Below, piece after piece: positions 1-64,000 of a DNA stretch of 64,000 nucleotides. This DNA is from Desulfofustis limnaeus (GTDB lineage Bacteria; Desulfobacterota; Desulfobulbia; Desulfobulbales; Desulfocapsaceae), in NCBI RefSeq assembly GCF_023169885.1, contig NZ_AP025516.1:2014501-2078500 (forward strand), in the 5' to 3' direction. Every line of letters starts with the position of its first letter. The stretch's first letter is position 1. Below the pieces are notes generated by a model that did no database searches, was not told where the DNA came from, and worked only from the letters and a program-made list of their open reading frames with translations. Position numbers and translations under genes: made by a program.

Positions 1-762
1 AATCTCGGCCTCTACTTCAACGCCTCCGGACTCCTCATCGTTCTCGGCGGAACGGCCGCAGCGGCGCTGCTGAGCTTCAAGGTCGAACAACTGCGCATCG
101 TCTACCGGGTGATGAAGGCTTCATATCACCACCCCTTGAAGAGCGAGACGGAGATAATCAACATCCTCATCGATCTCTCCATCAAATCGCGCCTGGACGG
201 TATCCTCTCCCTGCAAAAAGAAGAGAACGAGACCACCATCCTCTTTCTGCGCCGCGCCCTCGGCTGCCTGGTGGATGGCTACGGCACCGAGCAGATACGC
301 GACATCCTCAACACCGAGATGTATTTCTTCAAACTGCGCCGTGAGGAGTTGCAGCGCATCCTGCGCTCCATCGGCGATTTCTTCCCGGCCTTCGGCATCA
401 TCGGTTCGGTGGTCGGTCTGATCGCCATGCTCAACGGCATCGGCGACACCTCGATCCTGCTCAAGGCGGTACCGATCGCGTTGACCTCAACGCTGTACGG
501 CTTGATCCTGGCCAACTTTTTCTTCCTGCCTTTCGCCGCCAACCTCCGGGAACGCACCAACCACGAGTTGTTGCTGCAGAAGATCATCACCGAGGGGGTG
601 ATCGCGATCAACTCCGAGGTCAACCCGATCATCCTGAAGACCAGGCTGGAATCGTTTTTGACCCCGTCGTCACGAGACCTCGATCTGGTCTCCTACCGCA
701 AGATCAGAGAGCGATTCAACATCGAGCTGCAGGAAAAAAACAACCTTGAGCCGGTATGTTAG
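1..762 (+). CDS. motA: MotA/TolQ/ExbB-family proton channel, MotA-like stator subunit (5' truncated by the window)
   Basis: The reading frame is open from base 1, so the true start lies upstream. The visible part begins with a hydrophobic stretch containing LIVLGGT, typical of the first helices of MotA. A long cytoplasmic region rich in charged residues follows, then two hydrophobic helices (around AFGIIGSVVGLIAML and ALTSTLYGLILANFFFLPF), the proton-channel pair of MotA proteins. MotA and MotB form the inner-membrane stator that converts ion flow into flagellar torque. No motB follows; a dispersed repeat and the dnaE leader come next, so any partner is elsewhere. A generic ExbB/TolQ role is less likely given the N-terminal glycine motif and long loop. 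Stop codon TAG at 760-762. Confidence 0.8.
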   Translation, partial: NLGLYFNASGLLIVLGGTAAAALLSFKVEQLRIVYRVMKASYHHPLKSETEIINILIDLSIKSRLDGILSLQKEENETTILFLRRALGCLVDGYGTEQIRDILNTEMYFFKLRREELQRILRSIGDFFPAFGIIGSVVGLIAMLNGIGDTSILLKAVPIALTSTLYGLILANFFFLPFAANLRERTNHELLLQKIITEGVIAINSEVNPIILKTRLESFLTPSSRDLDLVSYRKIRERFNIELQEKNNLEPVC

Positions 763-828
763 CATCATATCCGAAACGGTAACCCTCTTTTCCGCTGGCC
801 GGCACCCGATCGCCTTGCTCAGTCTTCT

Positions 829-980
829 TTAGGGGAGCTTGAAAAATTCGAAATTTCGTTCAAGATCGAGGCGCGCAAGATCATTTTACCGCAGGCTTAT
901 ACATGATATTCCGAGGATAAAATGTGATTACGCAACGATGAGATTGGGCGAAATGGCAATTTTTCAAGGTTCCCCTTAAG
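829..980 (+). repeat. Long palindromic intergenic repeat (family 1), copy A
   Basis: An AT-rich element of about 150 bp whose ends are inverted copies: TTAGGGGAGCTTGAAAAAT on the left, and on the right a segment whose complement reads TTAAGGGGAACCTTGAAAAAT. The inner halves are also imperfectly complementary (GCGCAAGATCATTTTA against TAAAATGTGATTACGC), so the whole element can fold into one long hairpin. It lies between motA and dnaE and matches the copies near 9.4, 16.8, 22.0, 26.6, 37.3, 39.7 and 63.2 kb. No ORF is present inside it. Confidence 0.9.
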
Positions 981-1012
981 CGTACTTCTCGCTCGTACAT
1001 ACAGCACTCCCC

Positions 1013-1100
1013 TGATCCGTAGTACCGGAGGCTGCCTCGTGGAGGCCCAGCGGAGCAAGGAAACAGGCCGGAACGCAGCTGCCGGAGGTACTGCGGATCA
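1013..1100. repeat. Isolated inverted repeat upstream of dnaE
   Basis: The arm TGATCCGTAGTACC (1013-1026) pairs with GGTACTGCGGATCA (1087-1100) with one mismatch, enclosing about 60 bp that includes a small GCCTC/GAGGC hairpin. It follows directly after copy A of the family 1 repeat and is not clearly related to it. The remaining 1101-1380 is the dnaE leader: AT-richer DNA with no convincing gene and no promoter I would commit to. Confidence 0.55.
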
Positions 1101-1380
1101 CGGGAAACCTTTCCAGATCTCTCCTGAACAATAATTTCATATAGTTACAAACAGATACCCAACACATCGCGGCTCAGGTTTTCCGTGCAGGGAGATCCTG
1201 TTCATGGTATTTTTTCCTGGTTCTTCCGCTTCGTTGATTCATTCAATCCCCCGTTTGCTACGAGAGTTTTATCATGGTTTGTTGTTCGTCTTGGTTACTG
1301 CCTTTTCCTGTATTGTCCCCACATTATAACGTGGCCCGCTCGGCCGTTTCACACCCATCTTTTTCCTTGGGAGAGCAGCC

Positions 1381-4300
1381 ATGAGCGCCGGATTCGTCCA
1401 CCTGCACGTCCACTCCCAGCACAGCCTGCTGGACGGGGCCATCCGCGTCTCCGATCTGCTGGATAAATGCCGCGAATACCAGATGGATGCCGTGGCCCTG
1501 ACCGACCATGGCGCCATGTACGGGGCTCTGGAATTCTATACCAAGGCCAAGAAGGCCGGCATCAAACCGATCGTCGGCTGCGAGTTCTACGTGGCGCCGG
1601 GACATCGAAGCGAAAAGAAAGTGGGAGAGGCCGGACCGGCCTTTCACCTTATTCTTTTGGCCATGAATTATCAGGGTTACCGTAACCTATTGAAGCTGTC
1701 CAGCATCGCCCAGTTCGAGGGTTTCTACTACAAGCCCCGCATCGATCGGGAAGTACTGGAGCAGTACAGCGACAACCTGATCGCGCTCAGCGCCTGTCTG
1801 CACGGCGAGGTCCCCTGGTTGCTCGGCCGCAACCGTTTTCCTGAAGCACGCGACAAGGCACTGGCCATGCAAGAGCTCTTCGGCGATCGTTACTATTTCG
1901 AACTGCAGGAAAACGGCATCCCGGAACAGAAAATCGTCAACGAAGGCCTGCTCCGTCTGAGCAGTGAGTTGGGAATCAAGGTTATCGCCACCAACGATTG
2001 CCACTATTTGAACAAGGAAGAAGCCCACGCCCACGAAGTGCTGCTCTGCATTCAGACGGGCAAGACCATCAAGGACTCGGATCGATTCACTTTTTCATCA
2101 GACGACTACTATTTCAAATCGCCGGACGAAATGCGGGAGTTATTCGCCTATTGCCCCGAAGCCATCAGCAACACGCTCGAGGTGGCCGACCGCTGCAATC
2201 TGGAGATCGAGCTCGGCCAGCACCATTTCCCCCGCTTCCCGATCCCCGCTGGGGAAACGCTGGTATCCATGTTCACCAAGGCCTGCTGGTCGGGCCTGCA
2301 GGATCGTTTTGCCGTGATGCGGCAGAAAAAGACGTTGACCCCGGAGGTGGAGAAAACATACAGCGACCGGCTGAAGATGGAGATCGACGTCATCAACAAG
2401 ATGGGTTTTCCCGGCTATTTCCTGATTGTCGCCGATTTCATCAACTGGGCCAAGGACCGGGATATCCCGGTCGGTCCCGGCCGCGGTTCCGGAGCCGGCA
2501 GCCTGGCCGCCTACTGCCTGCGCATCACCGATATCGACCCGATCCCATACGGACTCATTTTCGAGCGATTTCTCAACATCGAGCGCAAGTCGATGCCCGA
2601 TTTCGACGTCGATTTCTGCCAGGACCGGCGCGGCGAGGTGATCGACTATGTCCGCCACAAATACGGCGGCAACGCCCATGTGGCCCAGATCATTACCTAC
2701 GGCTCGATGAAGGCCCGGGGGGTCATCCGCGATGTGGGTCGGGCCCTGGACATCCCCTTCGGCGAGGTGGACAAGATCGCCAAACTCGTCCCGGAACAGC
2801 TGAAGATGACCATTGCCAAGGCCATCGAAGAAGAGCCGAAACTCCAGGAAGCGGCGGCCCGGGACCCGCAGATCCAGGAACTGCTCACCGTCTCCCAGAC
2901 GCTTGAAGGCCTGGCGCGCCACACCTCCACCCATGCCGCCGGGGTCGTTGTCTCGCCGGAACCGATGGTCGAATACCTGCCCACCTGCAAAGGCAAGGAC
3001 GACGAAACCATTACCCAGTACGACATGAAGCACACCGAGATGACCGGACTGATCAAGTTCGATTTTCTCGGGCTCAAAACCCTTACCGTCATCCACAAGG
3101 CCCTCGGACATATTAAGGCCGACTGCGGTACCGACCTCGATCTGTCGACCATCCCCATGGATGACGTGAAGACCTACAAACTGCTCTGTGCCGGCGACGC
3201 GCTCGGGGTGTTCCAGTTGGAAAGCAGCGGCATGCGCGAACTGCTGGTGAAGATGGCGCCGGAACAGTTCTCCGACCTGATCGCCCTGATCGCCCTGTAC
3301 CGGCCCGGGCCGCTTGACTCGGGAATGGTCGACGATTTCGTCAACACCAAGCATGGCCGGCAGGAACCGAACTATCCGCTGCCGCAGCTCAAACCGATCC
3401 TGGAAGAGACCTACGGGGTCATCGTCTACCAGGAACAGGTGATGAAGATCGCCAACGTGCTGGCCAATTACAGTCTTGGCGATGCCGACAACCTGCGCCG
3501 CGCCATGGGGAAAAAGATCCCCGAGGTCATGAACCAGGAAAAGGAAAAGTTCATGACCGGAGCCCGGCAGAACCAGATCCCGGAGGACAAGGCCGAACAC
3601 ATCTTCGATCTGATGGCAAAGTTCGCCGGCTACGGGTTCAACAAATCGCACTCGGCCGCCTACGCGCTGATCGCTTACCAGACCGCCTACCTGAAAGCTC
3701 ACTACCCGGCCCAGTTCATGGCCGCCCTGCTCTCCTGCGACATGAACAACACCGACAAGGTGGTCCTCTACATCAACGAATGCCGGGAGCACCAGATCGA
3801 CGTGCTGCCCCCCGACATCAATGAGAGCGTCCAGGACTTCAGTGTTCGCCAGGACCGCATTCGTTTCGGTCTGGCGGCGGTGAAGAACGTCGGCGAATCG
3901 GCCCTGGCCTCGATTATCGAAGAACGGGAAAAGAACGGGCCCTACCGATCACTGGTGGATTTTTGCAACCGGGTCGATTCCCGGCGGGTCAACAACCGGG
4001 TCATCGAGAGTCTGATCAAATCAGGCTCCTTTGATTCCTTGGGCAACAATCGAGCTCAACTGATGACCGTTCTGCCCAAGGCCATGGATCAGGCTAAGGC
4101 CTACCAACGAGATCGACAGAGCGGCCAGCTTTCCCTGTTCGCGCTCGGCTCCGCTTCACCGGCAGCGGAACACACCGATATTCTGCTGCCCGATGTACCG
4201 GAATGGGAGGAACGACAGAAACTACTCTTTGAAAAAGAGACGGTCGGTTTTTACATCACCGGCCATCCGCTGGATGACGCTTTGCCCGAGATACGAACGG

Positions 4301-4890
4301 TGGCCGACACCGACATCGCCGGCCTGGAAACCTTCAACGAAGGCCAGCCGGTTCGAATCGGCGGGCTCATCAGGAGCTGCAAGCAGCTCAAGAGCAAAAA
4401 AGGCGAACCGATGGCCTTCGTGACCCTGGAAGATATCCTGGAGACCCTTGAGGTCATGGTCTTCCCTGAGACCTACGCCACCTGCCAGCACCTGCTGACC
4501 ACGTCGGATCCGGTTATCGTGCGGGGAACCGTTCAGAAAAATGAGCGGGGAGTGAAAATCATTGCCGAGGAAATCGATCTCCTGCCGGAGGCTCGGGTCA
4601 AATATACGGAAACGGTGCATGCCCGGCTCACCGCTGACAGCACCACCAGATCGCGGCTGGAAGAATTGAAAAAGCTGCTGTTCAGCCATCACGGCAGCTG
4701 CCCGTTTACCATCACCCTCCATTTCCCCGAGGAAGGCGAGGTGGACGTGGCGATCAACCCGGACTTCACGGTCCGCCCCTGCCGTGAATTGAGCGAACAA
4801 ACCACCCAGATTTTTGGCTACAACCCACTGGTATTTCGCAAAAAACCGCTCGAACCGAGCAACCGGAGGCGCACCTGGGCGGCCAACTGA
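1381..4890 (+). CDS. dnaE: DNA polymerase III subunit alpha (replicative polymerase)
   Basis: Catalytic subunit of the chromosomal replicase. At 1169 aa it is close to the E. coli length of 1160. The N-terminal PHP domain begins with FVHLHVHSQHSLLDG, and TDHGAMYG follows. The C-family polymerase palm carries the acidic motif PDFDVDFCQDRR (about residues 400-411), preceded by the glycine-rich GPGRGSGAGSL. A helix-hairpin-helix region lies near residues 830-880. An OB fold (RIGGLIRSCKQLKSKKGEPM) lies near residue 990, and a C-terminal tau-binding region follows. The ATG start is just before the conserved PHP motif. It is a single-gene unit convergent with hslU, with a shared hairpin between them. 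Confidence 0.98.
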   Translation: MSAGFVHLHVHSQHSLLDGAIRVSDLLDKCREYQMDAVALTDHGAMYGALEFYTKAKKAGIKPIVGCEFYVAPGHRSEKKVGEAGPAFHLILLAMNYQGYRNLLKLSSIAQFEGFYYKPRIDREVLEQYSDNLIALSACLHGEVPWLLGRNRFPEARDKALAMQELFGDRYYFELQENGIPEQKIVNEGLLRLSSELGIKVIATNDCHYLNKEEAHAHEVLLCIQTGKTIKDSDRFTFSSDDYYFKSPDEMRELFAYCPEAISNTLEVADRCNLEIELGQHHFPRFPIPAGETLVSMFTKACWSGLQDRFAVMRQKKTLTPEVEKTYSDRLKMEIDVINKMGFPGYFLIVADFINWAKDRDIPVGPGRGSGAGSLAAYCLRITDIDPIPYGLIFERFLNIERKSMPDFDVDFCQDRRGEVIDYVRHKYGGNAHVAQIITYGSMKARGVIRDVGRALDIPFGEVDKIAKLVPEQLKMTIAKAIEEEPKLQEAAARDPQIQELLTVSQTLEGLARHTSTHAAGVVVSPEPMVEYLPTCKGKDDETITQYDMKHTEMTGLIKFDFLGLKTLTVIHKALGHIKADCGTDLDLSTIPMDDVKTYKLLCAGDALGVFQLESSGMRELLVKMAPEQFSDLIALIALYRPGPLDSGMVDDFVNTKHGRQEPNYPLPQLKPILEETYGVIVYQEQVMKIANVLANYSLGDADNLRRAMGKKIPEVMNQEKEKFMTGARQNQIPEDKAEHIFDLMAKFAGYGFNKSHSAAYALIAYQTAYLKAHYPAQFMAALLSCDMNNTDKVVLYINECREHQIDVLPPDINESVQDFSVRQDRIRFGLAAVKNVGESALASIIEEREKNGPYRSLVDFCNRVDSRRVNNRVIESLIKSGSFDSLGNNRAQLMTVLPKAMDQAKAYQRDRQSGQLSLFALGSASPAAEHTDILLPDVPEWEERQKLLFEKETVGFYITGHPLDDALPEIRTVADTDIAGLETFNEGQPVRIGGLIRSCKQLKSKKGEPMAFVTLEDILETLEVMVFPETYATCQHLLTTSDPVIVRGTVQKNERGVKIIAEEIDLLPEARVKYTETVHARLTADSTTRSRLEELKKLLFSHHGSCPFTITLHFPEEGEVDVAINPDFTVRPCRELSEQTTQIFGYNPLVFRKKPLEPSNRRRTWAAN

Positions 4891-4917
4891 GCACCTTTTC
4901 AGACGGGCGCCCTGCGG

Positions 4918-4945
4918 CGATGCGGGCCGATCGGAACCCGCATCG
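4918..4945. terminator. Hairpin between convergent dnaE and hslU
   Basis: CGATGCGGG (4918-4926) and CCCGCATCG (4937-4945) form a perfect 9-bp GC-rich stem with a 10-nt loop in the 78-bp gap between the two converging genes. There is no strong T-tract on either side, so it may be a weak or bidirectional terminator or simply a 3'-end stabiliser. Confidence 0.55.
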
Positions 4946-4968
4946 TTCGCCTCCCGGTAAGTGGACCG

Positions 4969-6387
4969 TTACAGGATGAATCTGCTCAGGTCCCGATCCT
5001 CGATGATCGTCTGCAACTGCTTCCTGACGTATTCGGCAGTGACTTGAAAGGAGCCTTCTCCCCGTTCACAGGCATCGTAGGATAACTCGTCGAGAACCCG
5101 TTCCATCACCGTGTGCAGCCGTCGAGCCCCGATCTCTTCGGTGTTCTCGTTGACTTCAACGGCAATACGGGCCAACTCCTCGATGGCATCCTCGGTGAAG
5201 GAGAGTTCGATCCCCTCGGTGGCCAGCAGAGCGATATATTGTTTGGTGAGCGCATTTTCCGGTTCGGTGAGGATTCGGACAAATTCCTTTTGTCCGAGCG
5301 GTTGCAGTTCCACCCGGATGGGAAACCGTCCCTGCAATTCCGGAATCAGATCGGACGGCTTGCTCACATGAAACGCACCGGAGGCGATGAACAGGATGTG
5401 GTCGGTCTTTACCGGTCCATGCTTGGTGGTCACCGTGGTGCCCTCGACGATGGGCAACAGATCGCGCTGAACCCCCTCCCGGGAGACATCGGGGCCATGC
5501 GACATTCCGCTCTGGCGCGAGGCGATCTTGTCGATCTCGTCGAGAAAGATGATGCCGGACTGTTCGGTGCGCCGCAACGCCTCCTTCATCACCTTGTCCA
5601 TATCGATCAATCGTTCCATCTCCTGTTGCTTCAGCGCGGCCATGGCATCCGGGACCTTGAGCCGTCGTTTCTTCTTCTTTTTCGGAAAGATCTTGCTGAA
5701 GGCATCCTGCAGACTGGACTGCATGTCCTCCAGTCCCGAGGTGGTCATGATCTCCACCATGGGCAAAGACTTGGCCTCGTCCAGCGTCAATTCCACTTCC
5801 CGTTCGGCGAATTTGCCATCGCGCAGCATCTGCCTGATCCGTTCCCGGGTCGACGCTTCGTGGTCGCTTCCCGTACCGGCCGGCAACCGGTCCGCGGTAA
5901 CCAGCGTGAACGATTGGGAGCCCTCGGGGCCAGTGTCCGACAGTGGGCTGGGGCGCCCCGGCGACGGCGGCAGCAGCAAATCGAGCAGCTTGTCTTCAGC
6001 GCTGGCCTCGGCGAGTCCCTCCAGCCTGGCCCGTTCTTCGGCCTTGACCATGGTGATGGCGATTTCCACCAGATCGCGCACCATCGATTCCACATCGCGC
6101 CCCACGTAGCCGACCTCGGTGAACTTTGAGGCCTCCACCTTGACGAAGGGCGATTGGGCAAGGGTGGCCAGCCGCCGGGCAATCTCGGTCTTGCCCACCC
6201 CGGTGGGCCCGATCATGATGATATTTTTCGGGGCGATCTCCTCCTGCAGCGGCTCCGACACCTGCCGTCGCCGCCAGCGATTGCGCAAGGCGATTGCCAC
6301 CGAACGTTTGGCATCGGCCTGGCCGACAATGTATTTGTCCAACTCCGCCACCGTTTCCCGGGGAGTCAGTGATTGCTTATCGATCAT
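4969..6387 (-). CDS. hslU: HslU, ATPase subunit of the HslUV protease
   Basis: AAA+ unfoldase that feeds substrates to the HslV peptidase in the cytoplasm. The length is 472 aa against 443 in E. coli, the extra lying mainly in the intermediate (I) domain around residues 130-260. Walker A is GPTGVGKT (residues 60-67), Walker B is IIFLDEID, a sensor/arginine-finger region ([12 protein letters not shown]) follows, and the C-terminus ends in RDLSRFIL, the type of tail that docks into HslV. Its ATG overlaps the hslV stop by 4 bp (ATGA), so the two are translationally coupled. Confidence 0.97.
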
Positions 6388-6914
6388 AGTTTTTCCAGGG
6401 TAATTGAATCATTGGTGTAGATACAGATGGAAGCCGCTATCTCCATGGCGGTACGGCAGATCTCCTCGGCATCGAGAGCGCTTTTTTGAACCAGGGCAAG
6501 AGCGGCGGCGTGGGCATACGGTCCTCCGGAACCGATCGCCAGCACGCCGGTATCCGGTTCGATGACGTCGCCGGTCCCGGACAGAAGCAGGCTGTGTTCC
6601 TTGTCTACGGCGATCAGCATTGCTTCGAGTCGCCGCAGCATCCGGTCGGTGCGCCAATCCTTGGCCAACTCGACTGCGGCCCGCATCAGGTTGCCGTGAT
6701 ATTGTTCCAGTTTTTGCTCGAGTCGATCGAACAAGGTAAAGGCATCGGCGGTGGCGCCGGCGAAGCCGGTGATCACCTGGTCATGGTAGAGTCGCCGAAC
6801 TTTGCGAGCCTGGTGTTTGACCACGGTGTTGCCCAGTGAGACCTGGCCGTCACCGGCGACGGCCACCTGACCGTTATGACGGACTGAGAGGATAGTGGTT
6901 GCTTTTACTTTCAT
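6384..6914 (-). CDS. hslV: HslV, threonine peptidase subunit of HslUV
   Basis: Proteasome-type N-terminal nucleophile hydrolase of 176 aa that forms the proteolytic core of HslUV. The mature enzyme should begin at the first Thr of ATTILSV (residue 6). The encoded protein starts MKVKA, so a five-residue propeptide must be removed, unlike E. coli HslV, which starts MTT. Such short propeptides occur in other bacteria. AGDGQVSLG and [10 protein letters not shown] are the usual conserved segments. It is first in a two-gene operon with hslU, with a 4-bp overlap. Confidence 0.97.
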
Positions 6915-6936
6915 GAAACGTCCTTGGTAAGATATG

Positions 6937-6978
6937 AGAGGAGTTTGAAAAATCCGAAATTTCGTTCAAGATTGCAAC
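6937..6978 (+). repeat. Family 1 palindromic repeat, half-copy B
   Basis: Only the left end of the family 1 element is present (GGAGTTTGAAAAATCCGAAAT and the following TTTCGTTCAAGATTG). Similarity stops before the xerC stop codon. It lies in the 72-bp gap between xerC and hslV and looks like a decayed remnant. Confidence 0.7.
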
Positions 6979-6986
6979 GGACTTGA

Positions 6987-7895
6987 TCACGATGAGGTGT
7001 TGCCGAGTGGATGCGCTCGGTCGTAGACGGCGCTCAGATGATCGATGGTCAGATGGGTATAACGCTGCGTGGTCGACAGGCTGGCGTGGCCGAGCAACTC
7101 CTGAACGGTACGCAGATCAGCTCCCATCTCGAGCAGGTGGGTAGCGAATGAATGCCGCAGGGTATGCGGCGTCACCTCTTTTCTAATTCCTGCCCGCTGC
7201 CCATAGGAACTGACCAATCGTTCCACGCTCCTGGTGGTTAACCGTCCACCCCGCCCGTTGAGAAACAGGGACTCCATATCGACCGATCGCTTCTTCTCCA
7301 GTCGCTTCTGAATCACTCGCTGTCGATCGATCAGCCAACGTCGCACGGCATCCAGGGCCGGACCGCCAACCGGAACCAAGCGCTCCTTGTTACCTTTGCC
7401 CCTCACCCTAAGCATTTCGGCACCAAAATCAAGATCGTCAACCGTCGTCCCGACCATCTCCGCGACCCGCACACCGGTGGAGTAGAGCATCTCGAGAATG
7501 GCGCGATCACGAGACATGAAGGCATCGCCCCGATCCGGGGCAGAAAGCAGGGCAAAGGCCTCGTCAACCGTCAAAAAGGTCGGGATCGAACGCCCTGTCT
7601 TCGGCCCGGTGATACCGCAAACCGGGTCGCTCTCAATCAGTTTCTCCCGCAACAGGAAGCGAAAAAAGGTCCGCAATGCGGACAGCTTGCGGGCGACACT
7701 GAGTGGATTATTGGTTCCATGCAGGCTGGCCACGAACCGGCTGATATCTGCCCCGCGTACGCTGCCCGCCGTACTGTCGGCGGGGAGTCCGGCAACAAAC
7801 TCCTCCAGATCGCGCCGATAGGCAGTGATCGTATGGGGCGAATAACCCTTTTCCGATTCCAGCCAGCGGCTGAAGAGCGTGATAGCCTGTTCCAT
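6987..7895 (-). CDS. xerC: Tyrosine recombinase XerC
   Basis: Site-specific recombinase that resolves chromosome dimers at dif with XerD. From the chosen ATG (MEQAITLFSRWLESEKGYSP) it is 302 aa, the normal Xer size; an upstream in-frame extension has no Xer similarity. The N-terminal SAM-like DNA-binding domain (residues about 1-90) is followed by the catalytic domain with Arg in GVRVAEM, HTLRHSFATHLLEMGADLR (the H-x-x-R box), GHASLSTTQRYTH and the active Tyr in TQRYTH. Divergent from xseB; downstream lies a decayed repeat and then hslV. XerC rather than XerD is judged from overall look and is not certain. Confidence 0.88.
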   Translation of the reverse strand: MEQAITLFSRWLESEKGYSPHTITAYRRDLEEFVAGLPADSTAGSVRGADISRFVASLHGTNNPLSVARKLSALRTFFRFLLREKLIESDPVCGITGPKTGRSIPTFLTVDEAFALLSAPDRGDAFMSRDRAILEMLYSTGVRVAEMVGTTVDDLDFGAEMLRVRGKGNKERLVPVGGPALDAVRRWLIDRQRVIQKRLEKKRSVDMESLFLNGRGGRLTTRSVERLVSSYGQRAGIRKEVTPHTLRHSFATHLLEMGADLRTVQELLGHASLSTTQRYTHLTIDHLSAVYDRAHPLGNTSS

Positions 7896-8065
7896 AACGA
7901 TGTCCACCACATGCCCGAAGGGACAGAGAAGCAACACGGTCGAGCCAAACTCTGCTTGCATACCACGGTCGGATTCGACTATAGTCTGCTGCAGTATACC
8001 CGTCTGCAACTCATTTTCAACGTGCAAAACCGAGGGCTTCGACCCGCCGACCACGCATTTTCGAC

Positions 8066-8299
8066 ATGGCGAAAAAATCGTTTGAAGCTGCTCTGGCCCG
8101 CCTGGAAGAAATCACCGAGGAACTGGAGAGCGGTAACCTCAGCCTTGAAGCCAGCCTGAGAAAGTTCGATGAAGGTATCAAACTGGCCGAATTTTGTAAT
8201 GCCACACTCGCCGAAGCGCGCACCAAGGTAGAGATTCTGCTGGACAAGAATGGGCGCCTCGAGGCCGAACCTTTTGATGAATCAGCCCAAGACCATTAA
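8066..8299 (+). CDS. xseB: Exodeoxyribonuclease VII small subunit
   Basis: A 77-aa acidic helical protein with the family signature [23 protein letters not shown], followed by [11 protein letters not shown]. It binds the XseA large subunit to form exonuclease VII, which degrades single-stranded DNA. It precedes and overlaps ispA, the usual xseB-ispA-dxs order; xseA itself is not in the window. Confidence 0.93.
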
Positions 8300-9182
8300 G
8301 AATGTGCTCCTCGAAAAGAGTCGCACGATTGAAGCGGCGCTGGCGCAGTTCATGCCGGCTGCCGGGGGCCCCTTCGCCGGTCATATCGAATCCATGCACT
8401 ACAGTCTGTTCGCCGGCGGCAAACGGATCAGACCGGTATTATGTCTGGTTGCCGGGGCAGCGGTCAACAGCGATCCCAACGTGGAGCAGGCCCTGTTGCC
8501 GGCGGCCTGCGCACTCGAGTGCATCCACACCTACTCGCTGATCCATGACGACCTTCCCGCCATGGACAATGACGCGCTGCGTCGGGGCCGGCCGACCAAC
8601 CACACGGTTTACGGTGAAGCGGCGGCGATCCTTGCCGGCGACGGCCTACTGACATTCGCCTTTGAGCTGCTGGCCCGCCCGAATCCCTTATTGTCGACGG
8701 ACCGGCAGTTGCGCATCATCGAACAGGTGGCCCGCGCCGCCGGACCGGAAGGCATGGTTGGCGGACAACACCTCGATATCACCTACGAAAACCAATCATA
8801 CCCGTTCTCCATGCTGCAGACTATCCACCGCAGCAAGACCGGCGCGCTGCTCACCTGTTCCGTGCAAATCGGCGCCATCGGCGCCGGCGCCAGCCCCGAG
8901 GCCGAAGCGGCCTTGTCCGCCTACGGGGCCGCATTGGGGTTGGCCTTCCAGATTGTCGACGATCTGCTCGACGCCACCGCCACTACCGAACAACTCGGCA
9001 AAACAGCCGGCAGTGACGAGGCCCACGGCAAAGCCACCTATCCCGCCTTCTTCGGTATCGACAAGACCCGCACACTGGCCCGTGAAGCTGCCGAAACGGC
9101 CAAGGCCGCCCTCGCCCCCTTGGGGCCTCAGGCAACCCAGCTGTACCAGCTAGCCGATTATGTGGTCAGCCGATCCCGCTGA
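8277..9182 (+). CDS. ispA: Polyprenyl synthase, farnesyl diphosphate synthase type
   Basis: Condenses isopentenyl diphosphate with allylic diphosphates to make C15 (possibly C20) prenyl diphosphates. The first Asp-rich motif is [19 protein letters not shown] and the second is [16 protein letters not shown] and GQHLDI are also typical. The start at 8277 ([14 protein letters not shown], 301 aa) overlaps xseB by 23 nt; an alternative ATG at 8250 would add nine residues. The same unit continues with dxs after a 402-bp gap. Confidence 0.93.
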
Positions 9183-9410
9183 CCCCTCTGCCCGGCCGGA
9201 AAAAAGTGTCCAGGAGATCGACTGCCGGTCGGCAATCCCTCTGGAGCCGCGGTTGCGGCATGGCGGACAATGGATTATGTTACATCGTAGAAAAATGACC
9301 ATACACCCGACAGCTGTTTGCGATGGTCGCAAGCAGCCGGTTTGACAACCATTCGCAGCCATTTCCCGGAAGCGCCGCGATACTCCGGACCGATGAGCGA
9401 CTGACATCCA

Positions 9411-9547
9411 CAGGAGAGCTTAAAACATCCGACATTTCGTTCAAGAGGCAGGCGCGCGCGATACTTTTATCTGACATTCAGAGAATAAAATATAATCGCG
9501 CAGCCATGAGAAGAGGCGAAATGGCCCCGGCTTCAAGGTTCTCCATA
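9411..9547 (+). repeat. Family 1 palindromic repeat, copy C (divergent)
   Basis: The left end AGGAGAGCTTAAAACATCCGA, the middle GAATAAAATATAATCGCGCA and the right end CGAAATGGCCCCGGCTTCAAG align with the family consensus with many substitutions. It sits between ispA and dxs, ending 37 bp before the dxs ATG, so it is probably within the transcribed spacer. The preceding 9183-9410 has no recognisable gene or site. Confidence 0.8.
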
Positions 9548-9584
9548 GCATTCCTGGTGAGACTTCAGGACCTGACAACTTATC

Positions 9585-11495
9585 ATGCTGCTTCCATCAT
9601 CACCGGCCAAGAACGGTTCCGCCCTGCTTGACACGATCCAATCACCGGCCGACATCAGACAACGTCCCATCTCCGAACTCGAAGAGTTGGCCGCCGAAAT
9701 CCGTTCGACCATCATCGCTACCGTTTCCGACAACGGCGGTCATCTGGGGCCAAGCCTCGGCGTTGTCGAATTGACCCTCGCCCTGCATTACGTCTTCAAT
9801 ACCCCGTACGACCGCCTCATCTGGGACGTCGGCCACCAGGCCTATGCCCATAAGCTGATCACCGGCCGCCGAGACCGCTTCCATACCCTGCGACAATACC
9901 AGGGGATCAGCGGTTTTCCAAAGCTGAGTGAAAGCGAATACGACACCTTCGAGACCGGCCACTCCTCCACCTCGATTTCGGCGGCGCTGGGTATGGCCAT
10001 GGGCAAGGACCTGAAAGACGATCCTCGACTGGCTATCGCCGTCATCGGCGACGGGTCGATGACCGCCGGCATGGCCTTCGAGGCCCTGAACCAGGCCGGC
10101 CATCTCAACAAGCGGTTGATCGTCATTCTCAACGACAACGAGATGTCGATCTCCCCGAACGTCGGCGCGCTCAGCAGCTTTCTCAGCCGCAAGCTGTCCG
10201 GTCGGACCATGCGCCGCCTCAAGGATCATCTGGTGGAACGACTGGGTCAATTATCGAACGTCGGCGAAAACATCCTCACCGTTTTGAAAAAGAGCGAAGA
10301 AAGTTTCAAAAGCTTCTTCACGCCCGGCATGCTCTTCGAGGCCCTCAAGTTCGACTACATCGGCCCGCTGCCCGGCCACGATCTGGTCGATCTGATCGAT
10401 ACCTTCGAAACCGTGCGGGACACGATCCAGGGCCCGGTGTTGATCCACGTGCTGACCACCAAGGGAAAAGGTTATTCGTTCGCCGAAAAAGACCCAGGCA
10501 CCTTTCACGGCATCGCCCCCTTCGATGTGGCAAGCGGCAAGAAAAAGAGCAACGGCAAAAAGATACCCAGCTATACCGATGTGTTCGGCGACACCATCAC
10601 CCGGATCGGTCGCACCAACGACAAGGTGGTGGCCATCTCGGCAGCGATGGTGGCCGGTACCGGCCTCAGCACGTTTGCCGAAACGTTTCCGGACCGCTTC
10701 TTCGACGTGGGCATCGCCGAACAACACGCCCTCACCTTCGCCGCCGGCCTGGCAATCGAGGGATTTCATCCGGTGGTGGCCATCTATTCGACCTTTTTCC
10801 AGCGCTCCTACGATCAGATCATCCACGATGTCTGCATCCCCAACCTGCCGGTCACTCTGGCCATCGACCGAGCGGGCGTGGTCGGCGCCGACGGGCCAAC
10901 CCATCATGGCGTGTTCGATCTCTCCTTCCTGCGCATTATCCCGAACATGGTTCTGATGGCACCGAAAGACGAGGAAGAACTGCGGCATATGCTCTTCACC
11001 GCCATCGGGCACCAAGGCCCGTCAGCCCTTCGCTATCCGCGAGGCATCGGCGAACAGGTGGCGCTCACGGAAGAGTTGGCCTCGCTGCCCATCGGCAAAG
11101 GCGAACTGCTGCGTTCCGGCGACGACATTACCTTGCTGCCGGTCGGCAACCGCGTTCATCCGGCCCTGCGGGCCGCCGCCGGTTTGGAGAAACTGGGCAT
11201 CCAGGCGGCGGTCATTAATCCCCGGTTCATTAAACCTCTCGACAAGGACCTCATCTGTCAGTGGGCCGAACGGACCGGTCGTGTGGTCACCATCGAAGAC
11301 AACGTCCGTCAGGGCGGTTTTGGCAGCGCCGTGCTGGAGTTGCTCAGCCGTTGCGGGCTGAGCGGCGTCAAGACCAGTCTGCTCGCCCACCCGGACCGGT
11401 TTCTCGAACACGGCCCGCAAAAGACCCTGTGGCGCAACAGCTCCATCAACTCGGTGGCCATCACCGAAGCGGCACTGCGCCTGATGAATCAATAA
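9585..11495 (+). CDS. dxs: 1-deoxy-D-xylulose-5-phosphate synthase
   Basis: Thiamine diphosphate-dependent first enzyme of the MEP isoprenoid pathway, joining pyruvate and glyceraldehyde 3-phosphate. 636 aa, normal length. The N-terminal ThDP domain shows GGHLGPSLGVVELTLALHYVF, WDVGHQAYAHKLITGR and the diphosphate/Mg motif GDGSMTAGMAFEALNQAG through LNDNEMSIS. The pyrimidine-binding domain has FDVGIAEQHALTFAAGLA (catalytic Glu), and DRAGVVGADGPTHHG follows. The C-terminal transketolase-like domain completes the protein. With ispA upstream it forms an isoprenoid gene group; it converges on the epimerase gene with only 7 bp between stops. Confidence 0.98.
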   Translation: MLLPSSPAKNGSALLDTIQSPADIRQRPISELEELAAEIRSTIIATVSDNGGHLGPSLGVVELTLALHYVFNTPYDRLIWDVGHQAYAHKLITGRRDRFHTLRQYQGISGFPKLSESEYDTFETGHSSTSISAALGMAMGKDLKDDPRLAIAVIGDGSMTAGMAFEALNQAGHLNKRLIVILNDNEMSISPNVGALSSFLSRKLSGRTMRRLKDHLVERLGQLSNVGENILTVLKKSEESFKSFFTPGMLFEALKFDYIGPLPGHDLVDLIDTFETVRDTIQGPVLIHVLTTKGKGYSFAEKDPGTFHGIAPFDVASGKKKSNGKKIPSYTDVFGDTITRIGRTNDKVVAISAAMVAGTGLSTFAETFPDRFFDVGIAEQHALTFAAGLAIEGFHPVVAIYSTFFQRSYDQIIHDVCIPNLPVTLAIDRAGVVGADGPTHHGVFDLSFLRIIPNMVLMAPKDEEELRHMLFTAIGHQGPSALRYPRGIGEQVALTEELASLPIGKGELLRSGDDITLLPVGNRVHPALRAAAGLEKLGIQAAVINPRFIKPLDKDLICQWAERTGRVVTIEDNVRQGGFGSAVLELLSRCGLSGVKTSLLAHPDRFLEHGPQKTLWRNSSINSVAITEAALRLMNQ

Positions 11496-11502
11496 CGGCC
11501 GG

Positions 11503-12513
11503 CTACCGTCGGAAATAGTCCCGATACCACTCGACGAACCGGGCGACACCGTATTCCAGCGTGGTCGACGGCCGGTAATCGAAATCCCGCACCAGATCGT
11601 CCACGTCGGCATAGGTGGCCGGAACGTCGCCCGGTTGCATGGGCAGCAGGTTCTTCTCGGCCACCCGGCCGAGGCAGTTCTCGAGGACTTCAATATAACG
11701 CAACAGCTGTTCCTTGTTGTTGTTGCCGATGTTATAGACGCGATAGGGGCAGTAGGAGCTGGCCGGATCGGGCGCGTTACCGGACCAGGCAAGGTCAGGT
11801 TCGGGAATCTTGAAGATGACCCGGAACACACCCTCGACGATATCGTCGATATAGGTGAAATCGCGTTCCATGCGGCCGTAATTGAAGACATCGATCGGCT
11901 GCCCGGCCAGAATCGCCTTGGTAAACAGGAACAGCGCCATGTCAGGGCGCCCCCACGGCCCGTATACCGTGAAGAACCTGAGTCCGGTGGTCGGCAGGCC
12001 AAAGAGATGGCTGTAGGTATGGGCCATCAACTCGTTGGCCTTTTTCGAGGCGGCATAGAGTGAAACCGGGTGATCAACGTTGTCGTGCACGGAAAACGGC
12101 ATGCGGGTGTTGGCGCCGTATACGGAAGAAGAGGAGGCGTAGACCAGGTGTTTGACGCCGCCATGCCGGCAGCCTTCGAGAATATTGACGAATCCGACCA
12201 GATTGGTATCCACGTACGACTGCGGATTGATCAGCGAATAACGCACACCGGCCTGGGCCGCCAGGTTGACCACGGCGTCAAACCGATAGCGGCTGAAAAG
12301 TTGCTCCATGGCCGCCCGGTCGCCAAGGTCAACCGCTTCGTGGATGAACCGATCCCCGGCGGCCAAGGCCGCCATTCGGTCTCGCTTCAGTTGCGGATCA
12401 TAATAATCGTTGATGTTGTCCAGACCGACCACATCCACTCCAGCCCGCGTCAGGCGCTGTGACAAGTGAGCGCCGATGAACCCGGCCGCCCCGGTGACGA
12501 GAATCGTTTTCAT
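11503..12513 (-). CDS. NAD-dependent UDP-sugar epimerase, probably UDP-glucuronate 4-epimerase
   Basis: Extended short-chain dehydrogenase fold, 336 aa from the ATG giving MKTILVTGAAGFIGAHLSQ (NAD-binding TGAAGFIG). The segment GLDNINDYYDPQLKRDRMA is characteristic of UDP-glucuronate 4-epimerases (CapI/LspL group). The catalytic triad is in SSSSVYG and YAASKKANELMAHTYSHLF (Tyr and Lys). It would make UDP-galacturonate for lipopolysaccharide or capsule. It stands alone between dxs and the aldolase gene, with no other surface-sugar genes nearby. Substrate is inferred from motif resemblance. Confidence 0.85.
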   Translation of the reverse strand: MKTILVTGAAGFIGAHLSQRLTRAGVDVVGLDNINDYYDPQLKRDRMAALAAGDRFIHEAVDLGDRAAMEQLFSRYRFDAVVNLAAQAGVRYSLINPQSYVDTNLVGFVNILEGCRHGGVKHLVYASSSSVYGANTRMPFSVHDNVDHPVSLYAASKKANELMAHTYSHLFGLPTTGLRFFTVYGPWGRPDMALFLFTKAILAGQPIDVFNYGRMERDFTYIDDIVEGVFRVIFKIPEPDLAWSGNAPDPASSYCPYRVYNIGNNNKEQLLRYIEVLENCLGRVAEKNLLPMQPGDVPATYADVDDLVRDFDYRPSTTLEYGVARFVEWYRDYFRR

Positions 12514-12532
12514 GTCATGTATGCGTTGAGGT

Positions 12533-12566
12533 AACAAAGAAAACCCCCGGCCAAACGACCAGGGGG
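12533..12566 (-). terminator. Rho-independent terminator of the aldolase gene
   Basis: On the minus strand, CCCCCTGG pairs with CCGGGGG (bulged) and is followed by TTTTCTTTGTT. It lies 28 bp after the aldolase stop and just upstream of the epimerase ATG. Confidence 0.8.
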
Positions 12567-12594
12567 AACACCTGGATGGTGCAAGCAGTCCCGC

Positions 12595-13866
12595 TCAATC
12601 GGAAAAATCCCCTGCCGGTCCTTTATCGCTGTCGAGCAGCTTGGCCTTCTCGATAATTTTTTCCCGCGTCCAATCGGCCGGGTTTTCCAAACGCACGGCG
12701 GAGGTGCCGATGTCGTAGGAACCGGCCTCGACCAACAATTCCATGGCCAACGGAGCGGTATCGGCCGCGTTGAAGACGGAAACGAGCATCTGGTAGACAA
12801 AGTCTTCCACCCGCTTGCTCATGCGCTCCCGCACGTCCCGGGGCTGAGCCAGCAACCAATTGTCGACGGGCAGGTTGAGCTTCTTGAAGTTACCGCCCTT
12901 CCACCCGTTTTTCGCAGCCAAGGCAACCATCTTTTCCCACACCGCCTCGGTCACCCCTTCCCCGGCAACCTTACGGAAACTGCCGTCCTCGTTCATCAAG
13001 GCATTGCCGTAATCGTTCACTTCAACCCCCCAGGATACCATTTGCAGCGCTGTAGCCACATTGGCCTTGGTGGTCCTGGTTCGGGAAGTGATGGCCCGCA
13101 GCCGGTCCGAACTGTTCCCGGATGTGCCGTGCTGGGCGCCGGCCACCTGAAACGGCTCGAGGTGTTTGTGAATCTCTGCCGTCAGCTCCACCTGGATCCC
13201 TTCACCGCTCGCCTCGATACCGTGCGCCGAACCATTGTTCAGGGCGATCCAGTTCGGGAAAATGTCGTGGGCGTTGAGTCCTTTGATCAAGAACGTGGCA
13301 TCTTCGACGGATGACAACCCCTGTTCTCCCTTGATCTCCCCCACTTCCGTCTCCAGTCCGGCCCAGTACGGGATGAAGGGATTGAGTTCGATGTTCGCCA
13401 GCAGATTCCGATCGTCGGGCATGTGTGAGGCATCGATGGCAATCGAGGTGATCCCTGCCTCGAACAGGGTAGGAATCTCGATCTTGGCAGCTTCCACATC
13501 GTCTTGTGATTTGAGACCGTAATGATCGGCATGGACCGCCACCGGTACGGTTATCCCCAGCTCGTTACAGGCTGCATCCACGAGTCGGGCAATGTTCCAG
13601 AAATTGACCGGGCAGTAGGTCGATTCCGATTTGGCAATTTCCACGATCAATGCCGCATTGGCCCGCTGGGCCGCTTGCAGGGCACCGCGGATGACCAGAT
13701 AACTGCGCCCGTTGGCGGCCATGGTCATGGCCTTGCCCTTGCGGCGCAACGCCTGATCGATCACTTTGCCACTGACCAGCAGGGCCCGGGAATGGGGAAA
13801 CAATTTCTGGACGGTTGGTGGTCTACCGACCGCAAGAGCCTGTTCAAACAATGTTTGTGCAGTCAT
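12595..13866 (-). CDS. Class II fructose-bisphosphate aldolase family protein
   Basis: Zinc-dependent aldolase of glycolysis and gluconeogenesis. The zinc-binding HADHYG motif (AVHADHYGLK), the EVGEIKGEQG segment, the loop GAQHGTSGNS and the C-terminal NDYGNAL segment are as in class II aldolases. 423 aa is longer than classical members (about 280-360) and fits the long type found in some anaerobes. It has a strong ribosome site (GGGAGGAG shortly before ATG) and its own terminator, so it is monocistronic. Tagatose-bisphosphate or another aldol substrate cannot be excluded. Confidence 0.85.
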   Translation of the reverse strand: MTAQTLFEQALAVGRPPTVQKLFPHSRALLVSGKVIDQALRRKGKAMTMAANGRSYLVIRGALQAAQRANAALIVEIAKSESTYCPVNFWNIARLVDAACNELGITVPVAVHADHYGLKSQDDVEAAKIEIPTLFEAGITSIAIDASHMPDDRNLLANIELNPFIPYWAGLETEVGEIKGEQGLSSVEDATFLIKGLNAHDIFPNWIALNNGSAHGIEASGEGIQVELTAEIHKHLEPFQVAGAQHGTSGNSSDRLRAITSRTRTTKANVATALQMVSWGVEVNDYGNALMNEDGSFRKVAGEGVTEAVWEKMVALAAKNGWKGGNFKKLNLPVDNWLLAQPRDVRERMSKRVEDFVYQMLVSVFNAADTAPLAMELLVEAGSYDIGTSAVRLENPADWTREKIIEKAKLLDSDKGPAGDFSD

Positions 13867-14015
13867 AACTCCTCCCGCTTTCTCTGGTTATGGAGCGGTT
13901 TCCCGAGACAGCGAAGCCGTCTCCGTTCCTGCCGGGAAACACCGATTCGAATAGTGGGGAGCTTTTATGGCTCACCCCGGATGAAGCGCACGCATAAGCG
14001 TCACGGGTAAAAGAC

Positions 14016-14234
14016 CCGGCGAAGGTCGTCGCTTCCAAACGCTGCTCTTCGGCCTGTTCGCCGTCACGCCACGGCAGACAGACAAGCCCTCCGTGGCCTG
14101 CTGTCGGTTGCGGCCGTCCTGTCCGCAACCCTGCGGGCCTACTGTGTCACGCCGGCGGGCCTCCGCGAGGCGTTTTCCAGCGATATCCTTCGCCTCACCG
14201 GTCTGTACATACATACCCCTGGGTCGGCTGAACC
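14016..14234 (+). repeat. Intergenic repeat family 2, copy 1
   Basis: About 218 bp sharing long blocks with 62894-63112, for example CGCTTCCAAACGCTGCTC, CGTTTTCCAGCG, and CGTCCTGTCCGCA flanked by TGCGG. It contains a G+C-rich hairpin (TTGCGG with its complement CCGCAA around GTCCTGT). It lies between the aldolase gene and tatC in a 448-bp gap with no gene. GC-rich, unlike family 1. Confidence 0.85.
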
Positions 14235-14315
14235 CGCCCCTATTTCCGGCTGCGTCCGATCCTCTCTCATTTATACTGCACCATGTCCGACAAATCCAGC
14301 GCTTGCCGGACAACC

Positions 14316-15076
14316 TCACTCCTTTTTCACAAACCCGGCGAAGGACTTACGCCCAAAGAACCAGACCGAAACGACGCTGATTTCATAGAGAATCACCAGC
14401 GGCCCGGCCATCATCAACTGGTTCACCACATCGGGTGTCGGCGTCACTATGGCCGCTATGACAAAATTAATCAGAAAAGCATACTTGCGGTTCCGATTGA
14501 GAAACGCCACCGAAATCAGGCCGGCTTTGGCCAGAAAGACCATTAGTACCGGCATCTCGAAGGCCAGGCCGAAGGCGATAAGCAGCCGGATGGCAAGAGA
14601 AAAATACTCGCTGACGGCCGGCAGAGAGGTGAGAAACTCGGTGTTGTAGCCGACCAGGAAGCGAAACGCCGGCGGAAACACGATAAAATAACCGAACGCG
14701 GCGCCGCAGAAAAAAAAGATCGTCGAGATCAGGGTGAACGGCACAACGACCCGCTTCTCGTGACTATACAACCCCGGAGCGACAAAGCGCCAGGTTTGGT
14801 AGAAAAGGACCGGACTAGCCAGCAGAATACCGCAGACCAGGGCGAGCTTCAGATAAAAAAAAACCCTTCCTGGTAACTGGTGAAAATGAGGCTGGTCCCT
14901 TCCGGCAGGACCTCAACCAAAGGTTTGAAGAACCAGCTGCCGATGGGTCGAATGACCAGATACGAGAGGCAGAAACCGATAACCACGGCAACCAGACTGT
15001 AGATGAGACAGCTGCGCAGTTCCCGGAGATGTTCGGTCAGCGGTTGATCTTGAAAGGGTTCCGTCTGTTGATCCAT
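14316..15076 (-). pseudogene. tatC: tatC, Sec-independent translocase subunit TatC, frameshifted at a T9 run
   Basis: TatC is the multispanning receptor of the twin-arginine export pathway. Two frames together encode a full protein. The first (15076 down to about 14855) holds the N-terminus LTEHLRELRSCL, the first membrane helix and TSYQEGFFF. The second (down to 14316) resumes with YLKLALVCGILLASPVLFYQTWRFVAPGLY (in two pieces), SHEKR and the remaining helices up to the C-terminus. The break is at nine consecutive T on the minus strand (plus-strand A 14855-14863): as read, ATC TGA stops translation. One extra T, or a -1 shift, restores TAT CTG AAG. This may be a sequencing error in the homopolymer, true inactivation, or transcriptional slippage. 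No tatA or tatB is adjacent. Confidence 0.88.
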
Positions 15077-15191
15077 GCTCCCGCCTGGAGGAAAAACGAA
15101 TAACGATGGCTCTTGCTTCAATCACCGGTTCAATACCATCTGGGCGATATTTTTGCAATGTTTTGCACGGCTCGCGCCGGTTCTTTTGCCA

Positions 15192-15242
15192 CACCGCTAG
15201 ACTTAAGGGCGGCTTGAAAAATCGGCTCTTTTTCAGGTTCCC
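15192..15242 (+). repeat. Family 1 palindromic repeat, collapsed copy J (ends only)
   Basis: TTAAGGGCGGCTTGAAAAATCG is joined directly to GCTCTTTTTCAGGTTCCC: the two ends of the family 1 element with the interior deleted, leaving a short hairpin. It sits in the 328-bp gap between tatC and the response regulator gene. The rest of that gap shows nothing recognisable. Confidence 0.65.
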
Positions 15243-15404
15243 AGGAAAGTGTACAGCCATGCCGGCTGCTGTGTATGAGTTCATGCAGAGCAGTGTTTTG
15301 CGGAGATGACGTAGAATATCGTAGCATTCATCGCTAAGGTAATGATAAAAAGAGAGAAATAATCTGGTATTCGCGTCCCTCACCACAACCAAGAGCCGAC
15401 TATC

Positions 15405-16778
15405 ATGAGAACTATTCTCGTCGTTGACGATGAACAGAGTATGCGTGATTTTCTCAAGATCTTCCTGAGCAAGGAAGGTTACCGGGTTCTGGTTGCCGAA
15501 AACGGTGATGCAGCCCTAGCCGTTCTTGCCGAACACCCGGTCGATCTGGTGGTCAGTGATATTCGGATGCCGGGCATGAGCGGTCTGGAGCTGCTTGAAG
15601 CAATCAAGGAAAAATCGCCGGACCTGCCGATGGTCATGATCACCGCCTTCGCGTCTCCCAACGACGCCGTACAGGCCATGAAAAACGGAGCCTACGACTA
15701 TATCAGCAAACCGTTCAACGTGGACGAGATCAAGACGGTCATCGCCGCCGCCACGAAACGGACCGACCAGACGGTCAGCCAGGAGCAGGCAGAACAGTTG
15801 TTCCCCAACATCATCGGACGCAGCAGGGAGATGTTGAAGATCTTCGACATGATCAAGCGTATCGCCCCAACTCCGGCCAACGTTCTGATATACGGAGAAT
15901 CAGGCACCGGCAAGGAGCTGGTGGCCCAGGCCATCCACGCCAAGAGCAAGGTCAGCCGGGCCCCTTTTGTCCCCATCACCTGCAGCGCCATCCCCGAAGA
16001 ACTGATGGAAAGCGAGCTCTTTGGCCACGTCAAGGGCTCCTTCACCGGAGCTATTGCCGACAAACCGGGGCTTTTCCAGGAGGCAGACAGCGGTACCGCC
16101 TTTCTCGACGAGATCGGGGAATTGACGCCGATCATTCAAACCAAGCTGCTGCGCGTCCTGCAGGAACGGGAGATCAAACCGGTCGGCGGTACCCGCATCA
16201 TCCCGATCAACGTCCGCATCATTGCCGCCACCAACAGAATTCTCGAGGAAGAAATCCTGGCCGGCCGTTTCCGCGAAGATCTCTTTTACCGGTTGGCCGT
16301 CGTTCCCATCCGGGTCCCGTCCCTGCGTGAGCGCAAGAGCGATATCCCGCTGCTCGTCGAACACTTTCTGCAAAAATACTCCCACCTGCTCGGCAAGGAA
16401 ATTCGTGAAGTCTCTTCCTACGCAATGCAGGTGTTGATGGACTACGATTTCCCCGGCAACGTCAGAGAATTGGAAAATATCATCGAGCGCGGCGTGGCCC
16501 TGGAGACGTCAAACATCATCCTGCCGGAGAACCTCTCCGTGACCGGTGCATTGCGTCTGCAGAAAACCACTGTCCCCCCAGCGGAGTCATCCTATCTGGC
16601 GTGGACCAGCGAAGAGGAACTCTACCGGCGCGGCCTCGACGAGGTGGTGGCCGGGTTGGAAAAAAAAATGATCGCCCATGCACTGGAAAAAGCGGGAAAT
16701 TCCAAGACCAAGGCGGCGGAACTGCTGCGCGTCAGCTTCCGCTCGCTACGCTATAAAACGAAAAAGTATGATTTGTAG
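15405..16778 (+). CDS. Sigma-54-dependent response regulator, PilR/NtrC type
   Basis: 457-aa transcriptional activator. The receiver domain (residues 1-120) has the acidic pair D8/D9, phospho-acceptor D52 (VVSDIRMPG) and a Lys in YISKPFN. The AAA+ domain (about 135-370) has Walker A GESGTGKE, Walker [11 protein letters not shown], and the sigma-54 loop as GSFTGA rather than the usual GAFTGA. The C-terminal Fis-type helix-turn-helix ends [14 protein letters not shown]. The downstream histidine kinase resembles PilS, so control of pilus genes is plausible but inferred. A family 1 repeat begins at its stop codon. Confidence 0.93.
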
Positions 16779-16923
16779 GGGCCTTGAAAAATTCGAAATT
16801 TCGTTCAAGATCGAGGCGCGCAAGAGAATTTTACCGCAGGCATATACATGATATTCCGAGGATAAAATTCGATTGCGCAACGATGAGATTGGGCGAAATG
16901 GCATTTTTTCAAGGACCCCTGTA
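16776..16923 (+). repeat. Family 1 palindromic repeat, copy D
   Basis: A near-consensus copy that begins at the TAG stop of the response regulator gene (TAGGGGCCTTGAAAAATTCG) and ends TTTTTTCAAGGACCCCTG, 43 bp before the kinase ATG. It separates the regulator from its kinase and, if co-transcribed, would form a long hairpin in the mRNA. Left and right ends are inverted copies. Confidence 0.9.
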
Positions 16924-16966
16924 ACCTCTCCTATGACCGCGGTCGCTACGGGACCCCACCCACTCC

Positions 16967-18691
16967 ATGAACTTCCTCTCATATTTCAAACTCGAGCGGG
17001 CCGACGATTCCTACGGAGAGCTGATGAAGCAGCAGTTGATGTGGATGCTGTTGCTTCGGGTCGTCCTCTATACCCTGCTGCTCTTTATCAGCCTGCTGTT
17101 GATGGACGAGCGTTTCGACGCCATCACCATGCCGCCCAGCCTGTTGATCCTGTTCATCCTGGGGGTCTACCTGGTCACCGTCGGCGCCGCGCTTCTGCTG
17201 TTCCACTCACACGGCGAGTTCCGCAGATTCGGCTTTGTGCAAACCATCGTCGATGCAGCGCTGGCGTCGCTGCTCGTTTATCTGACCGGCGCTTCCCACT
17301 CGGTATTTTTCTCCGTCTACTTCTTCCCGATCATCGCCGGCGGGCTGCTGGCACCACTCAAAGGCGGGCTGCTGGCAGCAGCGGCGTCGACAATGCTCTA
17401 TGCCGGCGTGCTCGGCCTCGAATATTTCGGCGTGCTTCCTGATTATCTCTATTTTTACGACGATTTTGAGACGCACAACCTGTTTGGCAGCGTCAATCAC
17501 TTCTCCACCAAAGGTCTGTCCTTTTTTCTTGCCGCCGTCATCAGCGCCCTGTTCGGCGCCCGCCTGAAATCGACCACCGAAGCGCTGTCAAGCACCCGAC
17601 AGGATTTCAACCGGCTGACACTGTTGTACAAGCAGATCTTTGACAACATCTCCACCGGAATCATCACCTTTGACGGCAACGCTATTATCACCTCGGCCAA
17701 CAACGCCGCCGCCGCCATCACCGGCATGAGCATCTCGGCAATGACCGGCAGGTCGCTTCCGGCTATCTTTCCTGACATCGACACCGACAGCCGGGCCAGT
17801 CGCAATGTCTGTGACTTCGAACGCGACGATGGACAGAAACTCCGGATCGGCTACGCCTGTACCAACGTGCACCGCCTCGACCCGGCGGAACAACAGCCGG
17901 CCCCCTTGCCCTCGGAACAGCAGCTCTATATCTTGTCGCTCAAGGACATCGGCGAGATAGAACGGCTGGAGATGCAGATGCGACAGTCAGAGAAGCTGGC
18001 CGCCATCGGCATGATGAGTGCCAGTATCGCCCATGACTTCCGCAATCCGCTGGCTGCGATCTCCGGTTCGGCACAGGTGCTTGCCCATGAATTTGCCTCG
18101 CGGCAGCAAGACAGCGGCGCCAACTACGAATTGACCAGAATCATCCTTCGAGAATCGGATCGACTGACCAAGACCATCGCCGATTTTTTGAAATTCGCTC
18201 GACCGGAGAGCGCTGACCGGGAGTGGTTTCGTCTCACCACGTGTCTCGAGGATATTCTCCAGGTCTGCAAGGCCGACCCGAAATGGCCGGCAACGGCCCG
18301 GATCGATGTCGAAGTCGATCCCCTCTTTCGTCTCTGGGCCGACGAAAAACAATTGTTCACCGCCCTCAGCCATTTGATCAACAACGCCCTGGCCTTCTGT
18401 CCGCGCGGCCAGGAACATCTGCACATTGTGGCTCAGCAGCGGATGGTTGCGGATCGCGGCACCATGAACGGAGTCTCCGTGTATGACAACGGTCCCGGTA
18501 TCAAGGACGAGGATGTGAAGAAGATTTTTGAGCCGTTCTTTACCACCCGGGCCGACGGGACCGGGTTGGGCCTGGCAATCGTCAAGCAGACGATCGAGGC
18601 CCATAACGGGTTTGTGGTAGTCGGCTCTTCCCCCCTGGGCGGTGCCGGCTTTTCCCTGTATCTTCCGATACCCGAGGGAACACGACGGTAA
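16967..18691 (+). CDS. Sensor histidine kinase, PilS/NtrB type
   Basis: 574 aa inner-membrane kinase. About six hydrophobic helices occupy residues 20-200, then a PAS domain (about 215-330), the dimerisation/phosphoacceptor motif SIAHDFRNPLAAISG, and a HATPase domain with NNALAFCP, DNGPGIKDEDV, FEPFFTTRADGTGLGLAIV. The multi-TM plus PAS arrangement and its position after a sigma-54 regulator match PilS. The phosphoacceptor His is followed by Asp-Phe-Arg (HDFRNP) rather than the commoner HEIRNP. It converges with murA with a 9-bp gap and no visible terminator. Confidence 0.92.
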   Translation: MNFLSYFKLERADDSYGELMKQQLMWMLLLRVVLYTLLLFISLLLMDERFDAITMPPSLLILFILGVYLVTVGAALLLFHSHGEFRRFGFVQTIVDAALASLLVYLTGASHSVFFSVYFFPIIAGGLLAPLKGGLLAAAASTMLYAGVLGLEYFGVLPDYLYFYDDFETHNLFGSVNHFSTKGLSFFLAAVISALFGARLKSTTEALSSTRQDFNRLTLLYKQIFDNISTGIITFDGNAIITSANNAAAAITGMSISAMTGRSLPAIFPDIDTDSRASRNVCDFERDDGQKLRIGYACTNVHRLDPAEQQPAPLPSEQQLYILSLKDIGEIERLEMQMRQSEKLAAIGMMSASIAHDFRNPLAAISGSAQVLAHEFASRQQDSGANYELTRIILRESDRLTKTIADFLKFARPESADREWFRLTTCLEDILQVCKADPKWPATARIDVEVDPLFRLWADEKQLFTALSHLINNALAFCPRGQEHLHIVAQQRMVADRGTMNGVSVYDNGPGIKDEDVKKIFEPFFTTRADGTGLGLAIVKQTIEAHNGFVVVGSSPLGGAGFSLYLPIPEGTRR

Positions 18692-18700
18692 TTGGGCAAC

Positions 18701-19975
18701 TCACTCTTGTTCCTTCCAGACACTGGCGCCAAGTCCGGTCAGTTTCCCCACCAGATCTTCATAGCCGCGCTCCAGGTGATAGATTCTCGAGATCTCGGTA
18801 CGATTGGCCGCAGCCAAACCGGCAATCACCAGAGACGAACTGGCGCGCAGATCGGTGGCCATCACCCGGGCCCCGCTGAGACCGTTCGGCCCACGCCCGG
18901 CCACCACCGCATTGCTCCCTTCCGTCCTGATGTCGGCTCCCATTCGGCGCAATTCGGCCACGTGCATGAAACGGTTCTCGAAGATGGTTTCTCGGATAAC
19001 GCAGATACCGCTGCTCAGTGTCATGAGTGCCATGAACTGCGCCTGCAGATCGGTCGGATACCCCGGATAGGGCATGGTTTTGATATCAACGCCACGTAAC
19101 AACCGGCGCTGCTGCGGGTCGAAGCGCAGGGTTACCGAACCGTCGGCAACAACGACCTCGGCTCCCGCCTCGGTCAATTTTTCCAGTAACGCCGGCAGGT
19201 GTTCGGGGCAGCAGCGGTTGACCGTTACCTCGCCACCGGCGGCTGCAGCGGCAATGAGATAGGTACCGGCCTCGATCCGATCGGGAATGATCTCGGTGGT
19301 TGTCGGTCGCAAGGTTTCCACTCCCTGCACCGTCAACTGGCTGCTGCCTCGGCCTTCGATGGAGGCCCCCATGCCAACCAGCATGTCGATCAAATTGCCG
19401 ACTTCAGGTTCCCTGGCCGCATTTTTGATAACCGTGGTTCCCTCGGCCAGAACCGATGCCATCAGGATATTTTCGGTACCGGTCACCGAAGGGATATCGA
19501 AATAGACGGTTGCCCCGTGCATGCGGCCGTCGATGGCGGCCTCCACATACCCCTGTTCAAGCCGACAGGTGACTCCGAATCGTTCAAAGCCCCTGATATG
19601 AAAGTTGATCGGCCGTTCACCGATAGCGCACCCTCCCGGCAGCGAAACCCGAGCCCGTCCCAGCCTGCCGAGCAACGGGCCGAGTACCAGCACCGAGGCA
19701 CGCATCGTCTTGACCAGATCATACGAGACATCGTCATAGACGATATCGGTGCAATCGATGAACAAGGTATCACCATCCCGACGCCACATCGCCCCGAGTT
19801 CCTTGAGCAAGGAGAGGATGGTTCTGGTGTCCCGCAAATCCGGCACGTTTTTCAGGACATGAACCCCGGGGGCAAGAAGTGTGGCCGCGATCAGCGGCAG
19901 CGCCGCATTTTTTGCGCCGCTGACGCGCACTTCGCCATACAGCGGTTTTCCCCCTTCCACGATAAGCTTTTCCAT
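18701..19975 (-). CDS. murA: UDP-N-acetylglucosamine 1-carboxyvinyltransferase
   Basis: First committed step of peptidoglycan synthesis: transfer of enolpyruvate from PEP to UDP-GlcNAc. 424 aa, normal length. SGAKNAALP near the N-terminus carries the conserved Lys22/Asn23. The active-site Cys is C116 in [12 protein letters not shown], the fosfomycin target, and [15 protein letters not shown] lies near the end. It lies 18 bp downstream of prmC and is likely in the same transcript. Confidence 0.98.
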
Positions 19976-19993
19976 GGCTCTCCTCGTATGATC

Positions 19994-20884
19994 TCAGCGC
20001 CGACGAAGGTGGGCAACCCGATCACGTCCGGCGTAATCCCGATATATCTCGACCGATTCGTAGAGCGGTTCACCGCCGCCGGCGGTGAACAACTCAATCA
20101 CGGCGTCACCTTGATCCGCCCCGATTTCAAGGAAGCAATCACCGCCTTCGGCCAGCAGAATCGGCAGCGCCTGAGCCAGGGTGGCAATCACCCGCAGGCC
20201 GTCAGGGCCGCCATCGAGGGCCAGCCGGGGTTCATGGCGAGAAACTTCCGGTTGCAGCGCCTCCAGCTCTCCTCCGGGGATATAGGGAGGGTTGGCGACG
20301 ATCAGGGAAAAGAGTGCGGTATCACGAAACGCGCTGACACCATCCGCCTGAACCAGTCCAACTCGTTCAACGACCCGGTGTCGCCGACAATTGGCCTGGG
20401 CCACGGCCAGCGCCGCTGCAGAAATATCGGCAGCGATCACCGAACGGCCGCACTCACGGGCAAGGACGACGGCAATCACGCCACTGCCGCAGCAGAGATC
20501 GAGCCAGGCGCCACCTGGTTGCCCGGCTTGATTTCTTCGCGCCAACACCATTTCCAGCAGAAATTCGGTTTCCGGACGCGGTATGAGTACGGCCGGGGAA
20601 ACCACAAAGGACAACGACCAGAATTCCCGCTCACCAATGATATAGGCGAGCGGTTCTCGCTGCCGACGCCGTTCCAACAAGCCATGAAACCGCGCCGCAA
20701 CGGCAGCATCGACAACGTCATCGGCGGCCAGGTAGATCGCTGTCCTGGTCTTCTGCAGGCACCAACCGAGTAGTACTTCCGCATCGATCCGGGCGTCAGC
20801 GATACCGGCTGCGGTCAGTTCCGCCGCCGCCTCGGCCAGCAGGGTTCGTACCTGATGCGGCGGCTTCGTGATCTCTGCACCCAC
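19994..20884 (-). CDS. prmC: Peptide chain release factor N5-glutamine methyltransferase
   Basis: Methylates the Gln of the GGQ motif in release factors. 296 aa with an N-terminal helical domain, the SAM-binding segment LDLCCGSGVIAVVLA and the catalytic NPPYIPGGE. It starts at GTG (20884), 20 bp after prfA, its substrate's gene, a conserved pairing. Confidence 0.95.
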   Translation of the reverse strand: MGAEITKPPHQVRTLLAEAAAELTAAGIADARIDAEVLLGWCLQKTRTAIYLAADDVVDAAVAARFHGLLERRRQREPLAYIIGEREFWSLSFVVSPAVLIPRPETEFLLEMVLARRNQAGQPGGAWLDLCCGSGVIAVVLARECGRSVIAADISAAALAVAQANCRRHRVVERVGLVQADGVSAFRDTALFSLIVANPPYIPGGELEALQPEVSRHEPRLALDGGPDGLRVIATLAQALPILLAEGGDCFLEIGADQGDAVIELFTAGGGEPLYESVEIYRDYAGRDRVAHLRRR

Positions 20885-20904
20885 GCCAGCAGTCCGATCG
20901 ATTA

Positions 20905-21975
20905 TTAACGCAATGCCTTGAGACGTTCGGCCTGATCACATTCGAGCAGGGGCTGGATGACCTCATCAAGTTTGCCGTTCATTATGGCCTCCAGTTTGTA
21001 CAACGTCAGGTTGATCCGGTGATCGGTCAACCGTCCTTGCGGGAAGTTGTAGGTTCGAATGCGCTCGCTGCGATCACCGCTCCCCACTTGGCTCTTACGG
21101 CTTTGGGAGATTTTGTCGTGCTGCTCCTGCTCGAGGCGGTCGAGCAGTCTGGCCCGTAACACCGTCAGGGCCTTGGCCTTGTTTTTGTGTTGCGATTTTT
21201 CATCCTGGCAGGTCACCACCAATCCGGTCGGCAGATGCGTAACCCGAACGGCCGAGTCAGTAGTATTGACGCTCTGCCCTCCGGGACCTGATGATCGATA
21301 GACATCAAACTTGAGTTCGTTGGGATCGAGGTCGACCTCCACCTCGTCGGCCTCGGGCAGGATGGCCACCGTTACCGCCGAGGTGTGAATCCGACCCTGC
21401 GCTTCGGTCTCCGGCACCCGTTGCACCCGGTGCACACCACTCTCAAACTTCAGCTTCGAATAAACCTGCTCACCGCTGATCAAGGCGATGATCTCCTTGA
21501 ATCCGCCGATGCCCAGAGGGTTCGAAGACATCACCTCGACTTTCCAGCCCATGGATTCGGCATAGCGACAGTACATGCGAAACAGGTCGGCCACAAACAA
21601 GGCTGCTTCATCGCCGCCGGTGCCGGCCCGTATCTCGAGAAAGATGTTCTTGTCATCGTTCGGATCCTTGGGCAGGAGAACGATTCTGATGTCGCGTTCC
21701 AGCTGCTCCTTGACAGACCCCAACTCATCCAACTCGAGCCGAGCCAACTCACGGATATCGGCATCCTCCCGGTCATCGTGAATCAGCGAGCGGTTATCGG
21801 CTATCTGTTGTTTGATCCGCTCATATTTTTTTTGCAACTCCGCCAGCCGATTGAGTTGTGCGTGTTCTTTGACCAGGATCCGGTATTCCTGCTGGTTATG
21901 CGCCAGAGCCGGATCTGCCAAGCGTCCTTCGAGCTCGGAAAGTCTGTCATGAATATCCTGCAGGGAATCGAGCAT
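20905..21975 (-). CDS. prfA: Peptide chain release factor 1
   Basis: Reads UAA and UAG stop codons and triggers peptide release. 356 aa; the GGQ motif is at residues 232-234 ([16 protein letters not shown]), and [16 protein letters not shown] and LTDHR follow near the C-terminus. It heads the prfA-prmC-murA unit. A family 1 repeat ends only about 15 bp upstream of its ATG, so that element is in the leader or promoter region. Confidence 0.97.
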
Positions 21976-21990
21976 GGGCTGTACCGATCT

Positions 21991-22137
21991 GAAGGGGACC
22001 TTGAAAACGTTTCGTTTCGCTCAATCACATCGTTGCACAATTACGATTTATCGTCATAATATCAGACATATGAACACGGCAACAAGTTCTTTCGCGCCTC
22101 AATCTTGAGCGAAATTTCAATTTTTCAAACACCCCAT
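21991..22137 (-). repeat. Family 1 palindromic repeat, copy E (inverted orientation)
   Basis: Reads in consensus orientation on the minus strand: the left end is the complement of ATTTTTCAAACACCCC (around 22137) and the right end is AAGGGGACCTTGAAAA (21992). It occupies most of the prfA-rpmE gap. Its centre is diverged but TCAATCTTGAGCGAAATTTC and CGCGCC are preserved. Confidence 0.85.
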
Positions 22138-22142
22138 ACATG

Positions 22143-22181
22143 AAAAAAAAAGTCCACAGCAATGCGAGCATCACTGCGGAC
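22143..22181 (-). terminator. Rho-independent terminator of rpmE
   Basis: On the minus strand GTCCGCAGTGATGC pairs with GCATTGCTGTGGAC (two internal mismatches or wobbles, 2-nt loop) and is followed by nine T. A second, perfect 10-bp hairpin (22191-22215, CCGATACGGT/ACCGTATCGG) precedes it just after the rpmE stop. Confidence 0.92.
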
Positions 22182-22226
22182 TCACCGGCACCGATACGGT
22201 AGCACACCGTATCGGAATGGGCATCG

Positions 22227-22451
22227 CTAAGCGTTGTCTTCTTTGGTCTCGTAATGTTTCGCGTAACGCCGGCGAAACTTCTCGATCCGTCCGGCCGTGT
22301 CGATCAGTTTCTGCTTGCCGGTGAAGAAGGGGTGGCAGGCGGAACAGATCTCGACCTTCAATTCCGGCAGGATCGAACCGATTTCGAAGTTGTTGCCACA
22401 TGCGCAGGTTACCGTGATGGTATTATATTTCGGGTGGATATCGTTTTTCAT
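22227..22451 (-). CDS. rpmE: 50S ribosomal protein L31
   Basis: 74-aa ribosomal protein with the zinc-binding type pattern: C-x-C (TCACGNNF) followed by CSACHPFF, and [21 protein letters not shown] typical of L31. It follows rho on the same strand with a 145-bp gap and has its own strong terminator. The four-Cys/His set suggests the zinc-containing (iron/zinc-replete) form. Confidence 0.96.
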
Positions 22452-22596
22452 GGTGGCCTTGGCCCTCCAAAAGTTATCTGTTCACCTGTTACGAATAAAT
22501 TCTATCAAAGACAAAGGATGTAAATCTACTTCATCCAGAAAAAAATTCAAGGTCAAAAACCTTCTCCCCGGTAGTCCGGCGCCGTTCTTTCGCTCA

Positions 22597-23847
22597 TCAA
22601 CTGTTCATCGAATCGAGAAAGTCCCGATTGGTCTTTTGGGCGCGCAGTTTATCCAATAAAAATTCCATACCGTCCGCCGGATTCATGGCCGACAGCAACT
22701 TCCTCAGAATCCATACCCGGTTGAGCACATCTTCCTTGAGCAGCAGATCTTCCTTCCTGGTTCCCGAGCGTTTGATATCGATGGCCGGGAAAATGCGCTT
22801 ATCCGCCATCTTCCGATCAAGCACCAGTTCCATATTGCCGGTCCCCTTGAACTCTTCGAAGATAACCTCATCCATTTTCGAACCGGTCTCCACCAGGGCG
22901 GTGGCGATGATGCTGAGGCTTCCTCCTTCTTCGATATTGCGCGCCGCCCCGAAGAACCGTTTGGGGCGATGCAGTGCGTTGGCTTCGACACCGCCCGACA
23001 GTATCTTGCCGCTGGCCGGCGTCACCGTGTTGTAGGCCCTGGCCAACCGGGTGATGCTGTCCAGCAGGATGACCACGTCCTTTTTATGCTCCACCAGTCG
23101 CTTGGCCTTTTCAATTACCATCTCGGCCACCTGGATGTGACGCTGCGGCGGTTCGTCGAACGTGGAACTGACCACTTCGGCGGCCTTGACGCTACGCTGC
23201 ATTTCCGTAACCTCTTCAGGCCGCTCGTCGATGAGCAAGACAATCAGATAAACCTCTTTGTGATTGCGTACGATGGAGTTGGCAATTTTCTGCATCAGCA
23301 CCGTTTTTCCGGTCCGCGGTGGGGCAACGATCAGACCGCGCTGGCCTTTACCGATCGGGGCGAACATATCCATCACCCGCATGGAAAAGTTGTCAGGCTG
23401 CCACTCCAGCTCAAACTTCTCGTCGGGATGCAACGGCGTGAGGTTGCCGAAAAGGGTCTTTTGCTTGGACGCTTCCGGGGGGTCGAAGTTGACGCTTTCC
23501 ACCTTGAGCAGGGCGAAATACCTCTCGCTCTCCTTCGGTGCCCGCACCAATCCTTCGATCACGTCACCGGTGCGGAGGTTGAGTCGGCGGATCTGCGACG
23601 GCGAGACGTAGATGTCGTCAGGGCCGGGAAGGTAGTTGTAATCCGGGGCCCGCAGAAAACCGAAACCGTCCGGCAGGATCTCCAGAACACCACCGCCGCG
23701 CAGCTTCCCCTCCTTGTCGGCCTGGGCCTGAAGGATGGCGAAGATCAATTCCTGCTTACGCATGGAACTGAACCCTTCAACATTCAGATCCCGGGCATGC
23801 TGCACCAGTTCTTCGATCTTTTTCAGCTTGAGTTCCGCCAGATTCAT
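22597..23847 (-). CDS. rho: Transcription termination factor Rho
   Basis: Hexameric RNA helicase that ends transcription. From ATG 23847 ([15 protein letters not shown]) it is 416 aa, like E. coli (419 aa). N-terminal RNA-binding domain: [35 protein letters not shown]. ATPase core: PPRTGKT (Walker A), [47 protein letters not shown] at 23850 lies slightly nearer the AAGGAG ribosome site and could be used instead. A weak hairpin plus T7 (about 22541-22565) may terminate it before rpmE. Confidence 0.98.
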
Positions 23848-24206
23848 CACGGTGGGTGTCTCCTTAATCAAAATGACAGGTGATGGTTAGTCTCGTTCGC
23901 CTGCGAGAAGGCTCCCGTTTACTTCACAGATAAGGATAGCCGGCAACACCTGCCGCATCCGTATAAACACTTGAAGCGTGCCCGCATTTCTGCAGAGAAC
24001 GGGCAGATCATTTGATTTTCAATTTATTTCGATAGGTTATCGAGGTTTGACCGGCAAGAAAAAGGGCAGAAAAAATTAGTCTGTCTTGTACTTTAGTCAC
24101 GCTGATGAAAACCGAAATCCATCAAGTGTCACGCCACAAGCGGAAGCAATGTTCTAGATTATCAATAGATTATTTCAGGCGGGAGTCCGTCTTGGTCGTC
24201 ACATCC

Positions 24207-24235
24207 CTTATACGTACTCTTGCCGGGGGTGTCAA
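24207..24235 (-). promoter_or_regulatory. Sigma-70-type promoter of rho, with a long leader
   Basis: On the minus strand TTGACA (24235-24230), a 17-bp spacer and TATAAG (24212-24207). This is the best consensus promoter in the window. Transcription would begin near 24200, leaving a leader of about 350 nt before rho. The leader holds a GCCCG/CGGGC hairpin (23980-24004) and no convincing ORF. A long leader is consistent with the autogenous control known for rho genes. Confidence 0.75.
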
Positions 24236-24276
24236 GTTTTTTAGCGCGGTTCGTGCGAATTCTGCACCGATCGCAG

Positions 24277-24867
24277 TCATTGCTTAATTTTTTTCGCCAA
24301 CTCGGAAACTTGCGTTACCAGGGCCGCCCGATCTCCGTCGTTGTTGATGACCCAATCGGAACCAAGCCGCTTTTTTTCAGCCGGTAGCTGAACACCGCGA
24401 ATCTGCTCAATCTGAGCCTCCGGCACGCCATCTCTGCGAGCAACCCGCTGGTTCACCAGAGCCGGCGGTGCCTCTACGCAAATCACATAATCAAAATCAT
24501 CCTGCCAGCCGCACTCGAACAGAAGAGGGACTTCGGCCACGACCACTCCATCAGGTCCCGCATCGACATGGGCCTGCCGCAGCACCTCTCGCACCAGTGG
24601 ATGCAGGATGCGCTCCAGCTGCCGGCGCAGAGCGGTATCGGTAAACAAGGCGGTGCGCAACCGGGTCCGATCGATACGTGCCCCCTCGGTCACCACGAAG
24701 TCTCGACCACAGGTTGCGACAAATTCGCGGTATCCCGGCTGGCCGGGCACCAACAGATCACGGCAGATCTGGTCGGCACTCAGCAGCGGCGCCGATAACT
24801 GCTCGGCCAACAGGGTCGCCACCGTGCTTTTCCCGGTGCCAATGGATCCGGTAACGCCGATCAGCAT
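24277..24867 (-). CDS. coaE: Dephospho-CoA kinase
   Basis: Last step of coenzyme A synthesis. 196 aa, P-loop near the N-terminus (GVTGSIGTGKSTVA), a conserved Asp in SADQICRDL, and VVAEVPLLFECGW with the usual acidic residues. It overlaps the rluD-like gene by 7 bp, so it is translationally coupled. Confidence 0.95.
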   Translation of the reverse strand: MLIGVTGSIGTGKSTVATLLAEQLSAPLLSADQICRDLLVPGQPGYREFVATCGRDFVVTEGARIDRTRLRTALFTDTALRRQLERILHPLVREVLRQAHVDAGPDGVVVAEVPLLFECGWQDDFDYVICVEAPPALVNQRVARRDGVPEAQIEQIRGVQLPAEKKRLGSDWVINNDGDRAALVTQVSELAKKIKQ

Positions 24868-25814
24868 CGGTCCACCTGCAGCACCTCGAGGACCCGGTTG
24901 AAGTCAGCCGGCAGCGGGGCCACGAAGGACATGCTCTCTCCGGTAACGGGATGAGCAAAGACCAGCTTCCAGGCATGCAGCATCTGCCGGGGAAAAAGAT
25001 CGTTGTTACGGCCGCTCCCGTAGAGCCTGTCACCGGCTACGGGATGGCCGATGGAGGCCAGGTGCACGCGTATCTGGTGCGTCCTGCCGGTCTCGATCGC
25101 GATCTCGCAGAGGGAGTAGGTGCCGTAACGCTGCAGCACCCGCCACCGACTGATAGCCGGGCGGCCGTCTATCGGCCTGACAGCCATTTTTTGACGATGG
25201 ATCGGATGCCTCCCGATCGGCTCGGCGATCAGTCCCTCCTCTCTATCGGGCGTGCCGTGTACCAGCGCCACATAGATCTTGCTCACCCGGCGTTGCTTGA
25301 AATCACGAACGAGGGTCCGTAACGCTTCGCGGGTTCGGGCTACCACGAGCAGACCCGAGGTATCCTTGTCCAGACGATGGACGATTCCGGGGCGATCCTG
25401 ATCGCCGACACCGGCAAGATCATGGTAGCGGTGGAGCAGCCCGTTGATCAGGGTTCCCTCCCGATTGCCGCTCCCCGGATGCACAACCAGGTTCGGTGGC
25501 TTATCCACCACCAGCACTGCTTCGTCTTCGTAGATAATGGCAAATTCGATGTCCTGCGGGACAGGGGGAGGATCGACGGCAGGCCGAACGGCTAAACTGC
25601 CGGAGATGGCATCACCGGCCTTGAGCTTGTGACCGGCTTTGACCGCCGCACCATTCACCAGAACAAGGCCGCCTTTGATCGCCCCAATAATGTGTGAACG
25701 GGAAACCCCTTCCTGCAGATGCGTCAGGAAATGGTCCAGGCGCAGCCCTTGGCTGGCCTCTGGCACCGTCAAAGAAATGGAAGCGGTACCGAACGATCGG
25801 GGGGGGTGCTCCAT
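24861..25814 (-). CDS. Ribosomal large-subunit pseudouridine synthase, RluD family
   Basis: 317 aa RluA/RluD-type enzyme. The N-terminal S4 RNA-binding domain (GLRLDHFLTHLQEGVSRSHI) is followed by the catalytic domain with VVDKPPNLVVHPG and the active-site motif HRLDKDTSGLLVVAR (catalytic Asp). GRTHQIRVHLASIGHPVAGD is also diagnostic. The S4 domain points to RluD (23S rRNA 1911/1915/1917) but RluC cannot be excluded. It lies between carD and coaE on the same strand. Confidence 0.92.
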   Translation of the reverse strand: MEHPPRSFGTASISLTVPEASQGLRLDHFLTHLQEGVSRSHIIGAIKGGLVLVNGAAVKAGHKLKAGDAISGSLAVRPAVDPPPVPQDIEFAIIYEDEAVLVVDKPPNLVVHPGSGNREGTLINGLLHRYHDLAGVGDQDRPGIVHRLDKDTSGLLVVARTREALRTLVRDFKQRRVSKIYVALVHGTPDREEGLIAEPIGRHPIHRQKMAVRPIDGRPAISRWRVLQRYGTYSLCEIAIETGRTHQIRVHLASIGHPVAGDRLYGSGRNNDLFPRQMLHAWKLVFAHPVTGESMSFVAPLPADFNRVLEVLQVDRC

Positions 25815-25866
25815 GCGGGCGAACGAATCGACGAGCGACGGAAGAGCGATTTCGAGGAAAACGAAT

Positions 25867-26346
25867 TCAGGAGAAAATCTTTTCGATTTTCTGACTTATT
25901 TTCTCCTCCGCCACTTCTTGAGCAATCGACAACTCTTTTACCAACAAGCTTTTTGCCGTATCAAGCATCTTCCTCTCACCATAGGAGAGATCCTTATCGG
26001 CACTGAGCAGAAAGAGATCCCGCAAAACCGCCGCCACCTCGAAGATGGACCCGGTCTTGATCTTTTCCATGTACTCGCGGTAACGCCGATTCCAGGTCTG
26101 CGAATCGATTTCGATGGCCCGGTCTTTGAGTATCTTGAGTACCTCAGAGGCTTCTTTTTTATTGACCACAGAGCGCAGTCCCACATGCTCACTGCTGGCG
26201 GTTGGAATCATGATCCTCATGGAGTTTCCCAAAATTTCGAGCACATAGAACGTCTGATTAATGCCGGCAACCTTCTGGCTCTCAATGGATTTGATGACCC
26301 CGACGCCATGAGCGGGATAAACAGCCATATCACCTTCAGTAAACAC
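25867..26346 (-). CDS. CarD-family transcriptional regulator
   Basis: 159 aa. The N-terminal RNA-polymerase-interaction domain begins FTEGDMAVYPAHGVGVIKSIE, diagnostic of CarD/CdnL. The C-terminal part is helical (RYREYMEKIKTGSIFEVAAVLRDL) and binds promoter DNA in known members, stabilising open complexes, often at rRNA promoters. It starts with GTG, preceded at good spacing by AGGGGG. Its gene is followed by rluD and coaE. Confidence 0.93.
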   Translation of the reverse strand: MFTEGDMAVYPAHGVGVIKSIESQKVAGINQTFYVLEILGNSMRIMIPTASSEHVGLRSVVNKKEASEVLKILKDRAIEIDSQTWNRRYREYMEKIKTGSIFEVAAVLRDLFLLSADKDLSYGERKMLDTAKSLLVKELSIAQEVAEEKISQKIEKIFS

Positions 26347-26594
26347 CGCGATCCCCCTGGACTGTTAAAAAAGAAACCACGAAAAGACCCGCATCGGTCC
26401 TCTCTTTCGGCTTGTGAATCTGATTCATCTGACAGATACGGAGGACGGACCGTCGCCGGGTCCGACCCGATTATGGTGGAACTACCTTAGATAAACGACT
26501 ATAGCATATTTTCTTCCTTATAGCCTGCTTTTTCAGCCGACCGTCAGGAAAGCGGAGAAACCCCTGCACCGGAAGATCGCCGAGCGCCACGATT

Positions 26595-26742
26595 TAAGAG
26601 GAGCTTAAAAATTCGGAATTTCGTTCAGAATCGAGGCGTGCAAGAACATAGTGACGCAGGCATATATTTGATATTACAAGCATAAAACCTGATTGCCCAA
26701 CGATGAGATGGGGCGACATGGCGATTTCTCGAGGTTTCTTTA
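26595..26742 (+). repeat. Family 1 palindromic repeat, copy F
   Basis: The left end TAAGAGGAGCTTAAAAATTCG and right end GGCGATTTCTCGAGGTTTCTTTA match the family consensus with substitutions. The core GCAGGCATATA and GCCCAACGATGAGATGGGGCGA is conserved. It occupies the gap between pth and carD and ends 13 bp from the pth stop. The rest of that 408-bp gap (26347-26594) is the AT-rich carD leader, with no clear promoter. Confidence 0.88.
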
Positions 26743-26754
26743 CCAGCCGAGCAA

Positions 26755-27348
26755 TCATTTAAGCCGGTTCAACAGGGTCTGCGCTGCCGCCAGCTCACCG
26801 CGAACCACCAGCGCGATGCCTTCTTCCACGAGCGGCAGGCGCTGTCGGATGGTTTCCAGGTCGTGCGGCCCTAGGTTCGCCAGCACATAGGCCTCTACCG
26901 GCATCTCACCGGGGGTGATGCCGTCACCCGGTCTGCCGATGCCGATTTTCAAGCGGAGATATTCCGGCGTCCCCAGTGTTTCAGTGATAGATTTGATGCC
27001 ATTGTGCCCACCAGCCCCACCGCCTGACACCAGCTTTATGCGCCCGACTGACATATCGATATCGTCATGAACCACCAGAAGACGATCGGCCGGAATCCGG
27101 TAGAAGGAGCAGAACGGCACCACCGCGCGACCACTGAGATTCATGAATGTTTGCGGTTTGAGGATAAAGACGCGACATCCATCGATGGGGTAGCGGCAAG
27201 CCTCGGCATTCCATTTGGTGGCCTGGAACCGTTCTCCGTTTCTCTGGGCCAGGAAATCGGCCACGAGGAAGCCGACATTATGCCTGGTCTCCTCATATTT
27301 CCGGCCGGGATTTCCCAAACCGACGATGGCAAAATCTGTGTCCCTCAT
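26755..27348 (-). CDS. pth: Peptidyl-tRNA hydrolase
   Basis: Releases peptidyl-tRNA dropped from ribosomes. From MRDTDFAIVGLGNPGRKYEETRHN it is 197 aa, the normal size; the upstream in-frame extension has no family similarity. The catalytic His is in TRHNVGF, with KPQTFMNLSG, VHDDIDMSVGRIKLVSGGGAGGHNG and IGIGRPG all present. It follows rplY, a very common pairing. Confidence 0.96.
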   Translation of the reverse strand: MRDTDFAIVGLGNPGRKYEETRHNVGFLVADFLAQRNGERFQATKWNAEACRYPIDGCRVFILKPQTFMNLSGRAVVPFCSFYRIPADRLLVVHDDIDMSVGRIKLVSGGGAGGHNGIKSITETLGTPEYLRLKIGIGRPGDGITPGEMPVEAYVLANLGPHDLETIRQRLPLVEEGIALVVRGELAAAQTLLNRLK

Positions 27349-27473
27349 GCACAGTCTCCGGGCGGCGAGGCGTTGGGTGTCTCCGGACCAGGTCGGCAAA
27401 ACCATCGGACCGATACCTGTCGGTGCCGACAGAACAGCTGAGTGGTCGGGAACGCATCAGCAGGATAACGCCA

Positions 27474-27516
27474 TAAAAGCAAAACATCCGGAAAGAGGCG
27501 CGTCTCTCCGGATGTT
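27474..27516 (-). terminator. Rho-independent terminator after rplY
   Basis: On the minus strand AACATCCGGA pairs with TCCGGATGTT around an inner AGAG/CTCT stem, followed by TTGCTTTT. It lies 41 bp past the rplY stop and would limit read-through into pth. Confidence 0.85.
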
Positions 27517-27556
27517 CTTGATGCGTAAAAAGGGGTTGTACTTCGCTGGTCGTCGA

Positions 27557-28111
27557 TCAGGGTGCGCTGATGGTTACGCAGACGGTATCCGCATCACTGA
27601 CCAGGCTGGCTCCTTGCGGCAAGGCTATCTGGCCGGCGGTTACCTTGTCGCCGATGGCCAGCGGCCGGACATCAATCTGACAACTATCAGGGATGGAAAG
27701 CGGTTGCCCTTTCAGCTGAATGGTATTGTTCTCAATGACTTGAATGCCACCGAAATCAACACCTTTAGCTTTTCCGACAAACTCCAGCGGCACCGTAAAC
27801 ACCGCTTCCTTATCCAGGTCTATCTCCTGGAAATCAGCGTGATACAGGGTGTCGCGAACCGGATCGGCCTGAATCTCGCGGACAACCACGTGGCGTTCCG
27901 AACCATTGTCGATTTTCAATGTCAGAACGGCATTTCGTCCCTGCAGATCGACCAATTCCTGGAACAGGACCTTGGTTTCAAATTGCAGCGGCAGCGCCTC
28001 TTTGCCGCCACCGTAGGCGATTGCCGGCGTGTTTCCGGCAGCACGCAGGCGCCTCATCGGCCCTTTGCCGAACGACTTTCTCACCACTGCTGTCAACTCT
28101 TTCCTGATCAT
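27557..28111 (-). CDS. rplY: 50S ribosomal protein L25/general stress protein Ctc
   Basis: 184 aa, the long (Ctc/TL5) form: an N-terminal L25 5S-rRNA-binding domain (ELTAVVRKSFGKGPMRRLRAAGNTPAIAYG, in two pieces ELTAVVRKSFGKGPMRR and LRAAGNTPAIAYG) plus a C-terminal beta domain with FVGKAKGVDFGG. It lies between prs and pth in the conserved order prs-rplY-pth. Confidence 0.95.
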   Translation of the reverse strand: MIRKELTAVVRKSFGKGPMRRLRAAGNTPAIAYGGGKEALPLQFETKVLFQELVDLQGRNAVLTLKIDNGSERHVVVREIQADPVRDTLYHADFQEIDLDKEAVFTVPLEFVGKAKGVDFGGIQVIENNTIQLKGQPLSIPDSCQIDVRPLAIGDKVTAGQIALPQGASLVSDADTVCVTISAP

Positions 28112-28313
28112 CTGTTCCTCCTTCGTCCGGCCGCCCTCCCCTTGCGATCATGGCTTCCGGTATTGTTTAAGACACGTGGTTGCAGGCAACCGATTATCGT
28201 GAACAGGGATGGTGCAACGTCCCTTTTCATCTTACAGCACTCGTGTTCGCCATTTCTGACCCAACGCTCAACCGGCTCATCCGGACCACCGGTTCCAGCC
28301 GTGGACCGGCAGA

Positions 28314-29255
28314 TCAGACGAACAGGGAGCTGACCGAGTCCTCATTGTGAATCCGGTGGATTGCCTCAGCCAGCAACGCCGAAACGGACAACACGATGAT
28401 TTTTTCACAGCGTCGCGCTTCTTCGCGTAACGGTATGGTATTGGTCACCACCAGGGACTTGATCGACGAGGCGGTGAGTCGCTCGATCGCGGGCCCGGAG
28501 AGAACCGGATGGGTACAACAGGCGTGTACTTCCTTGGCTCCGTTCTTCAACAGGGTCTCAGCTCCATTGCACAGCGTACCGGCCGTGTCGACCATGTCAT
28601 CGAGCAAGATGGCAACCTTGTTCCTCACATCACCGATGACATGCATGGCTTCGCTGTGATTGGGCCGATCCCGACGCTTGTCGATAATCGCCAGCCCGCA
28701 ATTCAACCGTTTGGCAAAGGCTCTGGTACGCTCCACTCCGCCGGCATCCGGTGAGACCAGGATAAAATTCTCAAAACTCTCTCTGATATGTTTGATCAGA
28801 ATCGGCGCCGCATACAGGTGGTCCACCGGGATATTGAAAAACCCTTGGATCTGACCGGCGTGAAGATCCATGCACAGCACCCGTCTGACCCCTACCACCA
28901 TCAACATCTCGGCCACGACTTTGGCGGAGATAGGCACCCGCGGCGCCACCTTGCGGTCCTGCCGTGCATAGCCGTAATAGGGCAGCACGGCCGTGATGCG
29001 GCGGGCCGAGGCGCGCCGCAGCGCATCGGCCATGATGACCAGCTCCATCAGATGATCGTTGACCGGGGTGCAGGTGGGTTGAATAATGAACGAATCGGTG
29101 CCCCGGACATTCTCTTTGATTTCGACGAAAATCTCTCCGTCACTGAATTTTCTGACATCGGCATCGGAGACCGTCATCTCCAGATGCTTGGCAATTTCCT
29201 GAGCCATGGAATAATTGGCATTGCCGGAGAAAATTTTCATCACATTTCCACTCAT
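28314..29255 (-). CDS. prs: Ribose-phosphate pyrophosphokinase
   Basis: Makes PRPP from ribose 5-phosphate and ATP. 313 aa from the ATG giving [20 protein letters not shown]; the longer frame upstream runs through the tRNA-Gln gene and is not real. Motifs: [30 protein letters not shown] and the PRPP loop [12 protein letters not shown]. It is downstream of ispE and tRNA-Gln. Confidence 0.97.
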
Positions 29256-29310
29256 TACTTGCCGTCCTGTTTCGTTGGGCGCCACCGCTTGACGTGACTG
29301 AGAAAGGCTC

Positions 29311-29386
29311 TGGCTGGGGCGGCAGGATTCGAACCTACGAAATGCCGGGATCAAAACCCGGTGCCTTACCGCTTGGCTACGCCCCA
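29311..29386 (-). tRNA. tRNA-Gln (anticodon TTG)
   Basis: The minus strand folds into a full cloverleaf. The acceptor TGGGGCG pairs with CGCCCCA. The anticodon stem CCGGG/CCCGG encloses loop TTTTGAT with anticodon TTG. The T arm has GGTTCGAATCC. Discriminator G and an encoded CCA end follow. Its first 10 nt overlap the end of ispE, whose stop codon TAG lies inside the tRNA. Confidence 0.96.
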
Positions 29387-30321
29387 GCAACAGTGCGAGT
29401 CAAAAACACCCGTCCGGGAAACTCAGCTGCAATACGCTCGGCTACCTTTTCCAGCGACTCCTTCGGGTACAATTGCTCGGAAAACAGGCCAAACACCGTC
29501 GGCCCGCTGCCGGTCATCAGCGTTCCGGCAGCGCCTGCAGCCAGAAGCGCTTTCTTGATCGAAGCGATGACAGGATAGCGAGATATGGTGACCTGCTCCA
29601 GATCGTTAAAGAGCATTTCCAGACGAAATGGCCCTCCATTATCCGTAAGCAAACCAAGGATTCTAGATTTTTTCTTGGTAGTTGTCAATGCGAAATTTTC
29701 AAACACGTCCCTGGTGGAAACGGCAAAACCAGGATTGACCAGCAGCACATGGTAGCCCTGCAAACTGGGGGCCTTCATGAGCTTTTCACCGATGCCCGTG
29801 GCCATTGCTGCAGGCGCTTCATGGACGAAGAAAGGGACGTCCGCCCCCAGACCCTGCGCCAGCACCCGCATTTCGTCTCCGGAGAAGGGTTTGTCCAGCA
29901 AGGCGTTCAAACCGAGCAGAACCACCGCCGCATCGCTGCTGCCGCCACCGAGACCGGCCGCCAGCGGGACCCTCTTGGTCAGGTGCAGATCCACCCCACT
30001 ATCCTCTCCCCGACCGGCAGCCTGCAGAAAGCAGAGCGCTGCCCGAACTGCAAGATTCCTTTGGTCAACGGGCAAATCCGGACTCGAACAACGACAGGTG
30101 ACACCGGGGACGCGCCCCAAAGCGAGTTCAATGCGGTCACCGAACTCCAGCTTCTGCATACGCGTGCACAGCTCGTGATAGCCATCCGGACGCCGGCGCA
30201 AGACGCGCAGCGACAAGTTGATTTTAGCCGGTGCGGTCAGCACCAGAGGCGCGCTCGGTGAGGACTCCAGTCGCCACGCTCGCGGGCCGGAAGAGACGAC
30301 TGCCGCCCCGTCTCCCGGCAC
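29377..30321 (-). CDS. ispE: 4-diphosphocytidyl-2-C-methyl-D-erythritol kinase
   Basis: GHMP kinase of the MEP isoprenoid pathway. [24 protein letters not shown] is the N-terminal signature (given in pieces [11 protein letters not shown] and RRPDGYHEL), [21 protein letters not shown] is the GHMP ATP loop ([14 protein letters not shown]), and [13 protein letters not shown] is the third motif. The proposed GTG start (30321, 314 aa) lies one base after the stop of the DUF1844 gene; a later GTG at 30243 would give a more typical N-terminus. Its last codons lie inside tRNA-Gln. Confidence 0.92.
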
Positions 30322-30322
30322 C

Positions 30323-30655
30323 CTATTGCTCCCGCTTCTTCCTAACGGCGTTGACAAAGCGCAATTTGACGTCGTAGAGGATGTTTTTCAACAGCTCGTG
30401 TTCCTCGCCGGTCAAATTACCTTTGGTCTTTTCTTCCAGCACCACCAGCGTGTCGATGGCGTGTCGGGCCAGGTCGAAATTGACGACTCTGGCTCCGGTC
30501 TCCGGGTCGACAATCTCCCCGAGATGATAGAGGGCGGACGTGTTCAGCGACATGATGAAGGTCGAGAACGTGACTTCCGGCATCACGCATCGCCCTTGCT
30601 GATCGGGGACCTTTCCTTCTCCACAGGGCTGTCTCGTGGTTTTTTCTTCAGACAT
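30323..30655 (-). CDS. DUF1844 domain protein
   Basis: 110 aa from ATG 30655 (a GTG at 30664 is an alternative). The conserved helical part VTFSTFIMSLNTSALYHLGEI and DLARHAIDTLVVLEEKTKGNLT (quoted in short pieces VTFSTFIMSLNTSALYHLG and TLVVLEEKTKGNLT) is the DUF1844 signature. Function is unknown. The N-terminal 30 residues hold two Cys (QPCGEGKVPDQQGRCV). It is coupled to ispE (stop and start one base apart). Confidence 0.88.
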   Translation of the reverse strand: MSEEKTTRQPCGEGKVPDQQGRCVMPEVTFSTFIMSLNTSALYHLGEIVDPETGARVVNFDLARHAIDTLVVLEEKTKGNLTGEEHELLKNILYDVKLRFVNAVRKKREQ

Positions 30656-30714
30656 AACGATCACATTTCCTCTCGCTGGTGGGGGGAATCCCTTCTTTCT
30701 GTTGTGCGCAACGG

Positions 30715-32298
30715 TTACAGATCAAGGACTTGGGCGTCCGAAATGTTGTCAAGACCGCGCACCCGTTCCAGCAACCCGTTGCTGATCAATTGGTCAGTGC
30801 CCAGGAAGATGATGTTTTGTTTGCTCTTTTCTTCCTGGCCGACGGTCATCCGGGAGATATTGACCCCGGCGCTGCCCAACTCGGTGCCCAAAGCTCCAAT
30901 GACACCGGGCACGTCGTTGTTGAAAACAAGCAGCATCGGTCCTGCCGGGAGGGCCTCCAGGCGAAACGTGTTCAAACGGACCAGCCGCGGTTCCCGTTTA
31001 CCAAAGACGGTCCCCACCAGGACGTTCTCGCCGCCATCGGTGATGACCTTGACCGACATCTGATTGATGAAATCATCGGTACGATCGGTCCGCGACTCGA
31101 CCACCTTGATACCCCGGTCGCGAGCGATAATCGGGGCATTGACATAATTGACCGCTTCTTTGAGAATAGGCATGAACAGGCCCTTGAGAAAGGCTACCGT
31201 GACCGGGCTGACGTTGAGGTCGGCCAGACCGCCGCCGTACTCGATGGCCACTTCCTGGACGCTTCCCCGGGCCAGCTGCATATGCATATTCCCGAGCATT
31301 TCCGCCAGATTGATGTAGGGACCGACCTGGGCCAGGACATCATCGCTCACCGACGGCACGTTCACCGCGTTGATGACCGTTCCCTTGAGCAGATAATCGG
31401 CCACCTGCTCGGCAATGGCGCTGGCGACGTTCTCCTGCGCCTCGCTCGTTGAAGCTCCAAGATGGGGAGTACAGATGAAATTGTCAAGACCAAGCAAGGG
31501 GCAATTCTCGAGGGTCGTCGGTTCCTGGGCGAATACGTCGAGGGCGGCGCCGGCAATCCGGCCGCTCGATAAGGCCTCATGAAGCGCCGCTTCGTCACAG
31601 ACGCCGCCACGGGCACAATCGATCAGCATCGCCCCCGGTTTCATCCGGTTGAAAAAGTCGGTGGACAGGAGGTGTTTGGTTTCCTTGGTCAGGGGAACGT
31701 GTACCGAGATATAATCCGATTTGGCGGCCAGTTCTTCCAACGACACCAGTTCGACCCCCATCCGTTCCGCCACCTCTTTGGGCATATGCGGGTCATAGGC
31801 GATGGTCTTCATTTTCAGCCCCTGAGCCCGGTTGGCGGCAATGCTGCCGATTCTGCCGATACCGACCACACCGAAGGTCTTGCCACTCAATTCCCGGCCC
31901 ATGAATTTCTTCTTCTCCCATTTCCCTGCCTTCATCGAGGCGGTCGCCTGGGGGATGTTGCGCGATAGGGCCATCATCATCGAGATGGCCAGTTCGGCGG
32001 TAGTGGTGGCATTGCCATCCGGAGCGTTCATGACGATGACACCCTTCTGGCTGGCCGCCGGGATATCGACATTATCAAGACCGATGCCGGCGCGGCCAAC
32101 GACTTTCAACCGACTCGCCGACTCCAGGACGTCGGCTGAAACCTTGGTGGCGCTCCTGATGATCAAGCCTTCGTAGTCACCGATCACCGCCTTCAATTCG
32201 TCCGGTGCCAGACCGGTCTTCACATCGACCTCCAATCCGGCACGCCGCAAGATATCGACTCCGACCTGGGCCAGATTGTCGCTGATTAATACGCGCAT
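30715..32298 (-). CDS. serA: D-3-phosphoglycerate dehydrogenase
   Basis: First step of serine synthesis. 527 aa, the long form: NAD-binding catalytic part (residues 1-310) with GVVGIGRIGSIAANRAQG and the His in PHLGASTSEAQENVA, an intervening domain (about 315-450) and a C-terminal ACT domain (about 455-527, MLLVFNNDVPGVIGALGTEL) that usually binds serine for feedback control. It has its own promoter and a leader hairpin (32322-32340, CCCGGCT/AGCCGGG). Confidence 0.97.
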   Translation of the reverse strand: MRVLISDNLAQVGVDILRRAGLEVDVKTGLAPDELKAVIGDYEGLIIRSATKVSADVLESASRLKVVGRAGIGLDNVDIPAASQKGVIVMNAPDGNATTTAELAISMMMALSRNIPQATASMKAGKWEKKKFMGRELSGKTFGVVGIGRIGSIAANRAQGLKMKTIAYDPHMPKEVAERMGVELVSLEELAAKSDYISVHVPLTKETKHLLSTDFFNRMKPGAMLIDCARGGVCDEAALHEALSSGRIAGAALDVFAQEPTTLENCPLLGLDNFICTPHLGASTSEAQENVASAIAEQVADYLLKGTVINAVNVPSVSDDVLAQVGPYINLAEMLGNMHMQLARGSVQEVAIEYGGGLADLNVSPVTVAFLKGLFMPILKEAVNYVNAPIIARDRGIKVVESRTDRTDDFINQMSVKVITDGGENVLVGTVFGKREPRLVRLNTFRLEALPAGPMLLVFNNDVPGVIGALGTELGSAGVNISRMTVGQEEKSKQNIIFLGTDQLISNGLLERVRGLDNISDAQVLDL

Positions 32299-32393
32299 AG
32301 TGCTTCCTCATTCGTGAATCACCCGGCTGTGCCAGCCGGGGCGGATGAAACGTACAAGAGATCCTTCTTCTCCCGAAATCCAATAAACCTTTA

Positions 32394-32422
32394 AATATAC
32401 CGCCTTGACCAACAGAGGACAA
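32394..32422 (-). promoter_or_regulatory. Candidate sigma-70 promoter of serA
   Basis: On the minus strand TTGTCC (32422-32417), a 17-bp spacer and TATATT (32399-32394), about 95 bp before the serA ATG. Confidence 0.6.
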
Positions 32423-32596
32423 TCAAAAATCCGGTCGCCCTCGCCTGCGCTGCAATGAACCGATCCGCCGCCCTTGGTCCGAGCCGGCTCTCCTGGGCAC
32501 CGGCCTGTGCACATCAAGTTCCCCCGTCCCCGATCCCCTGGCCACCCGGATGCATGGTCTCTGTGGCTCCTTTTGCGTTCACTTCGCTCATAGCCG

Positions 32597-32625
32597 TTGA
32601 AGAAACCGTCGTAAAACGATATAAC
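32597..32625 (+). promoter_or_regulatory. Candidate sigma-70 promoter of gltX-glnS
   Basis: TTGAAG (32597-32602), a 17-bp spacer and TATAAC (32620-32625), about 140 bp before the gltX ATG. The 471-bp serA-gltX gap otherwise shows only the divergent serA promoter and leader. Confidence 0.6.
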
Positions 32626-32769
32626 GGCGACGACAGCCACGGCATCGCCACCACAATCGACGATGACTCTACCCATCATCGACCTTCTTTGCCGCCCAGG
32701 CTCAACCGCGACCAGAGAAGCAAGACCGGCCAAGGCAGACATCGGCCGGCATGACCAGCAGGAAATATC

Positions 32770-34263
32770 ATGACCGAAACCCGTCTCCGCTTTCCCCCGA
32801 GCCCAACCGGCTACCTCCACATCGGCGGCGCCCGAACGGCGCTTTACAACTGGCTTTATGCCAAAAAGACCGGGGGCAAGCTGATCCTCCGCATCGAAGA
32901 CACCGATACCGAACGCTCCACCAGCGAATCTATAGACGGTATCATCGACGGTTTGACCTGGCTCGGTATCGATTGGGACGAAGGCCCCTACTTCCAGACC
33001 GAGTTCAGCGACGATCACCGGGCCGCGGCGGCACGATTGCTCGCATCCGACCACGCCTACCGTTGCTTTTGTAGCAAGGAGGAACTCGACGCCAAACGGG
33101 AGGCAGCCATGACGGCCAAGGCTCATGTGGGCTACGACGGCACCTGTCGGTGGCTGAGCCGGGAGCAGAGCGAGGCCCGGGCCGCCGCCGGGGAGCCGTT
33201 TGTCATCCGCTTCAAGACCCCCAAACGACAGGGCCGGATCGGCTACGACGACAAGGTGCTTGGCCGCATCGAAAGCAGCTACGAGGAAATAGACGACTTC
33301 GTTATCGTCCGTTCCAACGGCAGCCCGCTGTACCTGCTGTGCAACGTAGTCGACGATATCCGCGATCGCATTACCCATGTGATCCGCGGCCAGGATCACA
33401 TGACCAACACCATTAAACAGCTGCTGCTCTACGAGGCCCTCGAGGCGCCGGTGCCGGTCTTCGCCCATATGCCGCTGACCCTGGACACCAAAAAGGCGAA
33501 GATCTCCAAACGCAGCCACGGCGAGATCGTGGCCGTGCAATTCTATCGGGATAACGGTTTCATTCCCTGGGCCTTCAATAATTTTCTGGTTTTGTTGGGC
33601 TGGTCACCCGGCGACGACCGGGAGATCTTCTCCCGGGAGGAGCTGATCGAGGCCTTCACCCTGGAACGGATCAATCGCTCCGCATCGATCTTCAATTACC
33701 GTAAAGGCGACCCCAAGTTTTTCACCGATCCGAAGGCCATCGCCATCAACGAGTACTACCTTCGCACCATGGCCGTTGCCGAACTGACACCGCTGGTCAA
33801 GAACGAACTGATCACCGCCGGCCTCTGGCAGGAAGACTGGGATCACCAATTGCAGCCCTGGTTTCACGCCACCGTCGACCTGATCCGCAGCCGGTTCCAC
33901 ACCCTCAAGGACTTCTCCTCGGTCGGTCGCGCCTATTTCAGCGACGACTATGGCATTGAAGACAAGGCCTTTCGCAAGAACCTGGCCCCTTATGTTGACC
34001 TGCAAAACCTGCTACCCGCACTGGCCCAGGCCTACCGGATTCTAGACGATTTTTCCCTGGCGGAAACGGAGCGGTTGGCCAGAGAGGCCGCCGACCGGGC
34101 CGGCGTCAAGCCGGGGGTTATCATCAACGGCATGCGTACCGTCGTCACCGGCCAACTGGCCGGCCCGTCCATGTTCGACATCCTCCTGGCCCTGGGCCGG
34201 GACAAGGTGGTCAAGCGACTGAACCGGACAGCGGACATCTACGCCTCATTCCAGACGGAGTAA
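32770..34263 (+). CDS. gltX: Glutamyl-tRNA synthetase
   Basis: Charges tRNA-Glu. 497 aa class I synthetase. The HIGH box appears as HIGGARTALYNWLYAKK and the KMSKS box as KISKRSHGE. LRIEDTDTERS and WLGIDWDEGP are family-typical. A CFCSKEELDAKREAAM insert has Cys residues but an incomplete zinc set. The ribosome site AGGAAA lies 7 nt before ATG. It is followed 9 bp later by glnS. Confidence 0.97.
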   Translation: MTETRLRFPPSPTGYLHIGGARTALYNWLYAKKTGGKLILRIEDTDTERSTSESIDGIIDGLTWLGIDWDEGPYFQTEFSDDHRAAAARLLASDHAYRCFCSKEELDAKREAAMTAKAHVGYDGTCRWLSREQSEARAAAGEPFVIRFKTPKRQGRIGYDDKVLGRIESSYEEIDDFVIVRSNGSPLYLLCNVVDDIRDRITHVIRGQDHMTNTIKQLLLYEALEAPVPVFAHMPLTLDTKKAKISKRSHGEIVAVQFYRDNGFIPWAFNNFLVLLGWSPGDDREIFSREELIEAFTLERINRSASIFNYRKGDPKFFTDPKAIAINEYYLRTMAVAELTPLVKNELITAGLWQEDWDHQLQPWFHATVDLIRSRFHTLKDFSSVGRAYFSDDYGIEDKAFRKNLAPYVDLQNLLPALAQAYRILDDFSLAETERLAREAADRAGVKPGVIINGMRTVVTGQLAGPSMFDILLALGRDKVVKRLNRTADIYASFQTE

Positions 34264-34272
34264 AGCACAACC

Positions 34273-35964
34273 ATGATCAGCGAAACAGCTCCTGTTGCCG
34301 GTAGACCCCTGGATTTCATTCGTCAGATCGTGGCCGAGGACCAGAAGAGCGGCAAACATTCCCGACCGGTAACCCGCTTTCCCCCGGAACCGAACGGGTT
34401 TCTGCATATTGGCCACGCCAAGTCGATCTGCCTCAATTTCGGTATCAGCAGCGAATTCAACGGCAGATGCCATCTACGCTTCGACGATACCAATCCGAGC
34501 AAGGAAGAGGTGGCCTACGTGGAGTCGATCCAGCGCGACGTCCGCTGGCTCGGTTTCGACTGGGACGAGCATCTCTATTACGCCTCCGATTACTTCGAGC
34601 AGCTATACCAGTTTGCCGAACAGCTCATCACCCTCGGCAAGGCCTACGTGTGTGACCTGAGCGGTGAAGAAATCCGGGCCTATCGCGGTACCTTGACCGA
34701 ACCGGGAAAAGAGAGCCCGTACCGTAACCGGACGGTGGAGGAGAACCTCACCCTGTTCCGCAATATGCGTGACGGACGCTACGAGGAAGGAGAACGGGTA
34801 CTGCGCGCCAAGATCGATATGGCCTCACCCATCATCCTGATGCGCGACCCGGTGCTCTACCGTATCCTCAAGGTGGCTCACCACCGGACCGGCGACACCT
34901 GGTGCATCTATCCGATGTATGACTTCACCCATTGTCTCTCCGACATGCTGGAAGGCATCACCCACTCCCTGTGCACCCTGGAGTTCCAGGACAACCGCCA
35001 GCTCTACGACTGGGTGCTGGACACACTGCAGACCCCGTGCCACCCACGGCAGATTGAATTCGCCCGACTCAACCTGACCTACACCGTGATGAGCAAACGC
35101 AAACTCCTGCAGCTGGTGAACGAGGGGCTGGTGGACGGCTGGGACGATCCGCGCATGCTGACCATCTCCGGGCTCAGACGGCGCGGCTACACACCCCGCT
35201 CCATCAGGTCCTTCTGTGAGCAGATCGGCATCGGCAAAAAAGAGAGTTTGATCGACATGAGCGTCCTGGAAAACGCGGCCAGGAACGACCTCAACGAGAC
35301 GGCACCGCGGGCCATCGGAATCGTCAACCCGCTCAAGGTCATCATCGACAACTACCCGCGCGGCCAGGTCGAACAGCTGGAGGCCCAGAACCACCCGCTC
35401 AAGCCGGAATTCGGCAGCCGTTTGCTGCCGTTCAGCGGTGAACTTTATATCGAGCAGGACGATTTCTTGGAAGACCCTCCGGGCAAGTTTTTCCGTCTGG
35501 CGCCCGGCCGCGAGGTGCGGCTGCGTTACGGCTATTACATCACCTGTGTCTCGGTGGACAAGGATCCGCAGAGCGGCGAGATCATCGCTGTCCATTGCAC
35601 CTACGACCCGCAGAGCAAGGGAGGGACCTCACCGGACGGGCGCAAGGTGAAGGGCACCATTCACTGGCTCTCCGCAGCGCACGCTGTGCCTTGTACGATC
35701 CGGCTCTACGATCGGCTGTTCAGCGTTGAACACCCGGACGGGGACAAGGAAGCTGATTTCAAACAGCACCTCAACCCGGGCTCGCTGCAGGTCATACCCC
35801 ATAGCCTGATCGAACCTTCGCTTGCCGATTTGCCCCCTGGCCGGCAGGTCCAATTCGAGCGGCTCGGCTATTTCTGCATCGATTCGGCCACCAGCCAACC
35901 GGGGCAACCGGTCTTCAATCGGATTGTCACCCTGCGCGACACCTGGGCCAAGATTAGTCAGTAA
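34273..35964 (+). CDS. glnS: Glutaminyl-tRNA synthetase
   Basis: Charges tRNA-Gln directly. 563 aa (E. coli 554). The HIGH box is in [20 protein letters not shown], then [23 protein letters not shown], and the KMSKS box VMSKRKLL. The C-terminal beta-barrel anticodon domain is complete. The presence of glnS with a tRNA-Gln(UUG) gene 5 kb away implies the direct route of Gln-tRNA synthesis. Co-transcribed with gltX. Confidence 0.97.
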
Positions 35965-35985
35965 TTTACTCACTCACGAACACCC

Positions 35986-36225
35986 ATGCCGATCATCAAC
36001 CTGCGTCAGATGAAAAAGGACCAGACTGGGACCATCGTCTCGGTCAAGGCAACCGGCATTCTCGGCCGTCGCATCAGGGAGATGGGCCTGGTTCCGGGAA
36101 GCGAGGTAGCCGTCAAAGGCCGAGCGCCGCTCAACGATCCGGTGGCCCTGCGGATCATGGGCGGCACGCTCACCCTGCGCAATAACGAAGCCGATTACAT
36201 CATGGTTCAAGTCGACGAGCCATAA
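35986..36225 (+). CDS. feoA: FeoA-domain protein 1
   Basis: 79 aa SH3-like FeoA protein: MKKDQTGTIVSVKATG, RRIREMGLVPGSEV, GRAPLNDPVALRI, GGTLTLRNNEADYI. FeoA supports ferrous iron uptake by the FeoB transporter in the inner membrane. It lies 21 bp after glnS and may be read from the gltX promoter; no promoter of its own is seen. Nearly identical in layout to the second feoA at 37025. Confidence 0.93.
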   Translation: MPIINLRQMKKDQTGTIVSVKATGILGRRIREMGLVPGSEVAVKGRAPLNDPVALRIMGGTLTLRNNEADYIMVQVDEP

Positions 36226-36300
36226 GCCTGACACGCGTCGCACCATTGGCCTGAACCAGGCGACTGGTTTCACGGTGACCGGCTCTTTCTGTCGGCATTG

Positions 36301-36314
36301 TTAGCGACCGCTAA
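36301..36314. promoter_or_regulatory. 14-bp palindrome TTAGCGACCGCTAA, candidate iron-responsive operator
   Basis: Perfect 6-bp arms around AC, upstream of the Cys-rich FeoA gene. The same plan (TTAG-x-G AC C-x-CTAA) recurs at 36798-36811 before the next feo unit. It does not match the Fur box or the full IdeR/DtxR box, so the regulator is unknown. Confidence 0.5.
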
Positions 36315-36341
36315 TTTGTTTGTGTTCCTTTGATAAAGATG

Positions 36342-36370
36342 TTGACACTACTTATTGTTTGTTGTACCTA
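36342..36370 (+). promoter_or_regulatory. Possible promoter of the Cys-rich FeoA gene
   Basis: A perfect TTGACA (36342-36347), a 17-bp spacer and a poor -10 (TACCTA). A GAAAGGT/ACCTTTC inverted repeat (36393-36408) lies between it and the ATG at 36432. Confidence 0.4.
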
Positions 36371-36431
36371 AAAGAAGCCTTTCGTCGGGTGTGAAAGGTG
36401 AACCTTTCGACGGCAACAGACAGGGCATGAC

Positions 36432-36734
36432 ATGGTTAAAAAATGGTTTGGTCAGGGATGTGGTTGGCGGCAGAGAAAACACAACGGCGATTGTTCCTGC
36501 CGTCCGTGCAACGGTGTTCCGCTGAGCAATAAGCGGACGTGCGGCAAGGTGAAGGTCTGTTCCATTTCCGGAGACCGTAAAAAATGCGCCCGCTTGGCAG
36601 CTCTCGGTTTCTATCCGGGCAACGAGATAGAACTGGTCGATGCCCCCAACGGCGATCGTTGCCTGGTACGGGTGCAGGGAGGAACCATCTCCCTCGACCG
36701 GGACACGCTCAACACCATTGTGGTGACTGAATAA
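36432..36734 (+). CDS. FeoA-domain protein with a Cys-rich N-terminal extension
   Basis: 100 aa. Residues 1-40 hold five Cys (GQGCGWRQRKHNGDCSCRPC and later TCGKVKVC adds two more), a pattern that could bind metal or an Fe-S cluster. Residues 40-100 are a FeoA-like SH3 fold (KKCARLAALGFYPGNEIEL, GGTISLDRDTLNTIVV). It is the second of three FeoA-type genes in the locus and ends in its own terminator. A role as redox- or metal-sensing FeoA partner is inference. Confidence 0.85.
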   Translation: MVKKWFGQGCGWRQRKHNGDCSCRPCNGVPLSNKRTCGKVKVCSISGDRKKCARLAALGFYPGNEIELVDAPNGDRCLVRVQGGTISLDRDTLNTIVVTE

Positions 36735-36763
36735 TACTCATTGACATGGTTGTTACTGGAGAT

Positions 36764-36786
36764 ACCGGCTTTTGCCGGTTTTTTCA
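36764..36786 (+). terminator. Rho-independent terminator after the Cys-rich FeoA gene
   Basis: ACCGGC-TTTT-GCCGGT followed by six T in all. It separates the first part of the feo locus from the part leading to feoB. Confidence 0.88.
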
Positions 36787-36797
36787 GGGAGACAATA

Positions 36798-36811
36798 TTA
36801 GGGACCCCTAA
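36798..36811. promoter_or_regulatory. 14-bp palindrome TTAGGGACCCCTAA, candidate iron-responsive operator
   Basis: Second occurrence of the TTAG-x-GACC-x-CTAA plan, 15 bp before the ATG of the Cys-rich membrane peptide and just after a terminator, exactly where an operator for the feoB unit would be expected. A weak promoter (TTGCCG, 18 bp, TATTAG) would overlap it. Confidence 0.5.
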
Positions 36812-36825
36812 ACAGAGGCACTCTC

Positions 36826-37032
36826 ATGTGGCAGACACTACTCATTGGCATTATTATCGGTGCCTGCGCCCTTTTCCTTGGCCGACGTTTTTGGCGCCAA
36901 TGGCGGGTCGCAACCAGTGATCGGGAAATGACCCAGTGCATCGAGGGGGGATGCGGCTGCTGCGCCGTTTCTTCCTCCTGCTCCGTGGTCCGGAAGCCTA
37001 ACGATAACAGAAAAGGATCAACCCATGGCTAG
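36826..37032 (+). CDS. FeoB-associated Cys-rich membrane protein
   Basis: 68 aa with one N-terminal membrane helix (LLIGIIIGACALFLG), a basic stretch and a Cys cluster (GGCGCCAVSSSCS). Small proteins of this build accompany feoB in many anaerobes. It overlaps the next feoA by 8 bp. Exact function is unknown; a FeoC-like accessory role is plausible. Confidence 0.82.
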   Translation: MWQTLLIGIIIGACALFLGRRFWRQWRVATSDREMTQCIEGGCGCCAVSSSCSVVRKPNDNRKGSTHG

Positions 37033-37261
37033 TATATCTTTACGGGCGCTGCCCCCGGGGCAACGAGCAACCATCTCAGCGGTCACCGCCGATGGTGAAT
37101 TGGGGCGGCGGATCAGGGATATGGGGCTGGTTCCCGGTGCTGAAATCACCATCACCGGCCGAGCCCCGCTCAAGGACCCGGTTGCCCTCAAAGTCGGCAC
37201 CACCACCTTGACCCTCCGCAACAACGAGGCAGATCAGATCATGGTCGCCGTACCGCACTGA
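37025..37261 (+). CDS. feoA: FeoA-domain protein 2
   Basis: 78 aa; ALPPGQRATISAVTADG, RRIRDMGLVPGAEIT, GRAPLKDPVALKV, TTTLTLRNNEADQIMV. Very similar to the protein encoded at 35986-36225, suggesting an old tandem duplication. It precedes feoB, with a family 1 repeat in the 197-bp gap. Confidence 0.93.
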   Translation: MASISLRALPPGQRATISAVTADGELGRRIRDMGLVPGAEITITGRAPLKDPVALKVGTTTLTLRNNEADQIMVAVPH

Positions 37262-37267
37262 TTTTTT

Positions 37268-37420
37268 CTTAAGGGGCGCTTGAAAAATTCGAAATCTCGT
37301 TCAAGATCGAGGCGCGCACGAGCATTTTACCGCAGGCATATACATGATATTCCGAAGATAAAATGTGATTGCGCAACGATGAGATGGGGCGAAATGGCAA
37401 TTTTTCAAGGTTCCCTTAAC
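37268..37420 (+). repeat. Family 1 palindromic repeat, copy G
   Basis: A near-consensus full copy: left end TTAAGGGGCGCTTGAAAAAT, right end ATTTTTCAAGGTTCCCTTAA, both ends inverted copies of each other. It fills most of the feoA-feoB gap, ending about 38 bp before the feoB ATG, so it could affect feoB mRNA. Confidence 0.92.
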
Positions 37421-37458
37421 CACCGTTAACGTATCTACCGTACCCACCAGAGCCGCTT

Positions 37459-39678
37459 ATGAAAACGGACATCAGCCACACCTTTGCCCTGGCCGGCAAC
37501 CCCAACGCCGGCAAGACCACCTTGTTCAACCATCTCACCGGGGCCCGTCAGCATGTGGGCAACTATCCCGGCATCACCGTCGAACGTAAAGAGGGATACG
37601 TCCTTGAAAACGGCCAGCGAATCAAACTGGTCGATCTGCCCGGCACCTACTCCTTGACCGCTTACTCGGCGGAAGAACTGGTGGCGCGTGATTTCCTGGT
37701 GAACGAAAAGCCGGGAGTCGTCATCAATATTGTCGATGCCTCCAACCTGGAGCGTAACCTCTACCTGACCGCTCAATTCCTCGAACTGGGTGTCCCCCTG
37801 GTGATTGCCTTGAACATGGTCGATGTGGCGAAGTCGCGAGGCATCACCATCAACACCGAAAAATTGTCAGAATTGCTGGGGGTACCGGTTGTTCCGATCA
37901 TCGCCCGAACGGGAATCGGGACCAAAGAACTGCTAGCAACCGCCTGTCAGGTGGCGGCCGGAGAGAACTCCTGGCAACCGTTGACCATTTCCTACGGCGA
38001 AGACCTGGACGCCACCATCATGCAGCTGGTGGCTGAGATCGAACGCCACTCCTTCCTCACCGAACGCTACCCCGCCCGTTTCACCGCGATCAAATACCTG
38101 GAGAACGACGAACAGCTCATCGTTCTGGGACGCGACGAATCACCAACCGTTGCCGCCGCCCTTGAAGCGGAAGTCAACAAGGTATCCCAGCACCTGCAGA
38201 AAACGCTCAGCGTCTTCCCCGAGGCCATCATCGCCGACCACCGCTACGGGTACCTGAAGTCGGTGTTACGCAACGGCGTCATCACCCAGACCTTCGATAG
38301 CGATCGACTCTACACTTCGGACAAGATCGACAAGGTGGTCACCAATCGTCTACTCGGTCCGATTATCATGCTGGCTGTCCTGATGGGACTGTATAAATTC
38401 ACCTTCTCCTGGAGCGAGCTGCCGGTGGTCTGGGTGGAAGGCTTCTTCGGCTGGTTGTCGGCCACACTCGAAACGCTTCTCCCCGAAGGCCCGCTGCGTT
38501 CGCTGATCATCTCAGGCATCATCGACGGGGTCGGCGGCGTGCTCGGCTTCGTACCGCTGATCCTGTTCATGTTCTTCGGCATCGCCCTGCTGGAGGACTC
38601 CGGTTACCTGGCCCGGGTCGCCTACATGATGGATCGGATCTTTCGCTCCTTCGGGCTGCACGGTTCCTCGGTCATGCCCTTCATCGTTTCCGGCGGCATC
38701 GCCGGCGGCTGCGCCGTGCCGGGCGTCATGGCCACCCGAACCCTGCGTTCGCCGAAAGAGCGCATGGCCACGCTGCTCACCGTACCCTTCATGAACTGCG
38801 GAGCGAAAGTACCGGTGCTGGCCTTGCTGATCGGGGCATTCTTCACCGAATACAAGGCGATGATGATGTTTCTCTTCACCATGCTCGCCTGGTTGGTCGC
38901 CCTCTGTGTCGCCAAATTCCTGCGCATCACCTTCCTGCGCGGCGAGGCGACGCCGTTTGTCATGGAATTGCCACCGTACCGCTATCCCACCCTGCGCGGA
39001 CTGCTCATCCATACCTGGGAGCGAACCTGGCAGTATATCAAAAAGGCGGGCACGGTCATCCTGGCCATCTCCATCCTGCTCTGGGCGATGATGACTTACC
39101 CGGGACTGCCATCTTCAGAGCAGGCCCGTTTCACCGAACAGCGCCAGACCCTGATGGCCGCCGCTGCACCCGAGGTCGTCGCCGAGTTGGCCGACGAACG
39201 GGACCATCGGTCCGAGGCAGCCGTTGAACTGGCAGAGAAACTGACGCTCATCGATCAACAGGAAGCGGCCGCCGCCCTGCGCCTGTCCCTGGCCGGCCGA
39301 ATCGGTACGGCCCTGGAGTCGCTGTCCCAATTCGCCGGATTCGACTGGCGCACAAATATTGCCCTGCTCGGCGGATTCGCCGCGAAAGAGGTGATCATCT
39401 CGACGCTGGGGACCGCCTATTCCATGGGAGAGGTGGACCCCGAGGCACCTGATTCCTTGAGTGAACGGTTGCAACGGTCGGAAAACTGGAATCGGGTGAT
39501 AGCCGTTTCGGCACTGGTCTTCATCATGTTCTACGCACCCTGCTTTGTCACGGTTGCCTGTATCGCCAAAGAGGCTTCCTGGGGGTGGGCCGTGTTCTCC
39601 ATGGCCTTCAACACCATCTTCGCTTTCACCCTGGCGGTGCTGGTCTACCAGGTCGGTATGCTGCTGCATCTGAGCTGA
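37459..39678 (+). CDS. feoB: Ferrous iron transport protein B
   Basis: 739 aa inner-membrane GTP-dependent Fe(II) transporter. The N-terminal G domain has G1 GNPNAGKTT, VGNYPGITVERKEG, G3 LVDLPGTYSL and G4 NMVD; a helical GDI-type domain follows. The membrane part holds the two Gate-type halves (GVLGFVPLILFMFFGIALLEDSGYLARVA in pieces, and VMPFIVSGGIAGGCAVPGVMATR), with Cys in GGCAVPG and FMNCGAKVPV. A soluble charged insert (about residues 555-605) sits between late helices. Last gene of the feo locus. Confidence 0.97.
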   Translation: MKTDISHTFALAGNPNAGKTTLFNHLTGARQHVGNYPGITVERKEGYVLENGQRIKLVDLPGTYSLTAYSAEELVARDFLVNEKPGVVINIVDASNLERNLYLTAQFLELGVPLVIALNMVDVAKSRGITINTEKLSELLGVPVVPIIARTGIGTKELLATACQVAAGENSWQPLTISYGEDLDATIMQLVAEIERHSFLTERYPARFTAIKYLENDEQLIVLGRDESPTVAAALEAEVNKVSQHLQKTLSVFPEAIIADHRYGYLKSVLRNGVITQTFDSDRLYTSDKIDKVVTNRLLGPIIMLAVLMGLYKFTFSWSELPVVWVEGFFGWLSATLETLLPEGPLRSLIISGIIDGVGGVLGFVPLILFMFFGIALLEDSGYLARVAYMMDRIFRSFGLHGSSVMPFIVSGGIAGGCAVPGVMATRTLRSPKERMATLLTVPFMNCGAKVPVLALLIGAFFTEYKAMMMFLFTMLAWLVALCVAKFLRITFLRGEATPFVMELPPYRYPTLRGLLIHTWERTWQYIKKAGTVILAISILLWAMMTYPGLPSSEQARFTEQRQTLMAAAAPEVVAELADERDHRSEAAVELAEKLTLIDQQEAAAALRLSLAGRIGTALESLSQFAGFDWRTNIALLGGFAAKEVIISTLGTAYSMGEVDPEAPDSLSERLQRSENWNRVIAVSALVFIMFYAPCFVTVACIAKEASWGWAVFSMAFNTIFAFTLAVLVYQVGMLLHLS

Positions 39679-39688
39679 TCCCTAAACG

Positions 39689-39837
39689 AAAAGGGAGCTT
39701 GAGAAATTCGAACTGTCGTTCACAATCGCGGCACTCACGATCATTTTCCCGCAGGCAGAGAGATGATATTCCAAGGACAAAAGGTGATCGTACAACGATG
39801 AGGTTGGGCGAAGTGGCACTTTTTCAAGGTTCCCTAC
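39689..39837 (+). repeat. Family 1 palindromic repeat, copy H, abutting the group II intron
   Basis: The left end AAAAGGGAGCTTGAGAAATTC and right end CACTTTTTCAAGGTTCCCTA match the family; the middle is diverged. It fills the space between the feoB stop and the intron 3' end. As the intron reads leftward, this repeat forms its 3' exon. Confidence 0.88.
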
Positions 39838-41723
<1,886 letters not shown>

Positions 41724-41732
41724 GAATCGGAA

Positions 41733-41756
41733 GCTGCCGGAGGTCACTCCGGCAGC
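41733..41756 (-). terminator. Hairpin at the end of the 78-aa gene; group II intron target
   Basis: GCTGCCGGAG pairs perfectly with CTCCGGCAGC around a 4-nt loop that contains the gene's TGA stop. The following TTCCGATTC is a poor T-tract; the intron begins right after it and may have cut the original tail off. Confidence 0.75.
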
Positions 41757-41980
41757 CAGGAGAAGAGCAGCAGCAGCACGATGACCGCAATCAGGGCCGA
41801 TAGCACACGCAGCACCCAGGGTGACACGCGGGTTCGGCTCCGCTCCCGGCCGAGATGGACGGCTACCATTCGCTCCAACTCATCTGCAGAAGGCTTTTGC
41901 GCGTGGCGTGACGGGGGATTGGTTGTTGCCTTCGATGGGTCTTGGCCTGCCGGCGTATGGTCTTGATCGGTGTTGTTCAT
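41744..41980 (-). CDS. Small protein with C-terminal membrane anchor, unknown function
   Basis: 78 aa from ATG 41980 ([20 protein letters not shown]). The first 40 residues are polar and probably disordered; a basic segment ([14 protein letters not shown]) precedes a single hydrophobic helix ([17 protein letters not shown]). I do not recognise a family. It is the last gene of the DUF4177/M20/YbdK group; its stop codon lies in the loop of a terminator-like hairpin. Confidence 0.6.
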
Positions 41981-42059
41981 CGCTTCATCCCTGCCTGACG
42001 GCGAGCACCCCGCAGAGGGCATTGCCCATCCTGGCACAGTGGCACCGCTGTCTTGAACC

Positions 42060-43187
42060 CTATTTCCAGAAACCGTTCTGGACGGTTCGGATGACCTCCT
42101 TGAACTGGCCGCTCTTGTGATACACCCGACGCTGCAGGTCCGCCCCGGTGCCACCGGATATGATCGAATCCAGGTGCTCAAGATAGGTCGCGGAGTGCAA
42201 CTGGTCTGCCAGCTCGCTCACTTTGCGTTTTAGCAGCATGGCCGCAAGGCGCAGATTCATGGCATGGCTGCCGAGTTTGCCGGTGGGATCGACAAATCGT
42301 CCTTCCAGCCCATATCTGGCCGCCTGCCATTTATTGGCCCGCAACAAGGTGCCGCGCAACGGTCGGGCCTCGGGACAGGAGTCCGCCAACCAGGCGACGG
42401 TGGCCTGGATCAAGGCGACGATGGCCAGAATATCGCTAAAACGGGTAGGCAGATCGCAGATCCGGATCTCCACGGTCCCGAGCGTGCCGTTGGGTCGAGC
42501 ATCCCACCACAGATCATGGATGGTCTCGATGATGCCATGTCGCCTGAGATTATCCAATTCCGCCACGAACGACCGCCAGTCGGGCAGAAAGTCGTAGATG
42601 CCGGCCATCGGCAGCACCTCGAACAGTTTGGTCCGGTACGACATGAAACCGGTATCCTTCGCCTGAAAAAAAGGAGAGGAGGTGGAAAGGGCGAGAAAGA
42701 CCGGCAGAAATGCCTGAATTTCGTTGCATACGCGGATGGCGGTATCACCGTCGGGCAGACCGATATGCACATGAAGCCCCTGCGAGATGAAACGGCGACC
42801 GATCACCTGCAACTCGTCCATGATCCGGGCGAACCTGGTGTCATCGGTCAACTCCTGGCTGGCCGCCCGGGCGAAGGGGTGGAGGCTGGCGGCGTAGAGC
42901 AGACAGCCGTTATCCGCGGCCAGTTCTTCGGCCAGCGAACAGGTCTGCAGCAGGTCGTTCTCCACATCGCGGACGTCGTGACAGATGCCGGTTTGAATCT
43001 CCAGCATCGACTTGATCAGTTCCAGAGCCAGACGAGGCCGCAGTAACAGCGGCGCCAGATTGAGCAGGTGCGGGCCAAGCGGCACCAGGGAGCAATCGTT
43101 GGCATCGATGATCTGAAATTCGATTTCCACCCCGATGGTGAAACGGGATCCCTGGTGAAAGGAGAAGAAATCTCCGGTCATGGCCAT
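42060..43187 (-). CDS. Carboxylate-amine ligase, YbdK/GCS2 type
   Basis: 375 aa of the glutamate-cysteine ligase family 2. Motifs: TIGVEIEFQIID near the N-terminus, SQGLHVHIGLPDG, MSYRTKLFEVLPMAG, GTLGTVEIRICDLPTR and NKWQAARYGL. E. coli YbdK has weak glutamate-cysteine ligase activity; the true substrate here is unknown. It lies 9 bp after the M20 amidohydrolase gene, so the two are probably one transcript; no glutathione synthetase is nearby. Confidence 0.9.
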   Translation of the reverse strand: MAMTGDFFSFHQGSRFTIGVEIEFQIIDANDCSLVPLGPHLLNLAPLLLRPRLALELIKSMLEIQTGICHDVRDVENDLLQTCSLAEELAADNGCLLYAASLHPFARAASQELTDDTRFARIMDELQVIGRRFISQGLHVHIGLPDGDTAIRVCNEIQAFLPVFLALSTSSPFFQAKDTGFMSYRTKLFEVLPMAGIYDFLPDWRSFVAELDNLRRHGIIETIHDLWWDARPNGTLGTVEIRICDLPTRFSDILAIVALIQATVAWLADSCPEARPLRGTLLRANKWQAARYGLEGRFVDPTGKLGSHAMNLRLAAMLLKRKVSELADQLHSATYLEHLDSIISGGTGADLQRRVYHKSGQFKEVIRTVQNGFWK

Positions 43188-43196
43188 CGTCTCCGC

Positions 43197-44408
43197 TTAG
43201 TGATGTAACACCTCAGGTCGGTTCAACCACAACCGGGCAACCCCTGCCAGCCAGCGGGCGCCGATTGCCAGACACCTTTCATCGAACTGGAAGGTGTCGC
43301 TGTGGGCGGGCCCGCCTCCTGCCGTCAGGGCCGCCCCGAAGCGAACCATGCACCCGGGGACCGCCTGCTGGTAAAAAGCGAAATCCTCACCACCCAGGCT
43401 CGGCAGGCCCTGCGAGATCACCGCATCGGGACCAACCACCTGGTGTGCGGCAAGACGGGCGCAGTGGGCCGCCAACGGGTCGTTGACCACAGCCGGCAGC
43501 AATTCCTCGAACTCCAGCCGGCAGTGTACCGCATACATCGTTTCCAGCCCGCGCAGAATCCGTTGCAAGCCGTCGATGGTCCTGGTCCTGGTGACGGTGT
43601 CGGTGGAGCGTATGGTACCCTGCAACACCGCCTCGTCGGCAATGACGTTATGCGCCGTTCCCGCCTGAAACCTGCCGATGGTGATCACTTCGGCCAGGCG
43701 CGGATCCACCTCGCGGGAGACCAGGGTTTGAATGGCCATGACCAGGTTGGCCGCAGCAACGATCGCGTCGCTTGCTTCGTGCGGCCGGGCGGCGTGACCA
43801 CCGCGCCCGTGGACGACAATGGAGAAAGCGTCGGCATGGGCGCAGATCAGGCCGCTATCGACGGTGATAACGCCGCTCGGGTAGCGCGTGTCAATATGCC
43901 CACAGAAAACGGCCCCGAGTCCATCCAGGATCCCTTGTCCAATCAGTTGTTCGGCGCCGTTGCCCCGTTCTTCTGCCGGCTGAAAAATGAGCCGTACCCG
44001 CCCCCCGGTCACTCCTGCCCGTTGCAGCAGGGCCGCAGCACCAAGCAGCATGGCCACATGACCGTCATGACCGCAGGCATGCATGCAGCCGGCGTGAACC
44101 GAGGCAAAAGAGACCCCGGTACGCTCCTCAATGGGCAGCGCATCCATATCGGCCCGCAGGCCGACTCCTGGCGGCTGTCCGTCCGACTCACCGATCTCGG
44201 CGACGACCCCGGTATGACCGACGGCCTGGCTGGTAACGCCGATCTCCGTCAATTTCTCTCTGATATAGGCAGCCGTCCGGTGCTCTTCATTGCTCAATTC
44301 CGGGAAGCGATGCAGATGGCGGCGGATGTGAACAATCCACTGCCCCAGGGCGTCGTCAAAACCGTCGTCGAACCTGCCACCGCTATCGTTGACTGTCTTT
44401 CTATTCAA
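43197..44408 (-). CDS. M20-family amidohydrolase
   Basis: Metal-dependent peptidase/deacylase of the hippurate hydrolase/IAA-amino acid hydrolase type. Motifs: RRHLHRFPELSNEE, GLRADMDALPIEE, HACGHDGHVAMLLGAA (metal His/Asp), FQPAEERGNGA (catalytic Glu), and HSDTFQFDE at the end. The start is uncertain: a TTG at 44408 overlapping the upstream stop gives a usual 403-aa protein; an ATG at 44492 would add 28 residues. The substrate is unknown, but pairing with an amide-forming YbdK-like enzyme suggests related N-acyl or gamma-glutamyl amides (inference). Confidence 0.9.
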   Translation of the reverse strand: MNRKTVNDSGGRFDDGFDDALGQWIVHIRRHLHRFPELSNEEHRTAAYIREKLTEIGVTSQAVGHTGVVAEIGESDGQPPGVGLRADMDALPIEERTGVSFASVHAGCMHACGHDGHVAMLLGAAALLQRAGVTGGRVRLIFQPAEERGNGAEQLIGQGILDGLGAVFCGHIDTRYPSGVITVDSGLICAHADAFSIVVHGRGGHAARPHEASDAIVAAANLVMAIQTLVSREVDPRLAEVITIGRFQAGTAHNVIADEAVLQGTIRSTDTVTRTRTIDGLQRILRGLETMYAVHCRLEFEELLPAVVNDPLAAHCARLAAHQVVGPDAVISQGLPSLGGEDFAFYQQAVPGCMVRFGAALTAGGGPAHSDTFQFDERCLAIGARWLAGVARLWLNRPEVLHH

Positions 44409-44772
44409 TTCTGATCGCCCCGATAGTGCTGGCCCCGGATTCCTGCTGCCGAGTTGCCGTCGGCGGTTCTGCCTCTTCCCCGACCTCCACATCCTCAACG
44501 GCAACCACCGTTTTTTCGCGGGGTTCCGGGATTTCTTCGCAATCTTCTTGCACCGCCTGCCGCGGCACCACCGATACCCCGCCTAGAGGTTGTTTGAAAA
44601 AAGCAATAACGCCATCCTGCGTCTCGAGGATGGACACCAGCTCCCACCCACGTCTGCCGAACTCGTTTAATTCCTGCTCGATCTCCGTTTCGTCGAGGAA
44701 GGCTCCGCCGAGCAACCCCTCTTTTTTCATGGCAAAATGAACCGTCTTATAGCTCCATCTCATCGTCCCCAT
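44401..44772 (-). CDS. DUF4177-like protein
   Basis: 123 aa. Residues 1-60 have the pattern of DUF4177 proteins (MRWSYKTVHF, EQELNEFGRRGWELVSIL). The rest is acidic and Pro/Glu rich, likely disordered. ATG 44772 has GGGAG six bases upstream. Its end overlaps the M20 gene start by 8 bp. Function unknown. Confidence 0.75.
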   Translation of the reverse strand: MGTMRWSYKTVHFAMKKEGLLGGAFLDETEIEQELNEFGRRGWELVSILETQDGVIAFFKQPLGGVSVVPRQAVQEDCEEIPEPREKTVVAVEDVEVGEEAEPPTATRQQESGASTIGAIRIE

Positions 44773-44805
44773 CCCACACTCCCTCAATGCCTCGTTGAGC
44801 CATTA

Positions 44806-44830
44806 TCAAAAAAACCGCTCGCGAGCGGTT
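44806..44830 (-). terminator. Rho-independent terminator of the MORN gene
   Basis: The perfect palindrome AACCGCTCGCGAGCGGTT (44813-44830) is followed on the minus strand by a run of T; it lies just past the MORN gene stop at 44839. Confidence 0.92.
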
Positions 44831-44838
44831 GAAAACCA

Positions 44839-46506
44839 TTAGCGAACTTCGACAAACACGTCATTCTCAAAACGGCCCCGCACCTCGGTTCCGTCCGCTC
44901 GTCGCAGATAACCGCTGCCATTGCGCCGCCCATCGCTGAACTCTCCTTCATACCGGCTGCCGTCGGCGGAACGAAGGGTCCCTTCACCATGCGGCAGATC
45001 CTTGCGGAACATCCCGCGATACTCCGATCCGTCACGGTAGACCAAGGTGCCGGGGCCGTGGAAACTCCCGGCTTGAAAACGTCCTTCATAACGGCTGCCA
45101 TCGGCAAAGCCGTAGGCTCCATCGCCGTCATAGAGATCGTTCTTGAAGCCGCCCTCATAGGTGGTTCCATCCGGATAGCGAAAAACACCGCGTCCGTGAC
45201 GCTTGCCGGCCACGAACTCACCTTCATAGCGTCGGCCGTCCCGGTAATGATAGACACCTTTTCCGGAAAAGACTCCTTTTTCCAGCTCTCCCTCATACCA
45301 GTCGCCGCCGGCATAGTCGATCCGTCCCTGGCCATGCAGCAGTCCGTCCTGGACGGTGCCGCGATACCTGCTTTCGTCCGGGTACTGGAGGTCCACCGTG
45401 CCGCTCACCGGCTGGCCGCCGTCGGCGTGGACGATGAGTCCGTCGCGCACCAGCCAGGCGGGTGCTGTTTCGGGCGATTTTTCGACAACCGGCGGGAGCG
45501 TCGCCCCCGTTTCTGTTGTCGGCGGCACCGCCTCGGGATCTCCGGCCGGCCGGGAAGCCATCGTTGCTTCTGTGGTCAACAGCCGATCCTGCTCAAAACG
45601 GCCGGACTGCACCTGCCCGTCTTTGCGGACCAGCCGTCCTTCACCGTGCCTGAGACCCTGGTGAAACTGTCCTTCGTAACGACTGCCGTCCGCCGTCTCC
45701 AGGACCCCCCACCCCTCAGGCCGATCATCGGCAAAATTGCCGACGTAACGCCAGCCGTCCGGGCCCACCAACTCACCTTCTCCCTGTTTGCGTCCATCAA
45801 CGAAAGTACCGGTATAGACCCAGCCATCGCTGGTCCGCAGCACCCCGGACCCCGCGTAAAGGTCGCCGACGAATTGCCCCTCGTAGCGGTCTCCGTTGGC
45901 CACTTCCAAAACCCCCTGCCCGTTTCTGATATCGCCGACCATCTCGCCGCGATACACCGATCCGTCCGGGTACGAGCGAATCCCGACACCGCGCGGCTTA
46001 CCATCGACAAAAGGGCCGTCGTACCAGCTGCCGTCGGCATAGACCAACCGCCCCTCACCATCGATGATATTAGTGCGAAAATCTCCTTTGTATTCCCGGC
46101 CATCAGCGAGAAACAACAGGCCTTTGCCGTGGAACCGGCCATGACTGAACTCGCCCCGGTAGTGCAACCCGGTGGCGGTTTTCAACACCCCCTGTCCGTG
46201 CATCAGCCCGTTGCGAAAGGAACCTTCGTAGGTCCGCCCGTCAACTCCTTGCAGCACCCCCTGACCATGCGGTTCCCCGCCCTGAACCGCACCTTGATAG
46301 ACGGTTCCGTCGCTGTACGTCAGGGTGCCGCTGCCGTGAATTACGCCGCCGCGGAACTGTCCCTCATAGCGACGCCCATCCTCGCTTTCGTAGACACCCA
46401 CCCCGTCGACGCAATCGCCGCTGACGCAGCCGGCAACCACGAGTCGCGGAGCCAGCAACACGCACCACAGACAGATCATCGCCCCGGACAGAAGGATTTT
46501 TTTCAT
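44839..46506 (-). CDS. MORN-repeat lipoprotein or secreted protein
   Basis: 555 aa with about 20 MORN repeats (pattern G-x-Y-x-G-x-F-x-x-G-x-x-H-G-x-G-x4-D-G, period about 23 residues) in two blocks (about residues 30-310 and 370-555) joined by a Pro/Thr/Glu-rich linker without repeats. The N-terminus has Lys-Lys, a hydrophobic stretch and VVAGC, a possible lipobox with Cys27; alternatively the C-x4-C pair (CVSGDC) belongs to the first repeat and the protein is periplasmic. MORN arrays bind membranes or proteins. ATG 46506 has AGGAGG at ideal spacing. Its own terminator follows. Confidence 0.88.
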   Translation of the reverse strand: MKKILLSGAMICLWCVLLAPRLVVAGCVSGDCVDGVGVYESEDGRRYEGQFRGGVIHGSGTLTYSDGTVYQGAVQGGEPHGQGVLQGVDGRTYEGSFRNGLMHGQGVLKTATGLHYRGEFSHGRFHGKGLLFLADGREYKGDFRTNIIDGEGRLVYADGSWYDGPFVDGKPRGVGIRSYPDGSVYRGEMVGDIRNGQGVLEVANGDRYEGQFVGDLYAGSGVLRTSDGWVYTGTFVDGRKQGEGELVGPDGWRYVGNFADDRPEGWGVLETADGSRYEGQFHQGLRHGEGRLVRKDGQVQSGRFEQDRLLTTEATMASRPAGDPEAVPPTTETGATLPPVVEKSPETAPAWLVRDGLIVHADGGQPVSGTVDLQYPDESRYRGTVQDGLLHGQGRIDYAGGDWYEGELEKGVFSGKGVYHYRDGRRYEGEFVAGKRHGRGVFRYPDGTTYEGGFKNDLYDGDGAYGFADGSRYEGRFQAGSFHGPGTLVYRDGSEYRGMFRKDLPHGEGTLRSADGSRYEGEFSDGRRNGSGYLRRADGTEVRGRFENDVFVEVR

Positions 46507-46624
46507 GACAGTCACCTCCTCTCGGTCAGCAGGATGGGCACGATTTGTCGGACACCCCGGTTATTTGCCCCTGTAGGCAACAACCATTCACGGCAGCACA
46601 TTGCCCCCGTGCCTATCCGCCCGG

Positions 46625-47617
46625 TTATCCTGCAGCGCTCCGAGCACTTCGCAAGCGGTCGATAATACGAACTAATATGAATATGACCAGCAGTGAAAAC
46701 AACAACCGGCCCCACAAGATACCACCCAGCATCCCACCAATGGCCATCATCAACAGCGTGTCCTCCACCAATCCGTGACTCAGCGACATCAGGGCCAAAG
46801 AATTGAATATTTCGCGTGAATCCATGCTGCCGGTGGTCGTTTCTCTGATAATCAAGGCCCCGCCGTAGCCGAGCCCCATGATCATCCCCACCACCGTCAC
46901 CGGCGCGGCGCGATGAGACATGCCGAACAGCGGCAGAACCGGCCGAAGCAAGCGTTCCAGCAAAGCGAGCAAGCCGATGGTTTTGAGCAGGCGCATGGCG
47001 ACCAGGATGAAAAAGATGATGACCACAATCAATCCGAGGTTGGTCACCTGCGCCACTGCCCAGGACCACAGGGTCTTGTCTCCCGCCTCGGCCTGGAAGA
47101 ACATCCGAGCCGGTTCCTGCCAGAGATGGAAGAAGCTGCAGAAGTGGTGCAGCAGTACGCCATAGGCCAGCGCCCCGAGGAGACGTATGGCGCCGACCGG
47201 CAGCAGCCCGGCTCCGGCCCGTTTGGTGATGGCCATCTCCACCGGCAGGGAGTGGGCAATCAACATCACCGAACAAAGGACTGTCACCTGGGCGCCGGTC
47301 AGCTCGAGACCGGGCGCCAGCGCCGCGTAGACCCCGACGGCGCCATACAGGCTGGTAAGGATGCCGGTGGCCCACACCAGCCCAAGGGGACCGGGCAAGC
47401 CCATGAGTTCCATGACCGGCTCGAGCATCATGCTGATGTAGATGATCAGCCCGAGTTCTTCGAGGATCTTGACGACGATGACGGCCGGAACCGTGATTTT
47501 GATCAGTTCCCCGCTGGTCTTCAGCGTATCTCTGCCCAGTTCCCGCAACAAAAGAAGCATTTGCGAACTTGCCTGCTGCACATTCACCTCGACGCTGCAC
47601 CGCCCCGGCGCCATCAT
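46625..47617 (-). CDS. Nucleoside recognition (Gate) domain membrane protein
   Basis: About 330 aa, eight or so membrane helices in two Gate-like halves. Typical segments are PLGLVWATGILTSLYGAVGVYAA (in part), SVMLIAHSLPVEMAITKRAGAG and GMIMGLGYGGALIIRE. Proteins of this family (SpmA/YjiH-like) are thought to transport small molecules, but the substrate is unknown. The ATG at 47617 overlaps the stop of the small Cys-rich gene in an ATGA; an ATG directly after is the alternative. Confidence 0.85.
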   Translation of the reverse strand: MMAPGRCSVEVNVQQASSQMLLLLRELGRDTLKTSGELIKITVPAVIVVKILEELGLIIYISMMLEPVMELMGLPGPLGLVWATGILTSLYGAVGVYAALAPGLELTGAQVTVLCSVMLIAHSLPVEMAITKRAGAGLLPVGAIRLLGALAYGVLLHHFCSFFHLWQEPARMFFQAEAGDKTLWSWAVAQVTNLGLIVVIIFFILVAMRLLKTIGLLALLERLLRPVLPLFGMSHRAAPVTVVGMIMGLGYGGALIIRETTTGSMDSREIFNSLALMSLSHGLVEDTLLMMAIGGMLGGILWGRLLFSLLVIFILVRIIDRLRSARSAAG

Positions 47618-47850
47618 TCGCGGCCGGCCGGTCCTTCTGAGGAACCGGGAGTGGCATCGCGCGGTTGAAACACTTGACACGCCATACCCGACGAGGCAAA
47701 CACCACGTGGGCCGGGTTGTGCCTGGATTTGAACCCCATGGCCCGACAGCCGTAGGGCCGGGCCGGGTCATGGGTAATGAAATAGTAACGACAGAGACGG
47801 CACACCGGCATCTGCGGCGGGGCCGACGAGTGCTTGTGCGCCGTGGTCAT
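47614..47850 (-). CDS. Small Cys-rich conserved protein, possible zinc binder
   Basis: 78 aa with CRLCRYYFITHDPARPYGC and, further on, SSGMACQVF: four Cys (C-x2-C, then two single) and conserved aromatic residues, as expected of a small metal-binding fold. I have no function for it. It is translationally coupled to the Gate-domain membrane protein. Start ATG 47850; a GTG at 47859 is possible. Confidence 0.7.
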   Translation of the reverse strand: MTTAHKHSSAPPQMPVCRLCRYYFITHDPARPYGCRAMGFKSRHNPAHVVFASSGMACQVFQPRDATPGSSEGPAGRE

Positions 47851-47932
47851 TCCCGCCACTCGGGAACTGCTGAAAACGCATTCGACATTGGCAAAGACCG
47901 CACAGCGCCCTCCCGCACCCGTTTACCCCGTT

Positions 47933-48448
47933 TCAACCCTGGCGGTCGGCATCGGCGATTCGTTTCGGATACTCGAAAAATTCGAGCACGCCGCTGCCGC
48001 TATCGAGTTCACGCCACCGGTCTGTGGCAAAGGTGATCGACACCACTCCGCAGGTCGGAATCGAGCCCAGGGCGGCACCGGACAACCACTCGGCCGCATC
48101 GCTGATGGCATCGTTGTGACCGACCACCACCAACGCCTTGATCTCGTCGTCCACATCCCTGAGAACGCTCACCAGCCCTTCTCGAGAAAAAGTATACAAG
48201 GCGTCGATCAGCACCAGATCCCGCTCGCGATATCCGATCTCCTCAGCAATGGCCCGGGCCGTTTTGCGGGCCCGTCGGGCTGGGCTGGAGATGAGCAGGT
48301 CGGGCTGCACACCGGCTGCCGCCAGCCGCTTGCCAATCAGCAGCGCATCGCGTTTCCCCCGGCCGTTGAGCGGCCGGTCGAAATCGGGCCGGCCGGCATC
48401 GGCCCAGCTGGATTTTGCATGGCGAATCAGATACAACCGCTTCATCAT
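47933..48448 (-). CDS. sixA: SixA-type phosphohistidine phosphatase
   Basis: 171-aa histidine phosphatase-superfamily protein. The catalytic motif is LIRHAKSSWAD (H10), with LLISSPARRARKTARAI and VVGHNDAISDAA (second His). E. coli SixA removes phosphate from phosphohistidine proteins. Its ATG overlaps the parA stop by 4 bp (ATGA), so it is coupled to parA and CHAD upstream. Confidence 0.9.
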   Translation of the reverse strand: MMKRLYLIRHAKSSWADAGRPDFDRPLNGRGKRDALLIGKRLAAAGVQPDLLISSPARRARKTARAIAEEIGYRERDLVLIDALYTFSREGLVSVLRDVDDEIKALVVVGHNDAISDAAEWLSGAALGSIPTCGVVSITFATDRWRELDSGSGVLEFFEYPKRIADADRQG

Positions 48449-49188
48449 GCCGCTCCGCGCTGCTTGATTTCCTGCCACAGCAGGTGGTACGCCTTGAACG
48501 CCACGGACTGCTGCCCGCCTGCCCCGACCGGCTGGCGAGTGATCCCCATCTTCTCGATCTCGGCCATGAACGGCACGAAGGTCTTGAGGAACATCGGATA
48601 TCCCCCATAGGTCTTCATCAACTGCACATGCATCGACTTGCGGCGCTCGACCATGGAGAAAAAAGCCAGCACCTTACCCCGCTGGCACTCTATTTTCTTG
48701 AGCAGTTTCAACAGCTGATCCAAGGCGAGCAGGGACAAGGTGGTGGGGATGACCGGCGTCACGACGCGATCGGCAGCGGTAACGATATGCTCGGACAACA
48801 CGGTGAGGTTGGGCGGACAATCGAGCACCGCATAATCGTACTCAGCCGCCAACGGATCGAGCAGATCGGCGAGGATCTTTCTTTTCTTCGATCGTTTCTC
48901 ATCACGCAAGGCGATGTCGAGGTTGCGAAAGGAAAAATGGGCCGGCAACAGGTCGAGACCGGCATAATCGGTGGCCCGGATATGGTCCTCGAACCGGCCG
49001 CGCAGCAGGAGGGAACGGTTAAATGATTTTTTTGGTTTGATCCGGTAATAAAATGATGCAGCCCCCTGGGGATCGAGGTCACAGAGAAGCACCCGTCCTC
49101 CTTCCCGGACCGCCACATGGGCGAGATTGACCGCCGTCGCCGTCTTGCCGACCCCGCCTTTGCTGCTGTATACCGCAATGATCTTCAT
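48445..49188 (-). CDS. ParA-family ATPase
   Basis: 247-aa MinD/ParA ATPase with a deviant Walker A KGGVGKT (residues 10-16), LLCDLDPQGAAS (Walker A') and AVLDCPPN (Walker B). Such ATPases bind DNA non-specifically and move plasmids, chromosomes or protein assemblies. There is no ParB beside it. It overlaps the CHAD gene upstream and sixA downstream by 4 bp each, so its partner is probably the CHAD protein (inference). Confidence 0.93.
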   Translation of the reverse strand: MKIIAVYSSKGGVGKTATAVNLAHVAVREGGRVLLCDLDPQGAASFYYRIKPKKSFNRSLLLRGRFEDHIRATDYAGLDLLPAHFSFRNLDIALRDEKRSKKRKILADLLDPLAAEYDYAVLDCPPNLTVLSEHIVTAADRVVTPVIPTTLSLLALDQLLKLLKKIECQRGKVLAFFSMVERRKSMHVQLMKTYGGYPMFLKTFVPFMAEIEKMGITRQPVGAGGQQSVAFKAYHLLWQEIKQRGAA

Positions 49189-50765
49189 GCGGACGACGGC
49201 TCCTCCGCCTGTTGGCAGGGTGATTGAGTCAACTGCTTGATCAGTTCCACATTTTCCGCGGCGGAAAAGGCACCATAAAGGGCGGCGAAATCGGCCCGCA
49301 GCCGCCTCCGCCGGGCCGCTAGAACGGTGATCAGGCCGCCGAGGGCCGCCGCCTGGCGCACGGTTGCCCGCCCTTTTCCGGAAAGGCCGGCAAGCCGGGC
49401 GCTGAGCAGGTGTTCCTGCACCGAGAGATCGTTGAATTCGCCCAGATTATCCTGCACCTTCTTCATCTGTTTGATGAACTGATCGAGAATCTTCTCGTCG
49501 TAAAGGCTGCGGAAAAACTCGAACAGATAGCGCAATTTCTTCCCCTCGATACGGAGCCGGTGCAGCTCACTGTCGGGACTGGTGTCAGTGATTGCCGCCC
49601 CACCCCGCAGAAACGAGTTGAAACGCTTGCGAATGATACGATCGGCCAGTCGCCGGCACGGTTTTTTCAGGCTGGCGGCAAACAACTCAGAGTCTTCGCC
49701 GCCGAGGAACTCCCGCCAGTCGTTGAGCAAATTGGCGAACCTCCGGGAGGACAGGTAGCGCCGCACCAGCTTGAGTTCCTTGAGCCGGCGCTGTTCGAGT
49801 TCCTGGAAAAAACCGTCCAGACCGCTCCGTAACCCATCCGGCAGCATGTCCAGATACACCCGTTTCTCCAGCAGATAGACATCGGTGTCCCGCAGCGGTC
49901 CGGTAACCCCTCCGATCCATTTGAACTCCTTGCGGAAATGAGTCCCTTGTCGGGCTGGAATCTGCTTTTTGAGCAGACCGAGCATGGACCTGGTCCGACG
50001 GATGGCGATACGAAAATCGTGCAGAAACTCGGTATCGATATCATCATAAACGCCGGCACGATTTGTCTCCATCTCAGCCAGCAGATGCAACCCGATGGCG
50101 GCAATGGCCTGCGTGGCCCCGATCCGGCAGTCCAGGTCAACCCGAAATTTGTCGCCGTAGTCGAGCGGTGTTCTGGCGGCCCGGGCATAGACCCGGTCGG
50201 CCAGCCAGCGGCTGCTGTCCAGCTCTGTCAAGCCGACTTCGGCACAGTGGCGCACCAGTTTTTCGTAAGCACTCTGGTAGCCGCGTAATTCGGTGATCAC
50301 GACCATCGTGGACAGATCAAGGTCAGCACCGGTTGCCGCGGTCGGAACATCGCTGCGCAGCGCCAGTCGCACCACCGTTTTCCGGTCCTCGTTGAGCACC
50401 CTGAAGGAACGGATTTCACGGTGCAGGCGATTCATCGGCAGCAAAGCCCGAACATCGATCACCTCTTTGAGCAGATCGCGTGGTGCCGACGCCGGCGCAT
50501 CCCACCAGAACATCCGTTTGCCGCCAGGAGCGGCAAGCGAACCGAGCGGCTCTCCGGCAAAGGAGAAGAGGTTCAGAGCGGTCGCCGACCCGAGAGCCAG
50601 TGTTTTTCTGCGATACAGGCGCCAGTCAAAGGTGTCGTAAACAACGACAGGGCCGGTATCCCGTCGGGTCTCCTCGATGTCACCGTGACCCTTCAGGAGC
50701 TCCAACAAAGCGGGTGGTGCCATGTCAGCGGAGCAGGCCAGAACCGCCTGTCGCAGCCGTTCCAT
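49185..50765 (-). CDS. CHAD domain protein
   Basis: 526 aa. The CHAD domain spans about residues 220-500: an all-helical fold with conserved His and many basic residues (FLHDFRIAIRRTRSML, LRDTDVYLL, HRLRIEGKKLRYLFEFF, MKKVQDNLGEFNDLSVQEHLL). Residues 1-200 look like a degenerate CYTH-type barrel (VVVYDTFDWRLYRRKTLAL). CHAD domains bind inorganic polyphosphate. Its ATG is one base after the argJ stop; its stop overlaps parA. Confidence 0.92.
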   Translation of the reverse strand: MERLRQAVLACSADMAPPALLELLKGHGDIEETRRDTGPVVVYDTFDWRLYRRKTLALGSATALNLFSFAGEPLGSLAAPGGKRMFWWDAPASAPRDLLKEVIDVRALLPMNRLHREIRSFRVLNEDRKTVVRLALRSDVPTAATGADLDLSTMVVITELRGYQSAYEKLVRHCAEVGLTELDSSRWLADRVYARAARTPLDYGDKFRVDLDCRIGATQAIAAIGLHLLAEMETNRAGVYDDIDTEFLHDFRIAIRRTRSMLGLLKKQIPARQGTHFRKEFKWIGGVTGPLRDTDVYLLEKRVYLDMLPDGLRSGLDGFFQELEQRRLKELKLVRRYLSSRRFANLLNDWREFLGGEDSELFAASLKKPCRRLADRIIRKRFNSFLRGGAAITDTSPDSELHRLRIEGKKLRYLFEFFRSLYDEKILDQFIKQMKKVQDNLGEFNDLSVQEHLLSARLAGLSGKGRATVRQAAALGGLITVLAARRRRLRADFAALYGAFSAAENVELIKQLTQSPCQQAEEPSSA

Positions 50766-50766
50766 A

Positions 50767-51951
50767 TCAGGACCTGTAATCGGCGTTTATTTTCACGTAA
50801 TCAATAGAGAAATCACAGGTATGGATTTCCTCGCAGCCGTTCCCGTCCTTGAGATCGATGCAGACGGTGAATCGCTTTTCCCGCAGGATCTTGGCGGCCT
50901 CTGCCTCAACCTCGGGACCGAGGCCGAGGCCGTTGCGCACCAGCACCACATCGCCGAAGGCGATGTCCACCTGATCCTGATTGAACCGGACCCCGGAGCG
51001 CCCCATGGCGGCGATGATTCTGCCCCAGTTGGCGTCCTCGCCGAAGAAGGCGGTTTTCACCAGATTCGAGTTGGCGACGGTCCGCGCCATGATCTCGGCA
51101 TGGCCGTTTTCCTTGGCGCCGCAGACCCTGATGGTGATGCACTTGGTTGCCCCTTCACCATCCTGGACCACCTGCAGGGCCAGATCTTTGAGAATTTCTT
51201 CGAGGACGTTTTGGAACGTCTCATAGGCAGGGGTCGCGGTGTCGTCTATCCAGTCGTTGTCGGCCGTGCCGTTAGCCAGCACCAGGACCATGTCGTTGGT
51301 GCTGGTATCACCGTCGACGGTTATCCGGTTGAAGCTCTCCTGCACACCGCTTTTCAAGGCCCGGCTCAACTCCGAATAACTGATGCGGGCATCGGTCACC
51401 ACAAAGGCCAACATGGTAGCCATGTTCGGCATGATCATGCCGGAGCCCTTGGCCATGCCCATGAAACCCACCTCACGACCACCGATCATCTCCCGGCGAA
51501 AAACGGTCTTGGGCACCGTATCGGTGGTCATGATCGCCCGGGCCACCGCCTCGAAACCGTCCGGAGACAGCGCCTCGACCAGCGGTTTCAGGTTCGATCG
51601 GAAGGCCGGCATGTTCAGCTGCGCACCAATCACTCCGGTCGACGAGAGCAACACCATATCCTGCTCGATCCCCAGCTGCTCGGCCAGTAGCCGTCCCGTT
51701 TCCAGCGCATTGTTCATGCCTTCGCGCCCGGTGCAGGCGTTGGCGCACCCGCTGTTTACCAACACCGCCTGGGAACGACCCTGGCGGAGTCGTTCCATGT
51801 CGATCAGGACCGGAGCCGCCTTGACCTGAGTGGTGGTGAAGACACCGGCAGTCACCGCCGGCTCGTCGCTGAAGATGAGCCCGAGGTCGAGTCGATCCGG
51901 GTATTTGATCCCGGCGGCTACTGCAGCAAAAGAAAACCCTTTTATTATCAT
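50767..51951 (-). CDS. argJ: Bifunctional ornithine acetyltransferase/N-acetylglutamate synthase
   Basis: Arginine pathway enzyme that recycles the acetyl group from N-acetylornithine to glutamate. 394 aa from MIIKGFSFAAVAAGIKYPDR. The self-cleavage site is NMATM with the nucleophile Thr179, followed by LAFVVTDA; TGVIGAQLNM forms the oxyanion region. Upstream in-frame extension is not family-like. It heads the operon that runs into CHAD, parA and sixA. Confidence 0.96.
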   Translation of the reverse strand: MIIKGFSFAAVAAGIKYPDRLDLGLIFSDEPAVTAGVFTTTQVKAAPVLIDMERLRQGRSQAVLVNSGCANACTGREGMNNALETGRLLAEQLGIEQDMVLLSSTGVIGAQLNMPAFRSNLKPLVEALSPDGFEAVARAIMTTDTVPKTVFRREMIGGREVGFMGMAKGSGMIMPNMATMLAFVVTDARISYSELSRALKSGVQESFNRITVDGDTSTNDMVLVLANGTADNDWIDDTATPAYETFQNVLEEILKDLALQVVQDGEGATKCITIRVCGAKENGHAEIMARTVANSNLVKTAFFGEDANWGRIIAAMGRSGVRFNQDQVDIAFGDVVLVRNGLGLGPEVEAEAAKILREKRFTVCIDLKDGNGCEEIHTCDFSIDYVKINADYRS

Positions 51952-52165
51952 GGCAAAATCCGGTAAGGTTCTGCTATTGTGCCTGCTCCGTACACGGGAG
52001 CGGCCGGCCGTTGCACTTCCAGTTGGACCCACGGTCCCACCGTGCGGGTGTAATGCTCCGGCCGATAGATGATGGCGATGCGGGCCGTGCACCGTATCTA
52101 CGCACATTGCCCGTATATCCACCAGGAGTGTACCTTATCCGTCATTTCGTGCAACGGTAGATGTG

Positions 52166-53668
52166 ATGGGAGCTGAAGAATACCATGGGGTGTCGTCGGT
52201 GCTGCCGACCATCATCCTGCTCGCCGACCTGACCATCAGAATCGGTCTGTCTTTTCGCGTCATCATGCGCAAGCGACCGCACGGCATTACCTTTGCGTGG
52301 TTGGTCATCATTCTGCTCATCCCCTTGGTCGGCGCCCTTCTCTACCTGCTGGTCGGGGAGAACCGTATTTCCGACAAGCGCATCGCCCGCAGCCAAGCCA
52401 ATCGCGCCCATTACCAGCACTGGTTGAACAGCCTCCGGGGGCGAGCCCCGATCAACTGGCACGACCTTGCCGAGTCCTGCCTGCCTCTGCATCGCCAGGC
52501 GGAACATCTCATCGGCCTGCCGGCCATGACCGGCAACAAGCTGCAGCTCTTCGAATGCGCCGACGCCACCTTTGCCGCCATCATCGCCGACATTGAGCAA
52601 GCCCGCTCCACCTGCCACCTGGAGTTCTACATCTGGCAGGAGGGCGGTAAGGTCGCTGAGGTGGAGGAGGCCCTGCTGGCGGCCACCCGTCGGGGCGTCA
52701 TCTGTCGGCTCCTGGTGGATTCCATCGGCAGCAGCGACTTTCTCAAGAGCAGCCGTTGCCGCGACTTGCGAAACGCCGGTATCCGTATCAGAGAGGCGCT
52801 GCCGGCAGGTATCATCAAGGCCCTGTTCGCCCGAATCGACATTCGCAACCATCGCAAGATGGTGGTCATCGACGGTGCAATCGCCTACAGCGGCAGCACC
52901 AACATGGTTGACCCGAGATACTTCAAGGTGGATCAGGGCGTTGGGCAATGGATCGACGTCATGATGCGGATCACCGGTCCGGTGGTCGAAAGCCTGGCAG
53001 GGACCTTCATCAGCGACTGGTTTCTCGAAGGAGACGACCAGCATCTCCAGCTCAGACCTATCGATGCCGGTGCGACACCGGCCAACCGGACCGATATTCA
53101 CCAGGTGGCCGCCACCGGCAGCACCGCGGTGCAGCTTGTCCCTTCCGGTCCCGGCCTGGTTCCCGAAGCCATTCACTCCCTGCTGCTGACCACCATTTAT
53201 TCAGCCCGCTTCGAGTTGGTCCTGACAACACCCTACTTCGTACCCGACGAACCGTTGCTCACCGCCCTCAAATCGGCGGCGCAACGCGGGGTCCAGGTGA
53301 CCATCATCCTGCCGGAACGAAACGATTCACGGCTGGTGCATTACGCCAGCCGGGCCCATTTTCAAGAACTGACCGAATCTGGTGTGCATATCCTCCTCTT
53401 CCACGGCGGTCTCCTGCACGCCAAGACCATCACCGTGGACCGCGAGTTTGCCCTGTTCGGCTCGGTCAACCTGGACATGCGCAGCTTCTGGCTCAACTTC
53501 GAAACGACACTGTTCATCTACGATCGCCAGGTTACCGAGCATATCCGAGAAATCCAGCAGCGCTACGAAGAGCTTTCCACCCGTATCGACCGCGATGAGG
53601 TCGCCCAGCGGCCGGTGATCAGGCGCTTCAAGGAAAACGTGGCGCTGCTGATCGGTCCTCTGCTGTAA
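52166..53668 (+). CDS. cls: Cardiolipin synthase (phospholipase D family)
   Basis: About 500 aa. Two N-terminal membrane helices (LPTIILLADLTIRIGLSF, AWLVIILLIPLVGALLYLL in shortened form), then two HKD motifs: NHRKMVVIDG with SGSTN, and HAKTITVD with FGSVNLDMRSF. It joins phosphatidylglycerol molecules in the inner membrane. GTG 52163 is directly before ATG 52166 and either may start translation. A metallophosphoesterase follows 4 bp later. Confidence 0.95.
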   Translation: MGAEEYHGVSSVLPTIILLADLTIRIGLSFRVIMRKRPHGITFAWLVIILLIPLVGALLYLLVGENRISDKRIARSQANRAHYQHWLNSLRGRAPINWHDLAESCLPLHRQAEHLIGLPAMTGNKLQLFECADATFAAIIADIEQARSTCHLEFYIWQEGGKVAEVEEALLAATRRGVICRLLVDSIGSSDFLKSSRCRDLRNAGIRIREALPAGIIKALFARIDIRNHRKMVVIDGAIAYSGSTNMVDPRYFKVDQGVGQWIDVMMRITGPVVESLAGTFISDWFLEGDDQHLQLRPIDAGATPANRTDIHQVAATGSTAVQLVPSGPGLVPEAIHSLLLTTIYSARFELVLTTPYFVPDEPLLTALKSAAQRGVQVTIILPERNDSRLVHYASRAHFQELTESGVHILLFHGGLLHAKTITVDREFALFGSVNLDMRSFWLNFETTLFIYDRQVTEHIREIQQRYEELSTRIDRDEVAQRPVIRRFKENVALLIGPLL

Positions 53669-53672
53669 GCCC

Positions 53673-54404
53673 ATGAAGATTCTGCTCGTCTCCGATATCC
53701 ATGGCAATTTTCCCGCCCTCAAGGCGGTGGCCGAGTCCTTCGACTGCCGCTTCGACGTAATCGTAAACGGCGGCGATACCACCGTTTATGCACCTTTTCC
53801 CAACGAAACCATCGACTGGCTGCGCAGGTATCGGGTACCTTCCATCCTCGGCAACACCGATCGGCTGGTGGTCGGCCTGTTGCACGGACGAACGTTTAAA
53901 AAACCGGCAAAACCGGATAAGCGCATCATGTACGGCTGGACCGCCGCCGAGCTGAGCCCGAAAAACCGGGATTGGCTGTGCCGCCTGCCCGAATCGCTGA
54001 CCATTGCCTGTCCGCCGGACACACACGGCCGGCCTCGCAGCCTCGGCGTGTTTCACGGCAGCCCGGCCGATCCCGATGAGTTTCTATTCGCGTCCACACC
54101 GCTCTGCCGTTTCCGGGAGCTAGCCGGAACGGTGTCCCACGCCCTGGTCACCATCGGCCACTCTCACAGCCCATTCCACACGGTTGTCGACGAGGTCCAC
54201 TTCGTCAACCCCGGCAGCACCGGCCGCATGTTCGACGGTAATCCGGCCGCCGGCTGTGCGGTTATCGACGTGCTCCCGGAGGGTATCGACGTTCACCTGC
54301 ATCGCATCACCTATCCGGTAGCCGAGGTGATCACCGAACTTGAACGGCTGCGCCTGCCCGCCATCTACCAGGAGATGTATCGGCTGGCCCGCAAACTCAA
54401 TTAA
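53673..54404 (+). CDS. Calcineurin-like metallophosphoesterase, YfcE/MJ0936 type
   Basis: 243 aa with the complete metal-binding set: SDIHGN near the N-terminus, NGGDT, LGNTD, GVFHG and GHSHSPF. It should hydrolyse a phosphodiester or phosphomonoester; the substrate is not known. A C-terminal helix carries Arg/Lys. It is coupled to the cardiolipin synthase gene. Confidence 0.9.
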   Translation: MKILLVSDIHGNFPALKAVAESFDCRFDVIVNGGDTTVYAPFPNETIDWLRRYRVPSILGNTDRLVVGLLHGRTFKKPAKPDKRIMYGWTAAELSPKNRDWLCRLPESLTIACPPDTHGRPRSLGVFHGSPADPDEFLFASTPLCRFRELAGTVSHALVTIGHSHSPFHTVVDEVHFVNPGSTGRMFDGNPAAGCAVIDVLPEGIDVHLHRITYPVAEVITELERLRLPAIYQEMYRLARKLN

Positions 54405-54576
54405 CACCACCCGTCCCTCTTTTCCGGTTCATCCAGATCAATCGTACGTTCCAGATCCATCAACGAAGGATCTTTTTCTTTGCATTTCCCGTAGCATCCC
54501 TGCTATGAATAAAAACCTGGCAAACACCGTGCAGTAACCACCGGTATCTCACGTTTTTAACCCTGTCGGAGCAATC

Positions 54577-55551
54577 ATGGCCAAAGACGATAAGAAGAAA
54601 ACGGACAACGGCGCCAAAGAGAAGAAGGAAGAACCCAACAAGAAAATAAAGAAATCGGATGGCGAGAAAGAGGAGAGCCCCAACGGCAAGATCAAGCTCC
54701 AGGAACTGACCGCCCTCAGTAACCTGGACGCCAAGAAGGAAGATGACCGGACCGCAGTCTGGGTCAAGACTTGGCATCTGGCCTACGAGATGGAGCTGCG
54801 CAAGCTCCAGGTGGAACTGATGAAACTGCAGCGTTCGATGAAGGCCACCGGGGCCCGGGTCCTGCTCATTTTCGAAGGCCGGGATGCGGCCGGCAAAGGC
54901 GGTACCATCAAGCGTTTCATCGCTCACCTCAACCCGCGCAACACGCGGGTGGTGGCCCTGGTCAAGCCCAACGAAACGGAATCGACGCAATGGTATTTCC
55001 AGCGCTACATCGCCCAGCTGCCGTCGGCCGGGGAGATGGTCTTCTTCGACCGCAGCTGGTACAACCGGGCCATGGTGGAGCCGGTCATGGGATTCTGCAC
55101 CGACGAGCAGAACAAGCGGTTTCTCAAGGACGTGCCGCTCCTCGAGGAATTACTGGTCAAGGACGGCATCAAGCTGTTCAAATTTTACTTCTCGGTCTCC
55201 AAGGACGTGCAGAAAGAGCGGTTCGAGGCACGCAAGCAGGATATCTTGAAGCAGTACAAGCTGTCGCCGGTGGACAACCTGGCCCAGAAATACTGGGATC
55301 AATACTCGTTGCGCAAATTTCAGATGCTGCAGGAAACCAACCGGACCATCGCCCCATGGACGATCATCCGCTCGGACAACAAGAAGCTGGCCCGGCTCAA
55401 CTGCATGAAGCACGTGCTCAGCGCGCTGGAGTATGAAGACAAACTGCCCGCCGAGGAGCTGGTGGTCGATCCGGCCATTGTCGTGTCCGGCATCGACGAG
55501 CTGAAACACATGGAGGACAACCTGATGCGGCCGGATAAATTGTTCGGGTAA
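54577..55551 (+). CDS. ppk2: Polyphosphate kinase 2
   Basis: 324-aa PPK2-family kinase using polyphosphate to phosphorylate nucleotides (or the reverse). Residues 1-60 are Lys/Glu-rich and probably disordered. Walker [12 protein letters not shown] (residues 99-109), a lid region [11 protein letters not shown], Walker [20 protein letters not shown]. The motif layout fits the short class I PPK2. It ends 6 bp before the convergent secA stop. With the CHAD gene 3.8 kb away this is a second polyphosphate-linked gene in the region. Confidence 0.95.
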
Positions 55552-55557
55552 TACCCA

Positions 55558-58110
55558 TCAGGCCATACGGCCGCAGCACTTCTTGTATTTTTTGCCCGAG
55601 CCGCACGGGCACAGGGCGTTGCGGCCGATCTTGTCGCCATCGCGCTTGACCGGCTCGGCGCCCTTGGGCTCATCGCCACCAGCCGCGCCCTTGTTCAGCC
55701 GCATCTCCCGTTCCTGCCGCTGACGCCGCTCTTCCTCCAGCCGCTCCACCTCTTCGGGCCGCATCAGGCGGACATGCATGATCGTCTTGACGGTCTGCAG
55801 TTTCACCCGCTCGATCATGGCGGCAAAGAGGTTGAACGCCTCTTTCTTGTACTCGTTGAGAGGGTTCTTCTGGCCGTACCCGCGCAAGCCGATCCCCTCC
55901 TTCAGGTGATCCATGCTCAGCAGGTGCTCCTTCCAGTGGCTGTCGACCACCTGGAGCAGGATCAGCCGCTCCACCTGCCGCTGGTTCTCGGCACCGTTGA
56001 TTTCCTCCTGCGCCTGCCGGGCGGCGGCTGCCTCGGCGGCGATGGCGTCGCGCAGGGTCTCCGCCTTGAAGGCGCCACGCTCCTCATCGCTCCAGGCGGG
56101 CCGGCGGCCGAAGATCTCGAACACCTGTTGCTGACAGAACTCCCAATCCCAATCCTCGGCGGCAACCCGATCCTGGGCCACCTGATCGACGATGGAATCG
56201 ATCACCTCGTCAATCATATCCTGCAGCACCTGCTGCAGATTTTCACCCTCCAGGACCTCGCGACGCTGGCGGTAGACGACCTCCCGCTGTTTGTTCATGA
56301 CGTCGTCATATTCGAGCAGGTGCTTACGGATATCGAAGTGGTGTCCTTCCACCTTGCGCTGGGCATTCTCGATGGCCCGGGTGATCATCGTGTGCTCAAT
56401 CGGCTCGTCCTCTTCCATGCCCAGCTTGTCCATGATCCCGGAAATACGACCGGAGCCGAAGATACGCAGCAGGTCGTCCTCCAGTGACAGGTAAAAGCGC
56501 GACGAACCGGGATCGCCCTGACGGCCGGAGCGGCCGCGCAGCTGGTTGTCGATCCGCCGCGACTCATGCCTGGATGTACCGAGGATATGCAGGCCGCCCA
56601 CTTCACGGACGCCTTCACCCAGCTTGATATCGGTGCCGCGGCCGGCCATGTTGGTGGCAATCGTCACCCGGCCGAGCTGGCCGGCCTGGGCAATGATCTC
56701 CGCCTCCCGTTCATGATGCTTGGCGTTGAGCACCTCGTGGGGAATCTTTTGCTTGGCGAGCATCCGGGAGATCTTTTCCGAGACGTCGATGGAGATGGTG
56801 CCGACGAGCACCGGCTGCCCCGATTCGTGTTTCTCCTTGATCTCGTTGACCACCGCCCGGTACTTGGCGGCCTCGTTCTTATAGATCACATCGGCGTAAT
56901 CCTGACGGATCATCTGCATGTGCGTGGGCAACACCACCACGTCGAGATTGTAGATCTTCTTGAACTCCGGCGCCTCGGTGTCGGCGGTCCCGGTCATGCC
57001 GGCCAGCTTCTCGTACATCCGGAAATAGTTCTGGAAGGTGATCGACGCCAGGGTCTGGTTCTCCCGTTCGATCTTCACCCGTTCCTTGGCCTCCAGGGCT
57101 TGGTGCAGACCGTCGCTGTAACGGCGGCCCTCCATGGTGCGGCCGGTGAATTCGTCGACGATCACCACCTGCCCGTCCTTGACGATGTAATCGACATCCT
57201 TCTTGAACAGGACGTGAGCCTTGAGCGACTGGTTGAGGTGGTGAAGGTATTCGATATTGCGCGGGTCGTAGAGGTTCTCGAGGTTCAGCAGCTTTTCGCC
57301 GAGCGCGATTCCCTCCTCGTTGAGCGATACCTGTCGCCCCTTCTCGTCGACCAGGTAATGCTCGTCACGTTGGAAGTGCTTCATGATCCGGTCGACGTTC
57401 TCGTAAAGCTCGGTGGAGATGTCGGCCGGACCGGAAATAATCAGCGGTGTTCGCGCTTCGTCGATGAGGATTGAGTCCACCTCGTCGACGATGGCGTAAT
57501 GAAACCCGCGCTGGCAGAAACTGGCCAGATCGAACTTCATATTGTCGCGCAGATAGTCGAACCCAAACTCGTTGTTGGTGCCGTAGGTCACATCGGCCCG
57601 ATAGGCCTCCTGGCGCTGGGCATCGTTCATGGCATGGACGATGCGGCCGACACTGAGGTTGAGAAACCGGTAGACCTGCCCCATCCACTCGGCATCGCGG
57701 GTGGCCAGGTAATCGTTCACCGTCACCACATGCACGCCTTTGCCGGTCAGACTGTTCAGGTAGACGGCCAGCGTCGAGGTCAGCGTCTTGCCCTCGCCGG
57801 TCTTCATCTCGGCGATACAGCCCCGGTGCAAGACGATGCCGCCCAGTAGCTGGACATCGAAATGCCGCTCCCCGAGAACCCGGCGGGATGCCTCCCGGAT
57901 AGCGGCAAAGGCCTCCGGCAGCAGATCATCGAGCGGTTCGCCCTTGGCCACCCGTTCCTTGAATTCGAAAGTCTTTGCGGCCAGTTCGGCGTCGGCGAGC
58001 GCCTGGACGGACGGTTCGAGCTCGTTGATCCGGTTGACCAACGGCTGCATCTGCTTCAATACCCGTTCGTTCTTGCTGCCGAATACTTTGGTGAGAATGG
58101 TTCCAATCAT
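55558..58110 (-). CDS. secA: Preprotein translocase ATPase SecA
   Basis: 850 aa motor of Sec export. Walker A is MKTGEGKT (102-109); helicase motifs include [39 protein letters not shown] and [11 protein letters not shown]. The C-terminal SEC-C zinc motif [14 protein letters not shown] is present. The 127-bp leader holds a CCGGCACCAT/ATGGTGC-CCGG hairpin (58156-58184); I see no SecM-like gene. Confidence 0.98.
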
Positions 58111-58237
58111 GTTATCAGGTCAGGTTAAGTCCGGAAGGTTAGTGACAGCACACGTCCGGCACCATAAGCATGATGGTGCGCCGGGGCAATGGTTCAGACC
58201 CCGATCATACGGACACCCGGCAGCGCCAGGGCGCTGT

Positions 58238-58693
58238 TCAATCGGCCTCGTAGAGTAGGGCCTCCTCGTCACAATCGGGAAACATCGAGCAGTTGATGCA
58301 ATCGCTCCAGATCTTGTGCGGTAACTCCCGCTTATCGATGTCCCGGAAGCCGAGCTTGCGAAAAAACCCGGGTTGATAGGTCAAGGTGAAAATCCTGGTG
58401 ATGCCGTAGTCGGCCGCCTCCTCCAGGCAGGTGGTGACCAGCCGGGTACCGTAGCCCTTCCCCTGGGCCTCGTCCCTGACCGCCAGCGACCTGATTTCCG
58501 CCAGGTTCTCCCAGCAGATATGCAGCGAGCAGACACCGCTGATGGTGCCGTCGTTCTCTCCCCAGACAACGAAATCGCGAAGATGATCGTAGAGTGAGCT
58601 GATCGAGCGCGGCAGCAGTAGCTTCCGGTCTGCATAGTACTTCAGCAGACCGTGAATCTGCTTGATATCCTCCATCCGAGCCTTGCGAATCAT
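58238..58693 (-). CDS. GNAT N-acetyltransferase, probably short ArgA-type N-acetylglutamate synthase
   Basis: 151 aa from MIRKARMEDIKQIHGLLK. The acetyl-CoA motif is IRSLAVRDEAQGKGYGTRLV; the C-terminus YQPGFFRKLGFRDIDKREL (in part) and WSDCINCSMFPDCDEEAL holds Cys residues characteristic of the stand-alone short ArgA proteins of many anaerobes. With ArgJ at 50.8 kb it would top up the acetyl cycle of arginine synthesis. Confidence 0.82.
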   Translation of the reverse strand: MIRKARMEDIKQIHGLLKYYADRKLLLPRSISSLYDHLRDFVVWGENDGTISGVCSLHICWENLAEIRSLAVRDEAQGKGYGTRLVTTCLEEAADYGITRIFTLTYQPGFFRKLGFRDIDKRELPHKIWSDCINCSMFPDCDEEALLYEAD

Positions 58694-58744
58694 AACGGTT
58701 CCCGCGCGCGGCGCCATCTCCCGGTCGCCCCTTTGATCAAATGG

Positions 58745-58984
58745 TTACGGCTTGCTTTTCTTGCTCTCGTCAAACTCGATCACCGTCGCCTCCTGCGGCA
58801 CACTGCCCGAATCGAATCCGGTGACCACGGGGGGTTCGGGCTTGAGCAGGGATTGCCCGGTCCAGACCCCGAACAGAAACATCCAGAGGAAGATGCAAAA
58901 GCAGACAACGGCAATGCCGCCGATACCGCTGCGCGACACCTCGAATTTTATCTTCGTTGCCTGTCGCCTCTTTCTCTCTGCCAT
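58745..58984 (-). CDS. Small bitopic membrane protein
   Basis: 79 aa: a basic N-terminus (AERKRRQATKIKFEVSR), one membrane helix (GIGGIAVVCFCIFLWMFLFG) and a polar C-terminus outside. Its N-terminal half resembles the anchors of SPOR-domain proteins often found after argS in related bacteria, but no SPOR domain follows. It starts 3 bp after argS. Confidence 0.7.
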   Translation of the reverse strand: MAERKRRQATKIKFEVSRSGIGGIAVVCFCIFLWMFLFGVWTGQSLLKPEPPVVTGFDSGSVPQEATVIEFDESKKSKP

Positions 58985-58987
58985 GGG

Positions 58988-60646
58988 CTACATGGTTTCC
59001 GGAGCGGTCAAGCCGATAATCCGCAACCCGTTACGAAATACGGTCCGCAAGGCCAGCACCAGGCCCAGACGGGCCTGGCTCAACGCCTGGTCGTCACCGA
59101 TGACCCGATGTTTGTTATAATAGCTGTGCAGGCGACCGGCAAGTTCCATCAGGTAAAAAATGACCCGGTGCGGTTCCAGCTCCAACGCCGCCCCCTCGAT
59201 CAGGGCCGGAAAGGCGGCCAACGCCTTGAGCAGCTCGATCTCCTCATCTTCCACCAGCAGAGCCGCGTCGACGGCTCCCGCAGCGGGCGGAGTCAGGCCC
59301 TTTTCAACGGCCTGGCGCAGAATCGAACAGAGCCGGGCATGCCCGTACTGCACGTAGTACACCGGGTTCTCCTGACTCTGGCTGGCCGCCAGATCCAGGT
59401 CGAATTCCAGTTGGCTGTCCGGCTTGCGCATCATGAAGAAGAAGCGGGCGGCATCCGCCCCGACTTCGTCGAGCAACTCGTCGACGGTGACAAACGTCGC
59501 CTTGCGGGTCGACATTTTCACCTGCTTGCCATCCCGCATCAGGGTAACGAACTGGTGCAGGATCACCGTCACCTTCGACACATCGTAACCAAGAGCGGTG
59601 ACACCGGCGAGCACATCCGGCACCGTGGCGATGTGATCGGAGCCGAAGATGTCGATCAGCCAGTCGAAGTCGCGCCTGAACTTTTCCCGGTGGTAGGCGA
59701 TATCCGGCAGTCGGTAGGTGGGCTCACCAGAGCTCTTGATGATCACCCGATCCTTTTCCTGGCCGAAACGGCTGGTGCGAAACCAGGTGGCGCCGTCCTG
59801 ATCGTAAACCAGATCCTTGCCCCGCAACTCGGCGACCACCTCGTCGATCAGTCCATCCTCATACAGGGAACGCTCGTTGAAATAGTTGTCGAAGACGATC
59901 CCCAGACGTGCCAGCGTCGCCGCGATATCCTTGAATATGGCCGCTTCCGCCCGGCGCTGGAAGGGTTCGATGGTGTCGCTGTCCACCAGTCCGTCAGCCA
60001 CCTCGCTCACCAGCTCTCGGGCGATATCGTAGATATATTCGCCCTGATAACCGTCTTCGGGGAAGCTCGCCGGCCGACCGAGCAACTCCAGATAACGGGC
60101 CTGGACCGATTCTCCCAGGACACGCATCTGCCGGCCGGCGTTGTTGTAATAATACTCGCGGTAGACCTGATGGCCGGTCGCTTCCAGCAGACGAGCAATG
60201 GCATCGCCGAGGATGGCCTGGCGGCCGTGCCCGACCGACAGCGGCCCGGTGGGATTGGCGCTGACAAACTCGACCATGACCCGCCGTCCGCCGCCCACCT
60301 GGCTCAGCCCGTAGTTCTCGCCGGCCGCCTCCACCGCCGCCACCATCTGCTGCCAGACGGACCGCTTGATGGTGATGTTGATGAAGCCGGGACCGGCGAT
60401 GGCGATGCCGTCGATCAGCTCCTTCTCCTCCTCCAGCATGGCGACGAAGCGGGTGGCCAGCTCGCGCGGATTGCGTTTTTCCAGTCCGGCCATGATCAGG
60501 GCGATATTGGTGGAAAAATCGCCCTGATTGTCGTGCTTCGGTACTTCCACGGTATAGCGCCCGGTGGCGCCAGCCGACCACAGACCCTGCTCTACGCCAT
60601 CGGTAAAACAGCGGTCCACCAGTTGTTTCAAACGGTTTCGAATCAT
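58988..60646 (-). CDS. argS: Arginyl-tRNA synthetase
   Basis: 552 aa class I synthetase. N-terminal Add-1-type domain (residues 1-110), the HIGH box as SVGHGRQAILGDAIARLLE (Val for Ile), DLDWLIDIFGSDHIA-type middle, KMSTRKATFVTVDELLDEVG and a C-terminal DALR anticodon domain. It overlaps alr by 4 bp (ATGA). Confidence 0.97.
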   Translation of the reverse strand: MIRNRLKQLVDRCFTDGVEQGLWSAGATGRYTVEVPKHDNQGDFSTNIALIMAGLEKRNPRELATRFVAMLEEEKELIDGIAIAGPGFINITIKRSVWQQMVAAVEAAGENYGLSQVGGGRRVMVEFVSANPTGPLSVGHGRQAILGDAIARLLEATGHQVYREYYYNNAGRQMRVLGESVQARYLELLGRPASFPEDGYQGEYIYDIARELVSEVADGLVDSDTIEPFQRRAEAAIFKDIAATLARLGIVFDNYFNERSLYEDGLIDEVVAELRGKDLVYDQDGATWFRTSRFGQEKDRVIIKSSGEPTYRLPDIAYHREKFRRDFDWLIDIFGSDHIATVPDVLAGVTALGYDVSKVTVILHQFVTLMRDGKQVKMSTRKATFVTVDELLDEVGADAARFFFMMRKPDSQLEFDLDLAASQSQENPVYYVQYGHARLCSILRQAVEKGLTPPAAGAVDAALLVEDEEIELLKALAAFPALIEGAALELEPHRVIFYLMELAGRLHSYYNKHRVIGDDQALSQARLGLVLALRTVFRNGLRIIGLTAPETM

Positions 60647-61776
60647 GATAGGGAAGTGAAAAGACGTTCGTTGTTGTTTCCCAGAGCACAGAGAATCTCA
60701 TAGCTGATGGTCTGCCCCCAGCCGGCAAGCTCGTCGGCATCAATCTGCTGATCGCCCTGTCGGCCGAGCAAGACCGCCTCATCGCCGGCCTTCACCCCGG
60801 GGATATCGGTTACGTCGGCCATGCACAAGTTCATGCAGATCCGTCCCCGAATCGGCGCCCGCTGCCCGCCGATCAGCACTGCAGCCCGGTTGGAGAGGCA
60901 CCGGAGATAGCCGTCGCTGTAGCCGACCGGCAATACGGCCAGGCGCGAATCCCGATCCGCATGGTAGGTGTGGCCATAGCTGATCCCCTGCCCGGCCCGC
61001 ACTTCATTCACCTGCAGCACCGAGGTTACCACGCTCATTGCCGGGCGCAACCCCGGCTGTCCCGGCTCGGGCCTGCCGGTCGAGCCTTCCGGGTAATAGC
61101 CGTACAACGCAATACCGGCCCGCACCAACTCACCGTGCGCCTCTGGCCGGTACAACATGCCGCCCGAATTGCACAGCGATCGGACCAGGCCGGGGATACC
61201 GGCAAACGGTTCCACGGCCGCGTTAAATCGACGCTCCACGTCACGGCTACTGGCTGCGTTCTGGTCATCGGCACAGGGATAATGGCTGATCAGGCCGCCA
61301 ATGTCGACAAAGGGCAATTCGGCGCACTGCCGCGCCAGGGACGCCGCCATCTCCGGCGAAAAGCCGAGGCGTGACATGCCGCAGTCAAACTTGAGAAAGA
61401 GCTTCAGTTTGGTCCGCCGCTGCTCGGCTTGCTGAGCCAACAGATGCAGATCGCGGCGGGTGAAGACCACCGGTGTCAGACGGTGCGAGAAATAATAGTC
61501 GACGGCCTCCGGCGAGCATCCGAGAAAAATAAAAATGGTCTCGGAACATCCGGCTTCACGCAGCTTGACCCCTTCAGCGATCTCTGCCACCCCGAAGTCG
61601 TCACAGCCGGCACGCCCAAAGGCGTCGGCGGCCTCAACCAAACCGTGGCCGTAGGCATCGCTCTTGACCATGGCCAGCAGGCGAACGGATTCGGCCAAAC
61701 GGCTTTTCAGCAATCGATAGTTGGCTTCCAGGGTACGGGTGTCGACATGCACCCAATTCCACGATGAAGTCCCCAT
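60643..61776 (-). CDS. alr: Alanine racemase
   Basis: Pyridoxal phosphate enzyme that makes D-alanine for peptidoglycan. 377 aa; PLP Lys38 in MVKSDAYGHGL, the second catalytic Tyr in QGISYGHTYHADRDS, and RICMNLCMADVTDIP. It is first of alr-argS-79aa, with coupling to argS. Confidence 0.96.
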   Translation of the reverse strand: MGTSSWNWVHVDTRTLEANYRLLKSRLAESVRLLAMVKSDAYGHGLVEAADAFGRAGCDDFGVAEIAEGVKLREAGCSETIFIFLGCSPEAVDYYFSHRLTPVVFTRRDLHLLAQQAEQRRTKLKLFLKFDCGMSRLGFSPEMAASLARQCAELPFVDIGGLISHYPCADDQNAASSRDVERRFNAAVEPFAGIPGLVRSLCNSGGMLYRPEAHGELVRAGIALYGYYPEGSTGRPEPGQPGLRPAMSVVTSVLQVNEVRAGQGISYGHTYHADRDSRLAVLPVGYSDGYLRCLSNRAAVLIGGQRAPIRGRICMNLCMADVTDIPGVKAGDEAVLLGRQGDQQIDADELAGWGQTISYEILCALGNNNERLFTSLS

Positions 61777-61780
61777 CTCG

Positions 61781-62239
61781 TTAGTCTCCTTTCCTACTCA
61801 CTCGCAAGGCCTCCCAGGCGAAACGGCTGGAATAGACGAGCGCCGAGCCAACGGCGACACAAATCCCGCCAACCAGCAGCGGGGTCACCTGCAGCCGGCG
61901 CAAAGCAATGCCGAAGACCATCATGGCCAGGACCAACAACCACGTCTTCCAGGAATAAACGGCGCCGATACAGATGGTGCCGGTAAAACCGGCTATCCTG
62001 GCAACCCCGTCCCGGGCCACCCGGTCAAGAATCATCCGTGATTTGATGAGGCCGAGCAGAACGCCCGCTCCAATAAGCCACACATATTCATCGTTTTTCA
62101 ATAAAATTATGCCGCGCACCAGGAGAAATATTCCGGCGCCGCTCCACAACAATGCGGCACACAGGAGATGGACCGTGGGCACGACACCGGGCTTGAAACG
62201 CCGGAGTCCTCCACCTTTGCCTCCGTCCGGGGAGATCAT
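61781..62239 (-). CDS. Conserved membrane protein, unknown function
   Basis: 152 aa with four predicted membrane helices (around residues 22-42, 52-66, 88-112 and 118-140). I do not recognise the family. It lies 4 bp before alr and is probably in the same transcript. A glycine-rich N-terminus (PDGGKGGGLRRFK) is cytoplasmic. Confidence 0.75.
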   Translation of the reverse strand: MISPDGGKGGGLRRFKPGVVPTVHLLCAALLWSGAGIFLLVRGIILLKNDEYVWLIGAGVLLGLIKSRMILDRVARDGVARIAGFTGTICIGAVYSWKTWLLVLAMMVFGIALRRLQVTPLLVGGICVAVGSALVYSSRFAWEALRVSRKGD

Positions 62240-62247
62240 AACGAAAG

Positions 62248-62278
62248 AAGCCCATTCCCCGTGGTGGGGAATGGGCTT
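62248..62278 (-). terminator. Rho-independent terminator of the ferredoxin gene
   Basis: AAGCCCATTCCCC pairs with GGGGAATGGGCTT around a short loop, followed on the minus strand by CTTTCGTT. Confidence 0.85.
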
Positions 62279-62303
62279 AAAGCTGAAACAACGGAGAACG
62301 GTA

Positions 62304-62489
62304 TCAGATTTCCGTCACGGTAATAGCACCTTCCGGGCATACCTCGACGCAGGTCTCGCAACCGAGACACTCGTCGGCTTCAACCGGCTCAGCTTTGCCG
62401 TCAACCATCTCAAAGACCTGGGCAGGACAGGCTGCTACACATTCTTCATCGCCGATACACTTATCTTTGTCTACCACGACCTCAAACAT
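62304..62489 (-). CDS. Ferredoxin with one Asp-ligated cluster (D. africanus Fd III type)
   Basis: 61 aa from ATG 62489 (GGAGG six bases upstream). Cluster I ligands are C11, D14, C17 and C21 (followed later by the crossover Cys): the usual second Cys is Asp, as in Pyrococcus furiosus ferredoxin and D. africanus ferredoxin III. Cluster II is complete: C41, C44, C47, C51. Expect one [4Fe-4S] and one [3Fe-4S]/[4Fe-4S] interconverting cluster. It is monocistronic with its own promoter, leader hairpin and terminator. Confidence 0.92.
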   Translation of the reverse strand: MFEVVVDKDKCIGDEECVAACPAQVFEMVDGKAEPVEADECLGCETCVEVCPEGAITVTEI

Positions 62490-62517
62490 CACACACCTCC
62501 ATAAAGAAATGAAATTA

Positions 62518-62540
62518 GCCAAGCATTACAAATGCTTGGC
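62518..62540 (-). other. Perfect hairpin in the ferredoxin leader
   Basis: GCCAAGCATT and AATGCTTGGC (10 bp, 3-nt loop) lie between the promoter and the ribosome site, about 30 nt before the ATG. It could stabilise the message or attenuate transcription. Confidence 0.6.
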
Positions 62541-62586
62541 CAGACTCAAAACGATACTCTCAGAGCAAGCATTTTGTGTAAATATC

Positions 62587-62615
62587 CAGATAATGTAAGG
62601 CCATTCTTTTGTCAA
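62587..62615 (-). promoter_or_regulatory. Candidate promoter of the ferredoxin gene
   Basis: TTGACA (62615-62610), a 17-bp spacer and TATCTG (62592-62587) on the minus strand. From 62616 to 62893 I see no gene or clear site. Confidence 0.55.
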
Positions 62616-62893
62616 GGAAAAAACCGGCCTACAACGTGTCACCCCGGGCAGATTGGGTTGGACCTGCCCAGAACTCCTCAGACTGTCTCGGTAACAACTT
62701 GTAATGATAGCATATTTATCAAAGCAAACGAAGATGTTGCAGGGCGCAGAAGAGACCTCGAAGCAGCGTGGCGCAGCGCTAGATGCCATCTTTCTCTTGC
62801 ACTACCGGGCAACAGCATTACTATCTGGAGGGAGTCTTGAAATACCGGTTCATGTGGATTAGCCGCTCTTTCTAGCGAGCTACAAGCAAACGA

Positions 62894-63112
62894 TCCGGCG
62901 CAGGGCATCGCTTCCAAACGCTGCTCCTCGGCCCCATCGCCGTCACACCACGGCTGACAGACAGACCATCCATGGTCTGTCTGTCAGGTGCGGACGTCCT
63001 GTCCGCACCCCTCCGGGCCTGTTGCGGTGTAACGGCGGGTCTTCGCGAGACGTTTTCCAGCGTTACCCTGCGCCTCCCTGGTCGCAGATGCGTACCCTTG
63101 AGTCAGCTAAAC
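62894..63112 (+). repeat. Intergenic repeat family 2, copy 2
   Basis: Matches 14016-14234 over its length (CGCTTCCAAACGCTGCTC, CGTCCTGTCCGCA, CGTTTTCCAGCGT). It contains a perfect 14-bp stem GACAGACAGACCAT/ATGGTCTGTCTGTC and a TGCGGAC/GTCCGCA stem. A family 1 repeat begins directly after it. Confidence 0.85.
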
Positions 63113-63249
63113 CGAAAATAATGCCCGTTCGTCCAATCTCATCGTTGCGCAATCGATTTTTATACTAGTGTTATCAAATACATGACTGTAGTGCCGTGTT
63201 CGTGTGCGCCTCGATCGTGAACGAAATCTCGAATTTTTCAAGCTCCCCA
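63113..63249 (-). repeat. Family 1 palindromic repeat, copy I (inverted orientation)
   Basis: Consensus orientation on the minus strand: the end near 63249 reads GGGGAGCTTGAAAAATTCGAG on that strand, and CCAATCTCATCGTTGCGCAATC (shortened: CAATCTCATCGTTGCGCAAT) lies near 63140. The other terminus is degraded and touches the family 2 copy. It ends 55 bp before the next gene. Confidence 0.85.
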
Positions 63250-63304
63250 ATGACAGTCAATCACCATCCACGAATCGACACGATTCCACCCGAGGCAGAT
63301 ACTC

Positions 63305-63658
63305 ATGAAGAAAGAGCGTAAACAGAAGAAAAAAGAGCAGCAGTTGGAAATGCGGGAACGCGCCATGGTCGAGGGCATTCTCGAAGGCAGCCCGGACGGC
63401 GTCGGCGTGGTCGTGGTCCGGCTCGACTGCGGCTGCCGCAAGATGGCGGCGGTGGCGGTCTCGGGAGAGCCGGCCTCGAAGATCATCATGTACCGGGACG
63501 GCGCCGAGAGTATCTGCGACGCGTGCAAGGACGACCAGGGCTCGTTCATGCGGGTGACCGAGCAGTTCATTCACTGGAAAGAGCCGGAACCCGATGCCGC
63601 CGTGAAAGAAAAGATCACCCAGAAAGTGTTCGGGGCCGGCCATCCATCCGTGCATTAA
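63305..63658 (+). CDS. Conserved small protein with CxC and CxxC pairs
   Basis: 117 aa. A Lys/Glu-rich N-terminal helix (KKERKQKKKEQQLEMRERAM) precedes a domain with DCGCRKMAAV and SICDACKDDQG, four Cys that could bind zinc. No function is recognised. Its stop codon overlaps the stop of the convergent cobyrinate synthase-like gene by 4 bp. Confidence 0.75.
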   Translation: MKKERKQKKKEQQLEMRERAMVEGILEGSPDGVGVVVVRLDCGCRKMAAVAVSGEPASKIIMYRDGAESICDACKDDQGSFMRVTEQFIHWKEPEPDAAVKEKITQKVFGAGHPSVH

Positions 63659-64000
63659 CCGCCGACGCTCGGGCCTGTTCCGCTTTTCCCCGGCACAGCG
63701 GGGTCAGCGCCATACCTTCGACTGCGGCAGCGGTTGACGAACCCCTCGGCCCATTGCGGTGTGCCTTCGGCATGGACGTGGGTATAAAGCGCCAGCACAT
63801 TGTTGGCAACCAGGCCGTCACGTCTTCCCAGGAATCCGGTGCCGCGCTCCATACGAAGCACCAGGCTGGACGGATCCCCCTGCCAATCGAGCACCGTCGA
63901 ATAGCGGAACTCGTGACCGCGAACCTCAGTTCCTACCGGGTAGACAGGATTCTCCCCTTCCACGCGGAAGATGGAATAACCATGCGCCTGAGGTTTTGTG
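63655..64000 (-). CDS. cbiA: Cobyrinate a,c-diamide synthase, C-terminal part (continues beyond the window)
   Basis: The frame is open to the window edge, so the start is outside. The visible 114 residues are the end of a class I-like glutamine amidotransferase domain: KPQAHGYSIF, PVYPVGTEVRGHEFRYS (with the conserved His), RDGLVANNVLALYTHVHAEGTPQWA. This pattern is that of CbiA/CobB, which amidates the a and c side chains of cobyrinate in cobalamin synthesis. The related CfbB of coenzyme F430 synthesis is unlikely outside archaea. Confidence 0.82.
   Translation of the reverse strand, partial: TKPQAHGYSIFRVEGENPVYPVGTEVRGHEFRYSTVLDWQGDPSSLVLRMERGTGFLGRRDGLVANNVLALYTHVHAEGTPQWAEGFVNRCRSRRYGADPAVPGKSGTGPSVGG

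Follow-up and report, generated by a model that had tools for sequence, protein, structure and literature searches.

The CHAD protein and the ParA-type ATPase encoded side by side in Desulfofustis limnaeus probably act jointly in placing or distributing granules of stored phosphate; the reading towards which we lean is that the two form a dedicated adaptor-ATPase pair whose target is the polyphosphate (polyP) granule. In the window, meaning the whole stretch of 64,000 nucleotides that was analysed, argJ and the genes for CHAD, ParA and a SixA-like protein follow one another head to tail on the minus strand (Table 1). The one-base gap between the argJ stop and the CHAD start, the ATGA overlaps at the CHAD/ParA and ParA/SixA-like junctions and the 3.8 kb between the starts of PPK2 and CHAD, all claimed in the initial annotation, are borne out by the coordinates. 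The absence of parB claimed there also holds among the genes around the locus that were put to family searches; compared with ParABS, in which ParB is encoded beside ParA, that neighbor is missing here, and a ParB (PF02195, E 1.8e-31) instead adjoins a Soj-type ParA elsewhere in the same genome (L137).

Table 1. Coordinates within the window of the CHAD-ParA operon, its neighbors and the predicted contact patches.
Feature	Position	Strand	Remarks
argJ	51951-50767	minus	
CHAD protein gene	49185..50765	minus	526 aa; putative polyphosphate-binding cargo adaptor
ParA-type ATPase gene	48445..49188	minus	247 aa; CHAD partner
SixA-like histidine-phosphatase-superfamily gene	47933..48448	minus	171 aa; accessory operon gene
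PPK2 polyphosphate kinase gene	54577..55551	plus	opposite to CHAD operon
Calcineurin-like phosphoesterase gene	53673..54404	plus	recurrent CHAD/PPK2 neighbor
N-terminal triphosphate-tunnel (CYTH/TTM) fold of CHAD protein	50154..50765	minus	residues 1-204
CHAD domain	49218..50147	minus	residues 207-516; H249 R252 R256 R292 R412 Y413
CHAD-protein codons K129 to R161-G162-Y163	50277..50381	minus	predicted ParA-docking patch, tunnel domain
ParA codons R49, K51, R71, D74	48967..49044	minus	predicted CHAD-recognition patch

The CHAD protein matches PF05235 (E 2.5e-58), and its AlphaFold model (pLDDT 93.9, built from an alignment of 76) superposes on the C. tepidum CHAD structure 6qv7 over 310 residues (VIA Z 35.8, rmsd 1.8), giving it the fold expected of CHAD phosins. 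In C. tepidum, H253, R256, R260, R296, R418 and Y419 are described as polyP-binding residues of the central cavity and were mutated there (PMC6537752); their equivalents, assigned through position in aligned motifs, are H249, R252, R256, R292, R412 and Y413, which are invariant in 76/76 sequences, so that within the central cavity, the region compared, 6/6 contacts are kept. Both its sequence and its model group the CHAD domain with the polyphosphate-bound C. tepidum CHAD (6qv7, 6qva), with which it shares the fold, the long-CHAD class and these six residues, and the protein is a putative polyP binder. The Results of the C. tepidum paper, in the portion available, do not treat a ParA partner (PMC6537752).

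The N-terminal half of the same protein is predicted to have the tunnel fold of TTM/CYTH phosphohydrolases, with residues 3-196 matching 6yp4 (VIA Z 12.9, rmsd 3.4, 176 aligned) and a similar score for 5a68 (VIA Z 12.6). The inorganic triphosphatase YgiF of E. coli (TTM-CHAD, 5a60) has the same two-domain architecture and is matched across both domains (Z 18.6); the rmsd of 19.5 indicates that the angle between the domains probably differs. Unlike YgiF, the window protein lacks the catalytic ExExK, and such a pattern occurs within the first 70 aa of only 2/76 sequences (residues 23 and 33), in neither case on the first strand; for this reason the protein is not classed as a TTM/CYTH enzyme. 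A short basic ParB-like peptide at the CHAD N-terminus was considered and rejected, as the N-termini vary across the alignment and hold no general motif.

The partner ATPase matches PF13614 (E 1.6e-38), and K10 and K15 of its KGGVGKT motif, as well as D37, D39 and Q41, are present in 69/69 members, comprising the signature lysine and the Walker A' aspartates that define the ParA/MinD family; by these residues it is an intact deviant Walker ATPase. Its model (pLDDT 92.2) ends in a final helix and is structurally closest to the ParA/Soj structures 8ray and 6iub, with McdA structures also among the matches. Position 210, which aligns with R224 of CcParA and R238 of M. xanthus ParA, is D in 32, E in 16 and Q in 12 of the 69 members (60/69 together), while R183, the equivalent of CcParA R195, is R in 61/69. 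M. xanthus ParA loses DNA binding through R238E, and the window ParA carries that very residue, E, at position 210; its scaffold may therefore not be the nucleoid, and replacement of the usual DNA-binding arginine in most members suggests that the scaffold is perhaps another structure. MipZ, which is described as having no residues of the CcParA R195/R224 type, still binds DNA (PMC7229837).

Pairing of the two genes was followed through the 80 best CHAD matches in public genomes of many groups, where ParA adjoins CHAD at 75/80 loci, although a few of these share an assembly and the 80 loci do not equal 80 independent genomes. A candidate cargo partner beside the ATPase, as expected of ParA/MinD positioning systems, is thereby seen at most loci, and the gene order, whose conservation outside close relatives had been proposed as a check, is kept far beyond them. 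Overlap of the genes was found in 30 of the 74 pairs measured with start codons picked by rule, 27 of them by four bases. Two of the five loci without an adjacent ParA (L094, L096) have the same type elsewhere (E about 1e-109). Among 257 genomes of the host's order, ParA is present in 139, CHAD in 135 and both in 127; in 395 genomes of its phylum the figures are 22 for ParA, 24 for long CHAD and 18 for both, where about 1.3 would be expected by chance. CHAD also lies beside ParA, by coordinates, on six Paracoccus plasmid records, and a single apparent CHAD-ParA fusion was rejected, its frame spanning unread bases. Isolates with the pair include Desulfogranum japonicum and Cerasicoccus maritimus. 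The distance matrices of 66 pairs correlate with an r of 0.76 (best of 2000 shuffles, 0.15), a value that common descent alone could also explain. Taken from gene content and order, the pair is an old core encoded together in many bacterial groups.

The partners do occur apart, and residue loss in these cases is where a contact surface can be predicted. ParA without long CHAD (E limit 1e-30) was seen in 12/139 of the ParA genomes of the order, several of them incomplete, and the retention of its core residues implies some use of ParA without a CHAD adaptor. In 13 of 14 genomes without long CHAD the ATPase core is kept and at least two of R49, K51, R71 and D74 are lost; among the 53 conserved ParA columns no others are as depleted, whereas 654/686 of the other conserved cells are kept. 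Among CHADs without ParA, Y163 is mostly changed and K129 often, and the stretch from K129 to R161-G162-Y163 holds the highest-ranked columns for loss, with 422/471 of the other conserved cells kept; the P values for patch columns treat the sequences as independent, though they are related. On the tree there are 7 changes, 5 without the outgroup and one linked ParA with Q51, and 4 in close relatives only. Two ParA-less CHADs aligned after the main count (G413, G388) both lack K129 and Y163, and a Thiodictyon plasmid CHAD with no ParA on the plasmid carries K129Q and Y163H. ParA relatives from Pontibacter, Marinobacter and Sphingomonas had no CHAD match in the surrounding stretches searched; all four patch residues are gone from the first two and at least two from the third. 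In Halomonas, no CHAD was found in the stretch searched, up to the record start. The exceptions are a ParA that keeps its patch with no CHAD found (G518), a CHAD that keeps its patch without ParA (G277) and another whose bin yielded no such ParA (L092). Left out of the test were G362 (ParA 110 bases from the contig end), G569 and G614 (contig end about 310-340 bases from CHAD, on the expected ParA side) and G282 (patch region absent), and L092, L094 and L096 were excluded from the linked CHAD set.

This partner-linked loss in both proteins, as read from the alignments, is a new observation here, and it suggests that ParA docks onto the dead tunnel domain of the CHAD protein. Along the sequence, the four ParA positions flank the segment equivalent to Y81 and E82 of M. 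xanthus ParA, which takes the activating arginine of ParB. In the proposed mechanism, CHAD would coat the polyphosphate granule, its tunnel domain would dock through K129 and R161-G162-Y163 on R49, K51, R71 and D74, and CHAD-stimulated, ATP-dependent ParA cycles would position or share out granules, much as McdA/McdB does for carboxysomes; CHAD would then be the adaptor and polyphosphate the cargo of a ParA/MinD-type module. A broader proposal, on which the balance is even, is that polyP granules are one class of cargo handled by the ParA/MinD family in many phyla, including a cable bacterium, with a dead tunnel-fold enzyme joined to CHAD as adaptor, contact patches exposed by mutual decay and a scaffold that is maybe not the nucleoid. 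Of the earlier idea of a CHAD adaptor with a dedicated ParA, the core stands on adjacency (75/80), polyP-enzyme neighbors and partner-following residues, and the phosphohistidine step assigned to SixA is not supported.

The enzymes of polyP metabolism near these genes fit the favored reading and also bear on an alternative. The window PPK2 matches its family (E 2.8e-91) and TIGR03707 (354 bits against a cut-off of 301.8), and PPK1 or PPK2 lies within the flanks examined at 35/80 CHAD loci. A census of 143 neighbor genes, from 28 of 32 loci chosen by title as not from desulfo-bacteria (at most three genes per side, those above 900 aa left out), includes among its leading families PPK1 (11), CYTH (6), His_Phos (6), PPK2 (4), Ppx (4) and NUDIX (4). 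Such neighbors would also suit a BcsQ-like ATPase that assembles or regulates the polyP machinery and, together with CHAD, controls PPK loading, granule nucleation or chain release but moves no granules; five BcsQ chains at Foldseek ranks 16-21, the replaced DNA-binding arginine and a ParA retained in the absence of CHAD at about 4 kb from two PPK2 genes (L200) fit this possible but less likely reading, against which stand the ParA/Soj partition ATPases as nearest structures by profile and Foldseek and the fully intact Walker residues.

It is improbable that the two genes merely share a phosphate-metabolism operon without contact, their adjacency reflecting co-regulation: long CHADs without such a ParA make up 6/24 of the phylum sample (G041, G251, G277, G282, G388, G413), which speaks for it, but the losses centre on four ParA columns and on CHAD 129 and 161-163 while the other conserved cells are largely kept. 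That the ATPase serves plasmid or chromosome partition and stands at the locus by chance is very improbable; its NCBIfam ParA_partition score of 93.9 bits, though under the cut-off of 180, and the occurrence of pairs on plasmids would agree with it, but searches at the locus yielded no ParB, the genome encodes Soj-ParB at another site, and the six Paracoccus records again show CHAD adjoining ParA of this type.

The adaptor-ATPase reading finds its nearest parallel in McdA/McdB carboxysome positioning, where a ParA-type ATPase gene likewise lies beside a putative cargo-adaptor gene and a storage body rather than DNA would be the common cargo; here the cargo would be polyphosphate and the adaptor a tunnel-fold and CHAD protein, and this ParA is nearer to Soj in structure with DNA binding uncertain. 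AlgP of P. aeruginosa also spaces polyP granules, and in the available parts of its sources it is a histone-like DNA tether for which no ATPase is named (PMC9239181, PMC13052382). In the sections available, a 2025 review has AlgP as its sole polyP entry and regards energy use for polyP placement as still to be seen (PMC13052382). The ppk-parA-CHAD cluster of Acidithiobacillus is the same gene association, already published, and is likened here by that association alone; the available text labels its parA a plasmid/chromosome partition gene, makes no link to granule positioning and has the CHAD joined to a CYTH domain that it treats as a cyclase (PMC10892726, PMC6416229). A literature search, with subscription papers and preprints largely outside its range, found no ParA positioning polyP and CHAD-parA adjacency only for Acidithiobacillus. 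How bacteria place polyphosphate granules and pass them on is an open question in the field, and if the proposal is true, a widespread two-gene module would be a candidate answer for many groups, adding a new cargo to the ParA/MinD family, a role for CHAD proteins beyond granule binding and a function for a tunnel domain that has lost its catalytic motif. With two contact patches predicted, the idea is testable through a few point changes.

The remaining neighbors appear to be less closely tied to the pair. argJ, grouped with the module in the initial annotation, was found at 18/80 loci and is therefore a local neighbor outside it. The SixA-like protein belongs to His_Phos_1 (PF00300, E 1.3e-14) and falls short of the SixA equivalog TIGR00249 (53 bits, cut-off 74.5); a SixA gene lies directly 3' of ParA (within 80 bases or overlapping) at only 20/80 loci, and action on a phosphohistidine step is left unsupported. 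The phosphoesterase is a PF12850 protein (E 3.5e-17), and Metallophos_2 proteins beside CHAD and two PPK2 genes are also found at two further loci (L134, L196).

The four genes lie head to tail in the order and with the spacing that the initial annotation had claimed for argJ, CHAD, parA and sixA, and domain searches concur with its gene names apart from SixA. The product of 47933-48448 is better called SixA-like, as its score of 53 bits is under the SixA equivalog cut-off of 74.5. The D. limnaeus genome, one 4.2 Mb contig, has a single CHAD match, a single PPK1 match and 10 AAA_31 matches, 8 of them above cut-off and one a Soj-type ParA adjoining ParB.

Features of the CHAD-ParA region, in window positions
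Feature	Position	Strand	Remark
argJ	51951-50767	-	first of four head-to-tail genes
CHAD	50765-49185	-	1-base gap after argJ
parA	49188-48445	-	4-base ATGA overlap with CHAD
sixA-like	48448-47933	-	4-base ATGA overlap with parA
MORN-repeat protein	44839-46515		E 9.6e-87
Group II intron reverse transcriptase/maturase	39909-41309		RVT_1 E 8.4e-38, GIIM E 1.2e-20

The model of the CHAD protein has a mean pLDDT of 93.9 and contains two domains, both of which match E. coli YgiF. Residues 1-204 take a triphosphate-tunnel fold (Z 12.9 to 6yp4, 12.6 to 5a68), in which ExExK, the catalytic motif of triphosphate-tunnel enzymes, is absent. Residues 203-517 resemble the C. tepidum CHAD 6qv7 (Z 35.8, rmsd 1.8 over 310 residues, 37% identity), also retrieved by profile search with E 1e-101. 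A polyphosphate (polyP) chain is reported in the crystal of that protein, where alanine at H253, R256, R260, R296 or R418/Y419 weakens polyP binding (PMC6537752); the equivalents of its six central-cavity polyP-contact residues, H249, R252, R256, R292, R412 and Y413, are invariant (76/76).

ParA accompanies this protein well beyond close relatives. In 28 near genomes, the host included, CHAD was matched in 14, at 16 places, and ParA directly adjoins it at all 16. Public genomes were then searched with a profile from 15 CHADs, and the best 80 loci were retained out of a longer list; 75 of these have ParA next to CHAD. Going by record titles, the loci belong to Desulfobacterota, Calditrichota, KSB1, Latescibacterota, Gemmatimonadota, Chloroflexi, Dadabacteria, Poribacteria, Verrucomicrobiota, Gammaproteobacteria and others, many records being metagenome bins whose taxon labels are possibly wrong; isolates include Desulfopila aestuarii, Desulfogranum japonicum, Cerasicoccus maritimus and C. 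frondis, and the pair is carried by the cable bacterium Electrothrix (locus L023). Among the five remaining loci, the contig ends ~130 to 520 bases past CHAD in three, and in two the sequence beside CHAD suffices and ParA was still not found there. Two of the five genomes, both Methylococcales, have the same ParA type elsewhere (E ~1e-109); the best ParA match in the other three is no better than E 1e-32 to 1e-35. Any CHAD is present in 26/247 genomes of the phylum: the open frame is at least 506 aa in 11, nine of which adjoin ParA, versus at most 425 aa in 15, with no ParA match in any of their 3.6 kb loci. ParA so goes with the long, two-domain CHAD.

Co-occurrence was surveyed in 257 genomes of the order (limits ParA E 1e-45, CHAD E 1e-30), giving ParA in 139, CHAD in 135, both in 127, ParA alone in 12 and CHAD alone in 8. 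Several CHAD frames of order genomes (e.g. G005, G404, G448) hold single in-frame stops, either pseudogenes or sequencing errors. In 395 genomes of the phylum ParA was found in 22 and long CHAD in 24, with both in 18, ParA alone in 4 and CHAD alone in 6; six further CHAD matches are short.

Loss of either partner tends to be accompanied by change in the other. ParAs from 14 genomes without long CHAD (12 of the order, with G063 and G271 of the phylum, the latter having a short CHAD) were compared with 74 CHAD-linked ParAs over 53 columns that show at least 93% conservation among the linked ones. Four columns are depleted most: position 71 K/R (74/74 linked vs 2/14), position 51 K/R (73/74 vs 2/14), D74 (74/74 vs 5/14) and R49 (74/74 vs 6/14), a patch predicted to recognize CHAD; the remaining 49 columns keep 654/686 cells. 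At least two patch residues are lost in 13/14, the exception being G518, in which none is lost and CHAD was not found. In eight of these genomes (G006, G512, G513, G514, G517, G519, G525, G563) argJ is followed immediately by ParA, as though CHAD had been excised. A ParA copy of G548 without neighboring CHAD keeps R49 and has lost K51, R71 and D74, and a second ParA beside PPK1 with no CHAD between (G550, G554; L236, L237) keeps all four. On a tree made without these columns the patch changes between intact and lost at least five times, not counting the outgroup and a linked ParA that carries Q51, so its loss is not one inherited event; the column P values ignore relatedness.

In the mirror comparison, eight ParA-less long CHADs were set against 79 linked ones over 69 conserved columns. 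The most depleted all lie within the tunnel domain: aromatic 163 (79/79 linked vs 2/8), K129 (79/79 vs 3/7), R161 (79/79 vs 4/8) and N125 (74/79 vs 2/7). The 67 columns besides 163 and 129 keep 422/471 cells, and the six polyP-binding residues are kept in the seven ParA-less CHADs with that part aligned. K129 precedes strand 130-141 and R161-Y163 follows strand 154-159 in the model; since these strands are neighbors in order, the residues likely form one patch. Both K129 and Y163 are absent from two more ParA-less CHADs (G413, G388), and the patch is intact in G277, where ParA is absent, and in L092, where ParA was not found in the bin. In one genus, four genomes carry CHAD separately from ParA. 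G526 retains both patches, and in G508, G522 and G524 both are damaged, CHAD at one or both of 129/163 and ParA at two or more of its four residues.

The window ParA residues R49, K51, R71 and D74 align with chain positions 51, 53, 76 and 79 of 8RAY, the M. xanthus ParA of PMC12462528, in which Y81 and E82 (chain 62 and 63 when D60 is placed at 41) receive the activating arginine of ParB. As the four lie on both sides of Y81/E82 in sequence, the residues tracking CHAD lie near the expected partner contact, and CHAD is for this reason read as the putative cargo adaptor of ParA. In genomes that have lost CHAD, ParA is still conserved, which implies a further client or task and weakens the simplest one-partner model.

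KGGVGKT with the signature lysine and Walker residues is present in 69/69 ParAs, and the structures nearest to the window ParA are ParA/Soj. The first conserved DNA-binding arginine, Caulobacter R195, aligns by eye with R183 (R in 61/69), and the second, Caulobacter R224 or M. xanthus R238, with position 210, which is D/E/Q in 60/69 and E in the window ParA. R238E is reported to remove DNA binding in M. xanthus (PMC12462528). DNA-binding determinants reportedly vary and MipZ binds DNA without these residues (PMC7229837), so the nucleoid may or may not be the scaffold and should not be assumed to serve.

SixA and argJ are local neighbors of the pair, since in the best 80 loci SixA directly follows ParA in 20 (anywhere in the flanks in 34) and argJ is present in 18. 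PPK1 or PPK2 occurs in the fetched flanks of 35/80; chance expectation is ~1% by our own arithmetic, with about three such genes per 4 Mb genome. Of 143 neighboring genes counted at 28 loci whose titles do not name desulfo-bacteria, the leading families are PPK1 (11), PLD-like (11, very probably the same PPK1 proteins), CYTH and His_Phos_1 (6 each), and PPK2, Ppx-GppA, TPR and NUDIX (4 each). On a Paracoccus plasmid, separate CYTH and NUDIX genes follow CHAD-ParA, and in locus L201 (110-2276) ParA precedes a CYTH protein and a fusion of NUDIX with His_Phos_1. Nucleoside polyphosphates may be substrates of the SixA-like enzymes, which, like the NUDIX, CYTH and Ppx proteins, are putative accessory hydrolases of phosphate chains or nucleotides.

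A literature search that covered mainly open-access journal papers turned up no ParA described for polyP. Two Acidithiobacillus papers draw ppk-parA-CHAD, terming parA a partition gene (PMC10892726, PMC6416229), the main text of a Nat Commun 2023 study of multiple ParA/MinD ATPases lacks the words 'polyphosphate' and 'CHAD' (PMC10241942), and a 2025 review leaves ATP use in polyP positioning as unknown (PMC13052382).

Two sister ParAs were also noted. In L131 (7572-9007, from G063) a CHAD-less one adjoins a PAS-domain protein that probably contains a coiled coil, which suggests other adaptors for this ParA branch. In L149 (Marinobacter nauticus plasmid pMAQU02, 6001-6747) one with 39% identity and 0/4 patch residues is two genes from phbB (acetoacetyl-CoA reductase) and may be a related ATPase that serves a different storage granule.
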